Origin: Fidelibacterota bacterium | GTDB taxonomy: Bacteria > Fidelibacterota > Marinisomatia > Marinisomatales > TCS55 | Direction: 5' to 3' | Assembly: GCA_029936965.1 (NCBI GenBank) | Contig: JAPYRG010000014.1 | Coordinates: forward strand, 1-60,147 | DNA length: 60,147 bases | Notes under the pieces: generated by a model | What the model was told of the DNA's origin: nothing | Seen by the model: the letters and a program-made list of their open reading frames with translations, nothing else | Database searches by the model: none | Program-made: the position numbers and the translations under genes | In this document: piece by piece, positions 1 to 60,147 of the stretch | How positions within the stretch are numbered: the stretch's first letter is position 1 | Layout of the letters: every line of letters starts with the position of its first letter

Positions 1-2
1 AA

Positions 3-53
3 AAACTTGCTGCGGAAATAGAATACCTGCAGAATTACCTCCGAGGGAGATAA
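3..53 (+). CDS. C-terminal end of an upstream gene (partial)
   Basis: Reading from base 3 gives a 16-codon open frame ending in TAA at 51-53. The peptide is KLAAEIEYLQNYLRGR, an amphipathic helix that would suit the C-terminus of a protein. Its codons (CTG, CAG, CTC, GGG) are richer in GC than those of the genes that follow. The other two forward frames either stop early or give less natural peptides. The family cannot be told from 16 residues, so this is only a probable gene end cut by the window edge. Confidence 0.45.
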   Translation, partial: KLAAEIEYLQNYLRGR

Positions 54-174
54 AAGTGAATTTTAAATTAAATAATAATTAATTTTAATGATATGCTTAA
101 TTTATATTATATTTTGTTTTATAATTAAATAATGCGGAGTTTTACAATATAATTCATGGTGACAAAATAAAATT

Positions 175-2391
175 ATGAATATTAGAATATTACATAAAAT
201 AATCTTTATAACTATAATAATAAGTGGATATACACTTGCACAAAGCAAGATAAATGTTAACCATCTTCTAGATTATGGTGGTATTAAATTTATGCCAAAT
301 TCTGATAAACCTTTTAATGGTAAGGTTTTTGAATTATATGATAATGGTTCAAAACATTGGGAGAAAAGGTATATAAGAGGTATTGCAGCTGGATATTATA
401 GAAGCTGGTATCAGAATGGTCAGGTTGAATTTAAAGGTAGATTAGAAAATAACGTGAAAAACGGTTTGTTTACTTTTTATGATATAGATGGTAATAAAAT
501 AAGAGAGGAACAGTATCGTGATGGCGCCTTAAATGGGGCATTCGCTTCCTGGTATACGAAGGGCAATAAGAATGTGAGTTGTACCTATAGAAATGGAAAG
601 TTGGATCAAAAATATACGAGTTGGTTTGAAAATAGAAATATGAAAGAAGATGCAACATATTTGGATGGTGATTTAGTTGGTAGTTTTACTTACTGGTATG
701 AAAATGGGAATATGAAATCTGATGGAGCATATGTACATGGAAAATTAGATGGATATTATACTGCATGGTCCAATGATGGTATAAAACTATATCAAAAATC
801 ATATGAAACTGGTTTGCTTCATGGAATTACAACTTTTTGGTATGAGAGCGGTATAAAGAAAGAAGAAATAAATTATAATTCTGGAAAAATTGATGGTTTA
901 ATCACATACTGGAGAGAAGATGGAGAATTGGATAAGCAAATTTATTATAGGAATGACTTTGTAGATGGACCAAGTATGGTTTGGTATAAAAATGATGAGA
1001 AGAAAAGTGAAATAAATTATCGTGAAGGAAAATTAAATGGACCATTTGTTTATTGGTTTAATAATGGACAAAAACAAAAAGAAGGTTATCATATAGATGG
1101 TGAAAAGTTTGGAATCTATACTAATTGGTATGAGAATGGACAAAAGCAAGAAGAGAGAACGTACAGTTACGGTATGTGGGATGGTCCAAGTTCAGTGTGG
1201 TTCGAAAATGGTCAAAAAATGGAATTAGGGAATTATAAGAATGGACTACCTAATGGTGTTTTTATTCATTGGGATGAAAATGGACAGAAGGTAGAAGAAG
1301 GTAATTATATAAGTGGTAAACGTGAAGGTTTATACAAATTCTGGTATTCAAATGGGCAGAAACATCAAGAAAGACATTATGTAAATGGTGGATGGGATGG
1401 TTTGTCCACCGTATGGTACGATAATGGGAATAAGAAGAAGTCTGGTTATAATAAAAACGGTGAAGAACATGGTAAGTGGACGTATTGGAATAAGGTTGGA
1501 GTAAAAACAAAAACTGTAAATTTTAAAAATGGTGAAATCGATGGTGATGTAATTGAATTTACTAGTTTAGGTAAAGAAGATGGACGTCAAACATATAGTA
1601 ATGGTCGCTTACAGGAAGAATTAACATATGAATATGAATATTATGATAATGGATCTATTAAAACTAAAAAATCATTCAAAAATAATATTGAAATTGGAAC
1701 CTGGACTACTTGGTTTGAAAATGGCAACACTAAAGAAGAGGGTACATGGAAAGATGGTGAGTATTATTTAATTAATAGATGGAATTCAAATAGTAATTTT
1801 CTTGTTAAAGATGGAAAAGGCGGATGGGTTAGTAAGAATGAAGATGGTACGAAAAAACAAAAGCAGATGTATGAAGATGGTAGGTTGGTACTTGATTTGT
1901 CATTTAAACAGGAATATTATGATGATAGTCAAATAAAATCTGAGAAAGGTTATGAAGAAGATGATACTCCAAATGGAGATTGGATTACTTGGCATGCTAA
2001 TGGGCAAAAACAAGAAGAAGGTGTATGGAAAAATGGAGAATATTTTTTAATAAATCGATGGAGCTCCAATGGTAAATTTCTTGTTAAAAATGGAGATGGT
2101 GGTTGGATTGCTAAAACGAGTAAGGGAAGAAATGAGTGGAAAAAAATATATAAAGATGGACATTTAGTTGGTAAATGGGATTATAAATATTCCGAATATG
2201 AAAATGGTAGATTAAAGTCTGTAGTAAGTTATAAGAAGGGTGTTCGTGATGGTGTATGGGTTGTTTGGTATGAAAATGGACGTAAAAAGGAAGAAGGTAT
2301 TATTCGTAATGGCGTTGAAACAGGTGAGTGGACTTACTGGGATGAAAAAGGCAATGTTACAGAGGTTAAAAACTTCGATATAACAAAGTAA
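175..2391 (+). CDS. Secreted MORN-like (YwqK-type) repeat protein, 738 aa
   Basis: The protein has an N-terminal signal peptide (hydrophobic residues about 8-22, ending near TLAQS). The rest is almost entirely a repeat of about 23 residues with core W-Y/F-x-N-G-x-K-x-E-E-x-x-Y-x-x-G, about 25-28 copies. This is the MORN_2/YwqK type, a beta-hairpin repeat often named 'antitoxin component' without real support. After residue about 470 two longer units of about 90 residues appear (ENGNTKEEGTWKDGEYYLI and a near copy), so the end grew by duplication of a multi-repeat block. No enzymatic domain is visible. It stands alone, with a terminator right after it. A role as an exported scaffold or binding protein is only a guess. 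Confidence 0.85.
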   Translation: MNIRILHKIIFITIIISGYTLAQSKINVNHLLDYGGIKFMPNSDKPFNGKVFELYDNGSKHWEKRYIRGIAAGYYRSWYQNGQVEFKGRLENNVKNGLFTFYDIDGNKIREEQYRDGALNGAFASWYTKGNKNVSCTYRNGKLDQKYTSWFENRNMKEDATYLDGDLVGSFTYWYENGNMKSDGAYVHGKLDGYYTAWSNDGIKLYQKSYETGLLHGITTFWYESGIKKEEINYNSGKIDGLITYWREDGELDKQIYYRNDFVDGPSMVWYKNDEKKSEINYREGKLNGPFVYWFNNGQKQKEGYHIDGEKFGIYTNWYENGQKQEERTYSYGMWDGPSSVWFENGQKMELGNYKNGLPNGVFIHWDENGQKVEEGNYISGKREGLYKFWYSNGQKHQERHYVNGGWDGLSTVWYDNGNKKKSGYNKNGEEHGKWTYWNKVGVKTKTVNFKNGEIDGDVIEFTSLGKEDGRQTYSNGRLQEELTYEYEYYDNGSIKTKKSFKNNIEIGTWTTWFENGNTKEEGTWKDGEYYLINRWNSNSNFLVKDGKGGWVSKNEDGTKKQKQMYEDGRLVLDLSFKQEYYDDSQIKSEKGYEEDDTPNGDWITWHANGQKQEEGVWKNGEYFLINRWSSNGKFLVKNGDGGWIAKTSKGRNEWKKIYKDGHLVGKWDYKYSEYENGRLKSVVSYKKGVRDGVWVVWYENGRKKEEGIIRNGVETGEWTYWDEKGNVTEVKNFDITK

Positions 2392-2415
2392 ACAGTTTAT
2401 TTAAATAATATATAT

Positions 2416-2443
2416 AACCCCGTCTAGTAGCGGGGTTTTTTTT
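2416..2443 (+). terminator. Intrinsic terminator after the MORN-repeat gene
   Basis: The stem CCCCG (2418-2422) pairs with CGGGG (2431-2435), extended by AA/TT, over an 8-base loop, and is followed by a run of eight T. It lies 25 bases after the stop at 2391. The T-run overlaps the stop codon of the convergent minus-strand gene ending at 2442. Confidence 0.9.
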
Positions 2444-2696
2444 AATCCCAAATTCTAAAAGGTCTTTTCGTTAACTCAATTTGTTTCAGTGAGTATCCTG
2501 ATTTGAATTGTTTATAGGAAGATAGTAATCCAGGTAAAGAGAATAAAATTGCCCCGAATAAATACCAGTACCAATCAGTATCAAGTGCAGTCGGATAAAA
2601 ACTCCTAAGTATCATTGCAAGAAAGAAACCTACAGCTGCAGTACAGTTGGCCGTAGATTGTGTGAATGTAGTGTTTTTTGAATTACCATATATCAT
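2442..2696 (-). CDS. Small two-helix membrane protein, 84 aa
   Basis: This minus-strand frame has a strong Shine-Dalgarno sequence, AAGGAGA, a few bases before its ATG, which separates it from the shadow frames nearby. The protein has two hydrophobic stretches, about residues 20-30 (VGFFLAMILRSF) and 42-58 (WYWYLFGAILFSLPGLL), joined by a short polar loop and followed by a basic tail. That suggests a small inner-membrane protein. I recognise no family. It converges with the MORN-repeat gene and is transcribed away from the lipoprotein gene at 2826. Confidence 0.65.
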   Translation of the reverse strand: MIYGNSKNTTFTQSTANCTAAVGFFLAMILRSFYPTALDTDWYWYLFGAILFSLPGLLSSYKQFKSGYSLKQIELTKRPFRIWD

Positions 2697-2825
2697 ATCA
2701 TTCTCCTTAATATAGTATAATTAAATTTAATAATAACTACTGTGATAAAATTATTCATATTAATACTAAAAAGATGGTATTATTAAAATGAAAATAAATT
2801 AATCTTAAAAAAGCAGGAATAAATT

Positions 2826-3233
2826 ATGCATAAGATAATTAAATCAATCCTATCTCTAGTAATCATATTTTTTATCAGTTGTATGCCTGTTTCTCATGTA
2901 ATTGTAGGTGAAACTAAAGCATCAATTGATCCATCTAATGTAAAAATATATTTAGACTATCCAGTAGAATATGAAAAAATCGCATTAATTGATGCTGGAA
3001 GCAATTTCGCATTTAAAGATCCTGTAATACTTTTTACTTGGCAAAGTAAAATGGACAAAGTCATTGAACGATTAAAAATTGAAGCTGCAAAATTGGGTGC
3101 TAATGGTGTGTTGATTATGAATACAGATAATAAAATTTATCAGTCATCTAGTATTGATGATAAGGGAAATGCTCAGTTCTCATCGCATACAGAAAAATTT
3201 GGGAAAGCGATAGCTATATATGTGATTGAATAA
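2826..3233 (+). CDS. Small lipoprotein, 135 aa, RcsF/YbjQ-like fold possible
   Basis: The N-terminus is a lipoprotein signal: basic start, hydrophobic core, then a lipobox ending in Cys-19 (FFISC). The mature part contains the segment EAAKLGANGVLIM (about residues 89-101). This resembles the 'A-x-x-L-GANAV' helix of small envelope proteins such as RcsF and the YbjQ/heavy-metal-binding group, where it packs against a beta-sheet. A ribosome site (AGGA) lies 7 bases before the ATG. It is a single gene between a minus-strand gene and tRNA-Ser. The lipoprotein call is firm; the fold match is weak. Confidence 0.7.
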   Translation: MHKIIKSILSLVIIFFISCMPVSHVIVGETKASIDPSNVKIYLDYPVEYEKIALIDAGSNFAFKDPVILFTWQSKMDKVIERLKIEAAKLGANGVLIMNTDNKIYQSSSIDDKGNAQFSSHTEKFGKAIAIYVIE

Positions 3234-3299
3234 TCTGGTCTTAGTGGCTTTTTTGATATTAGTTAATTTGACTCATTTTTAGTACTTTTATAGACGAAG

Positions 3300-3387
3300 G
3301 GAGAGGTGGCAGAGTCTGGTTGAATGCTCCGCACTCGAAATGCGGTATACACCTAGTGTATCGGGGGTTCGAATCCCTCCCTCTCCG
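3300..3387 (+). tRNA. tRNA-Ser(CGA)
   Basis: A complete class II tRNA. Acceptor strands GGAGAGG (3300-3306) and CCTCTCC (3380-3386) pair perfectly, with G3387 as discriminator. The anticodon loop CTCGAAA sits between CCGCA and TGCGG and gives anticodon CGA. There is a long variable arm typical of serine tRNAs, and the T-loop is GGTTCGAATCC. The 3' CCA is not encoded (GCAA follows). A thioesterase start codon lies only three bases after the tRNA. Confidence 0.95.
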
Positions 3388-3390
3388 CAA

Positions 3391-3819
3391 ATGAAAAAAC
3401 AAAAGTATTCACGAAATGATTTTGAGCATTGGATGAGTCTTCAGACACGATGGAGAGATCTTGATGCGATGGGTCACATAAATCATGCGGCATATCTAAC
3501 CTTTATGGAAAATGCGCGTTTAGAATTTTATGAATCACTTGGATTCAGCACTAGAAATAGTGGAGAAGTCGATGGAATTATACTTGCATCAATGAATGTA
3601 CAGTATCATCAACAAGTTATTCATCCTTCAGGTTTAGATATAGGTCAACGAATTGTGAGAGTTGGCAATAAAAGCTTTGACATGTTAACTGCGATATTCT
3701 TAAAAGATAATGAATCTCCAGTGCTTTCAGCACTATTTACTTTGGTTGCTTTTAATTATAAGCTTAACAAAACAATCCCTGCTCCAGATAAAATTCGTGA
3801 TATATGTAGGGAGTTGTAG
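3391..3819 (+). CDS. YbgC/4HBT-type acyl-CoA thioesterase, 142 aa
   Basis: A hotdog-fold thioesterase. The signature near the N-terminus, TRWRDLDAMGHINHAAYLTF, matches the YbgC/4HBT family 'R-x-x-D-x-D-x-x-GHxNN' block, with the second Asp as the expected catalytic residue. Length is normal for the family (about 130-150 aa). The longest open frame begins inside the tRNA, which cannot be the true start. I place the start at ATG 3391, three bases after the tRNA; ATG 3433 is the alternative. Neither has a clear ribosome site, so translation may depend on the tRNA being cut from a shared transcript. Substrate unknown. Confidence 0.85.
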   Translation: MKKQKYSRNDFEHWMSLQTRWRDLDAMGHINHAAYLTFMENARLEFYESLGFSTRNSGEVDGIILASMNVQYHQQVIHPSGLDIGQRIVRVGNKSFDMLTAIFLKDNESPVLSALFTLVAFNYKLNKTIPAPDKIRDICREL

Positions 3820-3836
3820 TGTATTATACTGAAAAT

Positions 3837-5255
3837 TCAATTATAGCTTATTAGATTACCACGGTTTAAATAATTATTTGGGTCTATGGAGTTCTTTAGT
3901 TTTTTTACCATTTCAACTGCTTCTACGCCATAGCACTTTTTAAAATCATTTCTTTTTCTTTTTCCTGTTCCATGTTCGGCTGAATACACACCATCAAGCT
4001 TTGATGAAAGATCGATTAAATAATCGTAAATTTCCAAAGATTCTTTTTCTTGTTTATTATTCGGAATTAAATGAAAGTGCAAATGACAATCCCCCAGATG
4101 TCCAAATAATAAATATTCAATTTTGGACTTATTCAGCCTTTCATGGACCTTTTCAAGATAAATTCGAAAATTATGTTGAGGTACAATAGTATCTGTTATA
4201 ATACTAACACCTCCCAGTCTTTGTGTTTTGGTTAATGCATTATCAGGGAGTGAATGACGAGCTTCAAAAAACTTTTTCCAATTATTGGGATCATTTAAAA
4301 CAATAATACTATCTAAATCTATATTTGAATTAAATGATTGAAATATCTGAATCCATTCTTCAATTTTTGAATCCATAGAATCATTATAGATTGGAATTTG
4401 TAAATAAATTCCTACGTCATTGTCATTTGAAAATAAAAATTCTTTATGATTCATATAATTTTGTGAATTATATCCAAAGTATTCCATTGCTGTGGTTTGA
4501 CTTAATTCATGATTAAAATGATTATTTAAAAAATCATGAAAATCAATAGCTTCTGATTCGCTATTTAATGATATAAATAATTCTAATTTACTTTTTGGAT
4601 TATTAGCTAAACCCAATTGACATGAAGTTATCATTCCTAAGATTCCTTCACTTCCAATAATTAAATCAACTAAGTCAATAGTTCCATTCTTATCAGAATA
4701 TAATCCGCTAGCATTCTTTATTTTTGGTCTATTATATGTTGGAATTGGTAATTGTATAGTGATACTATCGTATTCTAATGTAAAAAACCCCTTATCTGAA
4801 ATATATTGACCCCTTTTAATCTCAACAAAATCACCATTGGGTAATAAAAATTCGATTTCTTTAACCCAATATCTTGTTGAACCTTTTTGACCTGGAATAA
4901 AACCAGAAGCATTAGTTGATAATGTTCCACCAACTAATGCATCATTTCTACTAGTAGGGTCTACAGGGTAATAAAGTTTATTATTTGATAATTCCAGTAC
5001 TTTATTTCTAAAATTTTCAAGAGGAATTCCAACTGGACATGATGCTTCTTTATTTTTTAAATCTAATTCAATATCTGTCTTTGTTAGAAAAGAAGTAGAT
5101 AATATTACACCTCCATTTGGAGTAGCACTCCCAGTTAAATTTGTTTTCCCTGCAGAAACAGTTAATAATATATTACATATATAACAAGTTTTTAAAATTA
5201 TAGCACATTCAATATTGTTCTTTGGTCTAACTAATAAATCTGCAAAACCTTCCAT
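3837..5255 (-). CDS. FAD-linked oxidase, GlcD/D-lactate dehydrogenase-like, 5' end unclear
   Basis: A VAO-family flavoenzyme. The N-terminal FAD-binding domain has the segment SAGKTNLTGSATPNGG, equivalent to the 'RGGGTSLTG' loop, and DALVGGTLSTNASG, equivalent to the 'GGxxAxNAGG' loop. The C-terminal domain has the metal/substrate motif FGHLGDCHLHFH, and SAEHGTGKRKR near the end. It probably oxidises a 2-hydroxy acid such as lactate or glycolate. The first ATG (5255) falls just inside the conserved domain. The same frame continues upstream with plausible protein sequence to a TAG at 5448-5450 but has no ATG, GTG or TTG. The start is therefore missing, very unusual, or lost to a frameshift. 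Confidence 0.8.
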   Translation of the reverse strand: MEGFADLLVRPKNNIECAIILKTCYICNILLTVSAGKTNLTGSATPNGGVILSTSFLTKTDIELDLKNKEASCPVGIPLENFRNKVLELSNNKLYYPVDPTSRNDALVGGTLSTNASGFIPGQKGSTRYWVKEIEFLLPNGDFVEIKRGQYISDKGFFTLEYDSITIQLPIPTYNRPKIKNASGLYSDKNGTIDLVDLIIGSEGILGMITSCQLGLANNPKSKLELFISLNSESEAIDFHDFLNNHFNHELSQTTAMEYFGYNSQNYMNHKEFLFSNDNDVGIYLQIPIYNDSMDSKIEEWIQIFQSFNSNIDLDSIIVLNDPNNWKKFFEARHSLPDNALTKTQRLGGVSIITDTIVPQHNFRIYLEKVHERLNKSKIEYLLFGHLGDCHLHFHLIPNNKQEKESLEIYDYLIDLSSKLDGVYSAEHGTGKRKRNDFKKCYGVEAVEMVKKLKNSIDPNNYLNRGNLISYN

Positions 5256-5671
5256 ATTAGACCAATCTTTAAAGTATGGCTTGATAATATCTATATCATA
5301 TGATGAATGAATATGGAGAGACTTAAAAAAGGAGTGAAGTATTTTGAAATCACCATTCCATTTTTGTGAAAAATCAGTAATTTGTTTTTGGTATTTTTGA
5401 GCAATATTAATTGATTTGATATGTGATTTATTATTAATGATAAATCTCTAGATGATTTTATTTATAATAAAATTTTTTCTCACCTATAAATATAAATAAA
5501 GCTTTGCTATAATAAAAGTCGATCTTTATTGATTCTAAGTGGGGTTGTTTATAGGTATTTAGCACTTGTAGGTTGTAATATTATCTTAATGAAACGGTTT
5601 ACTAATACTATTAATGCATACTGGCTTGTTGTTTGGGCAAGATTCGCTAAATCCTAAATCTGGAGAATAAT

Positions 5672-6667
5672 ATGAGTTTAACAAATAAGATGTGGATTTT
5701 AAAAACAAGGCCAAAAGGTTTGGTTGAAGCATCAAATTTCGAGTTGATTGAAGAAGCTATGCCTGAATTAAATGAGGGCGATATATTGATACAAACAGAA
5801 TACCTGTCGGTGGATCCTACTCAGAGAATGTGGCTTACAGACGTACCAGGTTATCTTCCACCAATACAAATTGATGAAGTGATTCGATCAGGTGGAATGG
5901 GCAGAGTCATACAATCCAAAAATCCAAATTTTAAAGAAGGTGACTTGGTTAGTGGATTTGTTGGTTGGCAAACACACCTAATATCTGATGGAAAAGGGTT
6001 TAGAGTCATACCAGAACTCCTCCCAATTCCCACGATGTTGAATGTTCTAGGGTTAACTGGGGTCACTGCCTACTTTGGGTTGCTTGATATTGGTGAGCCA
6101 AAAGAAGGCGAAACTGTTGTGGTGTCGGGAGCATCTGGAGCAACTGGCTCAGTGGTTGCACAGATTGCAAAAATTAAGGGCTGTAATGTAATTGGAATTG
6201 CTGGCGGTGAGGAAAAATGTGGTTGGCTTGAAGATTGTGGTCTTGATCATGTGATTGATTATAAAAACACTGAAGCAACTAAAGAATTGAGGAAAATTGC
6301 AAGTGCGGGTATTGATATCTATTTTGACAATGTTGGTGGTCCATTGCTTGAAGCGGTCTTATATCAAATTAACCAAAAGGCTAGAATTGTCATTTGTGGC
6401 TCAATTTCAAATTATGCTAGTGAAGATTTACCAGTTGGTCCTAGGAACCTGAGTAGTTTGATTATTAATCGAGCAAAAATGGAAGGTTTCTTAGTATTAG
6501 ATTATTTTGATAGGATAGATGAAGCAATACAAGAACTTTCAAAATGGTTGATGGAAGGTAAAATTAAACATCGAGAAGATATTCAAGAAGGAATTGAAAA
6601 TTGTCCCAAAACACTCAATCGTCTTTTTACCGGTGAAAATAAAGGTAAACAAATTTTAAAGATATAA
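5672..6667 (+). CDS. NADP-dependent MDR-family oxidoreductase (CurA/PTGR-like)
   Basis: A zinc-free medium-chain reductase of 331 aa, the usual length. The N-terminus carries LSVDPTQRMWL, the 'DPxxRxwm' block of the prostaglandin/curcumin reductase subgroup. The nucleotide-binding Rossmann fold is seen at VVVSGASGATGSVVAQIAK (about residues 149-167), and later IYFDNVGG and ICGSIS follow family conservation. Such enzymes reduce the double bond of alpha,beta-unsaturated aldehydes and ketones with NADPH and are mostly linked to detoxification. The ATG has GGAGAA at proper spacing. It is a single gene. Confidence 0.9.
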   Translation: MSLTNKMWILKTRPKGLVEASNFELIEEAMPELNEGDILIQTEYLSVDPTQRMWLTDVPGYLPPIQIDEVIRSGGMGRVIQSKNPNFKEGDLVSGFVGWQTHLISDGKGFRVIPELLPIPTMLNVLGLTGVTAYFGLLDIGEPKEGETVVVSGASGATGSVVAQIAKIKGCNVIGIAGGEEKCGWLEDCGLDHVIDYKNTEATKELRKIASAGIDIYFDNVGGPLLEAVLYQINQKARIVICGSISNYASEDLPVGPRNLSSLIINRAKMEGFLVLDYFDRIDEAIQELSKWLMEGKIKHREDIQEGIENCPKTLNRLFTGENKGKQILKI

Positions 6668-6780
6668 ATGAAGAGATTTTACCTCTCAATATTTTTATTT
6701 ATTAATTAAATAAGTAATATGAATAAACTAGGGTATACTCACCGCTCAATATCTTATAATTATTAATACATATCTATAAC

Positions 6781-8250
6781 ATGAATTCTACCAAATCTGG
6801 AAACAAAGAATCTTTTTTAAATTTTTCTTTAAAAAGTGAGCTAATAAAAGCTATCAAAGAGTTAGGTTTTGATTATCCAACGCCTATCCAGAGTAAAGTT
6901 ATTCCGCATTTAATGTCTTCTGAGCAAGATTTAATTGCTTCAGCTCAGACTGGCACAGGAAAGACAGCTGCATTTGGCTTACCTTTATTAGATTTGACCA
7001 ATACAAGGGATACTAATGTTCAGACGCTCATTTTATGTCCTACGCGAGAACTTTGCATTCAAATCACAAATGACTTACTAAGTTATTCTAAATATTTGAA
7101 GAACATAAATATCCTATCTGTTTATGGCGGAGTCAAAATTGAAAAACAAATTAATTCTCTAAAAAAGGGACCTCAAGTTGTTGTTGGTACTCCAGGTAGA
7201 ACAAATGACCTCATTAGAAGAAAAAAGTTGTTTGTTGGAAATATTGAACGTTTGATTTTAGATGAAGCTGACGAAATGCTATCAATGGGATTTAAAGAAG
7301 ATCTTGAAAAAATTATTCATGCAACTCCCAAGAAAAAACAAATTTTATTATTTTCTGCGACAATGACTCCTAAGGTTGTTGGAGTTACAAAAAAATATAT
7401 GGAAAACTCTTTAGAGATATCTGTTGCTCGCGTTAATCGCGCTGCTGATAATGTTCAGCATATATTCTATATGGTAAAGTCAAGAGACAGATATGAAGTA
7501 GTTAAGCGAATTGCAGATATGAGCCCAGATATATATGGAATTGTATTTTGTCGTACGCGTAGAGAGACAAAAGTAGTTGCTAACAAACTAATGAATGATC
7601 AATACAATGCTGATACGATACATGGCGATTTATCCCAAGCTGAAAGAGATGATGTTATGAAGCGTTTTAGAAATCGTCAATTACAAATCTTAGTAGCAAC
7701 AGATGTAGCCGCCCGCGGATTAGACGTTGAAGATCTAACTCATGTGATAAATTATAATTTACCTGATGATGATGAAATATATATCCATAGAAGTGGAAGA
7801 ACTGGAAGAGCAGGAAAGAAGGGCGTCTCAATGGTCATTATTGATGGGCGTGACATGAGAAAATTAAAAGATATTGAAAGAACGTGTCGCATATCCTTTA
7901 AAAAGAAAGATGTTCCAAATGGACTAGATATATGTAAAAAACGTTTGTATGCACTTATTGACAAAATTGAAAAAGTCGAAGTTAATGAAGAGCAAATAGA
8001 GCCATTTTTGCCTTATATTTTAGAAAAGCTCAATTGGCTGGATAGAGAAAAACTCATTAAACACTTTGTATCAGCTGAATTCAATAGATATTTATCATAT
8101 TACAAAGACTCAAAAGATATAAACGTGGAATCCTATGAGAAGGAAAATACTGGAAGAAAAAATAGAAATAGAAGAAAATTCTATAATTCAAAAAAGAGTA
8201 ATAGAAAAAACAATCGAAACAATAGAAACAAAAGAAAAAGAAGGAAGTGA
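6781..8250 (+). CDS. DEAD-box ATP-dependent RNA helicase, 489 aa
   Basis: All core motifs are present in order: Q-motif ending in Gln-37, motif I AQTGTGKT (55-62), PTREL, motif II DEAD (about 161-164), SAT (about 192), then VFCRTRRET, ATDVAARGLDV and HRSGRTGRAG in the second RecA domain. After the core comes a short linker and a low-complexity basic tail rich in Asn, Arg and Lys (from about residue 455), which would bind RNA without sequence preference. Such enzymes (DeaD/CshA group) remodel rRNA and mRNA structure, often in the cold. It stands alone, and its stop codon is TGA. Confidence 0.95.
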   Translation: MNSTKSGNKESFLNFSLKSELIKAIKELGFDYPTPIQSKVIPHLMSSEQDLIASAQTGTGKTAAFGLPLLDLTNTRDTNVQTLILCPTRELCIQITNDLLSYSKYLKNINILSVYGGVKIEKQINSLKKGPQVVVGTPGRTNDLIRRKKLFVGNIERLILDEADEMLSMGFKEDLEKIIHATPKKKQILLFSATMTPKVVGVTKKYMENSLEISVARVNRAADNVQHIFYMVKSRDRYEVVKRIADMSPDIYGIVFCRTRRETKVVANKLMNDQYNADTIHGDLSQAERDDVMKRFRNRQLQILVATDVAARGLDVEDLTHVINYNLPDDDEIYIHRSGRTGRAGKKGVSMVIIDGRDMRKLKDIERTCRISFKKKDVPNGLDICKKRLYALIDKIEKVEVNEEQIEPFLPYILEKLNWLDREKLIKHFVSAEFNRYLSYYKDSKDINVESYEKENTGRKNRNRRKFYNSKKSNRKNNRNNRNKRKRRK

Positions 8251-8371
8251 TTGCGCTATTATTCTTTAATCTAAAAGTGAACTAGATCACTGTATTTAAT
8301 CTCCATATTTAACTATATTAATTAAACATATTTCTTTATTTTACATTACTCGAATTTGATCTGATCTAATA

Positions 8372-10642
8372 ATGATTAATAAACTGAATAGGGTTTTATT
8401 TATATATATGATTATCTCAGGGATAATCTATTCTGCTCCTATAGCAAGAATAATGAAAGCCGAGGGAGACGTATTAATAAAGCGAATGGGAAAAAACACT
8501 TTCACCGTACCAGGGAAACCTGGGTTAGCAATCAATAATGGTGATGCTATTAAAGTGGGAGAAGAAGGGTTTGCAGTAGCTATTTTTATCGATGATAAAT
8601 CCGTAGTTAAGATTAGAGAAAAAACACAATTTGCATTCATTGAGTCTGCAAGTTCTAGAACATTGGACGTTGAACAAGGAACTATATTTAATGATATAAA
8701 AAAAGAAGGGCGTACAAAAACTTTTCGCGTAGAAACACCAGTATCTGTTGCTTCCGTAAAAGGCACAGAGTTTGCTGTGGTTTCTAATCCATCAGGAGTT
8801 GATCAGGTGTTTTGCGCTACAGGTCAACTGGATGTTCAAAACCTTATTAGTGGTCAAACTGTTGTTGTCGGAGCAGGTGAAAAAGCAATATCAAATGCCA
8901 TGGGTAGTGTAATGGAATTACCCTTTTCTCCAGATGATTATCCGGCTGACCCAGAAGGTGTTCAGCCTAAAATGCCAACTAAGTCTAAACCAAAGCCTAA
9001 GAGCACTCCTAAACAGCCAAAGTCTGAGCCACAACAACAACAGGCACAAGAACAAGAACAGTCAGAACCTGAACCCGAATCAGAGCCTGAACAGCAGGAA
9101 GGACAAATGAAAAGTGATGATAGTCCTTCCCAAGCAGAGCCAAGTAAGAAATCTGCTCCTAAAAAACCATTTGGTATGGGCTTAGGTGTAGGTTCTGTTA
9201 CTATTGATGGGGTATTATATAATCAAATCGCCCTTAGGCCAGAAATTAACCTTGGTAAGCTTGGAGTTGGTCTTGATTTAGTTTTTTACATGGATAATGA
9301 AGGGAATATGAAGCAGGATGAATGGGACTTTGGTAATGACCCAAGTAAGATTTTGGATAAAATCTTGTATCTGCGTTGGGGAGCTGAATCAGACCCTTTT
9401 TGGATAAAGTTTGGTTCATTAGATAATCTTACTCTAGGATATGGTGGAATATTGAGTGGTTATTCAAATATGATGGAATTCCCTGGCGTTAGAAGAATAG
9501 GTTTGAATACTGGTGTTAATATTGCGGGTTTTGGTGGAGAATTATTCTTGTCTAATATGAAAGATTTTAGTAGAGGTGGAACTCTCCTTGGCTTAAGAGG
9601 CACGTATAAAGTTTCTAAATCTTTTCCTTTAACTATAGGAATGAATTTTATTACAGATATGAATCAATTTTCAGGATTAAAAGATATTGATGAAGATAAA
9701 TATCCTGACATTTTTGATGATTTTCCAAATGATGCAAATTATTATAATGATACGGATGGCGATGGTGTCCCTGATCCGCATCCTGGAAAAGATTCGCCTG
9801 AAGGAGGATGGGATATTGATGCAGATGGTGATAATATTTATGATCAAGATGATTCGGATTTACTTTTAAAAGGTGTTCCCTTTAGTCTTGATGATAACAA
9901 ATCATCTGTTACAGCGTATGCATTTGATATTGGGTATCCTATATTAAATGGTAAAGCGTTATCCCTAAAGGTCTATACTGAATTCAATTTTTTAAGTTTC
10001 CCTGAAGTGGGTTCGCCAGATAGTATTTTTTATCGTCCTAACTATACTGGTAATAGCTTCTCAGTTCCTGGTTTAAGAGCAAGTATATTTAACTTTATTC
10101 AATTGAGTTATGAATTTCGAATTAAAGATGGATATTTTGTTCCTCAATTCTTTGATCAATCATATGATATATCTCGAGTAGTTCCTGAATATATTGATGG
10201 AAATGCAATAATAAAGACAAAGGATATGACATTGTTTGCTGATTCATCCATGAATGTTGGTCTGATTGGTCATTTTGGTTCCATTAGCGCAGATATGTTT
10301 GGGTTTGGAAGTTTATATGGTTCATATACGAATATGACATCAGACAATGATACAGTAAATAGTTTTGTGGCTGCGTTATCATTAAATGCTGAAAGAATTC
10401 CTAAGCTAAGCGAAGCAACAGCGTATTATCAAAGAACGAATGATAGTAATCCATTTGACTTTGCGAATCCTTCGGTGAATACTATTCTCGGCTATAGGCT
10501 TGGATATGAATTAGGCAAGGGTATAAGTGTTATATGGGATTACCGACAATTTTATCGATATACTGGTGCTCTTAATGAAGATGGATCAGGTATGCTTGAA
10601 CCAGTAATTCAGACTACAGTGGAGACGTCATTTAGTTTTTAA
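8372..10642 (+). CDS. FecR-domain surface protein with calcium-binding loops, 756 aa
   Basis: A signal peptide (about residues 1-22) is followed by a FecR domain (about 25-165: GDVLIKRMGK, GDAIKVGEEGFAVAIF, VETPVSVASVKGTEFAV). A low-complexity linker rich in Pro, Gln, Glu and Lys follows (about 195-265), then a long beta-rich region that looks like an outer-membrane barrel and ends in Phe. Inside the barrel region, at about 437-500, is an Asp-rich block with DTDGDGVPD and DIDADGDNIYDQDDSD, typical of thrombospondin type 3-like calcium loops. FecR domains in large proteins usually act as periplasmic binding modules, not anti-sigma factors. Its stop overlaps the start of the next small gene (TAATG), so the genes are probably co-translated. 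Confidence 0.85.
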   Translation: MINKLNRVLFIYMIISGIIYSAPIARIMKAEGDVLIKRMGKNTFTVPGKPGLAINNGDAIKVGEEGFAVAIFIDDKSVVKIREKTQFAFIESASSRTLDVEQGTIFNDIKKEGRTKTFRVETPVSVASVKGTEFAVVSNPSGVDQVFCATGQLDVQNLISGQTVVVGAGEKAISNAMGSVMELPFSPDDYPADPEGVQPKMPTKSKPKPKSTPKQPKSEPQQQQAQEQEQSEPEPESEPEQQEGQMKSDDSPSQAEPSKKSAPKKPFGMGLGVGSVTIDGVLYNQIALRPEINLGKLGVGLDLVFYMDNEGNMKQDEWDFGNDPSKILDKILYLRWGAESDPFWIKFGSLDNLTLGYGGILSGYSNMMEFPGVRRIGLNTGVNIAGFGGELFLSNMKDFSRGGTLLGLRGTYKVSKSFPLTIGMNFITDMNQFSGLKDIDEDKYPDIFDDFPNDANYYNDTDGDGVPDPHPGKDSPEGGWDIDADGDNIYDQDDSDLLLKGVPFSLDDNKSSVTAYAFDIGYPILNGKALSLKVYTEFNFLSFPEVGSPDSIFYRPNYTGNSFSVPGLRASIFNFIQLSYEFRIKDGYFVPQFFDQSYDISRVVPEYIDGNAIIKTKDMTLFADSSMNVGLIGHFGSISADMFGFGSLYGSYTNMTSDNDTVNSFVAALSLNAERIPKLSEATAYYQRTNDSNPFDFANPSVNTILGYRLGYELGKGISVIWDYRQFYRYTGALNEDGSGMLEPVIQTTVETSFSF

Positions 10643-10785
10643 TGAAAGAAAATAATATAAAAACTGTTTATAGGTATGATTCAGGCGGAAGCGGGTTTAA
10701 AAAAGCAACCTTATTTTTATTATTTTTAGCAGGAATATTTATTTTATTTGGTTTTTATTGGATAAACTCATTTTTAGGAATATAG
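10642..10785 (+). CDS. Small single-pass membrane protein, 47 aa
   Basis: Its ATG overlaps the TAA of the FecR-domain gene by one base, an arrangement typical of coupled translation. The protein has a polar N-terminus (about 21 residues, with a DSGGSG stretch) and one strongly hydrophobic segment, TLFLLFLAGIFILFGFYWI (about 24-42). It ends two bases before the selenoprotein start. I recognise no family. The tight packing on both sides is the main evidence that it is a real gene. Confidence 0.65.
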   Translation: MKENNIKTVYRYDSGGSGFKKATLFLLFLAGIFILFGFYWINSFLGI

Positions 10786-10786
10786 T

Positions 10787-11014
10787 ATGATACTTTCTAT
10801 TGAATATTGTAACTCTTGAAATTATTTACCTAGGGCGTCCAGGATGGCCGCTGACTTATTAGATAAATTCGGTACTAACATATCAAAGCTAACTCTTATA
10901 CCCTCAAGCGGTGGTGTGTACGAAGTAATGAAAAATGATCAGATAATATTTTCAAAAAAAGAATTGAATAGATTTCCTGAACTAGACGAAATAATTACTC
11001 TTATTGAATCATAA
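10787..11014 (+). CDS. SelW-like (Rdx family) selenoprotein with in-frame UGA (Sec-11)
   Basis: The frame starts at ATG 10787 with AGGA seven bases upstream and meets TGA at 10817-10819. Reading through gives 75 residues ending in TAA at 11012. The start reads IEYCNS-U-NYLPRASRMA, so Cys-8 and the UGA (residue 11) form a C-x-x-U redox motif at the place where the Rdx family (SelW, SelT, SelH) has CxxU or CxxC. The rest also fits: a helix (MAADLLDKFG), then LTLIPSSGGVYEV, a FSKKE segment and a final FPELDEI. Rdx proteins are thioredoxin-like oxidoreductases. Weak hairpins just after the UGA (10829-10852) could serve as the bacterial SECIS. It overlaps the next gene by 11 bases. No Sec machinery gene lies in the window. 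Confidence 0.88.
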
Positions 11015-11783
11015 TCGTTTTTATCCGTTATTATTTATTTTTATTGCGCTAATAAATGCGCAAACGCCTGATATTATCCCGTTAAGTAAAAAGGTTGGCC
11101 TTACGGTTGATGCGGAGGAGAATGTATATTTTAGAATATTTAATGATATTGATGGTTTCTATAGCGCGCAATTTTATGATGTTGGAAAAAATAAGATTAT
11201 TGTTCAAATAGTATTTGTTGATTTTAGTCAAAAAAGCGTAAGAAGAAGGTCAATGAGTACAAAGGAATTTATTGATCTTAAACATCATGTTGATGCACAG
11301 CCATTTATTACCGATAATGATAGACAAGCGATTAGAGAAAATTTAACTTATCTAACTACAATAAGCATTATAGAATCAATTCCACGCGATCAGTTTATTG
11401 TTATCGAACACCGTACTGGAAAGAAAGTCCGAGGATCTGTTCTTGGAATTGAGGATCGACTGATTTTAATTCAGACTCCTATATCTGTTGAAACTATACC
11501 CATATGGGACATGGCGAGTCTTACTTATAGAAAAGAAATACGTGAAATTCCAAAGATTAAGGGATTTTTATATGCAGTTTCTGCTTTAGGCGGTGTAATT
11601 TTAGCTGAAATTTGGAATGAACAAACTAGACCAAGAATAGATTTAATATGGCATTTTCGATTCATAGGTACCGTTTTAGGAGCGTTGTTTGGAGCAGAAA
11701 CTTATCAAGCTGTAAATATAATTTCATCTCCAACAACATTTTTTGCATTAACTCCAGAAGAAATGGATAAATTAAAGAACTAA
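11004..11783 (+). CDS. Exported protein of unknown function, 259 aa (TTG start)
   Basis: The gene begins with TTG at 11004, inside the end of the selenoprotein gene. No ATG in the frame would keep the signal peptide (FYPLLFIFIALINAQ). The middle holds a short barrel-like stretch, VIEHRTGKKVRGSVLGIEDR, that resembles an Sm/SH3-type beta-strand pair ('G-x-V-x-G-x-x-D'). The C-terminal part has one or two hydrophobic segments (about 190-205 and 222-240). The overlap suggests co-expression with the selenoprotein. Family not recognised. Confidence 0.75.
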   Translation: MNHNRFYPLLFIFIALINAQTPDIIPLSKKVGLTVDAEENVYFRIFNDIDGFYSAQFYDVGKNKIIVQIVFVDFSQKSVRRRSMSTKEFIDLKHHVDAQPFITDNDRQAIRENLTYLTTISIIESIPRDQFIVIEHRTGKKVRGSVLGIEDRLILIQTPISVETIPIWDMASLTYRKEIREIPKIKGFLYAVSALGGVILAEIWNEQTRPRIDLIWHFRFIGTVLGALFGAETYQAVNIISSPTTFFALTPEEMDKLKN

Positions 11784-11798
11784 TATTTGGGAGATTTT

Positions 11799-12275
11799 AT
11801 GCCAGAAAGTAATTTAGAAGAGCAGATACCCGTACCCGAGTTATCGGAAAATCAAAAATATGTAAATGAAAAAGTTGCGGTCCTTTTGGACCAGATAGGT
11901 GATGAGTATGGTGAATCACTTACTCAGCAATTAGTGCAGCGTCTTGATGGTACTGTAACTGATTTTCATGAAGAAGTAACAAATATGTTATCAGAGCTAA
12001 AAGAACGAACAGTTAGTAGGCAACAGAGACTGCGTGATGTATGGGACCATAGGTTTGAAAATCAACCTCAACCATCAACAACAGATACAACACCTGATTC
12101 ACCCCAACCAGAAAATACAAGTGATGCAGATTCTTCAGGGGTCGATTCTAGTGAGTGGGAAAAAAGATTAGAAACAATGGAATCAGGAAATAAGCCAAAA
12201 GCATCTGAAAAAGATTCTTCAAGCGAAGATAAAAAGAAAAAGAAAAAAGGGCTATTCGGTCGTAAAAAGAAGTGA
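11799..12275 (+). CDS. Unknown soluble protein with charged tail, 158 aa
   Basis: I choose ATG 11799 rather than the in-frame TTG at 11787 because GGGAG sits five bases before the ATG. The N-terminal half (about residues 15-85) is predicted helical (YVNEKVAVLLDQIGDEYGE). The middle is a disordered stretch rich in Pro, Thr, Asp and Ser, and the end is a very basic tail with six Lys in a row followed by GLFGRKKK. Such a tail may bind nucleic acid or membrane lipid. No family recognised. Its TGA stop overlaps the next gene's GTG (GTGA). Confidence 0.7.
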   Translation: MPESNLEEQIPVPELSENQKYVNEKVAVLLDQIGDEYGESLTQQLVQRLDGTVTDFHEEVTNMLSELKERTVSRQQRLRDVWDHRFENQPQPSTTDTTPDSPQPENTSDADSSGVDSSEWEKRLETMESGNKPKASEKDSSSEDKKKKKKGLFGRKKK

Positions 12276-12670
12276 TAAGGCCTTATTGGTTTTTTCCAGC
12301 ACCATCCACTAAATACCTGATTTATTATCTCTTTGTTGTTTTTTCTATCTTATTTGGACAGTTCAATGAAAAATATGTAGAATATAAATCTCTCACCAAA
12401 CGTGTATATAATTTTACAAAAGTAGAGTTTATAACGGAAGAAGGTGAATTTAATGATGCTATATGTACTTTATTATTGCCAGGTTTAAGTGAAGATAGTC
12501 CTCCCTTAGTGGATATTTATTATAAAAAGACTAATTCTAAGTGGTTTACAGAATCTTTATACAGGAAAAGAATGAGGTTTACATTTCAAGATGGTGTAGT
12601 AAAGTTAGATCGATCCAACTTTTGGGCATGGGATGAACTAGAAGAAATTAAAGTGGTAGTTATATATTAA
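12272..12670 (+). CDS. Small exported or membrane-anchored protein, 132 aa (GTG start)
   Basis: The GTG start overlaps the stop of the preceding gene by four bases, which points to coupled translation. Residues about 15-30 (YLIYYLFVVFSILFG) form a signal peptide or membrane anchor. The rest is a small, probably beta-rich domain with many aromatic and charged residues. No motif I recognise. It is the last gene before the SRP RNA and closes the FecR-to-12670 gene cluster. Confidence 0.65.
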   Translation: MIRPYWFFPAPSTKYLIYYLFVVFSILFGQFNEKYVEYKSLTKRVYNFTKVEFITEEGEFNDAICTLLLPGLSEDSPPLVDIYYKKTNSKWFTESLYRKRMRFTFQDGVVKLDRSNFWAWDELEEIKVVVIY

Positions 12671-12747
12671 ATAAAAAACCCTTCATTTTATTTGTTTTTA
12701 CTTATTTTTAGATTTTGGTGTTAAATTTTATAGTTTTTTGAAAAAAT

Positions 12748-13018
12748 GGTCGTGCTAGATGGAGAGTTAGCGGTGCTCTGTAACCTGCAATCCGCTATAG
12801 CAGGGTTTAAGTCCATAGAGCGGCTTAATCCACATTAAATGTATAAAGTACGAAGCGTTGATATTTCAGCCCATCTCAATAAAATATCATTGAAACCCGT
12901 CAGATCCGGAAGGGAGCAGCGGTAGATGAATTATTTTGTGTGCTGATGGATAACTAAAATTGAGCTTACGGCTTTCATATGTTTTATGATGAATTATGTC
13001 AATCTATGGTGCACGACC
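12748..13018 (+). ncRNA. ffs: Large bacterial SRP RNA (4.5S/6S type, with Alu domain)
   Basis: The ends pair perfectly: GGTCGTGC (12748-12755) with GCACGACC (13011-13018). The S-domain apical hairpin is unmistakable at about 12898-12925 (GTCAGATCCGGAAGGGAGCA), where Ffh protein binds. The 5' part (GGAGAGTTAGCGGTGCTCTG, then TGTAACCTGCAATCCGCT) is the Alu domain of the long SRP RNA form, about 270 nt. A possible -10 box TATAGT is at 12729-12734. The RNA lies directly upstream of dnaX, an arrangement also known in several Gram-positive bacteria. It targets signal-bearing ribosomes to the membrane. Confidence 0.95.
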
Positions 13019-13063
13019 GCTATAAATATTGCGTAAATTGTAATCTATTGATAATATAAATTC

Positions 13064-14728
13064 ATGTCTTATAAAGTTTTATCATTAAAATACAGGCCTC
13101 AAAACTTCTTAGAAGTAGTTGGGCAAGAGCATGTAACTCAAACTCTTGTTAATGCTTTTAAAAAAGATCGTGTTGGACAAGGATATATATTTACTGGTCC
13201 TCGAGGGGTTGGAAAAACAACAACTGCCCGCATCTTAGCTAAAGGTCTCAACTGTAAAGATTCAAAAGATGGAAATCCATGTAATAAATGTAATATATGT
13301 CATGAAATAACAGAATATAGAAATTTAGATGTTTTAGAAATTGATGGCGCATCAAATAGAGGCATTGAAGAGATTAGAAATTTAAGAGAGTTGATAAAAT
13401 TTACCCCAATGAACTCATCGTATAAAATCTTCATTATTGATGAAGTGCATATGCTGACAAATCAAGCATTTAATGCGTTATTAAGAACATTAGAAGAGCC
13501 ACCGTCACATGGAAAATTTATCATGTGTACTACAGATATTCACAAAGTACCTGATACAATAATTTCTCGTTGTCAACGTTTTGACTTTAATCGAATTTCA
13601 ATTAACGATATTAAGGAATCAATTAACACAATTCTTTTAAAAGAAAAGCTTGAATCAGATGTTGAATCTGTAGAAGCGATTGCAACTAAATCAGAAGGAA
13701 GTATTCGAGATGCATTAAGCATACTTGATCAAGTCATTGCTTTTTCTGATAGTAAAATTAACTTTAAAGATGTAGAAAAGATTCTAGGTCTTGTATCTAG
13801 TGAAGTTTATTTTCGATTAACTGACTCAATAAAAGATAAAAATGCCGAGTTATTATTAGAAACATTAACAGAAATTCGCAATAATGGAATTCCTATTGAT
13901 GATGTAGTTAAAGGATTCAATGTTCATATTAGAAATTTGATGTATGCTTCTTTAAATGATGGTGTAAATGTTTTAGATATTAGCGATGATTTAAAAAATA
14001 AATACATTGAATCATCCAAATTGTGGGATTTACGAGATTTACTTCGAATTACAGAGGTTATTAATGACTTAGAAGTCAATATTAATAGATCGAATCAGCC
14101 GTATATAATGTTTGAAATAACCGCACTTAAACTATTAGAAATGGATCAAACTATTTTTATTGAAGAATTATTAAATAAATCATTCACGCCCACTGATGAT
14201 GGTCAAAAAAAAAATGAATTAACCGATGATGATAAGGTAGAGAAGGAAGTTAATAAGAGTATAGAAGTTGATAAAAAAGAATCTGATGAATTAAATCAAA
14301 ATCTTGAAGATAGTGTAAATACAAATAAAGAGAATGAAGACCTAGAAGATAATTTGAAAATTGATATAGATTATGTAAAGAATAAATGGTCAGATATAGT
14401 CACAACGGTAACAAATTTTCGAACCTCAGTCGGAATAGTGATGGATCACTCAATACCAATCGAGGTTGAAAAAGGCGTACTGAAGGTTGAAATCCATAAT
14501 CAACCAAAGTTTAGTATAGATTTGCTCAATAATAATAAAGAAGTAATTGAGGATATCATAATAAAGCAATTAGATAAAAAAATTGCACTTAATTTTTCAG
14601 ATATTCAGGGAGAAAATGATTCGATAGAAATTAATGAGAAGCCGCTAATAGATAATAAGAATAAAGATAAGAATTCTGATGCTATGGATAGTGTAATAGA
14701 ATTATTTGATGGAGAAATTTTACGTTAA
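13064..14728 (+). CDS. dnaX: DNA polymerase III subunits gamma/tau
   Basis: The clamp-loader ATPase. It opens with the family block LSLKYRPQNFLEVVGQEHV, then a Walker A loop GPRGVGKTTTAR (about 45-56). A zinc module follows with cysteines in CKDSKDGNPCNKCNIC (about 64-79), then Walker B with DEVHML (about 126), and the sensor region ISRCQRFDF. The C-terminal third is acidic and low in complexity (about 390-440), then has a short folded end. The protein (554 aa) is shorter than E. coli tau. It is the first gene of a dnaX-ybaB-recR group, a very common order. Confidence 0.96.
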   Translation: MSYKVLSLKYRPQNFLEVVGQEHVTQTLVNAFKKDRVGQGYIFTGPRGVGKTTTARILAKGLNCKDSKDGNPCNKCNICHEITEYRNLDVLEIDGASNRGIEEIRNLRELIKFTPMNSSYKIFIIDEVHMLTNQAFNALLRTLEEPPSHGKFIMCTTDIHKVPDTIISRCQRFDFNRISINDIKESINTILLKEKLESDVESVEAIATKSEGSIRDALSILDQVIAFSDSKINFKDVEKILGLVSSEVYFRLTDSIKDKNAELLLETLTEIRNNGIPIDDVVKGFNVHIRNLMYASLNDGVNVLDISDDLKNKYIESSKLWDLRDLLRITEVINDLEVNINRSNQPYIMFEITALKLLEMDQTIFIEELLNKSFTPTDDGQKKNELTDDDKVEKEVNKSIEVDKKESDELNQNLEDSVNTNKENEDLEDNLKIDIDYVKNKWSDIVTTVTNFRTSVGIVMDHSIPIEVEKGVLKVEIHNQPKFSIDLLNNNKEVIEDIIIKQLDKKIALNFSDIQGENDSIEINEKPLIDNKNKDKNSDAMDSVIELFDGEILR

Positions 14729-14751
14729 AATATAACTAGAGAGTTGTAATT

Positions 14752-15078
14752 ATGATAAATCCAAAAAATATGGGCAAAATGATGAAGCAAGCTCACCAAA
14801 TGCAAAAGAAAATGGGCGAAGTTCAACAAAAATTATCCGAGCTAGAAATCACTGGTGTAGCTAGCGATGGACTAGTTAAAGTTATTATGGATGGTAAACA
14901 GAAAGTAATTGATATAAAAATCGATTCATCATTATTGAATGAAGAGATAGATATGCTTGAAGATTTAATATTAACAGCTGTAAATCATGCTGTTATAAAA
15001 TCACATGAACTTGCTGAAAAACATATGAATGATGTTACTGGTAATTTGTTAGGTAATATTAAGCTGCCAGGAATGTAA
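14752..15078 (+). CDS. ybaB: YbaB/EbfC family nucleoid-associated protein
   Basis: A 108-residue DNA-binding protein of the YbaB/EbfC family. The N-terminal helix is rich in Met, Lys and Gln (NMGKMMKQAHQMQKKMGEVQ). The middle has the strand pattern GVASDGLVKVIMDGKQKVIDI, and the end is helical with MNDVTGNLLG. It forms dimers that bind DNA and may support RecR-linked repair. It lies between dnaX and recR, as in many bacteria, and its stop overlaps the recR start by one base. Confidence 0.94.
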   Translation: MINPKNMGKMMKQAHQMQKKMGEVQQKLSELEITGVASDGLVKVIMDGKQKVIDIKIDSSLLNEEIDMLEDLILTAVNHAVIKSHELAEKHMNDVTGNLLGNIKLPGM

Positions 15079-15674
15079 TGTTAGATTCTTTTCCAGATAG
15101 TATAATTCGTTTGATTGATCGGTTTTCAAGTTTTCCTGGTATAGGTAAAAAAACTGCTCAACGAATGGCTTTTCATGTTTTAAAAGATTCAAATGAAAAT
15201 GCATTATCTTTAGCTGAGGCAGTTAAAGATGTAAAATCAAATATAGCAGCATGTTCTTTATGTGGAGGCATTACGGAAAAAGATCCTTGTACAATCTGTG
15301 ATGATTCAAAAAGAGATAGTAGTTTGATATGTGTAGTAGAAGTACCCGCTGATATTTATGCTTTTGAAAGAACTAGCGGATTTAATGGAGTATATCATGT
15401 TTTAGGTGGCGTTCTTTCTCCTTTAGATGGTATTGGCCCAGATGAATTAAATATTGATTCACTTGTTGATAGAGCAAGTTCTGGTAATGAGATTGTATTG
15501 GCATTAAATCCCAGTATTGAGGGCGATACAACCTGTCTTTATATTAGCAAATTATTAGCAGATGATGATGTTAAAATAACCCGGTTGGCGCGTGGTATTC
15601 CTGTTGGTGGTGAGTTGGAATATACAGATGATGCTACATTATTAAGAGCGATGGAAGGGAGAACTTCTTTATGA
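15078..15674 (+). CDS. recR: Recombination protein RecR
   Basis: A 198-residue RecR with all family parts. An N-terminal helix-hairpin-helix (SSFPGIGKKTAQRMAFHVL) is followed by a Cys4 zinc finger (CSLCGGITEKDPCTIC, about 57-72). A TOPRIM domain starts with CVVEVPADIYAFERT and includes ALNPSIEGDTT, and the end carries RLARGIPVGGELEYTDDATL. RecR works with RecO and RecF (or alone with RecO) to load RecA on gapped DNA. Its stop overlaps the pgsA start (ATGA). Confidence 0.97.
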   Translation: MLDSFPDSIIRLIDRFSSFPGIGKKTAQRMAFHVLKDSNENALSLAEAVKDVKSNIAACSLCGGITEKDPCTICDDSKRDSSLICVVEVPADIYAFERTSGFNGVYHVLGGVLSPLDGIGPDELNIDSLVDRASSGNEIVLALNPSIEGDTTCLYISKLLADDDVKITRLARGIPVGGELEYTDDATLLRAMEGRTSL

Positions 15675-16252
15675 ATTTACCTAACGTATTAACTGTTGGT
15701 AGAATTTTGGTAACACCATTATTTATTATACTGCTATTTTATGATCATCCGTATGCAAAATCGTGGGCTCTATTAATTTTCGTCGCTGCTATGTTAACTG
15801 ATATTTTCGATGGTTATTATGCAAGGAAATATAACCTTGTTACAGACTATGGCAGATTTTTAGATCCTCTAGCGGATAAAATTATGGTGTTATCAGCTTT
15901 AATTTCATTTGCGGTAATGGATGTCATACCTTATTGGATGGTATCTCTTATAATATTTAGAGATGTTTTTGTTACAGGGTTAAGAATGGCAATCTCTTCG
16001 AAAAATAAAACAATGGTTACAAGTAAAATTGCAAAGCGAAAGACGCTTAGCCAGGTTTTTATTATTATATATATTTTATTCAATATAGGATTTAATTCTC
16101 TAACTATATCGTGGATTGAAGAGGCAATCTTATTTTCTAGGCAATATGAACTAATATATTATTTGACTTTACTTGTAACAACCTTCACTGTATTCACCGG
16201 ATTTACATATCTTTATACAAACCGTTTGGTAATCAAGCAGTTTATTTCTTGA
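15671..16252 (+). CDS. pgsA: CDP-diacylglycerol-glycerol-3-phosphate phosphatidyltransferase
   Basis: An integral membrane enzyme of the CDP-alcohol phosphatidyltransferase family. The full catalytic signature is present, D-x2-DG-x2-AR-x8-G-x3-D-x3-D, as DIFDGYYARKYNLVTDYGRF followed by LDPLADK (about residues 40-66). It makes phosphatidylglycerophosphate, the precursor of phosphatidylglycerol. The N-terminus NLPNVLTVGRILVTP is typical for PgsA, and about five hydrophobic segments are visible. The neighbour pgpA encodes the next enzyme of the same pathway. The start overlaps recR by four bases. Confidence 0.93.
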   Translation: MNLPNVLTVGRILVTPLFIILLFYDHPYAKSWALLIFVAAMLTDIFDGYYARKYNLVTDYGRFLDPLADKIMVLSALISFAVMDVIPYWMVSLIIFRDVFVTGLRMAISSKNKTMVTSKIAKRKTLSQVFIIIYILFNIGFNSLTISWIEEAILFSRQYELIYYLTLLVTTFTVFTGFTYLYTNRLVIKQFIS

Positions 16253-16264
16253 GCTAAGCTCCTA

Positions 16265-16720
16265 TTGCGATTAAAAATATCAGAATGGATTGCGACCTGC
16301 TTTAAAGTTGGATATTTACCTTTAGCTCCTGGTACATGGGGTAGTGCTTTTGCTATTTTGCTCTGGTGGGTGTTATTAAAGGATCTTAATGCGTATGTAT
16401 TTGGAGTAATAATTATCATATTTTTACTTATTGGAATAGTGGTTAGCAATATTATAATCGATCAAAGTGGCAATCATGATCCTTCATATATTATTATTGA
16501 TGAATTAGTTGGACAATGGTTGGCCTTATTGTTCCTTCCAGAGGGATTTTTTAATATTGCTATTGCTTTTATATTATTTCGTTTTTTTGATATAATTAAA
16601 CCGTGGCCTATTCGTTTGATTGAGAAACTTCCAAAAGGATTAGGTGTAATGTCTGATGATCTTACGGCAGGACTTATTACATTAGTATTAATACAGGTAA
16701 TAAATATTTATATATTTTGA
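16265..16720 (+). CDS. pgpA: Phosphatidylglycerophosphatase A
   Basis: A 151-residue membrane phosphatase. The start (TTG at 16265) is followed by the family's conserved block FKVGYLPLAPGTWGSAFAIL (about 12-31). Later IIIDELVGQWLALL and FRFFDIIKPWPI carry the acidic and aromatic residues typical of PgpA. It removes a phosphate from phosphatidylglycerophosphate, the product of the adjacent PgsA. There is no in-frame ATG near the start, so TTG is most likely. Its TGA overlaps the cinA start codon. Confidence 0.94.
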   Translation: MRLKISEWIATCFKVGYLPLAPGTWGSAFAILLWWVLLKDLNAYVFGVIIIIFLLIGIVVSNIIIDQSGNHDPSYIIIDELVGQWLALLFLPEGFFNIAIAFILFRFFDIIKPWPIRLIEKLPKGLGVMSDDLTAGLITLVLIQVINIYIF

Positions 16721-17940
16721 AGGTAGGGTTAATTACGATAGGGAATGAACTGTTATCAGGTTTTACAATTGATACGAACAGTTCTTGGATAGGCCAAGCA
16801 TTAATTGAATTTGGCGCTAGAATTTCATGGCATTTAACTGTGAAAGATGATTCTAGTCAAATTAATAGTGGTTTAGATAATACTCCTAAAGATTGCAGAA
16901 TAATACTTATTACTGGAGGCTTAGGTCCAACTCACGATGATATTACACAAAATACATTGTTTGAATATTATGGAATAAAACCGGTATTTGATAAAGAGTA
17001 CTGGGAATTGCTTAATTCTAGAATGAAAAAAAGAGGTAGATCGTTGCCTGAAATTAATAAGAATCAAGCAATAGCGGCAGAGGATGGAAAAGGAAGAATA
17101 ATCCCAAATAGTTTTGGTACTGCTCGAGGAATTCATATTTTTAAAAATGATATAGATATATTTGCTATGCCTGGTGTGCCAAAAGAAATGAAAAATATGA
17201 TGAAAGATACAGTTTTACCCTGGATTTATAATATAACAAAAAATAAGATACATGTAAATACGCTTCGAACTACAGGAATTATGGAATCATCTTTAGCAGA
17301 AAAGATGAGAGATATAATTGAAGTATCAAAAAATATTGAAATATCTTTTCTACCTCAATTTACTGGGGTTGATATAAGAATAATGTCTTCTAAAAAAGCC
17401 CCTTTGGATGAAGCGCAAAGAATTATAAATGAGCGTATAGGAAAATATATATATGGCACAGGATCTGATATTTTAGAGAGTGTTGTTGGAAAAATGCTTA
17501 TTGAACAAAATTTGACTTTGTCAACAGCAGAATCTTGCACTGGAGGCTTACTGGGACATCGTTTAACTAATACACCTGGAAGTTCTAAATATTATCTGGG
17601 AGGGGTAAACTCATATAGTAATGAAATGAAGATTAATGTAATTAATGTTAAGAAAAAAACATTAGATATGTATGGTGCTGTAAGTAAAGAAGTTTCAATA
17701 GAAATGTCTAAAGGTGTAAGAAAGTTGCTTAAATCTGATATTGCCTTATCTATAACAGGTATTGCAGGGCCTGGTGGCGGTACAGAGGATAAGCCAGTTG
17801 GATTAGTTTATATAACATTAATTCATAATGACATAATTATAAATAAAGAATTTACTTTTTTTAAAGACAGGTTAATAAATAAGCAGTTAAGTAGTCAAGT
17901 TGCTTTAAATATGATAAGGATTTATCTATTAAATGAGTGA
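16717..17940 (+). CDS. cinA: CinA: competence/damage-inducible protein, NMN amidohydrolase
   Basis: A full-length two-domain CinA of 407 aa. The N-terminal molybdopterin-binding-like domain has LITIGNELLSGFTIDTNSSW and ITGGLGPTHDDITQ. The C-terminal domain has STAESCTGGLLGHRLTNTPG and SITGIAGPGGGTEDKPVG, the nicotinamide-nucleotide amidase signature. The enzyme recycles NMN formed by DNA ligase. The gene starts with TTG, overlapping pgpA by four bases. It sits three genes before recX, and cinA next to recA is a recurring arrangement. Confidence 0.95.
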   Translation: MKVGLITIGNELLSGFTIDTNSSWIGQALIEFGARISWHLTVKDDSSQINSGLDNTPKDCRIILITGGLGPTHDDITQNTLFEYYGIKPVFDKEYWELLNSRMKKRGRSLPEINKNQAIAAEDGKGRIIPNSFGTARGIHIFKNDIDIFAMPGVPKEMKNMMKDTVLPWIYNITKNKIHVNTLRTTGIMESSLAEKMRDIIEVSKNIEISFLPQFTGVDIRIMSSKKAPLDEAQRIINERIGKYIYGTGSDILESVVGKMLIEQNLTLSTAESCTGGLLGHRLTNTPGSSKYYLGGVNSYSNEMKINVINVKKKTLDMYGAVSKEVSIEMSKGVRKLLKSDIALSITGIAGPGGGTEDKPVGLVYITLIHNDIIINKEFTFFKDRLINKQLSSQVALNMIRIYLLNE

Positions 17941-18514
17941 AAAACTTATTAGGGTTTTCATATCGGTTTCTGTACCTAAAGAGATTATAAATATCAAAGA
18001 AATGCTTAAATCAACAGTAGATACAAGAGGTATAAAGAATAGATGGATACGAGATGGAAATATGCATCTTACTTTAAAGTTTATAGGAAATGCAACTGAA
18101 GAATCTATAGATAGCATAAATAATACAATTCATGATGTAGTTAAAGATACTCCATTTATAAATTTATCAATATCTGGGACAGGCTGCTTTTCAAAAGGAG
18201 ACAGGGTAAATACATTGTGGGTAGGTATAAAGGGGGATCTCGATGAACTGGAGGAACTAATTCTTAATATTAACAATAAACTAGAACCTTTAGGATTTCC
18301 TATTGAAAGAAGAAAATTTTTACCTCATATCACTATAGCAAGAATTAACCCTAATCAGAAAAAGAAGCCTGATATATCAAACTTTTTGAATACTACATTT
18401 ATGGAATTGCCAATGAAAATAGCAAAAATTAATTTAATGCAAAGTCAGTCCTTTCCTAAAGGATCTTTCTATACTATTTTAGATACCCAATTTTTAGACA
18501 CAAAATTAGAATAG
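17933..18514 (+). CDS. thpR: RNA 2',3'-cyclic phosphodiesterase (LigT family)
   Basis: A 193-residue 2H phosphoesterase. The two catalytic HxTx motifs are HLTLKFIG (about residues 44-51) and HITIARIN (about 130-137). The N-terminus RVFISVSVP is typical of the ThpR/LigT family. These enzymes hydrolyse 2',3'-cyclic ends of RNA and were first studied as tRNA ligases. The start overlaps cinA by eight bases, and recA follows after nine bases, so all three are likely co-transcribed. Confidence 0.92.
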   Translation: MSEKLIRVFISVSVPKEIINIKEMLKSTVDTRGIKNRWIRDGNMHLTLKFIGNATEESIDSINNTIHDVVKDTPFINLSISGTGCFSKGDRVNTLWVGIKGDLDELEELILNINNKLEPLGFPIERRKFLPHITIARINPNQKKKPDISNFLNTTFMELPMKIAKINLMQSQSFPKGSFYTILDTQFLDTKLE

Positions 18515-18523
18515 GAGTGATGA

Positions 18524-19543
18524 ATGGCATCAACAACTAAAAAAACGAAAGCTTTGGATTTAGCTATAACTCAAATTGACCGTCAGTTTGGGAAAGGATC
18601 TATTATGCGCCTTGGGAATGATAAACCAAGCACTACTGAGAGTGTGATTTCAACTGGGTGTCTTTCATTGGATGTGGCTTTAGGGGTAGGTGGAGTTCCT
18701 AGAGGAAGAATCATTGAGATATATGGACCTGAAGCCTCAGGGAAAACAACACTAGCATTGCATATAGTTGCAGAAGCACAGAAAAATAATGGTTATGCAG
18801 CATTTGTTGATGTTGAGCATGCATTAGATCCAGAATATTCAAAATCACTTGGTGTTAATACAGATGATTTACTTGTATCTCAACCAGATACTGGAGAACA
18901 AGCATTAGAGATAACTGAAACGTTAGTTAGAAGTGGAGCGTTGGATGTTATTGTTATTGACTCTGTAGCAGCTTTAGTGCCTCAAGCAGAGTTAGATGGA
19001 GAAATGGGCGATACTCATGTAGGCTTACAGGCTAGATTAATGTCTCAAGCTTTAAGGAAACTTACGGGTACAGTTAGTCGATCTAATACGTGCGTAATTT
19101 TCATAAATCAGATAAGGATAAAAATAGGAGTGATGTTTGGAAATCCTGAGACTACGCCCGGAGGACGGGCTCTCAAATTTTATTCAAGTCAAAGATTGGA
19201 GATCCGAAGAGTATCCACTATTAAGGAGGGCCTTAACGCTGTAGGTAATAAAGTTCGTGTTAAGGTTGTAAAAAATAAAGTAGCTTCTCCTTTTAAAATG
19301 GCTGAATTTGATATAATGTATGGTGTGGGAATATCATATGTAGGTGATGTGCTAGATTTAGCAGTAACTGCTGATATAGTGCAAAAAATGGGAGCTTGGT
19401 ATTCATATAAAGATGAAAAGATTGGTCAAGGACGAGAAAATACCAAAGCATATCTTGAAGAAAATACCGATATGATGTCTAAAATTATTAAGCAAGTAAA
19501 AGGATTTATGGGTGTAAGTTTTTCGGGGGATGAAAAAGCGTAA
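18524..19543 (+). CDS. recA: Recombinase RecA
   Basis: A canonical RecA of 339 aa. It starts with [20 protein letters not shown], has Walker [10 protein letters not shown] (about 67-75), Walker [14 protein letters not shown], loop L1 near [19 protein letters not shown] and loop L2 near [21 protein letters not shown] ribosome site (AGGAG) precedes the ATG. The C-terminal acidic tail is short. No separate promoter is obvious, as the gene follows thpR by nine bases. The 3' end overlaps recX by 14 bases, and a strong terminator hairpin lies about 65 bases further on, inside recX. Confidence 0.98.
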
Positions 19544-20165
19544 GGTTGTAGATATTCAAGTACAAAAACGTAGGAAAAACCGACGAAACATTTTCCTTGA
19601 TGACGGTAGCGTCTTCGGTGTCTCCGAAGACGTTTTTTTTTCAATCCCAATACATATTGGAGATACTATTTCAGACCAAATTTTCAATGATATATTAGAG
19701 TCTGATTCAAAATCAAAAATCTATAATTCAGCTATTAATCTTTTGAGTTATAGAATGAGGAGTAAATCAGAGTTAAATGATCGATTGATAAGAAAAAATT
19801 ATAATGAAGACGGCATTATGGATGTAATTAATAATCTTGAATTAAAAGGATATTTAGATGATGAGAAGTTTGCATATGCATTTGCAAAAGAAAAAGTTAA
19901 AAATAAATTAATAGGTCCTATTGCTTTGAAATTTGAAATGTCTTCACATAAACTTGATGTAGAGCTTATTGATAAAACTATAAGCTCTATTTATGATATG
20001 CTTCCCCAAAAGATGATAATTAATAGATTAATAACTAAATGGAAGGTGAAAGATATCATTGGAAAAGACCCTAAAATTAAAAGTAAAATAATTAATCGTT
20101 TGAAAAATAAAGGTTTTTATTGGGATGATATTCAAAGAGCTATCAATGCCTTTGGTGATAATTAA
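19530..20165 (+). CDS. recX: Regulatory protein RecX
   Basis: A 211-residue RecX, a three-helix-repeat protein that binds and restrains RecA filaments. The N-terminal strand region ([20 protein letters not shown], then [12 protein letters not shown]) matches the usual RecX start. Helical repeats follow, with [36 protein letters not shown] and [16 protein letters not shown]. The gene overlaps recA by 14 bases. A perfect terminator hairpin with nine T lies within codons about 27-37 and would limit how much recX message is made after recA. Confidence 0.92.
19610..19641 (+). terminator. Intrinsic terminator inside recX, downstream of recA
   Basis: CGTCTTCGG (19610-19618) pairs perfectly with CCGAAGACG (19624-19632) over a five-base TGTCT loop, and nine T follow. 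The structure has everything expected of an efficient intrinsic terminator, yet it encodes conserved RecX residues [13 protein letters not shown]. It begins 67 bases after the recA stop. Most transcripts may stop here, with recX made only by read-through. Confidence 0.85.
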
Positions 20166-20178
20166 TAAAAGTTTATAA

Positions 20179-21255
20179 ATGGTTAAAAATAATTATTCAG
20201 TATTAATAAATAATAAATATGTAGAAGTATCTAATATTTATGCTGTTGGAAGAAATTATATTGATCATGCAAAAGAGATGAAATCTGGAGTTAGTAAGAA
20301 TCCAATATTTTTTCAAAAAGCCCTTACTTCTTTAAGTAAAAGCCCAACTATTATTCTTCCGAACAAAAGAGAAATACATCATGAGCTAGAAGTAGTAGTA
20401 TTATTAGGAAAATCTGGAGATAATATCAGCATAAATAATGCAATGGATTATATTCAAGGTATAGGGCTTGGCTTAGACCTTACTGATCGGAAATTACAAA
20501 GCGAACTAAAGAGAAAATCTCTTCCATGGTTTATCTCAAAGTCTTTTAAAGGATCTGCTGTTGTTTCAGAATTTTATACATGGGATAAGTCAAGATGGAA
20601 AAACAAGTTTTGGCTTAAGAGAAACAATGAAATAGTTCAAAGTGGAAAAATTATTGATATGGTATTTTCTATTAAACAATTAATTAACTATTTATCTAAA
20701 AGAATTCCTCTTTTGAATGGAGATTTAATTTTCACTGGAACGCCTAGTGGTGTTGGTGCAATTACTCATGGTGATAAGTTAGAGATGGGTCTAGGAAAAG
20801 AAAGTTTTATGAAAATTGATGTAATAGATTACGTATCTATGAATGAAGAATTAGGAACCTTTTCACTTTTTGTAGATGGAGCTGCGGACTTACATTCGAA
20901 AACGGCGGGAATTGGTGGGGTTTTTTATAATGATGACAATGAAGAGGTCTATAGTTTTTCTGAATATTTAGATGATGCAACAAACAACGAAGCAGAATAC
21001 ACAGCGTTAATCGAGGGGCTTAAATATGGACTTGAATTAAAACTTATAAATATTAATATATATTCAGATAGCGAGCTTATCGTTAATCAAGTCAATGGAG
21101 ACTATAAGGTTAAGAATGATCGAATGAAAAAACTTCATCATATAGTATTGAATTTATTGGAACAGTATGATAACTGGGTAATTAATCATGTTATGAGGGA
21201 TGATAATATAATTGCTGATAAATTAAGCAAAGATGGGAGAAAGAAAGGTAGATGA
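20179..21255 (+). CDS. Fusion of FAH-family hydrolase and RNase HI, 358 aa
   Basis: Two unrelated enzymes in one frame. Residues about 15-220 are a fumarylacetoacetate-hydrolase-type domain (YcgM group): YAVGRNYIDHAKEM, the metal ligands Glu-69 and Glu-71 in HHELE and Asp-100 in GLDLTD, and IFTGTPSGVG. Members act on acylpyruvates or oxaloacetate. Residues about 226-358 are a complete RNase HI with all four carboxylates: Asp-233 (FVDGAA), Glu-273 (TNNEAEY), Asp-297 (YSDSELIVNQV) and Asp-347 (ADKLSK). It cuts RNA in RNA-DNA hybrids. No stop or likely internal ribosome site separates them, though ATG 20839 could start the RNase part alone. The stop overlaps the next gene. Confidence 0.88.
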   Translation: MVKNNYSVLINNKYVEVSNIYAVGRNYIDHAKEMKSGVSKNPIFFQKALTSLSKSPTIILPNKREIHHELEVVVLLGKSGDNISINNAMDYIQGIGLGLDLTDRKLQSELKRKSLPWFISKSFKGSAVVSEFYTWDKSRWKNKFWLKRNNEIVQSGKIIDMVFSIKQLINYLSKRIPLLNGDLIFTGTPSGVGAITHGDKLEMGLGKESFMKIDVIDYVSMNEELGTFSLFVDGAADLHSKTAGIGGVFYNDDNEEVYSFSEYLDDATNNEAEYTALIEGLKYGLELKLININIYSDSELIVNQVNGDYKVKNDRMKKLHHIVLNLLEQYDNWVINHVMRDDNIIADKLSKDGRKKGR

Positions 21256-22334
21256 AAGCATTAGTAACAGCAGGGGGACATGGTACTCGATTAAGACCGA
21301 TTACTTATACTCAAAATAAGCATTTAATACCAATCGCTAATAAAACTATGCTTCAATATGCATTAGATTATCTTAAAGAAGCAGAAATCTATGAAATTGG
21401 CATCATTATAAATGCAAATGATAAATCGATTCAAAATGTTTTTGGTAATGGTGAAGGTCTTGGTGTGGAAATTACTTATATAGAGCAAAATCAACCTCTT
21501 GGACTTGCGCATGTGGTGAAGATTTCTCAATCATTTATAGGTAATGATGATTTTATATTTTATTTGGGAGATAATATTCTTATTGGTGGAGTTAAATCAT
21601 TTATAAATAATTTTAATAGAATGAAATCAAATTGTCATTTAGTTTTAAGTCAGGTACCTGATCCTAATCGATTTGGAGTTGCAGAAGTTGTTAATGATCG
21701 TATTGTAAGTATAGAAGAGAAGCCAAGCTCTGCCAAGAGCAATCTTGCGGTCACGGGAATTTATTTATATGATAGTAATATTTTTGAAGCTGTTAATAGT
21801 ATAAAACCATCTGAAAGAGGAGAATTAGAAATATCTGATGCACACCAATTTCTAATAGAGAATGGATATGATGTAAGTTACTCGGAAATTACTGGATGGT
21901 GGAAGGATACAGGACAGCCATCTGATTTATTAGATGCTAATCGTCTTATTTTAGATAATATTAAAGAAAAAATTGATGGATCTGTAGATAGTTTAACACA
22001 AATATCAGGAGAAGTTATTATTGGTAATAATAGTCAAATAATTAACTCAAAGATTAATGGACCCGCAATTATTGATAATGATACTCTTATAAAGGATTCA
22101 TTTATCGGCCCCTATTCTGCTATAGGGAAGAATTGTAAAATTACAAGCAGTAAAGTTGAATATTCTATTATAATGGAAGGATGTTTAATAGATCGTGTGG
22201 ATAGAAATATCAGTTCTTCTTTATTAGGGAAACACGTTAAAATTATTAGTTTTAATAATAAAAATAATCAGGCAAGGTTTCTTCTAGGCGATCAGAGCTA
22301 TATTGAATTAACAGATTTAAATAATATAAATTGA
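21252..22334 (+). CDS. Glucose-1-phosphate thymidylyltransferase, long form
   Basis: A sugar nucleotidyltransferase of 360 aa. The N-terminal signature is MKALVTAGGHGTRLRPITYT with the catalytic Lys shortly after (QNKHLIPI). Further blocks are IEQNQPLGLAHVV, FYLGDNIL and GWWKDTGQPSDL. Residues after about 245 form a left-handed beta-helix (IIGNNSQIINSKI and following hexads), as in the long RmlA/StrD group. It makes dTDP-glucose for surface polysaccharides. It overlaps the fusion gene by four bases (ATGA). Substrate specificity is not proven by sequence. Confidence 0.9.
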   Translation: MKALVTAGGHGTRLRPITYTQNKHLIPIANKTMLQYALDYLKEAEIYEIGIIINANDKSIQNVFGNGEGLGVEITYIEQNQPLGLAHVVKISQSFIGNDDFIFYLGDNILIGGVKSFINNFNRMKSNCHLVLSQVPDPNRFGVAEVVNDRIVSIEEKPSSAKSNLAVTGIYLYDSNIFEAVNSIKPSERGELEISDAHQFLIENGYDVSYSEITGWWKDTGQPSDLLDANRLILDNIKEKIDGSVDSLTQISGEVIIGNNSQIINSKINGPAIIDNDTLIKDSFIGPYSAIGKNCKITSSKVEYSIIMEGCLIDRVDRNISSSLLGKHVKIISFNNKNNQARFLLGDQSYIELTDLNNIN

Positions 22335-22412
22335 ATAAATGAAGCATATTGCTAATCGAATTGTTAATTTATATCCTAAGAAATTCGAGGTATTTCTTAA
22401 TTCATAAACGGT

Positions 22413-23441
22413 ATGAGTTTTTTATCAAATATTACTAACCCTTTAAACTGGCTATCTGGCGATATAGCAATTGACCTAGGTACTGCAAATACTTTATTGT
22501 GGATGAAGGGAAAAGGTATCCTGGTTAATGAACCATCTATTGTAGCTCGATCTGTTAACGATGGGAATATTATTGCTGTTGGCAATAAAGCAAAAGCAAT
22601 GCTTGGTCGTACTCATAGAGATATAGAAACTATTCGACCCCTGCGAGATGGCGTAATAGCTGACTTTGATATGACGGATGGTATGCTTTTAGGATTTATT
22701 AAAAAGATTAATATTAGTCCTTTAGCAAGAATGAGGATGGTTATATGCGTACCTTCAGGAGTAACTGAAGTTGAAAGAAGAGCAGTAAAAGATTCTGGTT
22801 TACGAGCAAATGCGAGGGAAGTATTCCTTATTGAAGAACCTGTTGCAGCAGCTATTGGAATAGGTTTAGATATTTCACAGCCAGTAGGAAATATAATAGT
22901 TGATATTGGCGGTGGAACAACTGAAATAGCAGTTATAGCACTTTCTGGTGTAGTAACAAAAGAAACGATACGTGTTGCTGGCGATGAAATGGATGAGGCT
23001 TTAGTCCAATGGTTTAGAAATGAACATAAACTTGATATAGGTATTTCAACAGGTGAGGCTATAAAAATATCCGTTGGTTCAGCAATGAGAATTAAGAGTG
23101 AAACTATATCAGTTAAAGGTAGAGATCTTGTTTCGGGAATACCCAAAACTATTGAAGTTACTTCTGATGAAGTAAGGCAGGCTTTAAAAGATCCAGTTAG
23201 TATGATTGTCGAAGCTGTGAAAAAAGCTCTAGAACGCACCCCGCCTGAATTATCAGCTGATATTCTCGATAGAGGTATAATTATGACTGGTGGTGGAAGT
23301 AAACTAAAAGGTATGGATCAAATTATTAGAGAACGTACTAATGTTCCAGTCAATCTTGCAGAAGACCCGCTTCTTTCTGTCGTTAGAGGAACTGGTATGG
23401 TTTTAGAAGATATAAAAAAATACGAAGCGGTCTTAATCTAG
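22413..23441 (+). CDS. mreB: Rod-shape actin homologue MreB
   Basis: A 342-residue MreB, the actin-like filament that organises cell-wall growth along the membrane. The ATP-binding blocks are all present: AIDLGTANTLLWMKGKGILV (phosphate 1), DIGGGTTEIAVIALSG (phosphate 2) and GIIMTGGGSKLKGMD (adenosine site). EEPVAAAIGIG and GDEMDEALV also follow the family. It is the first gene of mreB-mreC-mreD-mrdA-rodA, the classic elongation operon, so the cell is probably a rod or curved rod. Confidence 0.98.
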   Translation: MSFLSNITNPLNWLSGDIAIDLGTANTLLWMKGKGILVNEPSIVARSVNDGNIIAVGNKAKAMLGRTHRDIETIRPLRDGVIADFDMTDGMLLGFIKKINISPLARMRMVICVPSGVTEVERRAVKDSGLRANAREVFLIEEPVAAAIGIGLDISQPVGNIIVDIGGGTTEIAVIALSGVVTKETIRVAGDEMDEALVQWFRNEHKLDIGISTGEAIKISVGSAMRIKSETISVKGRDLVSGIPKTIEVTSDEVRQALKDPVSMIVEAVKKALERTPPELSADILDRGIIMTGGGSKLKGMDQIIRERTNVPVNLAEDPLLSVVRGTGMVLEDIKKYEAVLI

Positions 23442-23452
23442 CACCTTTTCCT

Positions 23453-24238
23453 ATGAGGACATTTTACCTCATACTTATAAAACATAAGGATATTTTTGCA
23501 CTAATTTTTAGTATCATATTATCTTTATTGATGCTTACTAATGGTGACTCAGATAATCTTAGATTATTAAGAAGTAAAGCAAACCGTTTTTTTACTTATA
23601 TATATTCTCCTATTACTTGGGTCCGAACAATGGCATTAATAGAGGAAGAGGCTTCGTTATTAAGAGAGAAGAACCTTCAGCTTTCTTTTCAATTAGAATC
23701 AATGAAACATTTGTTGGCTGAAAATAGTCGATTTAAAAAATTGCTAAATTTTAAACGTGAAAGTGAGCTAAATATATACCCTGCTCGTGTGATTAATATG
23801 GGAGCTTCACCGCATTTATCATCGTCATTAACAATTGACATTGGAAGTGAATCTGGAGTTTCTGTTAACGATCCAATTATAACATCTAATGGAGTAATTG
23901 GTAAAACTGTAATTATTGGTGAAAATGAATCAATTGTTCAATTAATAAATGATGCCACATTTCGTTTAAGCGTTCGAATTAAACCATCAGGTTCAACAGG
24001 GATATTGCGATGGCTAGATAAAGATCTATATTTGATAAAAGAGGTACAAAAAAATTCAAATGTAGAAGTTGGTAATCAGATCGTAACGTCCGGGTTTAGC
24101 GACATTTTTCCAAATGATCTACCTGTTGGAGAGGTAATAAAAATTACAGATGAGAGAGGCAGATTTCAGAAATCTGTTATTGTTAAAATTAATGAAAATA
24201 TTGGATCCATTATGAATTTATTTGTTATAGTGGATTAA
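23453..24238 (+). CDS. mreC: Cell shape protein MreC
   Basis: A 261-residue MreC with one N-terminal membrane helix (about 14-32). A coiled coil (about 60-95, EEEASLLREKNLQLSFQLES) and two beta-barrel subdomains follow, with ARVINMGASPHLSSSLTIDI and ITSNGVIGKTVIIGE as typical blocks. It bridges MreB inside the cell to penicillin-binding protein 2 outside. The distance to mreB is 11 bases. Confidence 0.95.
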   Translation: MRTFYLILIKHKDIFALIFSIILSLLMLTNGDSDNLRLLRSKANRFFTYIYSPITWVRTMALIEEEASLLREKNLQLSFQLESMKHLLAENSRFKKLLNFKRESELNIYPARVINMGASPHLSSSLTIDIGSESGVSVNDPIITSNGVIGKTVIIGENESIVQLINDATFRLSVRIKPSGSTGILRWLDKDLYLIKEVQKNSNVEVGNQIVTSGFSDIFPNDLPVGEVIKITDERGRFQKSVIVKINENIGSIMNLFVIVD

Positions 24239-24244
24239 TAAATT

Positions 24245-24727
24245 ATGAAAGATTCTAAAACATGGTCTCTTCTAGTATTAATATTTATTTTTCAATATCT
24301 TCTTTCTGATATACTCACGATTAGATATTATCAACCAGATTTTATAGTTATTTATATTTTATATTTTGGCCTTTATTTTGGTCCCTATTATGGAGTTATA
24401 GCTGGTTTTTGTATAGGTTTATTGGTTGATTCTACTCCTATGGTCTCATATTTTGGAATCAGCCCACTTGCGTACTCTTTAACAGGGTTTCTTGCTGGAT
24501 ATCTACAAAATAAATATAATCGTTTATCACCTTTTGTTTTTCATTCTATGTGGATAATCGTAATCGCATTCCATTTTTTAGTATTTACTTATATCAAATA
24601 TCAATTATTATTTGAAATAGATAAGATACAATTTATTTTTAGGTGGTTTGTTTCATTCATGTATACTTTATTTTTCCTTTTAGTATTTCAATATTTCTTT
24701 CCAATTAAAGAAGCGCAGAATGCTTAA
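24245..24727 (+). CDS. mreD: Rod-shape protein MreD
   Basis: A 160-residue membrane protein with about five helices. It shows the weak but typical MreD pattern PDFIVIYILYFGLYFGPYYG then AGFCIGLLVDS and LTGFLAGYL. Placement between mreC and mrdA supports the call. It completes the Rod complex in the membrane. It overlaps the following gene by eight bases. Confidence 0.92.
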   Translation: MKDSKTWSLLVLIFIFQYLLSDILTIRYYQPDFIVIYILYFGLYFGPYYGVIAGFCIGLLVDSTPMVSYFGISPLAYSLTGFLAGYLQNKYNRLSPFVFHSMWIIVIAFHFLVFTYIKYQLLFEIDKIQFIFRWFVSFMYTLFFLLVFQYFFPIKEAQNA

Positions 24728-26501
24728 ATCAAAGAATCTTATTCCCAGATCAAGGCTGTTTACTGCTTACTTTTTAATTTCTTTTATTTTTATTGTTTTA
24801 TTAATTCGTTTTGCTCAAATACAATTATTTGAATATAAACAATATAAAAAAAGAGCTGATATTAATAGTATTCGAGCAGTACCTGTTTCTGCTCCAAGAG
24901 GTATGATCCTAGATCGAAACGGTCATATTCTAGTAGACAATTTCCCTACTTATATTTTAACAGCTTTGCCAAATGAGGTTAATAAAAATAATTTTTCTAT
25001 CATAAGTAGTTGTACGGGTAAAGATACTTCGTTATTAAAAAGAAATTTTAAACGTTATTATAGAGGAAGATTTATACCATCAAGAATAACAAAAGACTTA
25101 TCATTTGATGAATTAAGTTGCATTGAAGAACATAAGAATGAGCTAATGGGAATTAATTATAGTCAGCTTGCTGAAAGATCCTTCCCATCTAAAGTTGGCA
25201 TGAGTCATGTTTTAGGATATGTAAAAGAGATTGATAGATCACTTTTGAATAATATTAATAGTGATTTCCAATACGATGTAGGTGACTTAATTGGATGGCA
25301 AGGTATTGAAAAGCAATATGAATATTTACTCAAAGGAGCAAAAGGCGTTTCATATTCTCAAGTAGATGCTTTTGGAAGAGAAGTAGGCTTAGTAAAAGAA
25401 ATCGCTAATATAAAACCTTTTCCTGGTAAAGATTTATTTACAACGATAGATCTTGGATTACAAAAGACAATGGAAAAATTAATGTCTAAATATAAAGGGG
25501 CAGTCCTTATTACAGATCCATCATCTGGAGAGATATTATCTTTTGTTAGCTCACCTGACTTTTCTCCAGAAATTTTTACAGGAAATACAAGTTTGCATGA
25601 ATGGAGTAATTTGGTAAATGATCCAAGAAAACCATTGTTAAATAGAATAACTAATGGTCTATATCCACCAGGGTCCACATTTAAAATGATTACTGCAATT
25701 GCATTATTAGAGGGATTAATGATTGAAGGTGATGAGATTATTGAATGCTCTGGAATATATCAATATGGAGATAGGTTATTTAAATGTTGGAAGGTAAGTG
25801 GTCATGGGAAAGTAAATTTAGATCAAGCAATAACTCAGTCATGTAATATTTTCTTTTATCAAGCAGTACAACGAATATCGATGAATAGATTTATTAACCT
25901 ATGTCGAAATTTTGGTTTTGGCATTAAAACTGGGATTGACTTACCAACTGAATTAGCTGGATTGCTTCCAACTAGAGATTATATGAATAAACGATATACC
26001 AGCAGAGGGTGGTCTCGAGGGCATCTATTAAATATGGCTTTAGGTCAAGGGGATTTATTAGTTACCCCTATTCAGTTATCCGTATATATTAATAAGATAG
26101 CTACTAATGGAAATACTTTTGTTCCACATTTTAATTTAAATAAGACCCCAGAACCTGTTATTCAAATAAATCTTAAAGATCAAACTTGGGTGAATGTTCA
26201 AAATTATTTATTTAATGCAGTAAATAGTGCAAAAGGGACAGGGAGGGCTGCGAACCCACAAATGAGAGGTCTTAAAGTTTATGGTAAAACAGGTACTGCT
26301 CAAAATCCGCACGGTGATGACCATGCATGGTTTGTTGGTTACGCTGTAAAAGGAAAGAAAATGGTTTCAATAGTAATGTTAATTGAGAATGGTGGTAGTG
26401 GGGGGAAAATAGCTGCCCCTCTTGCGGGATCTGCATTTAAATATATATTTAATAATAATCTTGATCGTATTGCGATAAACAATGGTAAAAGCAGCATATA
26501 A
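24720..26501 (+). CDS. mrdA: Penicillin-binding protein 2 (peptidoglycan transpeptidase)
   Basis: A 593-residue class B PBP. There is one N-terminal membrane helix (about 15-33). The dimerisation domain includes RGMILDRNGHILVDN and LPTELAGL lies later. The transpeptidase domain has the serine motif STFK (Ser about 319, in YPPGSTFKM), QSCN and KTGTAQN (Lys about 523). It crosslinks peptidoglycan during elongation together with RodA, whose gene overlaps by 20 bases. Motifs are intact, so it should be active and beta-lactam-sensitive in type. Confidence 0.96.
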   Translation: MLKSKNLIPRSRLFTAYFLISFIFIVLLIRFAQIQLFEYKQYKKRADINSIRAVPVSAPRGMILDRNGHILVDNFPTYILTALPNEVNKNNFSIISSCTGKDTSLLKRNFKRYYRGRFIPSRITKDLSFDELSCIEEHKNELMGINYSQLAERSFPSKVGMSHVLGYVKEIDRSLLNNINSDFQYDVGDLIGWQGIEKQYEYLLKGAKGVSYSQVDAFGREVGLVKEIANIKPFPGKDLFTTIDLGLQKTMEKLMSKYKGAVLITDPSSGEILSFVSSPDFSPEIFTGNTSLHEWSNLVNDPRKPLLNRITNGLYPPGSTFKMITAIALLEGLMIEGDEIIECSGIYQYGDRLFKCWKVSGHGKVNLDQAITQSCNIFFYQAVQRISMNRFINLCRNFGFGIKTGIDLPTELAGLLPTRDYMNKRYTSRGWSRGHLLNMALGQGDLLVTPIQLSVYINKIATNGNTFVPHFNLNKTPEPVIQINLKDQTWVNVQNYLFNAVNSAKGTGRAANPQMRGLKVYGKTGTAQNPHGDDHAWFVGYAVKGKKMVSIVMLIENGGSGGKIAAPLAGSAFKYIFNNNLDRIAINNGKSSI

Positions 26502-27711
26502 TTCATCGCAAAATTTCCCATTATCAGTTATACTTTTACCATTAGTGCTAACACTAATTGGTTTGATTGCTTTATTTAGTATTAGTGTAAATCAATTTGG
26601 TGTTATTGCTGTAACTGCGTTTACTAAGCAATTACTTTTTATGATTCCTGCAATCGGTGGGTTCTTAGTGATTTTATTTATCCCAAAATATATAATACAT
26701 AAATATATTTATTTTGCTTATGGTGCAATTTTATTACTTGTTACTGTTCCATTCTTATTAAGTACAATAGCTGGTACGCATCGTTGGATCAATATTGGGC
26801 TCCCAGTTGCTTTTCAGCCGTCAGAATTTGCTAAGTGGATTGTAGTGGTATGTTTAGCAAAATACCTTTCCGATCATAACTTAGAAATAAAAAAGTTCCG
26901 TACATTAATATTTCCTATTTTAATTGCTTTGTTTCCAGCTGCAATTATTCTTCAGCAACCAGATCTTGGAACTGCATTAATTTTGCTAACTCCAGTATTT
27001 CCTATGTTATACTGGGTAGGATCTAGGCCATTTCATCTATTCATTCTTATGGCTCCGATTTTTAGTATTGGAACAGCATTTCACAATGTTTCCTTTACGT
27101 CATGGGCTATTATTATGGGAATAATTGTATATATTGCTCGACCAAATTTAATTTTTGGCATAGTCTTGTATTTTGTAAATATATTTCTAGGATTATTGGC
27201 TCCTTTACTATGGAATGGATTAAGACCTTATCAACAAAAAAGAATTTTGACTTTATTTAATCCAGAATTAGATCCTCTTGGAGCAGCATATCAAACAATA
27301 CAAAGTAAAGTTGCAATTGGATCTGGTGGTTTTTTTGGTAAAGGAATGGGAGAGGGAACACAGACGCATTTAAAATTTCTTCCAGTTCAAGAATCTGACT
27401 TTATCATTTCTGTTATTGGGGAAGAATTTGGTTTTATAACCATAGCATTTATGCTAGTGGTTTTTGCTCTGTTTATATTGAAAATTGTAAATCTAGCTTA
27501 TTATTCGAAAGAGCGTTTTGCTGGGTTAGTACTTATTGGAATTGCAACAATATTTTTGTCTCATGTGTTTGTAAATACTGCTATGTCTATAGGATTGATT
27601 CCAGTGAAAGGCCTACCTTTACCGTTTATATCTGCTGGTGGCTCTTTTTTATTATCCTGTTATGTAATGGTGTCTTTAATTATTAAAATGGGAATGGAGA
27701 CTATTGAGTAA
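26482..27711 (+). CDS. rodA: RodA peptidoglycan glycosyltransferase (SEDS)
   Basis: A 409-residue polytopic membrane protein of the SEDS family with about ten helices. Conserved stretches are GTHRWINIGLPVAFQPSEFAK, QQPDLGTALILL, and near the end GLIPVKGLPLPFISAGGS. RodA polymerises lipid II into glycan strands with PBP2, whose gene it overlaps by 20 bases. It closes the mre operon. Confidence 0.96.
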   Translation: MVKAAYNSSQNFPLSVILLPLVLTLIGLIALFSISVNQFGVIAVTAFTKQLLFMIPAIGGFLVILFIPKYIIHKYIYFAYGAILLLVTVPFLLSTIAGTHRWINIGLPVAFQPSEFAKWIVVVCLAKYLSDHNLEIKKFRTLIFPILIALFPAAIILQQPDLGTALILLTPVFPMLYWVGSRPFHLFILMAPIFSIGTAFHNVSFTSWAIIMGIIVYIARPNLIFGIVLYFVNIFLGLLAPLLWNGLRPYQQKRILTLFNPELDPLGAAYQTIQSKVAIGSGGFFGKGMGEGTQTHLKFLPVQESDFIISVIGEEFGFITIAFMLVVFALFILKIVNLAYYSKERFAGLVLIGIATIFLSHVFVNTAMSIGLIPVKGLPLPFISAGGSFLLSCYVMVSLIIKMGMETIE

Positions 27712-27784
27712 CTATTAAAAGGAATTGATGTTAGTATCATAGATAGCTAGATTGCAGATTAACTTTTGTATCATTCGCACACAT

Positions 27785-28627
27785 ATGAGAAATCCTATTT
27801 TGAATAAATCTATATTATATTTTACTGTTTATTGTGTCTTTTTGATGATTTCAACCATCGAGGTTTCCTTTGCGCAACAGACAGATATAAAAAGAGAATT
27901 AAAAAGATTGAATGCAAAGATAGATCGTGAAAGAGTAAGAACTGATTCGCTAGAAACCCAAATTAGTATTTTATTGCCTGATCTAAGAAACACATTGAGA
28001 GCCACCGTTGATGCAAAAAAACAGACTGATTCTGTTGCGATTTTACTTATAAATCGTATAAATACTCTTCAAAATAAAATTAGAATGTTAGAAGATAAAT
28101 CTATTTACACTGATAGTACAAATTTTGAAATTCTTGCTCAATTAGTAATGATTGAGAATAAGATTATTACATTAACGAATAGTTTTACAGAAATGTATAG
28201 TTTGCGTTCTGATAAACAACAAGCCAGTATTAAAGCTAAAATTAGTCCGGTAGAATACAAGAAAAAGTATATTGAGGCTTTAAGTTATTATCAGAATGGT
28301 GATTATAGTCAAGCTATAACTGGTTTTTCAAATTTAGTAATAGAGGACCCTTCAAATCTACTAGCTGATAACAGTCAGTATTGGTTAGCAGAATGTTATT
28401 ATTCAACAAAGAATTATAAGAGAGCCATATTAGAATTTGAAAAGGTATTTACTTTCCCAGGAACTGATAAAGATGATGACTCTCAATTAAAACTCGCTCT
28501 TTCTTATCAAAGCCTTGGTAACCTTGTAAAAGCTCGTGAAGAGTATCAGCGTATGGTTGATTATTTTCCAAGTAGTGAATATTTTAGTAGAGCTAAAGAA
28601 TCACTAAGGCAATTAAGCTTAGAATAA
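27785..28627 (+). CDS. CpoB/YbgF-like periplasmic TPR protein, 280 aa
   Basis: I use ATG 27785 rather than the upstream in-frame TTG (27752) because it places the signal peptide (YFTVYCVFLMISTIEVSFAQ) at the N-terminus. A coiled coil follows (about 30-130). Then come three tetratricopeptide-type repeats at the C-terminus: YIEALSYYQNGDYSQAITGF, SQYWLAECYYSTKNYKRAIL and LKLALSYQSLGNLVKAREEY. This is the CpoB layout (trimeric coil plus TPR), where the protein links outer-membrane constriction to wall synthesis. No tol or pal genes are nearby, so the role is by analogy. Confidence 0.75.
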   Translation: MRNPILNKSILYFTVYCVFLMISTIEVSFAQQTDIKRELKRLNAKIDRERVRTDSLETQISILLPDLRNTLRATVDAKKQTDSVAILLINRINTLQNKIRMLEDKSIYTDSTNFEILAQLVMIENKIITLTNSFTEMYSLRSDKQQASIKAKISPVEYKKKYIEALSYYQNGDYSQAITGFSNLVIEDPSNLLADNSQYWLAECYYSTKNYKRAILEFEKVFTFPGTDKDDDSQLKLALSYQSLGNLVKAREEYQRMVDYFPSSEYFSRAKESLRQLSLE

Positions 28628-28642
28628 ATTTCCATTATAAGT

Positions 28643-29464
28643 ATGAAATTAAAAATATTTTATTTAACTACTGAGATAGTTCCGTTCGCAAACACTTCAT
28701 CTTTGGCGGAATTTTCTGCTAAAGTTCCTTTGCTATTGCAGGATAAAGAACATGATATTAGAACAATTATTCCTAAGTATGGATATGTGAGTGAGAGAAA
28801 ATATATTCTTAGAGAAGTAATTAGATTGAGAGAAATACCATTTGAATTTGGAAAAGAAAACGTTATTGCTTCCGCAAAAAGCGCATTTATACCTAAGACA
28901 CGTGTTCAAGTTTATTTTTTAGAGGATACTAAAAGATTTAAACCTTTGACTAACTTAATATATAAAGCAAAGAATGGCAGAGTAATCTCGGATATTCATG
29001 ATAGGTTTGCATTTTTTTCCAAAGCATCTTTGGCTATACTTCCTCATTTATTCTGGAAGCCTGATTTAATGTGGTGTAATGGTTGGCAGTCTGCATTGGT
29101 TTCAGCATTTTACAAACAACATTATAAAGATGATGATTTTTATGGCAATATCAAATCAGTTCTTGTTGTGCATAACTATGAAGAAGAATATTTGGATATT
29201 GAAAAGGGTTTATTTTCTAAGATTGGCTTAACTGAACCTGAAGGGATAAACAAAGGCGTAATAAATGCATATGAAGCTGCTGCGCAAAACGTAGATTTAA
29301 TTATTGCTATAGATACTCCAGCTAATGATGTGTCAAAAAAGTTAATAAAACTTCCTAGTATCAAGAAAAGTAAGTTGTTAATTGTTAAAACTTCTGATGA
29401 ATCTCCAGATTATGAAAATGTCGCTGCAAAGATTGATAATGGTTTGCAGAAACTTTATAGTTAA
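28643..29464 (+). CDS. Degenerate starch/glycogen synthase-like (GT5 N-terminal domain only), 273 aa
   Basis: Homologous to the N-terminal catalytic half of GT5 glycogen synthases: the opening LKIFYLTTEIVPFA, then HDIRTIIPKYG, the FFSKASLAILPHLFWKPDL block, and WCNGWQSALVSAF. The second Rossmann domain, which carries most of the nucleotide-sugar site, is absent. The family's K-x-GGL-x-D loop is replaced by NTSSLAEF, so the ADP-glucose-binding lysine is lost. It is almost certainly not a glycogen synthase. From memory, short proteins of this kind occur in Bacteroidetes near DUF4270-type lipoproteins, like the gene that follows here. Confidence 0.75.
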   Translation: MKLKIFYLTTEIVPFANTSSLAEFSAKVPLLLQDKEHDIRTIIPKYGYVSERKYILREVIRLREIPFEFGKENVIASAKSAFIPKTRVQVYFLEDTKRFKPLTNLIYKAKNGRVISDIHDRFAFFSKASLAILPHLFWKPDLMWCNGWQSALVSAFYKQHYKDDDFYGNIKSVLVVHNYEEEYLDIEKGLFSKIGLTEPEGINKGVINAYEAAAQNVDLIIAIDTPANDVSKKLIKLPSIKKSKLLIVKTSDESPDYENVAAKIDNGLQKLYS

Positions 29465-29489
29465 TCTATCGTATTACTAATATTATTTT

Positions 29490-30746
29490 ATGCAAAATAT
29501 TCATCTTTCTGTTTGTTTATTTCTATTGATTGCAATATCTGGTTGTCTGGAAAATACTGTTTCAGCTGATTTAAATGATCCAGGTATGATGCATGATACA
29601 TTATCTATTTCTTCGATAATGGGTTTTAATTATCAAACTCCTCCACAGCTTGGTAACTCTACACTTTTATATTTAGGAACAGATTCTAGTGGATTTCAAA
29701 ATCCTTTTGTGTTATTTATAGTTCAAAGCAGTAGCATCAATACATCTGAGACATTTGATTCATTAATAGACTCTACTATTGAAATTGATAGCGCAAAATT
29801 TATACTCACATTGAATAACGATACGATTGAAACAGGCATGATATTTGACTTGTATTATTTCCCAAATTCTGGAGATTCTATTTTCAGTGAATCTAATAGT
29901 AATTATTTAAATTTAATTGAAAGCGAGCTTTCTACAGAATATGTATCTAGTGGAAGATTATTTCAAAGATTGCCGGATTCTACTGAGAATATATATCCTA
30001 CGCTTTCATTTAATGTATTAAATATTATCCAATCATTTATTGATTCTTCTAATATAAATCAAAATAGAACCCTATTGGTAAAGCCTAAATTTGATTTATC
30101 ACATACGTTATCCTTTAAAAGTAGTGAATCAGGTTTTGCATTTGCTCCACAATTACATATTTTCACTCATGATACAACCTATATAGATTCAACATCTGAT
30201 TCTGTTTCTGTAGATACATTATCGCATGAGTTTATTTCCACTGATGATTTGTCCATAATTATTCCCCCTACGGTTTCTAGTGTTCCAGGCCAACTTACTT
30301 TAGGAAGAGGACTATCTTATAAAGGGTTGATAGAAATATCAGATCTAGATTCTTTTTTATTGCCACTACCAGAGCAATCGATCATTACGAAAGCTGAATT
30401 ATCATTTTATTATCCTATTGATACAACTCAACCTAATTTCTATTTGCAAGTACAACCCGTTTCTGATACAATACATTATGAACAACTTCAAGGTGTTTTA
30501 TTAGAGGACCCGATTGAAGTGATTTCCAATATACTGCCAGTCGTAAATATTTCTAACAATGGAAAGGTTGTTCTAAATATTAGAGAATATTTACAATTAA
30601 TTCATTTTGGGTATGTTTCAAATTATGGATTAAAACTTGAAGTTATCAATACTTCAAATCCGTTTAATCTTTATTCTTTATATTCACACTCTTCATTAAT
30701 TGATTCATTAAACCCAGAATTATTTATCCATTATGTTTCTCCGTAA
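29490..30746 (+). CDS. Surface lipoprotein, DUF4270-like, 418 aa
   Basis: The signal peptide ends with a lipobox, ISGC (Cys about 18). The body is predicted mostly beta and rich in Ser, Thr, Asp and Leu, with repeated pattern '-DSAKFILTLNNDT-' and 'ITKAELSFYYPID' (strand plus turn). This recalls DUF4270-type lipoproteins of Bacteroidetes, which also follow a short GT5-like gene, but the match is only by pattern and context. It overlaps the following barrel gene by 14 bases, suggesting a functional pair. Confidence 0.7.
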   Translation: MQNIHLSVCLFLLIAISGCLENTVSADLNDPGMMHDTLSISSIMGFNYQTPPQLGNSTLLYLGTDSSGFQNPFVLFIVQSSSINTSETFDSLIDSTIEIDSAKFILTLNNDTIETGMIFDLYYFPNSGDSIFSESNSNYLNLIESELSTEYVSSGRLFQRLPDSTENIYPTLSFNVLNIIQSFIDSSNINQNRTLLVKPKFDLSHTLSFKSSESGFAFAPQLHIFTHDTTYIDSTSDSVSVDTLSHEFISTDDLSIIIPPTVSSVPGQLTLGRGLSYKGLIEISDLDSFLLPLPEQSIITKAELSFYYPIDTTQPNFYLQVQPVSDTIHYEQLQGVLLEDPIEVISNILPVVNISNNGKVVLNIREYLQLIHFGYVSNYGLKLEVINTSNPFNLYSLYSHSSLIDSLNPELFIHYVSP

Positions 30747-32097
30747 GAAATATTATCAGCTATTAATAATTTTGTTTTCCTTTAATTATGCTCAGGATGT
30801 ATATAGCGCATATGGGGTTGGTGAAATGTTATTATCACATAATGCATCTGTAATAGGAACTGGGAGTATAGGTTTAATGCCTAATTTCCAAAGGAATGTC
30901 TCTCTAAGCAATCCTTCTACTTGGATAAATATGCCTTTTGCTTATGTCTCGATTAATTATGGTGGAGTGCAAATTGAGGATAAATTGAATAATAATATTC
31001 TATCTGGATTAAATCAATTCCAATTTATTCTCCCAATAAAAGGTAGATATGCTATTGGAATTGGCTTTCAGCCCTATAGCTCACAATTATACTCTTTAAA
31101 ATCAAATAATACTGAAATTAAATATATACAGCAGGATACACTCAATTTTAATAGAATGATAAATGGAGGTGGAGGAATATCAGATTTTTCTTTTTCACTA
31201 TCTGCAAGATTTACAAATACAGAAAAAGGAGCTTTAAAGTTTAATTATCTTTTTGGATCGAGTAGAAATCAGATAGCTTATTCTTTAAATGAAGGAAATA
31301 ATGGACTAGACGATAATTTTAATGGAGTGATAGATGAAGATGGCGAAAACAGTGTTAATTATATTTATAATCAACGAAATATCTATGATGGTACGTTAAT
31401 TAACGGATACTTGTCTTCTAATCGATTATATATTGGTAAGCGAAGTCTAACAATAAGTATGTCATTTAATTCTATATTGAATCCTTTTAGAATAAATAAT
31501 TATTCATTTTACCCTTTTGAAGATATAAATAATAATGGTTATTACGATATTAATGATTATCCCCAACCAGCTGGTAATGATTCCATACCCCCTTCAGCAT
31601 TGAAATCTGAATTTAAAAATCAATTCATACCATCTCAATACGCTATTGGTTTTAATCTTGAATTAACCGAAATGTTGAATTTGCAGGCTGAACTCTCAGA
31701 TTGGTCTGATTTAGCAAATAATGAAAATAATATGCTATCAAATATGAATTATCAATTGACTGATTATCGGCATATTAATATATCTGCTATTAGATTTGCT
31801 AGGGCTTTGCCTCGATATTGGTATGAAAGCGTCCATTTTAGATCTGGAATATTTTTTCGCGAATATAATTTGAAAAAGCACATATTAAATGATAATAACT
31901 TTGTCAAATATGATTATAATGATATAGGCTTATCTATTGGGCTTGGCGTTAAATTTGGTTTTACGAAAAATCAATTAGATTTTGGTTTAAATCTCATCAG
32001 TAGATCTGATTCAATTAATAATGATAAATTCATTACTAATTTCAATATAGGACTTACTATAGGGGATATATGGTTTGTTAAACGGAGGTCTAAATAA
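30733..32097 (+). CDS. Outer-membrane barrel protein with calcium-type loops, 454 aa
   Basis: It has an N-terminal signal peptide (YYQLLIILFSFNYAQ). The remaining sequence has alternating hydrophobic and polar strands with aromatic ends and finishes in a typical barrel tail. Two Asp/Asn-rich loops, NNGLDDNFNGVIDEDGEN (about 190-207) and DINNNGYYDINDYP (about 267-280), look like EF-hand or dockerin-type calcium sites placed in surface loops. It is probably an outer-membrane protein made with the lipoprotein before it. No specific family assigned. Confidence 0.75.
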   Translation: MFLRKKYYQLLIILFSFNYAQDVYSAYGVGEMLLSHNASVIGTGSIGLMPNFQRNVSLSNPSTWINMPFAYVSINYGGVQIEDKLNNNILSGLNQFQFILPIKGRYAIGIGFQPYSSQLYSLKSNNTEIKYIQQDTLNFNRMINGGGGISDFSFSLSARFTNTEKGALKFNYLFGSSRNQIAYSLNEGNNGLDDNFNGVIDEDGENSVNYIYNQRNIYDGTLINGYLSSNRLYIGKRSLTISMSFNSILNPFRINNYSFYPFEDINNNGYYDINDYPQPAGNDSIPPSALKSEFKNQFIPSQYAIGFNLELTEMLNLQAELSDWSDLANNENNMLSNMNYQLTDYRHINISAIRFARALPRYWYESVHFRSGIFFREYNLKKHILNDNNFVKYDYNDIGLSIGLGVKFGFTKNQLDFGLNLISRSDSINNDKFITNFNIGLTIGDIWFVKRRSK

Positions 32098-32099
32098 TA

Positions 32100-33380
32100 A
32101 TGATAACTTTTTATAATAATATTAAATATAATTTGAAAATTTTTTCAATTTTCATTCTAGTTTTTTTTAGCATGATGTGTGTTCCGCCACCAGATGCTTC
32201 AGAATCAGATAATAATGAAAAAGAACAAGCATATTGGGATTCAGTTCGTGCTGTTATGTGTCCAAGGAAAATGAGTAGTGCTGCTGAGTATTATAAGAAT
32301 CGAGATTGGGAATCTACTGCAAGAATTTATGGCGATATTGTTAAATATAGGTGCGATCAAGATGACCCTGAGCAAGTATACCAATACTACGCTATTGCTT
32401 TTGAGTATTTAGGAAGATTTGATAGCTCCGAATATGTACTTTTGAAAGGATTGCAGTTTTTACCTGACAATATAAATCTTCGCAAACGTCTCGCATATTC
32501 TTATAAAAAGCAAGGGAAGCTTGAACAGGAAATAATGGAATATAGTCGTTTATCTGACCTTATCCCTGATGATATATCTATTAAGACAGAATTGGCAAAA
32601 CTGTATGGAGAGCAAATCCTCTATGATGATCAAATCGATATATTAAGACAAATATTAGATCTTGATCCAAATAATGAAAATGCGCAAGGAGATATAGCAA
32701 GAGTGTACGAGCTTACGGGTAGAGATCCTCTTCAAATTTATGGAGAGCGTTTCAGAAATAATCCCGATAATGTTTCCTATGGATTAGATTTTGCTGAACG
32801 TTTATTAAATGCCGATAGACCTGAAGATGCCATTGATGTTTTGAAGCAAGTAATTGTACAAGATAAAACCAGTAAAGTAGCATATCGCAAATTAGGTTTG
32901 GCCTACGATAGAGCAGATCAATATGATAATGCATCCAATGCTTATGAAGAATTACATGCGCTTGATCCTCGTGATTTTAGAGTTGCAATTCAAGTATCCG
33001 ATATAAATATAGCAGCTGGAAACTATGGTAAATCAATGCGATGGGCAGAAAAGGCAATTACATCATCTAAATCAGGTGAAGCTTACGGTCAGCTAGGAAA
33101 TGTTTATTATAAATCCTTTCAAGAATGTAGATCTGCAGATCTTTCTACTGATGATAGGATAATTGCATCTTTGGCATATCAAAGCTTTAAATTAGCAGAA
33201 GAAAATGATTATAGAAGATTCCATAATTCACTTTTATGGCTTGAAGAGAATGAAGTTCTGTTTGGTCGCTCACAATGGTTTATGCTTGATGCTAATAATA
33301 AAAAACAAGGTTATATAAAACCAGATGCAGAATGTTATAAATGGGTAGAAAAAAAGTTAAAAAAAGATCCTAGCTGGTAA
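32100..33380 (+). CDS. TPR-repeat lipoprotein, 426 aa
   Basis: The signal peptide ends in SMMC, giving a lipid-modified Cys about 27. The rest is a helical solenoid of tetratricopeptide repeats: YKNRDWESTARIYGDIVKY, YEYL-type units, LAYSYKKQGKLEQEIMEYSR, LGLAYDRADQYDNASNAYEE and so on, about eight units. It starts three bases after the barrel gene, so it is part of the same group. Such lipoproteins usually serve as docking platforms in the periplasm. The partner is unknown. Confidence 0.85.
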   Translation: MITFYNNIKYNLKIFSIFILVFFSMMCVPPPDASESDNNEKEQAYWDSVRAVMCPRKMSSAAEYYKNRDWESTARIYGDIVKYRCDQDDPEQVYQYYAIAFEYLGRFDSSEYVLLKGLQFLPDNINLRKRLAYSYKKQGKLEQEIMEYSRLSDLIPDDISIKTELAKLYGEQILYDDQIDILRQILDLDPNNENAQGDIARVYELTGRDPLQIYGERFRNNPDNVSYGLDFAERLLNADRPEDAIDVLKQVIVQDKTSKVAYRKLGLAYDRADQYDNASNAYEELHALDPRDFRVAIQVSDINIAAGNYGKSMRWAEKAITSSKSGEAYGQLGNVYYKSFQECRSADLSTDDRIIASLAYQSFKLAEENDYRRFHNSLLWLEENEVLFGRSQWFMLDANNKKQGYIKPDAECYKWVEKKLKKDPSW

Positions 33381-33393
33381 TATATGATCTGTC

Positions 33394-34704
33394 ATGACTA
33401 ACACACCGCTTAAAACCTCGGATCCTGAACTTTTTAATATTTTATTTAATGAAATAGTAAGACAGGAGACAACTCTCGAGTTAATTGCATCAGAAAATTT
33501 TGTTAGTTACCCTGTTCTAGAGATGGCTGGAGGTATAATGACTAATAAATACGCAGAAGGATATCCAGGGAAGCGTTACTATGGAGGTTGTGAGTTTGTT
33601 GATCAGGCAGAAAATCTAGCAAAAGATAGAGCGAACAGATTATTTGGGGTAGAGTACTCAAATGTGCAACCACACTCCGGTTCGCAGGCTAATATGGCTG
33701 TTTTAATGACATTTGTCAAACCCGGCGATACGATATTAGGGCTTGATCTAGCACATGGAGGTCATCTTACCCATGGCAGCAAAGTAAATTTTTCAGGAAA
33801 ATTATATAATTCAATATTTTATCAAGTTGATAAAGATACTGGATTAGTTAATTTTGATGAAGTTATTAAGTTAGCGCGAGAACATAAGCCAAAATTAATT
33901 ATCTGCGGTGGTTCAGCGTATCCTCGGTTTATCGAGTTTCAAGATTTTAAGCAAATTGCTGATGATGTAGGTTCATATCTAATGGCGGATATTGCACACT
34001 CGTCAGGTCTAGTCGCGGCTGGAATCCATCCATCTCCAGCACCTTTTTGCAATGTAATCACAACTACTACTCATAAAACCTTACGGGGACCTCGCGGTGG
34101 AATGATTATGATGGGAAAGGATGATTTAAATCCTTGGGATATCGTTGCACCGAAATCTGGAAGAGTAAAGAATATTTCTGAGCTTTTAGATAATGCTGTG
34201 ATGCCTGGAGTTCAAGGTGGTCCATTAATGCATATTATTGCAGCGAAAGCGGTTGCATTTGGAGAAGCTTTGCGACCTGAATTTAAAGTATATGCACAAC
34301 AAATTATTGATAATGCAAAGACTATGGCTGATGAATTTATTACCCGAGGCTATCAACTTGTATCTGGCGGAACAGACACACACGTTATCCTTATTGATTT
34401 AACTAATAAAGATATTACTGGAAAAGTTGCAGAAAAATCTTTAGAGAAGGCAGGTATCACAGTTAATAAAAATATGATCCCCTTTGATGAAAAGAGTCCA
34501 TTCATTACTAGTGGTATTAGAATTGGGACTCCTGCAATTACTACAAGAGGAATGCAAAGAGATGATATGAAAAAAATTGTATCTTTAATTGATACAGTGA
34601 TTAATAACCCAAATGATGATCAAAAACTATTTTCTGTGAAAACTGAAGTAAAAGAATTATGCAAATTTTTTCCTTTATACCCGGAATTACGAGATCAAAA
34701 CTGA
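33394..34704 (+). CDS. glyA: Serine hydroxymethyltransferase
   Basis: A 436-residue GlyA. Family blocks are [39 protein letters not shown], and the PLP-lysine site [14 protein letters not shown] (about 226-239). The enzyme converts serine and tetrahydrofolate into glycine and 5,10-methylene-THF and feeds one-carbon metabolism. Its 3' end may overlap the next frame, but the start of that next gene is uncertain. Confidence 0.97.
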
Positions 34705-34715
34705 TACAGATTAGA

Positions 34716-35693
34716 TTGCTGTCAGTTGTCAAACTTAAGACTGATAAAATATTCTGTATAATCATTATCATATTTTGTTTTTTCAACCAGTCTTGTTCAA
34801 CAACATCAATTCTGAGAACTACTCCTAATACCGTTGAGTCATTTATGATGAAGAGATCTAATTCTATACTAAAAAAAGACTATTCAAAAATTTCATCTGA
34901 CAGATTATTAAATCATTCAATTTTCTTAACAATGACTGGATTTGGTTTTGTTATGGAAAATGCTGAAAAAGCCTTAGATGAGGATTATCAAACAGGAATT
35001 GATTTATATAAAGAAGCAAACAAGTATTTTGAAAGAGCAGTATTTTTAGGGAATAAATATCTTATTATAAAATATCCAATTTTTGATGATTGGTTAAGAC
35101 AAAATATTTATTCTGATATAGAATTTACAAAAGATGATGTTGAAGCCTTGTATTGGTTAGCAGCAGCATATGGTGGCGCCGTAAGCTCTAGTCGTGGAAA
35201 TCCTCAATGGGTCATACATTTACCAAAAGTAGGTCAATTAATTGAAAAAGCGCTTGAGCTAAATCCAACATGGAATTATGGATCACTTTACTCAGTAATG
35301 ATATCTTATGCCACCACAATATCAGACACCCCTGAAAGAGATTGGGATATGAATGGCTATATAGGTGGATATAATCGGCTTGGGAAAGAATCTGATGTTA
35401 GCGGTTACTATAACAGCAATGGTGTGAGAGAGAGAGAGTATGTTGGCCTAAATATTGCTACTAATTATTACAATTTATCTTTAAAAGCTTCGAATGGTAT
35501 GGATTTAAGCTCACATCTCAGTTATGCAGAGAATGTTTTAGTGTTGCAACAAAATCGCTCAGAATTTATTAAGTTGCTCAATTTGGTAATTAAATCAAAA
35601 GAAAAAGAAGTAAAAGAATTGGAACTAGGTAATTATATGGCCAAGCAAAGGGCGCAATGGTTACTAAATAGAACAGAGGAGTTGTTTTATTAA
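34716..35693 (+). CDS. tatT: TatT-type lipoprotein of a TPR-associated TRAP transporter
   Basis: A lipoprotein (KIFCIIIIIFCFFNQSC signal) with helical repeats: YKEANKYFERAVFLGNKYLI, DVEALYWLAAAYGGAVSSSR, IEKALELNPTWNYGSLYSVM. This is the pattern of the TRAP T-component, first described in Treponema pallidum, where a TPR lipoprotein binds the TRAP substrate-binding protein. The next two genes encode that protein and the permease. A start at ATG 34659 would lie inside glyA; TTG 34716 puts the signal peptide at the N-terminus, so I prefer it, without strong evidence. Residues about 208-230 hold a DWDMNGYIGGYN loop also seen in the PorV-like protein at 38682. Confidence 0.8.
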   Translation: MLSVVKLKTDKIFCIIIIIFCFFNQSCSTTSILRTTPNTVESFMMKRSNSILKKDYSKISSDRLLNHSIFLTMTGFGFVMENAEKALDEDYQTGIDLYKEANKYFERAVFLGNKYLIIKYPIFDDWLRQNIYSDIEFTKDDVEALYWLAAAYGGAVSSSRGNPQWVIHLPKVGQLIEKALELNPTWNYGSLYSVMISYATTISDTPERDWDMNGYIGGYNRLGKESDVSGYYNSNGVREREYVGLNIATNYYNLSLKASNGMDLSSHLSYAENVLVLQQNRSEFIKLLNLVIKSKEKEVKELELGNYMAKQRAQWLLNRTEELFY

Positions 35694-36677
35694 ATGAAAA
35701 AAATAGTATTTATCATTGTATATCTTTGTATATGCAATTTATCAGCAAAAAAAATAATTATTAAGATGGCAAGCCTAGCTCCTAAAGGTACAGTATACCA
35801 TGGTATGCTTATTGAGATGGGCCAACAATGGAAAAAAGCTACCAATGGAGAAGTTATTCTGCGCGTTTATCCTGGAGGCATCATAGGTGATGAGCGAGAC
35901 ATGATAAGAAAAATAAGGTTAGGTCAATTTCATGCTGCAGCTGTTTCTACTGAAGGATTACATGAAATTAATCCAGATGTATATGTATTTTCCTTGCCGT
36001 TAGTATATGATAATTATGATGATGTAGAATGGATGAGATCTCAGATGGATGATAGGATACGCACAGGAATGAATAATAATGGTTTTGAATTGCTAACTTG
36101 GGCTGATGTTGGTTGGGTACATCATTTTTCAACTGAACCAGTTGTTTATCCTGAAGATTTAAAAGAGTTAAAGATGTTTGTATGGGCAGGCGGATATAAA
36201 GCAGCTGAATTATGGAAAAAAGGCGGTTTTCAACCTGTCCCATTAGCCTCTACGGATATTATGCCAGGTTTACAGACTGGTTTAATTCAATCAGCTTCAA
36301 CCGTGTCTATTTTTGCATTATCTCAGCAATTATTTGGAATAGCTAATTATATGTTAGATATGAAGTGGGGGTTATTGACTGGCGCTTTAATCATTGATTC
36401 TAGAACCTGGAATAGAATAAAACCTGAATATCAAAAGGCGATGGTGTCAATATCAAAAGCAATTATTGAATCAAAAACAAACGTAATTAGAGATGGTGGT
36501 GAAGAAGCAATTTTAGCTATGGAAGAATATGGTTTAAAAGTTCATCGTCAAACACCTGACGAGTTAAAAGTTTGGAAAGAGTTTGTAGGTTCTTGGGCGG
36601 ACGAAATTCGAGGTGGGTATATTCCTGTTGAATTATATGACACTGTTCAAGAAATAATGAATAGAAAACCTGAATAA
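35694..36677 (+). CDS. tatP: TRAP transporter substrate-binding protein (TatP/DctP-like)
   Basis: A periplasmic protein of 327 aa with a signal peptide (VFIIVYLCICNLSA). It shows the DctP pattern: IIIKMASLAPKGTVYHGM, WKKATNGEVILRVYPGGIIG and VPLASTDIMPGLQTGLIQS. In most DctP proteins a conserved Arg in the 'lkGlKiR' strand clamps the substrate carboxylate; here that strand reads LKELKMFVWAGG with no Arg. The ligand may not be a simple organic acid. The gene begins directly after the tatT stop. Confidence 0.88.
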   Translation: MKKIVFIIVYLCICNLSAKKIIIKMASLAPKGTVYHGMLIEMGQQWKKATNGEVILRVYPGGIIGDERDMIRKIRLGQFHAAAVSTEGLHEINPDVYVFSLPLVYDNYDDVEWMRSQMDDRIRTGMNNNGFELLTWADVGWVHHFSTEPVVYPEDLKELKMFVWAGGYKAAELWKKGGFQPVPLASTDIMPGLQTGLIQSASTVSIFALSQQLFGIANYMLDMKWGLLTGALIIDSRTWNRIKPEYQKAMVSISKAIIESKTNVIRDGGEEAILAMEEYGLKVHRQTPDELKVWKEFVGSWADEIRGGYIPVELYDTVQEIMNRKPE

Positions 36678-36692
36678 AATATTTATTTAAGA

Positions 36693-38498
36693 ATGAAAAT
36701 AAGAGAATATATAAAAAGGTCTGAGAACATTCTCACTATTGGCGTATTTAGTATTCTTGTAATATTCCCAGCAGTTGAGATTATTACAAGAATCCTTGGG
36801 CGTCCAGGTATTCCTGCTTCTCCAATTTTGGTACAACATATGACATTATGGATAGGGTTTATAGGGGCAGTGTTGGCAACAAGACAGAATAAACTGCTTT
36901 CACTTACTAGAGAACCATTATTTTCTCCTGATAGTGTTTTTAACAATGGTCGGTGGATAGCAAAAAATATATCATTTGTGATTATCGGAGCATTGTTCTG
37001 GGGTAGTATAAGCTTGGTGATGGTCGAATATGATTATCCGATACAAATATCGCCTGGTGTGTATCGATGGTTTATTCAATTGATTATGCCTATAGGTTTT
37101 TTACTCATAGGGTTTCAAATATTTTTAAAAAGTTCTAAAGAACAACTATTCCGAATATTAATGTTATTAATTGGAATTTTATTTGTTGTAATTGGCAACA
37201 ATGATGTCTTCCGTGATAGTGTTTATTTTTTATTGATTTCTATTGGTTTTATTTTGTTTTCCATGTTTTATGGGGCGCCAATTTTTATTGGTTTAGGAGG
37301 GTTAGCAGTAATTTTCTTTTGGCATGATTTCACACCAATATCCGCTATTTCTGCCGAAACATATAGAATAGTTGTTTCTCCAACTTTACCTACAATTCCA
37401 TTATTTACATTAGCAGGATATATATTGGCTGAAAGTCGATCTTCTGAAAGAATTTTTTATTTATTTAGAGCTGCATTTGGTTGGATTCCAGGTGGAACGC
37501 CTATTGTGATAGTATTTCTTTGTGGCTTTTTTACAGCCTTAACTGGAGGATCTGGTGTCGCGATACTTGCTTTAGGAGGATTACTTTTCCCATTATTAAA
37601 AAAAGAAGGGTATTCAGAATTATTTTCTTTAGGACTTATTACTCTTGCAGGATCTCTTGGATTGTTATTTCCTCCTAGCTTGCCTTTAATTATCTATGGG
37701 GTAACCGCTCGCGTTTCAATAAAGGATTTATTTATCGGTGGGCTTGTTCCTGGAATAATTATTTCTCTTGTAATTGCTGGATATTCCATATTTCAAGGAT
37801 ATACGCAACACGTTGAACGGCAGTCTTTTAGTATTCAAAATATCATCAATGAGTTGAAAAATAGTTTTTGGGAAGTAATTATTCCAATCTTAATCCTTTT
37901 TGGTGTATTTGGTGGATATACTACTTTGGTTGAAACTTCCGCTAGTTTAGTTATTTATGTACTATTAATTGAAGTATTTGTTTATAAAGATTTGAAATTT
38001 AATGATATACCCAGAATAGTTTTAGATTGTGCAACTTTAATTGGAGGTGTACTCATTATCCTAGGAGTAGCTATGGGATTCACTAGCTACCTTGTCGATG
38101 CACAGATACCAATGTTATTAATGGATTGGGTTGAGCAAAATATTTCATCTAAATATGTATTTTTACTTTTGTTAAATATTCTATTACTTATCGTTGGATG
38201 TCTAATGGATATTTTTTCAGCAATTATAATTCTTGTTCCTTTAATTACTCCATTAATTAGCCTGTTTCCTGATATACACCCTGTACATTTAGCTGTAATT
38301 TTTATAGCAAATTTAGAATTAGGTTATTTAACACCACCTGTAGGGATGAATCTCTTTCTATCTGCTTATAGATTTGAGAAAGACATGCCTACAGTCTATA
38401 AAGCTACACTTCCATTCTTTCTATTGAGTTTATTGATAGTTCTAGCTATTACTTATATACCAATTATATCATTAGGCTTGCTAAAATTACTACAGTAG
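36693..38498 (+). CDS. Fused TRAP permease, DctQ plus DctM domains, 601 aa
   Basis: Residues about 1-165 hold the small permease (DctQ) with about four helices. After extra helices (about 150-200), DctM follows (about 200-600) with signature stretches such as PTIPLFTLAGYILAES, GGSGVAILALGGLLFP and GSLGLLFPPSLPLIIYG, ending with LGYLTPPVGMNLFLSAY. TRAP permeases use a sodium gradient to move the solute handed over by the P protein. The QM fusion is a known variant. It is the third gene of the tatT-P-QM group. Confidence 0.92.
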   Translation: MKIREYIKRSENILTIGVFSILVIFPAVEIITRILGRPGIPASPILVQHMTLWIGFIGAVLATRQNKLLSLTREPLFSPDSVFNNGRWIAKNISFVIIGALFWGSISLVMVEYDYPIQISPGVYRWFIQLIMPIGFLLIGFQIFLKSSKEQLFRILMLLIGILFVVIGNNDVFRDSVYFLLISIGFILFSMFYGAPIFIGLGGLAVIFFWHDFTPISAISAETYRIVVSPTLPTIPLFTLAGYILAESRSSERIFYLFRAAFGWIPGGTPIVIVFLCGFFTALTGGSGVAILALGGLLFPLLKKEGYSELFSLGLITLAGSLGLLFPPSLPLIIYGVTARVSIKDLFIGGLVPGIIISLVIAGYSIFQGYTQHVERQSFSIQNIINELKNSFWEVIIPILILFGVFGGYTTLVETSASLVIYVLLIEVFVYKDLKFNDIPRIVLDCATLIGGVLIILGVAMGFTSYLVDAQIPMLLMDWVEQNISSKYVFLLLLNILLLIVGCLMDIFSAIIILVPLITPLISLFPDIHPVHLAVIFIANLELGYLTPPVGMNLFLSAYRFEKDMPTVYKATLPFFLLSLLIVLAITYIPIISLGLLKLLQ

Positions 38499-38528
38499 AA
38501 TATAAAATATTCTTTTTATCATACAATG

Positions 38529-38556
38529 TTGACTATATCACACTAATAAATAATAT
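38529..38556 (+). promoter_or_regulatory. Possible sigma-70-type promoter upstream of the PorV-like gene
   Basis: TTGACT (38529-38534) and TAATAT (38551-38556) are separated by 16 bases. The site follows the TRAP permease stop and lies about 125 bases before the PorV-like gene. A second, perfect -10 box TATAAT is at 38635-38640 without a clear -35. Either could drive the gene; neither is proven. Confidence 0.4.
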
Positions 38557-38649
38557 CTTGTTTGATTATTGGTTAGTTGGATATATTTATGGAAGTCAAG
38601 GGGATTTACATATCGATTATAAAAGTTAATTGTTTATAATAAGAAAGTT

Positions 38650-38670
38650 GACTTCAGTTTTACTGAAGTC
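38650..38670 (+). promoter_or_regulatory. Stem-loop just before the ribosome site of the PorV-like gene
   Basis: GACTTCAGT (38650-38658) pairs perfectly with ACTGAAGTC (38662-38670) over a TTT loop. The Shine-Dalgarno GGGAG begins at the next base (38671) and the ATG is at 38682. There is no T-run, so it is not a terminator. If transcription starts from the TATAAT at 38635-38640, this hairpin would be at the very 5' end of the message, like mRNA-stabilising hairpins of abundant outer-membrane proteins. Confidence 0.65.
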
Positions 38671-38681
38671 GGGAGAATAAA

Positions 38682-40037
38682 ATGAAACGTACAGCGTTTT
38701 TATGTATACTGGTCCTTTTGACAATTCTAAAGCCAATATATGGGCAAAGTGAGGCTGGTGCCGTGTTTTTATTGATTTCACCTGGTGCGCGTGCAGGTGG
38801 TATGGGAGAAGCTCAGGTTGCAGTAGCTAATGATGTGTATGCGAGCTATTGGAACCCTGCAGGATTAGCATTTCTTGAAGGTTCTGAGTTGGCTATGATG
38901 CATGTAAATTGGTTGCCAAACTTAGCTGATGATTTATACTATGAGTTTTTAGCATTTCGTAAACATTTTCCTTATTTAGGTACTTTAGGCGGTCATGTTA
39001 TTTACTTAAATCTTGGTGAGCAGATACGTATGGGAGAAACCCCTGATGATTATTTAGGTAAATTTACCAGTTATATGATGGCAGCTACTATTTCATATAG
39101 TGCGTTGTTATCAAAAAATTCATCCTTAGGGATAAATGCAAAAATTTCGTACCAACATTTGGTAGAATTAGGAGCAGGTAACGAACAGGGTAAGGGAACA
39201 TCAACAGATTTTGGTTTTGATATTGGTTATTTAAGAAAAGAGTTTATAAGTCCGAATCTTAATATTGGATTAACAATGACAAATATTGGTCCGAAAGTAT
39301 CTTTTATAGATCCTGCTCAGGCTGACCCGCAACCAACAAATCTAACTATAGGTTTGAATTATGCTATTGTTAACAGCGAATTTAATAAGCTAAATATTGT
39401 CTATGATGTGGATAAGCTGCTAGTATCATCTTATCCTGCAATGGATTGGGATGGAGATGGATATATTGGCGGATATGATAAAGATGGTCATTTATCTGAT
39501 AAGAATGCTGACTATAATATAAAAGGGCAGCAAGAAACTGAACATACCGATCCAATATATCTTGCAATATTTACTTCATGGGTAGATGATTGGTTTCTTG
39601 GAGGTGATATTGATATGGCTACTCCAGGGAATGATCCGGATAGGCAAATTGGTGGTTTTCGTTGGGATGATATTAATGGCAATGGAGAAATTGATCCAGA
39701 CGAAGGGGAAATGCTTCCTACAAATTCTTCTCCAAGTGAAGCATCTTGGGGGGATTACAATGAATTTGGACAAAAAGAACTAGGGAGCGGTAAAAATAGA
39801 ACAATTCAAAATGAACTTGATAAGTTGGTTCATAATATTGGTTTAGAATATTGGTATTCCAGTTATTTTGCTCTTCGTATGGGTTATTTGTATGACAAGA
39901 TTGGTAAAATTAATAATCCAACCTTTGGAGTTGGTCTCCGTTTTGCCGGTTATGGGTTTGATTTTGGATATACTTCAGGCAAGCCTGGTCATCCACTAGC
40001 AAATACTATGCGGTTTTCATTAAATATCGAATTTTAA
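38682..40037 (+). CDS. PorV/PorQ-family outer-membrane barrel, 451 aa
   Basis: After a signal peptide (LCILVLLTILKPIYG) comes the family opening ISPGARAGGMGEAQVAVAND, then YASYWNPAGLAFLEGSEL. These match the PorV/PorQ (UPF0164) proteins of type IX secretion. Strands alternate to the end, NTMRFSLNIEF. Two inserted Asp-rich loops, DWDGDGYIGGYDKDGHLSD (about 255-273) and DINGNGEIDPDEGE (about 330-343), look like calcium sites. In type IX systems PorV carries cargo with a sorting tail to the surface; the very next gene encodes such cargo. A hairpin and strong ribosome site precede the start, fitting an abundant protein. Confidence 0.85.
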   Translation: MKRTAFLCILVLLTILKPIYGQSEAGAVFLLISPGARAGGMGEAQVAVANDVYASYWNPAGLAFLEGSELAMMHVNWLPNLADDLYYEFLAFRKHFPYLGTLGGHVIYLNLGEQIRMGETPDDYLGKFTSYMMAATISYSALLSKNSSLGINAKISYQHLVELGAGNEQGKGTSTDFGFDIGYLRKEFISPNLNIGLTMTNIGPKVSFIDPAQADPQPTNLTIGLNYAIVNSEFNKLNIVYDVDKLLVSSYPAMDWDGDGYIGGYDKDGHLSDKNADYNIKGQQETEHTDPIYLAIFTSWVDDWFLGGDIDMATPGNDPDRQIGGFRWDDINGNGEIDPDEGEMLPTNSSPSEASWGDYNEFGQKELGSGKNRTIQNELDKLVHNIGLEYWYSSYFALRMGYLYDKIGKINNPTFGVGLRFAGYGFDFGYTSGKPGHPLANTMRFSLNIEF

Positions 40038-40064
40038 TATTCCTTATACAATACAATACTTTTA

Positions 40065-42791
40065 ATGATTAGGATACTATTAGTCCTCACGACTTTAATT
40101 ACGATTTCATTATCATCCCCAAATAAAGCAAGAGGGTTTATTCGAGTTGCAGCGATTCGCATTTCATTTATTGCTGATAATAATCCAGGAACAACAGGAG
40201 ATGGATCTTTTCTCTATAGCTCTCCCATTGATACATGTGGAAAATATACTATTGACCCAGTTCCACATAATCGATCGTATTTTGAATCCCAATTACGTGC
40301 AGTATCTAATTATTTTAAATCTGTATCATATAATAATTTTGGTATTGACATGGATAATTCAATAGTTTTTCCCGTTAATGAAGAGGATAGCTATATATTA
40401 GCTCATGAAATGAATTATTACCATCCTTTTAATGAAGATGAAATACATGATGAAAGGATTACAGAACTTTTTAGAGATGCTGTTCAGATAGCATTTGATA
40501 CAGATAGCATTAATTTTTCTTTATACGATCATATCGTAATTTTCCATGCTGGAATTGGTCAAGATTTTTCATTACCATTCTTAGATCCAACTCCCGAAGA
40601 TATTCCTTCCACATTTGTTGATCAGGAAATGTTAGATCAGTATGTAGGTGGATCAATACAGTTTTCTAATATGAAAATCAATCAAGGTATAATTCTTCCA
40701 GAAACTCAAAATCATTTATTTTTTGAGGAGTCAGAAAATATATTTTTGAATGCAGATGAACCTTGTGATTTCCAATATGGTTTAACGGGTACTTTTGCAT
40801 TGATGTTAGGTTTTGCAATTGGTCTTCCACCACTTTGGGATACAGATACTGGCCAAAGTGGAATTGGAATATTTGGATTAATGGATCAGGGTTCTAATAA
40901 TGGTCGTGGTCTTATTCCGTCTCCACCAGATGCATGGACAAGAAAATATGTAGGTTGGGAGCACTCTATAAAAATCACACCTTCTGCATTTATTAACCTC
41001 CCTAGTCGTTCTGAGAATAATATTGTAGAAATACCTATTAATAATAATGAATATTTTTTGATAGAAAATCGGACGAATTGGTATCGTGATAATATGTATA
41101 TCGATTCTGCGCGATATATTATGTATGAAAGATCTCAAAGATATCCTCCATTTATTGAAGTTCTGTTTGATTCTGTTCTGATAGATCAAGATGAAAATGG
41201 TGTAGTTACTAATATTTATGATTACGATTTAGGTTTGCCTTCTAGCGGCATGTTAATATGGCATATTGATGAAGTAAATATTAGAAAAGGTATAAATAAT
41301 TACTCTATCAATAATGATCGCTTAAACCGAGGGGTTGATTTGGAGGAATCAGATGGAGCGCAAGATATAGGATTTCCATCTATATTCTTATTTTCAGACC
41401 CTTCTGCTGGATATTTTGGAGATATGTGGTTTAAGGGCAATCCAGAATACGAGAGATCTAATCCTAATATGGAAGGGTTATCTCCGGAGTTTAGTCATTA
41501 TACATATCCTTCAACTGAATCAAATTCTGGCTCTTCAACATTTCTTGCTATAGATAATATTGGACATCAATCGGATACAATGAGCTTTTATATATATAAT
41601 TCAGCTTTAGCTGATGGATTTCCAGATAGTTCCCTACATATTAGATTAGTTTTTGACTTAGATGATGATGGTATAATGGATGTTATTGGTGGGAAAGATA
41701 GTTTATGGATAGGGCAAGAAAGCAATGTTTCAGATAGGATATATTTCTATTCTAGTTCTAATAATATATATGATATTTCTATTGGAACATTTAATAATTC
41801 AAATCAGGTAATTATTTTTGAAAGAGATAGTATAGCGTCATATGTTAATTTTTACACAAAAAATTCAGACCTAGATAATTTAGAATATGTTTTTTCAGAT
41901 ACTCTAGATTTAGTAGCTGCAGTTTTTGTGAATGATCATTCGAACAACTATACTATTAAAGATATTTCGGATAGCTTCTTCAATGCAGCATATGTGCAAA
42001 ATAATGATGGGTCCATAGATAGTATTACACAGTTTCCATTACTATCATTGTCTGATCTAGATCTAGATGGAAAATCTGAGTATTTAGTGGTAAAGCGTTA
42101 TAGTGGAGATAGCCCACTTTCTAATGTCGGTAAGTTAGAAGCGTGGAATATAAATAATAATGTTATGGTCAGTGGTTTTCCTGTTGATTCAGTTTCAAAT
42201 CAATATCCAGCATTAATTAAGAACCTTTATGGAGATGAACATCCAGAAATTGTTGTTCAAAATATAGATGGTGAGATTCTAATTATTAATTGGAGAGGTG
42301 AAATAGTATATCGTTTGGTAGAAAATGGATCTTTAACCTGTTTAGCTGAATATGAAGATAAGAATGCAATAATTACTAAATCATCAATTTGGCTATTTGA
42401 TGATGTCACAAACAATAGAGGTAATCAATGGATTACAAAGAATCATGATTTTGGTAACACCAGAACCCTTCAACTAAATATCCCAAAACAAGCGCATCAA
42501 TCTAAATTAATAGATAAAAATAAAACTTATGTATATCCCAACCCTGCATATGATGATCAAGTAAATTTTCGAATTGCTATCGAGTCAGCGGAAAAGATTG
42601 ATATTATGATTTATGATTTAGCAGGGTATTTTATTCATAAGATTAATTTCGTTAATCCTATAAAAGGTTCTATCGAAGAAAAAGTTTGGCAACTTAATCA
42701 AGTTGATCCAGGTGTTTATTTTGCAAATATAACAGCATGGAATGGAAGTGAATCTGAAACAGTAATCCTGAAAGTTGCAGTAATACATTGA
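40065..42791 (+). CDS. M6-peptidase-like secreted protein without the HExxH site, with sorting tail, 908 aa
   Basis: A signal peptide is followed by a domain like immune-inhibitor-A (M6) peptidases: the stretch after about residue 240 has IGLPPLWDTD, GIGIFGLMDQGS and PPDAWTRKYVGW, all typical flanks of the M6 zinc site. But where HExxH should stand, residues 246-250 read L-M-L-G-F, so both His and the Glu are gone. A beta-propeller-like middle follows. Residues about 820-908 form a type IX-like C-terminal sorting domain (VYPNPAYDDQ start, GVYFANITAWNG end). I infer a surface-exposed, non-proteolytic binding protein exported via the PorV-like system next door. Confidence 0.8.
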   Translation: MIRILLVLTTLITISLSSPNKARGFIRVAAIRISFIADNNPGTTGDGSFLYSSPIDTCGKYTIDPVPHNRSYFESQLRAVSNYFKSVSYNNFGIDMDNSIVFPVNEEDSYILAHEMNYYHPFNEDEIHDERITELFRDAVQIAFDTDSINFSLYDHIVIFHAGIGQDFSLPFLDPTPEDIPSTFVDQEMLDQYVGGSIQFSNMKINQGIILPETQNHLFFEESENIFLNADEPCDFQYGLTGTFALMLGFAIGLPPLWDTDTGQSGIGIFGLMDQGSNNGRGLIPSPPDAWTRKYVGWEHSIKITPSAFINLPSRSENNIVEIPINNNEYFLIENRTNWYRDNMYIDSARYIMYERSQRYPPFIEVLFDSVLIDQDENGVVTNIYDYDLGLPSSGMLIWHIDEVNIRKGINNYSINNDRLNRGVDLEESDGAQDIGFPSIFLFSDPSAGYFGDMWFKGNPEYERSNPNMEGLSPEFSHYTYPSTESNSGSSTFLAIDNIGHQSDTMSFYIYNSALADGFPDSSLHIRLVFDLDDDGIMDVIGGKDSLWIGQESNVSDRIYFYSSSNNIYDISIGTFNNSNQVIIFERDSIASYVNFYTKNSDLDNLEYVFSDTLDLVAAVFVNDHSNNYTIKDISDSFFNAAYVQNNDGSIDSITQFPLLSLSDLDLDGKSEYLVVKRYSGDSPLSNVGKLEAWNINNNVMVSGFPVDSVSNQYPALIKNLYGDEHPEIVVQNIDGEILIINWRGEIVYRLVENGSLTCLAEYEDKNAIITKSSIWLFDDVTNNRGNQWITKNHDFGNTRTLQLNIPKQAHQSKLIDKNKTYVYPNPAYDDQVNFRIAIESAEKIDIMIYDLAGYFIHKINFVNPIKGSIEEKVWQLNQVDPGVYFANITAWNGSESETVILKVAVIH

Positions 42792-45751
42792 TGATTCTAT
42801 TAAAAAGAATATTTATTTATATAATCTTATCACATTTTATTTATGCTCAAGGATACTACAATCATCCAGAAATTAACTGGAGGACCTTTGAAACAGATAA
42901 TTTTCAAATTCATTTTTATGAATCAACGGAAGGAACTGCAAGAGAAGGCGCTTTTGTAGCTGAAAAGATATATCCATTTATTATTAATCTATATGAATAT
43001 AAACCAGAGCAGAAAACTGATATTATATTTTTAGATACAGATGATATATCAAATGGTGCAGCGTACTATTATGATAATAAAATATTTATTTGGGCATCCC
43101 CTATGGATTTTGAATTAAGAGGTAGTCATCGTTGGTTGCAGAATGTGATTACCCACGAGTTTGCTCATATTGTATCTATGCAGAAGTCAATGAAAGCTGG
43201 TTTACGTTTTCCTGGAGCCTATGTGCAGTGGTTAGGGTATGAAGAGGAAAAACGTAAGGATGTATTATATGGATACCCAAATAGGCTTATGAGTTATGCT
43301 ATACCTGGAACCGTTGTTCCACCATGGTTAGCTGAAGGGACAGCGCAATTTATGTATGATGACGCGGATTGGGATAATTGGGATACCCATAGAGATATGA
43401 TTCTACGCGATAGAACTATAAATAATAATTTATTGTCCTTTACTGAAATGAATACTTTTGGGAAAAGTGGTATTGGAAATGAATCAACCTATAACTCTGG
43501 ATACAAATTATGTCGATTCATTGCTTTATCATACGGGTCAGAAAAATTAAAAGAAATCCTTATTAATTTATCATCTCCATTGCAGTTTTCAGTAAATAAT
43601 GCTATTAAGAAATCTATTGGCATAACAGGAGATGAATTATATGAAGAGTATAAAAAAAGCTTATCTAAAGGATATAATTTGTTAACTAAAAATATTAAGT
43701 TACATAGTTCAAGTCCTAATATAATTGTAGATAAAGGCTCTGCAAATCTTCATCCAGCTTGGTCTCCAAATGGAAATCAAATTGCATTTATTTCCAACGC
43801 AGATAATGATTTTTTTAGTCAAACTGATTTATTTATTTATGATATGGATAAAAATAAAGAAGAGAGTGTTCAAAAGAATGTTGTTTCTACACCATCATGG
43901 AATAGTAATGGAACTGTTATTTATTATTCGAAAAGAGCAAAATATCCCAATAGGTATGGTTCAAAATATTATGATATATATGAATATAACATTAATGATA
44001 AAAAAGAGAATAGACTTACTGTTGATTCCAGAGGTTTTGCGCCTTGTTTTATTCCTTTAGATAGTTCATTAGCATATTTAGCTACTTATGATGGAGGACA
44101 AAATATTTACCTGATAGATCTTAAGTCTCGTAAAACACAGAAGATAACAAATTTTTCTGATCGTCGAATAATTAGCAATTTATCATTTGATGATGAAAAT
44201 AATAGATTAATGTTTGATATGACTCGAAATCATTTTCGTGATATCGCTTATTTATCTCTTGAAGATAGTGTTATTGGTTATTTATTTGAGAATAAAGAGT
44301 GGGATGAAAGAGATGTTGATATATCTTCTGGGAAAATTATTTACTCTGATGACAGGTCCGGAGTATTCAACTTATATATGATTGATAAAGAAACTATGAA
44401 TGGTGGGTATATAACTAATGTTATGGGTGGTGCCTTTATGCCTGATGTGAATAAATTTGGACAAGTCGTTTATAGTCATTATGAAAATGGATCGTATAAA
44501 ATAGCGGTAATTGATACAATTGATTATTTTGATCAATTACAAGTTGGTTATAATTCTGATTATTGGCAAAGAAATGTAGACTTAACTGCCCCTATGAATG
44601 ATCAAATATTAACTGCTGATAAGACATATCATGATGACTTTACAAATATGTTTATTAGTCCGAAAGTTATGTTTGATTACAATACATTAAAACTTGGTTG
44701 GTATTTTTATTCAAATGAAATAATTGACCGTTTAAATATATTTGGAGGAGCTTCGGTAAACGCTTCTAAAGATTTAGATTTATTTTATATTTTTGAATTT
44801 AAAAGATTTTTCCCCACAGTATTTGCTGAAGTATATTATTTAACAAGAAATTTACAGGAAAAGAATAAATACTCTGTCTATACATTAGATGATCGGCTTC
44901 GTTTTCGTCTTACGCAATTTGATTTTGGATTAAGATTTCCATTATTTGGATTAGGAAAATTAGAACTTTTTTCTTCTTGGCAACAATATAGAGCATTCAT
45001 TAAAGAGAAAGTATTAGATATCTCTGGTCTAGAAGCAGGTTTAGCGTATGATTATTACAAAGGATTGATAAGCGGGATGAGGTTATCTGTAAATGGCGTA
45101 AAACGTTTAATTGATAGTAATATTAATCCATCAAGCGGATTTAAGTTAGACGCAAGTGTGCTCTATGAGAAAAACGACTTTATTGAAGGATTGAATCTTT
45201 CAGATGCTGGTACATTGTTACCAAATTATTCAAATAATAACCTTTGGCGCATTAAGCAATCAAGCTCTTTATATCTTACTATTCCTAAAACAAAACGTAT
45301 AACAATAAATCTTGAATCGATAACTGGTATGATAACAAATACGGAGGCGGATTCTTTTTTTAATTTCTTTGCTGGTGGACTAAATGGATTAAGAGGATAT
45401 CCGTTTTATAGCATTGAAGGAAATTCTATGGCATTATTTTCATCAACTCTTCGTGTTCCTATATTTAGAGAAAAACATATCCCACTAGGATGGTTGATTA
45501 TTCAAAATAGCACCCTTGGAATAATCGGTCAAATTGGGGATGCATGGGATAAAAAAACCGAGAATCCAGGATGGAATCGTTCAGCGGGAATTCAGCTTAG
45601 AATAAGTGGTTTTTCTTTTTATAATTTTCCAACGGCTATTGGATTAGAATTTCATCGTGGTTTTGATACATTTGAGAGAAAAATTGAAAATAAAATGGTA
45701 ACTTATGGAAACGATCAACGGTTTTATCTAACAGTTTTATTTGGATTCTGA
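42788..45751 (+). CDS. Gluzincin-type protease / beta-propeller / outer-membrane barrel fusion, 987 aa
   Basis: Three parts in order. After a signal peptide, residues about 30-290 form a peptidase-MA-like domain with HEFAH (about 119-123) and a downstream WLAEGTAQF glutamate, so the zinc site looks intact. Residues about 310-600 carry TolB/WD40-type propeller units (LHPAWSPNGNQIAFIS and similar). The last about 330 residues resemble an Omp85/surface-antigen barrel, with FAGGLNGLRGYPFYSIEGN and a final Phe. The start overlaps the preceding gene (ATGA). It may be an outer-membrane-anchored protease that displays its propeller. Substrate unknown. Confidence 0.82.
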   Translation: MMILLKRIFIYIILSHFIYAQGYYNHPEINWRTFETDNFQIHFYESTEGTAREGAFVAEKIYPFIINLYEYKPEQKTDIIFLDTDDISNGAAYYYDNKIFIWASPMDFELRGSHRWLQNVITHEFAHIVSMQKSMKAGLRFPGAYVQWLGYEEEKRKDVLYGYPNRLMSYAIPGTVVPPWLAEGTAQFMYDDADWDNWDTHRDMILRDRTINNNLLSFTEMNTFGKSGIGNESTYNSGYKLCRFIALSYGSEKLKEILINLSSPLQFSVNNAIKKSIGITGDELYEEYKKSLSKGYNLLTKNIKLHSSSPNIIVDKGSANLHPAWSPNGNQIAFISNADNDFFSQTDLFIYDMDKNKEESVQKNVVSTPSWNSNGTVIYYSKRAKYPNRYGSKYYDIYEYNINDKKENRLTVDSRGFAPCFIPLDSSLAYLATYDGGQNIYLIDLKSRKTQKITNFSDRRIISNLSFDDENNRLMFDMTRNHFRDIAYLSLEDSVIGYLFENKEWDERDVDISSGKIIYSDDRSGVFNLYMIDKETMNGGYITNVMGGAFMPDVNKFGQVVYSHYENGSYKIAVIDTIDYFDQLQVGYNSDYWQRNVDLTAPMNDQILTADKTYHDDFTNMFISPKVMFDYNTLKLGWYFYSNEIIDRLNIFGGASVNASKDLDLFYIFEFKRFFPTVFAEVYYLTRNLQEKNKYSVYTLDDRLRFRLTQFDFGLRFPLFGLGKLELFSSWQQYRAFIKEKVLDISGLEAGLAYDYYKGLISGMRLSVNGVKRLIDSNINPSSGFKLDASVLYEKNDFIEGLNLSDAGTLLPNYSNNNLWRIKQSSSLYLTIPKTKRITINLESITGMITNTEADSFFNFFAGGLNGLRGYPFYSIEGNSMALFSSTLRVPIFREKHIPLGWLIIQNSTLGIIGQIGDAWDKKTENPGWNRSAGIQLRISGFSFYNFPTAIGLEFHRGFDTFERKIENKMVTYGNDQRFYLTVLFGF

Positions 45752-45755
45752 TACT

Positions 45756-46679
45756 ATGAGAATAATACTAATATTTATATTAGCTGTGCAATTTATAAGC
45801 GCCAGCGATCTGTACAATCTGGACAATAGGTTTCATTCCAGTTATTATTTTTTTCAAGATTCTCTTGATAATGATAATATAAATCAAAACCTAACCGATG
45901 ATACGTTAACAGTATATCCAGCTCGACCTATGCTATATTCATTAATTTTCCCGGGTTTAGGGCAATGGCATAATAAATCTCCATTATGGAAAATTGGTTT
46001 GTTTTCTGGAATTGAAGTTGTGTCTATTCTAAGTGGAATGCAGTGGATAAAGAAAGCAGATGATATTAGAGTCAATTATGAATTATTTGCAGATGATAAT
46101 TGGAATTTAGAGACATGGGTATATAATACTTTAAGTACAACTATTGGTAATTATGCTGATGTTCATATTAATGGAACGCATAAATTAACATTAAAGTTAT
46201 CCGGATCTCTAGCTGAACAATTTGGAACATTTGTAACATCTGATTCATTAGAAGATAATGCGCATTGGGTTTATAGTGGAGAGGTGAAAGTTCTTAGAGA
46301 TAGAGATTTTTATGAAAATATAGGTAAATATGATCAATTTGTAGGTGGATGGACTGATTGCTATGATCAAAGTAATAACCAGCAGTGGTTTGAAGTATAT
46401 AAAGATGTTGGTGATAGCGTTGAAACTATTATAACTACTCCTAGCAAAGAAGATTATGTATCTAAAAGAGCAGAATCAAACGATTATTTAAATATGGCAA
46501 AATTTGCTATTAGTGCTATGATGTTTAATCATGTTGTAAGCGCAATGGATGCAGTTTGGTCTACTCAAAATAGTAATAGACCAAAAAAATCTAAGGAAGT
46601 AAAAACTGATGTTGGTTTGTTGTATGATAAGTATTCTAAATATGGTGTAGGAGGGTTTTCGATATCTTTATACTGGTAA
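45756..46679 (+). CDS. Exported membrane-associated protein of unknown function, 307 aa
   Basis: I use ATG 45756, which directly starts a signal peptide (IILIFILAVQFISA), rather than the in-frame TTG at 45741 that overlaps the previous gene. The stretch ARPMLYSLIFPGLGQWHNKS followed by WKIGLFSGIEVVSIL (about 50-85) resembles the DUF5683-type 'P-G-x-GQ-x-YN' membrane hairpin. A large soluble part and a second membrane-near stretch (FAISAMMFNHVVSAMDAVW) follow. The family match is by pattern only. It is between the protease fusion and the BamD-like lipoprotein. Confidence 0.7.
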   Translation: MRIILIFILAVQFISASDLYNLDNRFHSSYYFFQDSLDNDNINQNLTDDTLTVYPARPMLYSLIFPGLGQWHNKSPLWKIGLFSGIEVVSILSGMQWIKKADDIRVNYELFADDNWNLETWVYNTLSTTIGNYADVHINGTHKLTLKLSGSLAEQFGTFVTSDSLEDNAHWVYSGEVKVLRDRDFYENIGKYDQFVGGWTDCYDQSNNQQWFEVYKDVGDSVETIITTPSKEDYVSKRAESNDYLNMAKFAISAMMFNHVVSAMDAVWSTQNSNRPKKSKEVKTDVGLLYDKYSKYGVGGFSISLYW

Positions 46680-46693
46680 AAAAACATTCTATT

Positions 46694-47431
46694 ATGATTA
46701 ATATCATGATATTAATTCTGGGTTCAATTAGATGCGCTTCTTTTAAATCAAATGAGGTTGGGGATATTGATGTGCAATTTGAAAAAGCGAGAATCTTCCT
46801 TGATAAAAAGAAATATTTACGAGCTCAAGAAGAGTTTAATAATCTAGTAATAAGAGGTACTCATACAGAACTCGGCGATGATTCTCAATTCTATCTTGCG
46901 GAATCATATTTCTTAAACAAAGAATATCTTTTAGCTATCGCAGAATATGATCGTCTTATTCGAAGAATGGGTTTTAGTCCTTATGTTGAAAAATCTAGAT
47001 GGAGGGTTTGTCAAAGCTATGTGAAGGAATCTCCTAAGTATTATAAAGATCAAACAAATACCCAAAAAGCATTGAGCAAATTACAAGAGTTTATTGATGA
47101 TTATCCAAATTCAGAATATAAAGATGAAGCAAACAATCAAATTTCAGAACTTCGGAATAAATTAGCTTATAAAGAATATGCAACTGGTGTTTTATATATA
47201 AAAATGGAAGAATATCAGTCAGCAATAATGTCTTTTGAATTTTTAATTGATAATTATTATGATACAGAAGTTTTAGAAAAAGGTCATGTTGGAATTATTA
47301 GATGTTACGCCCTTATGGATGAATACAATAAAGCGGAGGACTATTATAATAATCATTTATCAGAAATTTTTAGCAATAATCTAAAAGAAACTGCTCAAAA
47401 CTATATAAAAAAATCTAATTCCTCAAATTAA
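46694..47431 (+). CDS. bamD: BamD-like outer-membrane assembly lipoprotein
   Basis: A 245-residue TPR protein with the BamD/YfiO pattern: FEKARIFLDKKKYLRAQEEF, DSQFYLAESYFLNKEYLLAI, LSKLQEFIDDYPNSEYKDEA, LYIKMEEYQSAIMSFEFLI. BamD works with BamA to insert barrels into the outer membrane. A short N-terminal hydrophobic stretch ends in GSIRC, a poor lipobox (Arg at -1), so lipidation at that Cys is likely but not certain. nadD begins right after the stop. Confidence 0.85.
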   Translation: MINIMILILGSIRCASFKSNEVGDIDVQFEKARIFLDKKKYLRAQEEFNNLVIRGTHTELGDDSQFYLAESYFLNKEYLLAIAEYDRLIRRMGFSPYVEKSRWRVCQSYVKESPKYYKDQTNTQKALSKLQEFIDDYPNSEYKDEANNQISELRNKLAYKEYATGVLYIKMEEYQSAIMSFEFLIDNYYDTEVLEKGHVGIIRCYALMDEYNKAEDYYNNHLSEIFSNNLKETAQNYIKKSNSSN

Positions 47432-48025
47432 GTGATCAATACTAAAAGAAAAATATGTTTGTTTGGTGGAACGTTTGATCCCCTTCATATTGGACATTTA
47501 TTAGTTGCACAAACAATATTCGAATCTGAAAATTTTGATAAAATAACATTCATTCCTACTTTTAAAACACCTGATAAAGATAATGTGGCTAATATAAAAG
47601 ATAGATTAGCAATGTTAACAATGGCTGTTACTAGTAATCCTAATTTTGAGATTTGCGATATGGAAATTAAGCGAGGAGGAATTAGTTATTCTATTGACAC
47701 TATTAAGGACTATAAAAAAGAATATGAATTAAGTTCTGATGAAGTATTTTATTTAATTGGCAGTGATTCTTTACAAAAATTTCACAAATGGAAAGAAGCG
47801 GATCAAATCTTAGATAATTGTAGAGTAATTGTAGCATTAAGGCCAGGATTTAAACCGAGTGATATATCGAATTGGATATTACGCAAGGTTAGATTTGCAA
47901 GTATTCCACGTTTCGAAATTTCTTCCTCAACTATAAGAGATAGATGGATGAGTGATAAGACTATAAGATACATGGTTACGCAGCCAGTCTGGGAATATAT
48001 TAATGATCATGGTATGTATCAATGA
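47432..48025 (+). CDS. nadD: Nicotinate-nucleotide adenylyltransferase
   Basis: A 197-residue nucleotidyltransferase. The HxGH site is in FGGTFDPLHIGHLLVAQ near the N-terminus, and the C-terminal ISSSTIRDRW is the family's second motif. YLIGSDSLQKFHKWKEADQI is also typical of NadD. It adenylates nicotinate mononucleotide in NAD synthesis. It starts with GTG, immediately after the stop of the previous gene. Confidence 0.94.
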   Translation: MINTKRKICLFGGTFDPLHIGHLLVAQTIFESENFDKITFIPTFKTPDKDNVANIKDRLAMLTMAVTSNPNFEICDMEIKRGGISYSIDTIKDYKKEYELSSDEVFYLIGSDSLQKFHKWKEADQILDNCRVIVALRPGFKPSDISNWILRKVRFASIPRFEISSSTIRDRWMSDKTIRYMVTQPVWEYINDHGMYQ

Positions 48026-48050
48026 TACTTGAACTATATATGCGATTAAT

Positions 48051-48977
48051 GTGTTTATAGGTATCATTTATTTATTTATAGGAAGCATCATGTTATTTTA
48101 TGGTGCGGGTTTTATTGTTAAAGGAGGTAGTCAGTTAGCAAGTCGTTTTGGCTTATCTCCATTCGTAATAGGTTTAACTGTAGTTGCGTTTGGTACTTCC
48201 TTACCTGAATTAGTTGTTAGTATTGCCGCAGCTGTTGAAGGTTCGTCTCCAATTGCTATAGGTAATGTTGTTGGATCAAATATAGCGAATGTGGGATTAG
48301 TTCTAGGACTCAGCTCATTGATATTTCCATTAAAAATGAGCTTAATGCAAATTAAAAGAGATTTAATTATTTATATTTTTGTTTGTTTAATATTTAGCGT
48401 GTTTTGTATGAATGGTAGTATTGCCAGGGAAGAGGGTTTAATATTATTTCTTAGTGTTATAATTTATACGTGGTATTCTTTCTATAATCCATCAAGTAAA
48501 AATAATATCGAAAATTTTCATGAAAAAAATCATTCAAATTTATGGATATTAACTTTATTTATTGTCTCTGGAATACTCTTACTTTCTTTTGGTGCTAACT
48601 TATTTGTAAAAGGTGCAATTGATATAGCACGATACTTTGGTATCAGTGAGATTGTTATTGGAATGAGTATTGTAGCATTAGGAACGTCACTTCCAGAGCT
48701 TGCGACTTCTGTGATCGCATCTTTTCGTAAGGAACACGCAATATCAATAGGAAATATCATAGGGTCTAATCTATTTAATCTTTTATCTGTCATAGGAATT
48801 GTTTCTTTATTAAGTCCTATCCAGTCTCCGAAAGAAATACTTTTCTTTGAAATCCCGTATATGATTATTTATGGAATAATATTATTCCCAATTGGGTGGA
48901 TGAAACAGCCTATTCATCGTTTAACTTCCATTTCGCTTTTGCTCGGATATGTGTTTTTTATTTATCAGTTATTTTAA
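48051..48977 (+). CDS. Calcium/sodium antiporter (YrbG-type)
   Basis: A 308-residue cation exchanger made of two inverted halves. Each half carries the alpha-repeat motif: GLTVVAFGTSLPELVVSIAA (about 44-63) and GMSIVALGTSLPELATSVIA (about 203-222). Each is followed by a G-N-V/I-[IV]-GSN block (IGNVVGSNIANVGLVLG and IGNIIGSNLFNLLSVIG). About ten membrane helices are visible. Members export calcium in exchange for sodium. GTG is the likely start (48051). Single gene. Confidence 0.93.
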   Translation: MFIGIIYLFIGSIMLFYGAGFIVKGGSQLASRFGLSPFVIGLTVVAFGTSLPELVVSIAAAVEGSSPIAIGNVVGSNIANVGLVLGLSSLIFPLKMSLMQIKRDLIIYIFVCLIFSVFCMNGSIAREEGLILFLSVIIYTWYSFYNPSSKNNIENFHEKNHSNLWILTLFIVSGILLLSFGANLFVKGAIDIARYFGISEIVIGMSIVALGTSLPELATSVIASFRKEHAISIGNIIGSNLFNLLSVIGIVSLLSPIQSPKEILFFEIPYMIIYGIILFPIGWMKQPIHRLTSISLLLGYVFFIYQLF

Positions 48978-49038
48978 TATATGTAACATAAATTTTGTAA
49001 TCTTATGATACGTTTTATATAAAAGTTAGATTAATAGT

Positions 49039-49692
49039 ATGATTCAAATGGAAAATGTAACGTTTTCGTATGAAAAGGGTTACGGTATTAAAAATGTTAA
49101 TTTCACCATTGATGATTCTGAGTTTACGTTTTTAATTGGTCCAACAGGATCTGGTAAAACTACTATTATGAAATTAATTTATATGTCTTTGTTTCCTCAA
49201 AGCGGTGTTGTTACGACAGGAAAATTTAGTTCTGATAAAATTAAGAAAAGAAAAATCCCTTTCTTAAGAAGGAAAATAGGCATGATTTTTCAAGATTATC
49301 ACCTACTTCAAGATCGAAACTTATATGAAAATATTGCTTTACCCCTTTATGTTGTCGGAACCAGGCATAGTGATATTTCTGAACGTGTGGAAGCGGTAAT
49401 TGATCAAGTAGGTCTTACCGGAAAAGAAGAGCATTTGCCGGATGAGCTTTCTGGCGGTGAACAACAAAGGGCATGCATAGCAAGGGCATTAGTAAAAGAA
49501 CCTGAAATTATTCTTGCTGATGAGCCAACAGGGAACCTTGATCCGATTACTTCTTTTGAACTTTTAAAATTACTTGAATCTGTAAACCACGAGGGTACTT
49601 CTGTATTAATGGCCTCTCATAATTATAATCTTATAAAAGGACGTGGACATCGAATAATGGAAATTCAACAAGGTATTCTGCGTAATAATTAA
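49039..49692 (+). CDS. ftsE: Cell division ATP-binding protein FtsE
   Basis: A 217-residue ABC ATPase. Walker A is GPTGSGKTT (about 35-43), the Q-loop is FQDYHLL, the signature is LSGGEQQR, Walker B is IILADEPT, and the H-loop ASHNYNL. Its N-terminus and length fit FtsE, and ftsX follows with a one-base overlap. FtsEX controls peptidoglycan hydrolases at the septum. Confidence 0.95.
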   Translation: MIQMENVTFSYEKGYGIKNVNFTIDDSEFTFLIGPTGSGKTTIMKLIYMSLFPQSGVVTTGKFSSDKIKKRKIPFLRRKIGMIFQDYHLLQDRNLYENIALPLYVVGTRHSDISERVEAVIDQVGLTGKEEHLPDELSGGEQQRACIARALVKEPEIILADEPTGNLDPITSFELLKLLESVNHEGTSVLMASHNYNLIKGRGHRIMEIQQGILRNN

Positions 49693-50561
49693 TGTTAGAT
49701 AGATTATTATTTTTGTTCGCGGAGGGCTTTCGCAATCTCTTAAGACATAAATTAACAGTCTTTGCTGCTGTTTTTTCTGTATTTATGACAATGATAATTA
49801 TTGGTTCTCTATTAATTATAGGAAAGAATACAAATAAATTAATTTTCTATCTACGATCAAAATATAAAATTGAAGTTTTTTTTGATAATGATTTACCAAA
49901 AAGAGATGCGCTTAATTTGGTTGAGGATATAGGTTCAATTGAAGGGGTGCGCAATACAACATTTATTAATAAAGAAAATGCTACAAGAATATTTGAAAAG
50001 CAATTTGGGGAAAGTATTTTAGATTATATAAACAGTAATCCGTTACCGATGAGTTGTGTTGTTAATGTGAATAGGACAGGTGATTTTGAATTAGATATTT
50101 TTCCAATTGTAAAAGAAATTAATTTATTACAAGGTGTAAATAACGTTGAACATCAAGGAAAGTTGATTCAGAGAATAGAAAGTTACCATAATCGTTTTAC
50201 AAAGCTATTCTTTATATCTTCAATAATTATTATTGCGATAACAATAGGCATTATCTACAATACAATTAAATTAACAATTTATGCGAAAAAGGACTTAATT
50301 CAGGACTTACATATTATTGGAGCAACTAACACATTTGTGAAGGTACCTTTTCTAATTGAGGGGGTTTTGCAGGGGCTGATAGGTTCATCTATTGCTTTCG
50401 TGGCACTATCAATAGCTTTGAAGATAGGTAATAGTTTAATATCTCAATTTGCGTCCATGACAATTCGTATGGATCCTGCTGCTGCATCTGTGATGTTGGT
50501 AATTGGTGTATTAATTAGTTTTATTGGAAGTTTTCTTTCTGTTTCGCGGTTTTTACCATAA
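49692..50561 (+). CDS. ftsX: Cell division permease FtsX
   Basis: A 289-residue FtsX with four membrane helices (about 22-44, 171-191, 218-240 and 260-280) and an extracellular domain between the first two. The stretch KIEVFFDNDLPKRDALNLVEDI then VRNTTFINKENATRIFEKQFGE follows the family. The permease passes the ATP signal of FtsE to wall hydrolases or their activators. The next gene begins about 75 bases later. Confidence 0.94.
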   Translation: MLDRLLFLFAEGFRNLLRHKLTVFAAVFSVFMTMIIIGSLLIIGKNTNKLIFYLRSKYKIEVFFDNDLPKRDALNLVEDIGSIEGVRNTTFINKENATRIFEKQFGESILDYINSNPLPMSCVVNVNRTGDFELDIFPIVKEINLLQGVNNVEHQGKLIQRIESYHNRFTKLFFISSIIIIAITIGIIYNTIKLTIYAKKDLIQDLHIIGATNTFVKVPFLIEGVLQGLIGSSIAFVALSIALKIGNSLISQFASMTIRMDPAAASVMLVIGVLISFIGSFLSVSRFLP

Positions 50562-50575
50562 CATTAATTACAAAC

Positions 50576-50605
50576 TTGACTTATTGAATTCTAAATAAAT
50601 AATTA
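50576..50605 (+). promoter_or_regulatory. Possible promoter of hrcA-grpE-dnaJ
   Basis: TTGACT (50576-50581) with TAATTA (50600-50605) after 18 bases, about 30 bases before the hrcA start. No CIRCE inverted repeat (TTAGCACTC-N9-GAGTGCTAA) is seen here, so hrcA would not be self-regulated through that site. Confidence 0.35.
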
Positions 50606-50634
50606 TCTAATTTTATATATAATAATTGAATACG

Positions 50635-51648
50635 ATGTTGTTAACTCAAAGAGAAAATAAAATACTTAAAAAAACAATAGAGGATTATATATCCATTGGT
50701 GCACCTATAAGCTCACAGAGATTACATAGCTGTTATTTTAATCAATTTAGCACTGCAACAATAAGAAATTCCCTTGCAAATCTTGAGAAGATAGGCATGC
50801 TTAAGAGTATACACAGGTCTTCAGGAAAAGTACCTACAGATAATGGTTATCGATATTATGTAGATACATTAATTGCAGAAAGTTCCAAAACAATTCAAGA
50901 ATATGACAATATAGCTAAAAAACTATCAGCAGCTTCTAATAACTTGGAAGATTTGCTTCAAGCTACAGCATATATGTTAGGGAGAATCAGCAGATTATTT
51001 GGTGTTGTAGTAATATCCAAACACCAAAAGAATATTTTGAATGAAATAGAATTAATACATTTGTCATCCGACCGTATAATGTTAGTACTTGGATTAAATT
51101 CAGGTTTTATTAGATCTATAGTTTTAAATCTAAAAGTTAGTATTGACGATTCTCTACTTAAAGTAATCAACGAAGGGTTAAAGGATAGATTACTAGGTTT
51201 AACGTTGAATGAGATTCAAGAGAACATAAAAGAGAGATTAAAAGAATCTCAATATTTTGAAAATGAAATTGTCCAAATTTTGGTGCAAGATCCAAGCAAA
51301 CATTTTGTTATTTCTGGTGAAAAACTTGTGTATACATCATCCTTTTATCAATTATTAGAATATCCCGAATTTCATGAAATAAACAAGTTAAAAACATTGA
51401 TGTCATTTTTTTATGAAAAGTCAATGGAAGAGTATCTTAATAATTATTTATTCGATGATCACAATAATGTAATTATAGGAAAGGAGATTGGTGATTCTAA
51501 TTTCAGAAATTGTTCTATAGTTAGTAAGCCATTTGAAAACAAAAATATTAATGGTCAAATGTTAGTGCTTGGGCCAAAAAGATTACCGTATCAAAATATA
51601 AAAATAATTTTAACGAACTTTACAGATATTATTAATAATGTCATCTAA
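50635..51648 (+). CDS. hrcA: Heat-inducible transcription repressor HrcA
   Basis: A 337-residue HrcA from ATG 50635 (the in-frame TTG nine bases upstream is less likely). The N-terminal winged helix starts LTQRENKILKKTIEDYISIG and has SSQRLHSC, FSTATIRNSLANLEKIGML and SSGKVPTDNGYRYYVD, the hallmark of HrcA. The rest is a GAF-like domain (IGKEIGDSNFRNCSIVSKPF). It represses chaperone genes through CIRCE sites. grpE and dnaJ follow, but dnaK is not between them. Confidence 0.94.
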   Translation: MLLTQRENKILKKTIEDYISIGAPISSQRLHSCYFNQFSTATIRNSLANLEKIGMLKSIHRSSGKVPTDNGYRYYVDTLIAESSKTIQEYDNIAKKLSAASNNLEDLLQATAYMLGRISRLFGVVVISKHQKNILNEIELIHLSSDRIMLVLGLNSGFIRSIVLNLKVSIDDSLLKVINEGLKDRLLGLTLNEIQENIKERLKESQYFENEIVQILVQDPSKHFVISGEKLVYTSSFYQLLEYPEFHEINKLKTLMSFFYEKSMEEYLNNYLFDDHNNVIIGKEIGDSNFRNCSIVSKPFENKNINGQMLVLGPKRLPYQNIKIILTNFTDIINNVI

Positions 51649-51653
51649 AGAAA

Positions 51654-52193
51654 ATGAAATCTAAAAAACAATCTTCAAAAGATAATTCGTCTAATAAAAA
51701 GAAAATTGGAAAAGTCTCAGCGAAAATCGATAAAAATAAGTTGTTAATTGAAAAAATTACAACTGAAAACAAAGATTTAGAGGATAAGCTTCTAAGATCG
51801 AAAGCAGAATTTGAAAATTTTCGTAAACGAAAAGAAAAAGAGATCATGGATATTATAAAATATGAAGGTAAAGATGTAATTAATGCGATGATTTCTATAG
51901 TCGATGATTTGGAAAGGTTATATCTTGCGATTAATATGGATAATGATTCAAATAAAGCCTTACAAGATGGTGTTTCAATGATTCAAGGAAAAATTGACAA
52001 GATCTTTACGGAAAGAGAAATTACATCTTTTTGTGAAGAGGGTGATATTTTGGATTCCGATTTACATGATGCATTAATGGTTAAACAAAAGAAAGATAGA
52101 AAAGAAAATGAAATCCTTGAAGTATTTGAAAAAGGATATAAATATCGTGATCGTGTAATACGACATGCAAAGGTAGTGGTAAATAAATCATGA
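51654..52193 (+). CDS. grpE: Nucleotide exchange factor GrpE
   Basis: A 179-residue GrpE: a long N-terminal coiled coil rich in Lys, then [29 protein letters not shown], and the C-terminal beta-domain ([39 protein letters not shown]). It releases ADP from DnaK. It starts five bases after hrcA and overlaps dnaJ by four (ATGA). Confidence 0.94.
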
Positions 52194-53284
52194 GAGATTA
52201 TTATGATATTTTAGGTGTGAACCGTAATGCTAGTGCAGATGAGTTAAAAAAATCTTATCGAAAGATTGCACTTAAATATCATCCAGATAAAAATCCCGAT
52301 GATAAAGAATCTGAGAAAACTTTTAAGGAAGCTGCTGATGCATATAGCGTTTTAAGTGATAGCAAGAAAAAGGCGCAATATGATCAATTTGGTCATGCAG
52401 GTGTAGGCATGGGCCAAGGTGGGGGTGGATTTTCTGGCGGAGCACATATGTCGATGGATGATATATTTAGTCAATTTGGGGATATTTTTGGTAGTGATGA
52501 CATGTTTAGCAGTTTCTTTGGAGGAGGAAGAACAGGCAGAGGATCTAGTTCACGTAGAGGAAATGATATCCGCATACGAATTAAATTAGATTATGAAGAT
52601 ATAGCTACAGGTATCGATAAGAAGATTAAAATTAAAAGATCTATTCTTTCCCCTGATATAAAACTTACTGACTGCCCTACCTGTAATGGTCATGGACAAG
52701 TTTCCCAAGTTTCTAATACGATTTTGGGTCAGATGAGAACCCAATCACTTTGTCCTCATTGTCAAGGAAATGGAAAAGTAGTAGGAAATAGACCTAGTAA
52801 CGTATCTCCTGATGGATTGATAAAAAAAGAGGAGACAATCAAAATCAAAATTCCTGCCGGCGTTGAAGAAGGAAATTATATGACATTAAATGGTAAGGGG
52901 AATGAAAGTATTATCGGATCACCTGGAGACCTACTTGTAATGTTTGAGGAAAATGATCATAAATATTTCATACGTAATGGTGACGATGTGCTTATAGAGG
53001 CACATATTTCCTTTTCTCAAGCAGCTTTAGGCGATACATTAGAAATTCCAACGTTAAATGGAGTTGCAAAATTAAAAATTCCATCAGGAATTCAATCAGG
53101 TCAGATTTTGAGAATGAAAGGAAAAGGATTTCCACGTATTCGAAGATCAAACAAAGGGGATCAATTGGTAAAAATACAGGTTGAAACTCCGAAAAAGTTA
53201 TCTAGTAATATAAAAAAGATTATGAAAGAATTATCAAATGTTGATGGTAAAGTTCAAGATCAGTTTCAAAAAATGAAATTTTAA
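52190..53284 (+). CDS. dnaJ: Chaperone DnaJ with a reduced zinc domain
   Basis: The J domain (residues 1-70) has [20 protein letters not shown] and the HPD motif in YHPDKNP. A Gly/Phe-rich stretch with FGGGRTG follows, then two C-terminal beta-domains ([20 protein letters not shown]). Standard DnaJ has four CxxCxGxG motifs; only two are present, CPTCNGHG (from Cys-162) and CPHCQGNG (from Cys-188). They correspond to the inner pair, which forms one zinc centre, while the outer pair that forms the other centre is missing. It delivers unfolded proteins to DnaK. No dnaK is in the window. Confidence 0.93.
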
Positions 53285-53343
53285 TTAATTAAATAAAATA
53301 TTTAAGAAGAATTTTTTATTTATAATAAATTATGATGAAATAG

Positions 53344-53372
53344 TTGACCTATTATTTAAAAATATGTGTAAT
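53344..53372 (+). promoter_or_regulatory. Likely promoter upstream of the pseudopilin-like gene
   Basis: TTGACC (53344-53349) and TGTAAT (53367-53372) are spaced by 17 bases, both within one base of the sigma-70 consensus. They sit 42 bases before the TTG start at 53414, in the 129-base gap after dnaJ. AAGGAAG at about 53395 may be the ribosome site. Confidence 0.55.
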
Positions 53373-53413
53373 CATAAAAACAGATAATTAAACAAGGAAG
53401 CGAGCAATTAATT

Positions 53414-54166
53414 TTGGATACAGTTGAAAGAAAAAAATATTCTGATCTGATAGAATTAGGTATTGTGTTTGCATTCCTATTTATGATTATTACGATTTAT
53501 GTACCTAATATGATATGGGAAGAGGAGGCGGAAGCGGCAGAAAATGCTAGATTTAATATTCAGACTGTTCATGATGTAGAATATTTTTATAAAATACTTA
53601 CTGATAACTATGAATCAAATGGTCTTTGGGCTATGAATGTAGTGAATGCAGTTCGAGATTCGGTATTGGCTGATTCTACATATTTAGGAGAAAGAAATTT
53701 TGAACTTATTGGTGAAAGCGTTAGCGTGAATATCCCTGATGGATTTGATGTTGAATATGATACAACTTTTGGGTTTTTAAAGACACGCAGAGACACGATA
53801 ATAGATACTATTCACACCGTAGTTTTATACTCCGAAGAATTATCACGTAATGATACAAGTTTTATTACAAAAGATGATCTATCATTGATAATGCTTGAGG
53901 AGAGCTTTGTTTCAGATTTAGGATATGAAACAAAACAAAGATCTGAAGTTGTTTCTTATTATGACAGCTATAAACCTGATTCATCAAACTTTTATTGTCC
54001 ATTAACAACTGAAAAAATCGTAGTAGATATAAAAAATGATGGTGATATCCTCCGAATTACTAGTCCTATAAAAGGAATATATAGTGAAGGAAGATATGTG
54101 CTTTTTTCATTTAAGACTAGAAATCACGGATATATTGAAGATGGATCGCGTAGTTGGGACCAGTAG
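53414..54166 (+). CDS. Pseudopilin-like membrane-anchored protein, 250 aa
   Basis: It starts with TTG; no ATG would keep the N-terminal helix. The beginning KYSDLIELGIVFAFLFMIIT, then IYVPNMIWEEEAEAAENARF, resembles the type IV pilin N-terminal helix, including the LIEL glutamate, a proline in the helix (IYVP) and a following amphipathic Ala-rich segment. The normal prepilin peptidase site (Gly before Phe) is not evident. The remaining about 190 residues are probably beta-rich, with a single Cys. The next gene looks like GspL/PilM, supporting a link to a type II secretion or type IV pilus-like machine. The call is by pattern. Confidence 0.55.
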   Translation: MDTVERKKYSDLIELGIVFAFLFMIITIYVPNMIWEEEAEAAENARFNIQTVHDVEYFYKILTDNYESNGLWAMNVVNAVRDSVLADSTYLGERNFELIGESVSVNIPDGFDVEYDTTFGFLKTRRDTIIDTIHTVVLYSEELSRNDTSFITKDDLSLIMLEESFVSDLGYETKQRSEVVSYYDSYKPDSSNFYCPLTTEKIVVDIKNDGDILRITSPIKGIYSEGRYVLFSFKTRNHGYIEDGSRSWDQ

Positions 54167-54175
54167 TATTCTGGT

Positions 54176-56125
54176 TTGATCGCACTTTACATATCTGAAT
54201 CACAGATATCAATTGCCCATTTTTCACGGGTCCAAGGCAGTTCCTTAATAGCAAATCTTTCTGTTGTAGAACTCGAAGGCTCATTAGTCGAATCTATCAA
54301 TAATGAAGAGTTAGCAGTTAATTATTTGATTAATGGCATAGAAAAAGCAAATAGAAATATATTATTCTCAGGAAATGAGATACTTATTTGTTTTTCCGAT
54401 ACACTTGTAAATCATGAAGTGTTTCAAACGGAAATAGATTCTTCAGATAATGAAATAATTCAATTAGTAGACTGGAAGAAGGATAAAAGGTTTGGACCAA
54501 CAGTTGGCAAATTTCAGGCATTTATAGAATTATATGATGATAGACGGCTAGGTCATATTGTTTATATACATGATTATTTAATAAAAGCTACCCAAAGGAT
54601 TTGTGATTCATATTCATGCTCTCCTATTTGGATGGGTAGTAAGTCTATGATTTTATACGCATTAGGAAACTTACCTTTATTTACAATAGAATTATTTAAT
54701 GATTATTATAATATCTTTTATTTTGGATTAGATACTATTAACGGTGGAAGAGTTCGTTTTGGAAAAGGCGGTTTAAAATGTATTGATTCATTTGGAGATA
54801 AACATTCTTTGGAAAAATTACTATCTCAAAAATTTACAATGAAAAATAAACCGCCATGGGCATTATTGCTCAATGAACTTACTGATGTTAGAAAGAAGCA
54901 TTGGGAACGATTTGATCTGAAAAAACATGAACATTTTTCAGAGTTATCTTTAGATAATGCCAAAATTGATGGTACTAGTTTAACCATTGAACATCAAATT
55001 ATCTTATCTACAATGATTATGCATCCAAATATTCATCAAGGTATCAACATGTATAATAATCCTCTTTTAGTTAATGATCGAGCTTTTCATGAAGATAGTT
55101 TTATAAATAATAATTATGAAAATAATGAATTATCTGATTTGGAAGTAAAAAATAAAGACTATCATAAGAAGAAAATTTTAAAAGAAAGCAAAAATGTGAA
55201 ACGAAAATGGAAAAATCCATTTATAGGTTTAATACGAATTCTAATAAAACCGTTTATTATAATTGCCAATATTTTTAATAATTTAATATCGTTGATAAAA
55301 ACTAGTATAAAATTAAGATGGTCTATAGATGATGTAATTTCATTTATTAGCGCTTTTTTATTAATAGGGTCATTTGCTTTGACAATATATCTTAAAGAAA
55401 TGAAGCAAAATAAAATTCCAAAACTGGAATATGAATATATAAATGCTATAAGTGATATAAAGCAAAATTATCCAAAGAATAATAACCCATTATCTATTGT
55501 TAAAGATCAACTTCCGTTTGGTAACACCCTATCTAAAGATGAAATAATATACTTACAGTCTAAGGCAATGAAGGAAGGTCTGAAGAATGTATTTTCAATA
55601 ATAGGACCTAGTAAACTTATTTATGCATCAACTCTTGAAAATATACTCAACTTCGAGTTTATAGGTGAGAACATACCAAAAGGTAGAGCAATGAAGTTAG
55701 GTGCGATTATTGAAACAAGGAGGGACCGAATAGATTGTTGCGGTGGGTATAAATATTATACTGGTATTGAAATGAAATACAAAGATTTTCACAACTCCAA
55801 TCAGTCGGTAGCGCTACCAGTTTCTGCAATTTTAAGTATATTAAAATCTGAATATAACATATCAAGCATGGTTCATAAGGATGATAGAAAGATAGGGAAC
55901 CGCATACAGACGCCTATTATCATTGGCCTAAATTCTAATGAAGAAACAGTAAGAAAGATAATTAATGATATTACAAATATTGCTAATAATCTTTTATTTA
56001 GAAAAATTGTGTATAAATATGATCCTGAGACACAACAATCAAAAGGAACTTTGTATTTATCTATTATACACCCAATATTGAAACCAAAGACTATTGAGAC
56101 TGTAGAGAATACTGAATTGCAATGA
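54176..56125 (+). CDS. GspL/PilM-like protein with actin-fold, membrane helix and periplasmic domain, 649 aa
   Basis: The N-terminal about 300 residues look like a degenerate actin-fold (ALYISESQISIAHFSRVQGS; IFYFGLDTINGGRVRFGKGG). A basic stretch and then one strong membrane helix follow (FISAFLLIGSFALTIYLKEM, about 390-410), with a periplasmic part of about 235 residues that ends in two beta-alpha-beta-like units. This is the layout of GspL, or of PilM joined with PilN/PilO. TTG is the likely start. It follows the pseudopilin-like gene by nine bases and overlaps rsmD by four. No ATPase, secretin or prepilin peptidase gene is near, so the machine itself is elsewhere or absent. Confidence 0.6.
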   Translation: MIALYISESQISIAHFSRVQGSSLIANLSVVELEGSLVESINNEELAVNYLINGIEKANRNILFSGNEILICFSDTLVNHEVFQTEIDSSDNEIIQLVDWKKDKRFGPTVGKFQAFIELYDDRRLGHIVYIHDYLIKATQRICDSYSCSPIWMGSKSMILYALGNLPLFTIELFNDYYNIFYFGLDTINGGRVRFGKGGLKCIDSFGDKHSLEKLLSQKFTMKNKPPWALLLNELTDVRKKHWERFDLKKHEHFSELSLDNAKIDGTSLTIEHQIILSTMIMHPNIHQGINMYNNPLLVNDRAFHEDSFINNNYENNELSDLEVKNKDYHKKKILKESKNVKRKWKNPFIGLIRILIKPFIIIANIFNNLISLIKTSIKLRWSIDDVISFISAFLLIGSFALTIYLKEMKQNKIPKLEYEYINAISDIKQNYPKNNNPLSIVKDQLPFGNTLSKDEIIYLQSKAMKEGLKNVFSIIGPSKLIYASTLENILNFEFIGENIPKGRAMKLGAIIETRRDRIDCCGGYKYYTGIEMKYKDFHNSNQSVALPVSAILSILKSEYNISSMVHKDDRKIGNRIQTPIIIGLNSNEETVRKIINDITNIANNLLFRKIVYKYDPETQQSKGTLYLSIIHPILKPKTIETVENTELQ

Positions 56126-56637
56126 ATATTCTATCAGGTCGGTATAAAGGATTAGAGATAAAAACGAATAAAAGATTATCCTATCGTCCTACATCATCCA
56201 AAGTAAGAAAAAGTATTTTTGACATATTAGGCAACCTTCACGGATTGTCTGTGCTAGATATTTTTGCTGGAAGTGGAATATTAGGTTTTGAAGCAGCTAG
56301 TAGAGGAGCAGCGAAACTTACATTTGTTGATAATAATAGAAAGGTAGTTGAGTTAATAAAAGTAAATAGTTATAAATTAGGTAATGAGGTACAATCAAAT
56401 GTATTTTGTAGTAAATGGGATATGTTTTTGAAACAGAAATATCAATACGATATTATATTTGCAGATCCTCCATATGGGGAAATAGATATTGTACAACTTA
56501 CGGAAAAATGTTTCAGCTCATTGTTAAATAATGGTAGATTTATTTTAGAGTCATCAAAAAGAGATGATATACCCATAGGTGGTAAAACAAAACACTACGG
56601 AGATACAATAGTTACTATTTGGACTAAAAGTGTATGA
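56122..56637 (+). CDS. rsmD: 16S rRNA (guanine-966-N2)-methyltransferase RsmD
   Basis: A 171-residue class I methyltransferase. It begins NILSGRYKGLEIKTNKRLSYR, then RPTSSKVRKSIFDILG. The SAM-binding loop is LDIFAGSGILGFEAASRGA, and the catalytic motif IIFADPPYG. RsmD methylates G966 of 16S rRNA. coaD follows with four-base overlap, a very common pair. Confidence 0.94.
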   Translation: MNILSGRYKGLEIKTNKRLSYRPTSSKVRKSIFDILGNLHGLSVLDIFAGSGILGFEAASRGAAKLTFVDNNRKVVELIKVNSYKLGNEVQSNVFCSKWDMFLKQKYQYDIIFADPPYGEIDIVQLTEKCFSSLLNNGRFILESSKRDDIPIGGKTKHYGDTIVTIWTKSV

Positions 56638-57113
56638 AGAATATTATATACCCAGGAACTTTTGACCCAATAACAAACGGTCATTTAGATACAGCAGAAA
56701 GAGCAGCAGTTCTTTTTGATCAAGTAATGATTGTTATTGCAAATAATCCACGAAAAAGTTCTCTTTTTACAATTGATGAAAGAATTGATTTAATTAATAA
56801 ATCTATTTCACATTTAAACAATGTTCTTGTAAGTACAACGGAATCACTAATTGTAAATTTTGCAAGAGAAAATAAATCGATAGCGTTAATTCGAGGTCTT
56901 CGATCAATTAGTGATTTTGAATATGAATTTCAAATGGCGCTTATGAATCGTTCATTAGCACCTGAAATAAGCACATTATTCATGATGCCCGATGAGAAAT
57001 ACATGCATTTAAATTCTACTGTAGTTAAAGAAATTGCTGCATTAGGCGGAGATATATCCACTTACGTGCCGGAAGTCGTTAATACAGCGTTAAAATCTAA
57101 ATTAAGTAAATAA
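56634..57113 (+). CDS. coaD: Phosphopantetheine adenylyltransferase
   Basis: A 159-residue CoaD with the nucleotidyltransferase HxGH motif in YPGTFDPITNGHLDTAERAA, RGLRSISDFEYEFQMALMNR, and HLNSTVVKEIAALGGD (the family's 'SSTxVKE' site, here N-S-T). It catalyses the fourth step of coenzyme A synthesis, adding AMP to phosphopantetheine. It overlaps rsmD by four bases. Confidence 0.96.
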   Translation: MKNIIYPGTFDPITNGHLDTAERAAVLFDQVMIVIANNPRKSSLFTIDERIDLINKSISHLNNVLVSTTESLIVNFARENKSIALIRGLRSISDFEYEFQMALMNRSLAPEISTLFMMPDEKYMHLNSTVVKEIAALGGDISTYVPEVVNTALKSKLSK

Positions 57114-57170
57114 AATAATTTATATTCTTTTGCAGATTTTTCTGCAATAATGACATTTTAACTTAATCTT

Positions 57171-57458
57171 ATGCCTACATACGACTACATATGCAATGAA
57201 TGCGGTGAAAAGTTTGAATATTTTCAGACTATGTCATCGGCACCATTAACTGAATATTCTCATTGCAAGGATGAAAATTGTAGTGTTAAAAGACTAATTA
57301 GCGGTGGGTCTGGATTGATATTTAAAGGATCAGGATTTTATTTAACGGATTATAAGGATTCTCCAAAAGAAAAAAATAAGAATAACAAGTCAAAGAAAAA
57401 GTCTGATAAAAAGATTAAAAAAGAGAAGACCGTTGATACTGCAAAAAGTGAAAAATAA
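57171..57458 (+). CDS. FmdB-family zinc ribbon protein, 95 aa
   Basis: The N-terminus MPTYDYICNECGEKFEYFQT has the FmdB-type CxxC; a second pair of Cys lies in HCKDENCSVKRLISG, together a zinc ribbon. GSGFYLTDY is the usual block at the end of the domain. The tail is Lys-rich and disordered. Function is poorly known; members were proposed as regulators. It is separated from coaD by 57 bases holding a small hairpin (57130-57147) without a T-run, and followed at once by the dehydrogenase gene. Confidence 0.88.
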   Translation: MPTYDYICNECGEKFEYFQTMSSAPLTEYSHCKDENCSVKRLISGGSGLIFKGSGFYLTDYKDSPKEKNKNNKSKKKSDKKIKKEKTVDTAKSEK

Positions 57459-57460
57459 AT

Positions 57461-58654
57461 ATGTCGAATAATTATATAGATAAAGCAAGCGAACATTTTA
57501 AACAACTATTAGAAGATCAACTTGCTCGAGTTGAACGTATGGAGCAGGGTGAAGAAAAAACGAACTTTGCAGAAATAGACGCCATAAACATTGGAATAAT
57601 AGGTGGAGATGGTATAGGTCCATTTATTGCTGCCGAGACTCAAAGAGTTTTGGAATCATTACTATCTGATCAGCTTTCTAAAGGGAAAATATCTTTCCGA
57701 GTTATTGATGATTTAACAATAGAAAAGAGAGCTGAAGTTAATCAAGCAATTCCTGATGATGTATTAGAGAAAATCAAACAATGTCATGTTACTTTAAAGG
57801 GGCCAACAACTACACCAAGAAAAGGAGACCTTTGGCCAAATATTGAAAGTGCAAATGTTGCGATGCGTAAAGAGCTCGATTTATTTGCTAATGTGCGACC
57901 TGTGCGAGTACCAAAAGATGGTATAGATTGGGTTTTTTTCAGAGAAAACACTGAAGGTGCATATGCATTAGGAAGCAATGGTGTTGATGTTACGGATGAT
58001 TTAGCTCTTGATTTTACTGTCACCACCACTCAAGGATCTAAACGCTTACTGAGACTTGCCTTTGAATATGCAGATAAAAATAATATCGATAAACTAACTC
58101 TTGTTACCAAGGCCAATGTAGTTAAAACGACTGATGGTAAATTTTTAAAAATTGGATATGATATGGCAAAAGAATATTCAGATATAACTGTAGATGATTG
58201 GTATATCGATATTATGACAGCAAAATTAATTGATCCAAAGCGTCGTACTCAATTTCGCGTTATGGCGCTTCCAAATCTCTATGGAGACATATTAACCGAT
58301 GAAGCTGCAGAGTTTCAGGGTGGAGTAGGAACCGCTGGTTCAGCAAATATTGGTAATAAATATGCAATGTTTGAAGCTATACATGGTTCAGCTCCAAGGA
58401 TGGTTGATGAAGGAAGAGCGCAATATGCTGATCCATCAAGTATGGTGCGTGCTGGAGCAATGATGTTGCGTCATATCGGATTTCCGGATAAAGGTAAACA
58501 CTTGGAAATGGCTTTGGATATAACAGGTCAGTTTGAAAAGAAACTAACTATGACAGGTAGAGATGATGGTGCAGATGGTAGAGATTTTTGTGAATATATT
58601 CTCGATACGATGAACGACTCAGATCTTGAGAAGAAATGGGAATCTTACCAGTAA
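57461..58654 (+). CDS. icd: Isocitrate dehydrogenase (isocitrate/isopropylmalate family)
   Basis: A 397-residue decarboxylating dehydrogenase. It has IGIIGGDGIGPFIAAE at the N-terminal part, then PNIESANVAMRKELDLFANV, where the Ser-x-Asn pair before the arginine points to isocitrate rather than isopropylmalate as substrate. FFRENTEGAYAL, GDILTDEAAEFQGGVGTAGS and EAIHGSAPRM follow. It turns isocitrate into 2-oxoglutarate. Whether NAD or NADP is used cannot be told safely. A terminator follows 28 bases after the stop. Confidence 0.85.
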   Translation: MSNNYIDKASEHFKQLLEDQLARVERMEQGEEKTNFAEIDAINIGIIGGDGIGPFIAAETQRVLESLLSDQLSKGKISFRVIDDLTIEKRAEVNQAIPDDVLEKIKQCHVTLKGPTTTPRKGDLWPNIESANVAMRKELDLFANVRPVRVPKDGIDWVFFRENTEGAYALGSNGVDVTDDLALDFTVTTTQGSKRLLRLAFEYADKNNIDKLTLVTKANVVKTTDGKFLKIGYDMAKEYSDITVDDWYIDIMTAKLIDPKRRTQFRVMALPNLYGDILTDEAAEFQGGVGTAGSANIGNKYAMFEAIHGSAPRMVDEGRAQYADPSSMVRAGAMMLRHIGFPDKGKHLEMALDITGQFEKKLTMTGRDDGADGRDFCEYILDTMNDSDLEKKWESYQ

Positions 58655-58682
58655 TAAATTTTTTACAATTTAAGATTTAAAT

Positions 58683-59689
<1,007 letters not shown>

Positions 59690-59772
59690 TATTATAAGCT
59701 ATGATATCGAAATTGTTTTTCTATCTATATTTCATCGGTAATTTAGGATATTAAATAGCTAACAATTGTTTT

Positions 59773-59863
59773 GGAGAGGTGGCCGAGCTGGCTGAAGGCG
59801 CTCGCCTGCTAAGTGAGTAATTGGAGATAATCTGATTCGAGGGTTCGAATCCCTCCCTCTCCG
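59773..59863 (+). tRNA. tRNA-Ser(GCT)
   Basis: Acceptor strands GGAGAGG (59773-59779) and CCTCTCC (59856-59862) pair; discriminator is G59863. The anticodon loop CTGCTAA gives anticodon GCT. A long variable arm (about 20 bases) and the T-loop GGTTCGAATCC identify serine. The acceptor and T arms are identical to those of the tRNA-Ser(CGA) near the window start. CCA is not encoded. Confidence 0.95.
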
Positions 59864-59867
59864 CAAG

Positions 59868-59898
59868 GAAAACCCTGCCCAATAGTAGGGTTTTTTGT
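59868..59898 (+). terminator. Intrinsic terminator after tRNA-Ser(GCT)
   Basis: AAACCCTGC pairs with the GTAGGGTTT side (59870-59878 with 59885-59893) around a six-base loop, followed by T. It begins a few bases after the tRNA end. Confidence 0.75.
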
Positions 59899-60147
59899 AT
59901 AAGCAAGCAGAACAGCCTAATTGTTAAAAATCACCCCTTAAATTACGTTCAACTGCTACCACGTATGCTACCCTAATTTCTATTAATAGCGTTTACATAT
60001 GTTAATGAGAGATTACATATTTTACTTATAATTATGTGATTTGGGGTACCCACCCAGTCCTTGGGGGTGCCCCTCTTGTCATTTATATAACCCACGCTTA
60101 CACAAAACAGGGAAAAAGGTTAGCGAGCTTTTTTGTTTCTAGACATT
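59899..60147. other. Gene-free right edge with a strong GC-rich hairpin
   Basis: No convincing gene lies here. GGGGTACCC (60043-60051) pairs with GGGTGCCCC (60065-60073), and inner CC/GG pairs extend it, giving a very stable hairpin in AT-rich DNA. A short direct repeat GCTACC occurs at about 59955 and 59968. Near the end AAAAAG and CTTTTT flank a small loop (60113-60136), a weak two-way terminator; the minus strand here could read the last codons of a gene entering from the right (MSRNKKAR then stop). Confidence 0.45.

Follow-up and report, generated by a model that had tools for sequence, protein, structure and literature searches.

A predicted SelW-like (Rdx) selenoprotein gene with a SECIS-type hairpin in Candidatus Neomarinimicrobiota (SAR406)

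The window analyzed here, a DNA stretch of 60,147 nucleotides from a 2.14 Mb, 96.7% complete genome, contains a small gene interrupted by an in-frame TGA, which raises the question of whether this gene is broken or encodes a selenoprotein. The TGA had been placed at 10817–10819 in a preliminary description of the sequence, and these coordinates are exact; the same description expected gene callers to miss or truncate the gene, and translation of the frame with table 11 does leave only a 56-aa fragment that starts at the internal ATG 10844. Positions 10787–11014 almost certainly represent a SelW-like Rdx selenoprotein gene of Candidatus Neomarinimicrobiota (SAR406), in which UGA 10817 would be decoded as selenocysteine (Sec) via SelB, tRNA-Sec, and a hairpin (Table 1). 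In the predicted mechanism, the ribosome would pass UGA 10817 without stopping, SelB bound to both Sec-tRNA(Sec) and the hairpin at 10835–10851 would insert selenocysteine, and the product would adopt a thioredoxin fold and carry its redox pair in C-N-S-U. At the level of sequence, this reading is carried by the protein family, the conserved UGA, the full decoding machinery, the covarying hairpin, and purifying selection past the UGA; insertion of selenium in the cell would be expected by analogy with the family. An apparently broken small gene from an abundant uncultured ocean lineage is thereby a predicted working selenoprotein gene, which standard translation truncates.

Table 1. Features of the selW-like locus (window positions) and the selD gene of the same genome
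Feature	Position	Strand	Description
FecR-domain protein with a long C-terminal region, 756 aa	8372–10642	+	Pfam FecR, 39.9 bits; adjoins SelW in 45/50 order copies
47-aa protein with one hydrophobic stretch, YRYDxGGxGFxKA start	10642–10785	+	homolog just upstream of SelW in 34/50 copies
Probable ribosome-binding site AGGA	10776–10779	+	7 nt upstream of ATG 10787; inference from sequence
selW-like (Rdx) selenoprotein gene (predicted)	10787–11014	+	ATG 10787, stop TAA 11012–11014; 75 aa, Sec at residue 11
Sec codon UGA (predicted)	10817–10819	+	second redox position of CxxU (C8-N-S-U11)
SECIS-type hairpin	10835–10851	+	loop AGGAU 10841–10845, starting 21 nt after UGA
Exported or membrane protein	11004–11783	+	TTG start 11004; downstream neighbor in 45/50 copies
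selD	L056:3589–4638	-	UGA at residue 17

With TGA read as U, the frame yields a product that runs from MILSIEYCNSU to ITLIES and contains the peptide ELNRFPELDEIITLIES on the C-terminal side of the UGA. The preliminary description had recognized YCNSU at the place of the Rdx motif and a family pattern (PSSGGVYEV, FPELDEI) continuing to the TAA, and the read-through product indeed scores far over the cut-off of the Pfam family Rdx (PF10262; 81.3 bits vs. 22.6, E 5.7e-23). The cut-offs of two NCBIfam models, CXXU_selWTH (TIGR02174; 60.7 bits vs. 34.2) and SelTWH_Campy (NF041051; 97.2 bits vs. 88), are likewise exceeded. Over the 60 codons past the UGA, dN/dS against genus relatives is approximately 0.05–0.12. 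This low ratio, the E-value of the Rdx match, and the retention of the TGA in all 50 order-level copies described below argue that the frame is not due to chance. In the AlphaFold model of the product, for which Sec was replaced by Cys (pLDDT 96.8; TM 0.93 to 2fa8), the C8-N-S-U11 motif comes after strand 2–8 of a thioredoxin-like fold. By analogy with the family, SelW may be a small cytosolic thiol/selenol oxidoreductase that would form a Cys-Sec bond.

Compared with the bacterial CxxU SelW-like family (PF10262, TIGR02174, and NF041051), the window protein has the same length, N-terminal CxxU, GGVYEV and FP motifs, fold, and predicted UGA decoding, and thus shows no substantial difference; what is particular to it is the SAR406 host phylum and the gene neighborhood. 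The CxxC Rdx structures from Agrobacterium (2fa8), Streptomyces (3dex), and Vibrio (2p0g) match the model with TM 0.91–0.94 at about 29–37% identity, and the first Cys is common to all of them. Cysteine at the UGA position had been predicted for CxxC homologs, and in the two printed phmmer alignments 3dex and 2fa8 do have Cys in that column, whereas the window gene has UGA. Mouse SelW (2npb) shares the family and the fold with a weaker fold match (TM 0.69). Mammalian SelW has a CxxU redox motif, as does the window protein. The eukaryotic SECIS is located in the 3' UTR, as it is for mammalian SelW, whereas the hairpin of the window follows the UGA directly, within the coding frame. The Campylobacter jejuni SelW (CJnc60), from another phylum, is likened here through the NCBIfam model SelTWH_Campy, which fits the window protein, and through its published description: it has about 80 aa and a UGA-encoded Sec, was missed by annotation, and its full-length translation by read-through is documented by Ribo-seq and mass spectrometry/proteomics (PMC11955535). 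The SelW-like CxxU family of bacterial selenoproteins has long been described (PMC1794560), and in the 2008 Global Ocean Sampling (GOS) data it ranked first in abundance among prokaryotic selenoprotein families, with 427 Sec vs. 56 Cys forms (PMC2398784). The SAR406 SelW is a well-supported new gene in this known, common marine family.

A Sec system had been implied by the preliminary description, which named an absence of Sec genes from the genome as grounds against its reading; our search for selA, selB, selD, and tRNA-Sec recovered the full set in the same genome as selW. The selA gene (493 bits) is located immediately before selB (330 bits), selD was found with 390 bits, and the tRNA-Sec has the anticodon TCA (UCA). 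The selD gene has a UGA of its own in the motif GSGUACKIG. A hairpin CCCAG-GTT-CTGGG, seen by eye 33 nt past this UGA, is kept in other genomes, takes the form CTCAG-GTT-CTGAG in L054, and is probably the SECIS of selD. Profile searches of the genome gave no match for AhpD/CMD (PF02627) and, in a search that had no working control, none for PrdB/GrdB (PF07355).

Rdx matches occur in 48 of the 61 genomes of the order and comprise 50 copies, each with exactly one TGA. These order-level copies were inspected by eye, and all 50, read individually, encode CxxU, the TGA always occupying the same codon; close relatives with a different stop, or with neither Cys nor Sec at this position, which had been put forward as evidence to the contrary, are not among them. 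Copies beyond the order were counted by profile search, which gave Rdx matches in 144 of 245 phylum genomes; among the matches listed, all that cover the motif have one TGA, and none has the Cys form of SelW. The phylum matches without TGA start at profile position 16 or later and therefore exclude the motif, and the two of them that were inspected (in genomes G134 and G151) are both partial. Across these listed matches, the SelW site in the SAR406 phylum is uniformly Sec and not Cys. Among named records, the nearest are metagenome-assembled genomes of Candidatus Neomarinimicrobiota / Marinimicrobia (SAR406), with up to 99% identity over the protein. The partial match in G134 (L102, G134:C39, near 116522) is the C-terminal half of a second SelW copy located about 3 kb from the intact one, and G135 has Rdx matches in the same arrangement.

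Two genomes of the order-level comparison, G050 and G060 (about 1 Mb, 96–98% complete), have no Rdx, SelA, SelB, SelD, or tRNA-Sec above cut-off, and the Sec trait in this lineage is lost as a block. In a further genome, G042, SelA, SelB, and tRNA-Sec are present while SelD and SelW were not detected, which reflects either a loss in progress or an assembly gap.

The preliminary description had called for a bacterial SECIS element after the UGA, and a hairpin with compensatory changes was found at the expected distance. In the window, the core stem pairs 10837–10840 with 10846–10849 and includes one U-C mismatch (10838 x 10848), and the extension adds the pairs 10836–10850 and 10835–10851, giving a total of five pairs and one mismatch. 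The U-C mismatch at the second pair is found in the window's own genus; the order-wide form is N-G-C-C / AGUNU loop / G-G-C-N', starting from 20 nt after the first base of the UGA. The published bSECIS criteria comprise a stem of at least 4 bp, a loop of 3–9 nt, a G in the first two loop positions, a distance of 16–37 nt from the UGA, and an energy of at most -7.5 kcal/mol (PMC13188914). The hairpin shares this geometry, with a spacing of 21 nt, a G at loop position two, and a four-pair core across the order. Its local energy in the window, -7.2 kcal/mol, is a borderline miss of the -7.5 cut-off (PMC13188914), a value reached by 27 of the 50 copies in a 26-nt segment; over 52 nt the energy is -8.2 kcal/mol. 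The single-sequence fold (-7.2 kcal/mol in a 25–26 nt segment) is not above shuffles, RNAalifold recovers only three pairs, and no Rfam family matches the hairpin.

The decisive test was of covariation in an explicit four-pair hairpin. In its outer pair, the third base of one Ala codon meets that of another, and both positions are synonymous and free of protein constraint; this pair is nonetheless formed in 46 of 49 distinct sequences, by way of GC, AU, CG, UA, GU, and UG, and no other tested column pair has a mutual information as high. When the hairpin columns are left out of the tree, at least 24 changes are required for this pair, a count that is indicative because the tree is derived from a very short gene. 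Across the core pairs, 94.9% of cells are paired vs. 79.7% after shuffling, with double changes in three of the four pairs, and synonymous-codon shuffling gave 163 +/- 3.1 paired cells (maximum 175 in 2000 shuffles) vs. 190 observed.

Two other explanations of the TGA were weighed against these data. Were it a nonsense mutation or an assembly error, the locus would be a pseudogene, or the 56-aa downstream ORF alone would be made; translation with table 11 stops at the TGA, and an ORF with an internal ATG does exist. However, an identical TGA is found in 50 copies from 48 genomes, the frame is conserved on both sides of it, the dN/dS downstream of it is far below 1, and the 56-aa product would have neither the CxxU motif nor the first strand, so that this explanation is refuted by the agreement of the 50 copies and retains only a very small probability. 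Smaller still is the probability that the genome has reassigned TGA to sense (Trp or Gly), to which nothing points beyond the in-frame TGA itself. Of the 53 window ORFs that reach 100 aa, 17 end in TGA, which therefore is not reassigned genome-wide; in addition, the genome has a dedicated tRNA-Sec(UCA) together with selA, selB, and selD, and in both SelW and SelD the TGA falls on a Sec/Cys redox position. Genome-wide reassignment is refuted by this stop-codon use.

The predicted SelW selenoprotein gene is tightly packed, as the preliminary description had claimed: it begins one base after the 47-aa ORF, and the next ORF overlaps it by 11 bases. In 45 of the 50 order copies SelW lies between the genes for the FecR-domain protein and the exported protein, and in the other five it is located elsewhere; further downstream in the window are p162, p132, the SRP RNA, and dnaX. 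The large bacterial SRP RNA (12750–13016; Rfam RF01854, 162.5 bits) occupies an otherwise empty gap upstream of dnaX (13064). The exported protein has no Pfam match; its structural model (pLDDT 84.7) shows a barrel of the LSm/SH3 type and a pair of long C-terminal helices, and its Foldseek matches are weak and mostly to LSm/Hfq. This neighborhood suggests a functional link of SelW with the flanking genes, makes an envelope-related SelW substrate possible, and gives a starting point for working out what bacterial SelW does physiologically.

A redox role near the envelope had been offered as a guess, and the part of it that stands is the conservation of the FecR and exported neighbors across the order. 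As a refinement of the selenoprotein reading, and not an alternative to it, SelW could have its specific role in the envelope, as part of one redox module with the FecR-domain and exported proteins, which we regard as rather unlikely. It is favored by these recurrent flanking genes, by the small hydrophobic protein that often accompanies them, and by the tight gene spacing in the window. However, SelW begins with the first strand of its fold and is probably cytosolic, because there is no room for a signal peptide; in G042 (L105, G042:C164:11184–13460) the order FecR-exported-p162-p132 is kept with no SelW between; five SelW copies are located elsewhere; and shared transcription is no proof of shared function. 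A more specific version, in which SAR406 SelW constitutes a conserved module with the FecR-domain, 47-aa membrane, and LSm-like exported proteins and acts as a cytosolic selenol switch that reports or repairs the envelope redox state, is less likely again. Such a module, if true, would give bacterial SelW a defined physiological partner.

The hairpin covariation, the phylum-uniform Sec, and the neighborhood were not found in the literature searched, the coverage of which is incomplete. In an earlier survey, three SAR406 single-cell genomes were listed with orphan SelD (table 1 in PMC5029168). The whole Sec pathway is present in nearly complete SAR406 genomes, and therefore the orphan SelD of that survey may reflect the incompleteness of the single-cell genomes.

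The genome that encodes selW contains at least three further selenoprotein candidates. A peroxiredoxin (L093, G000:C2:64440–64823; AhpC-TSA, 124 bits) has one in-frame TGA in STPGUTIEG (TxxU). Two thioredoxin-like proteins that are related to each other and begin like lipoproteins have an in-frame TGA in a UxxC motif, namely in WFAGWUNSC (L100, G000:C6:5610–5888) and in WFASYUGLC (L101, G000:C44:50881–51213).
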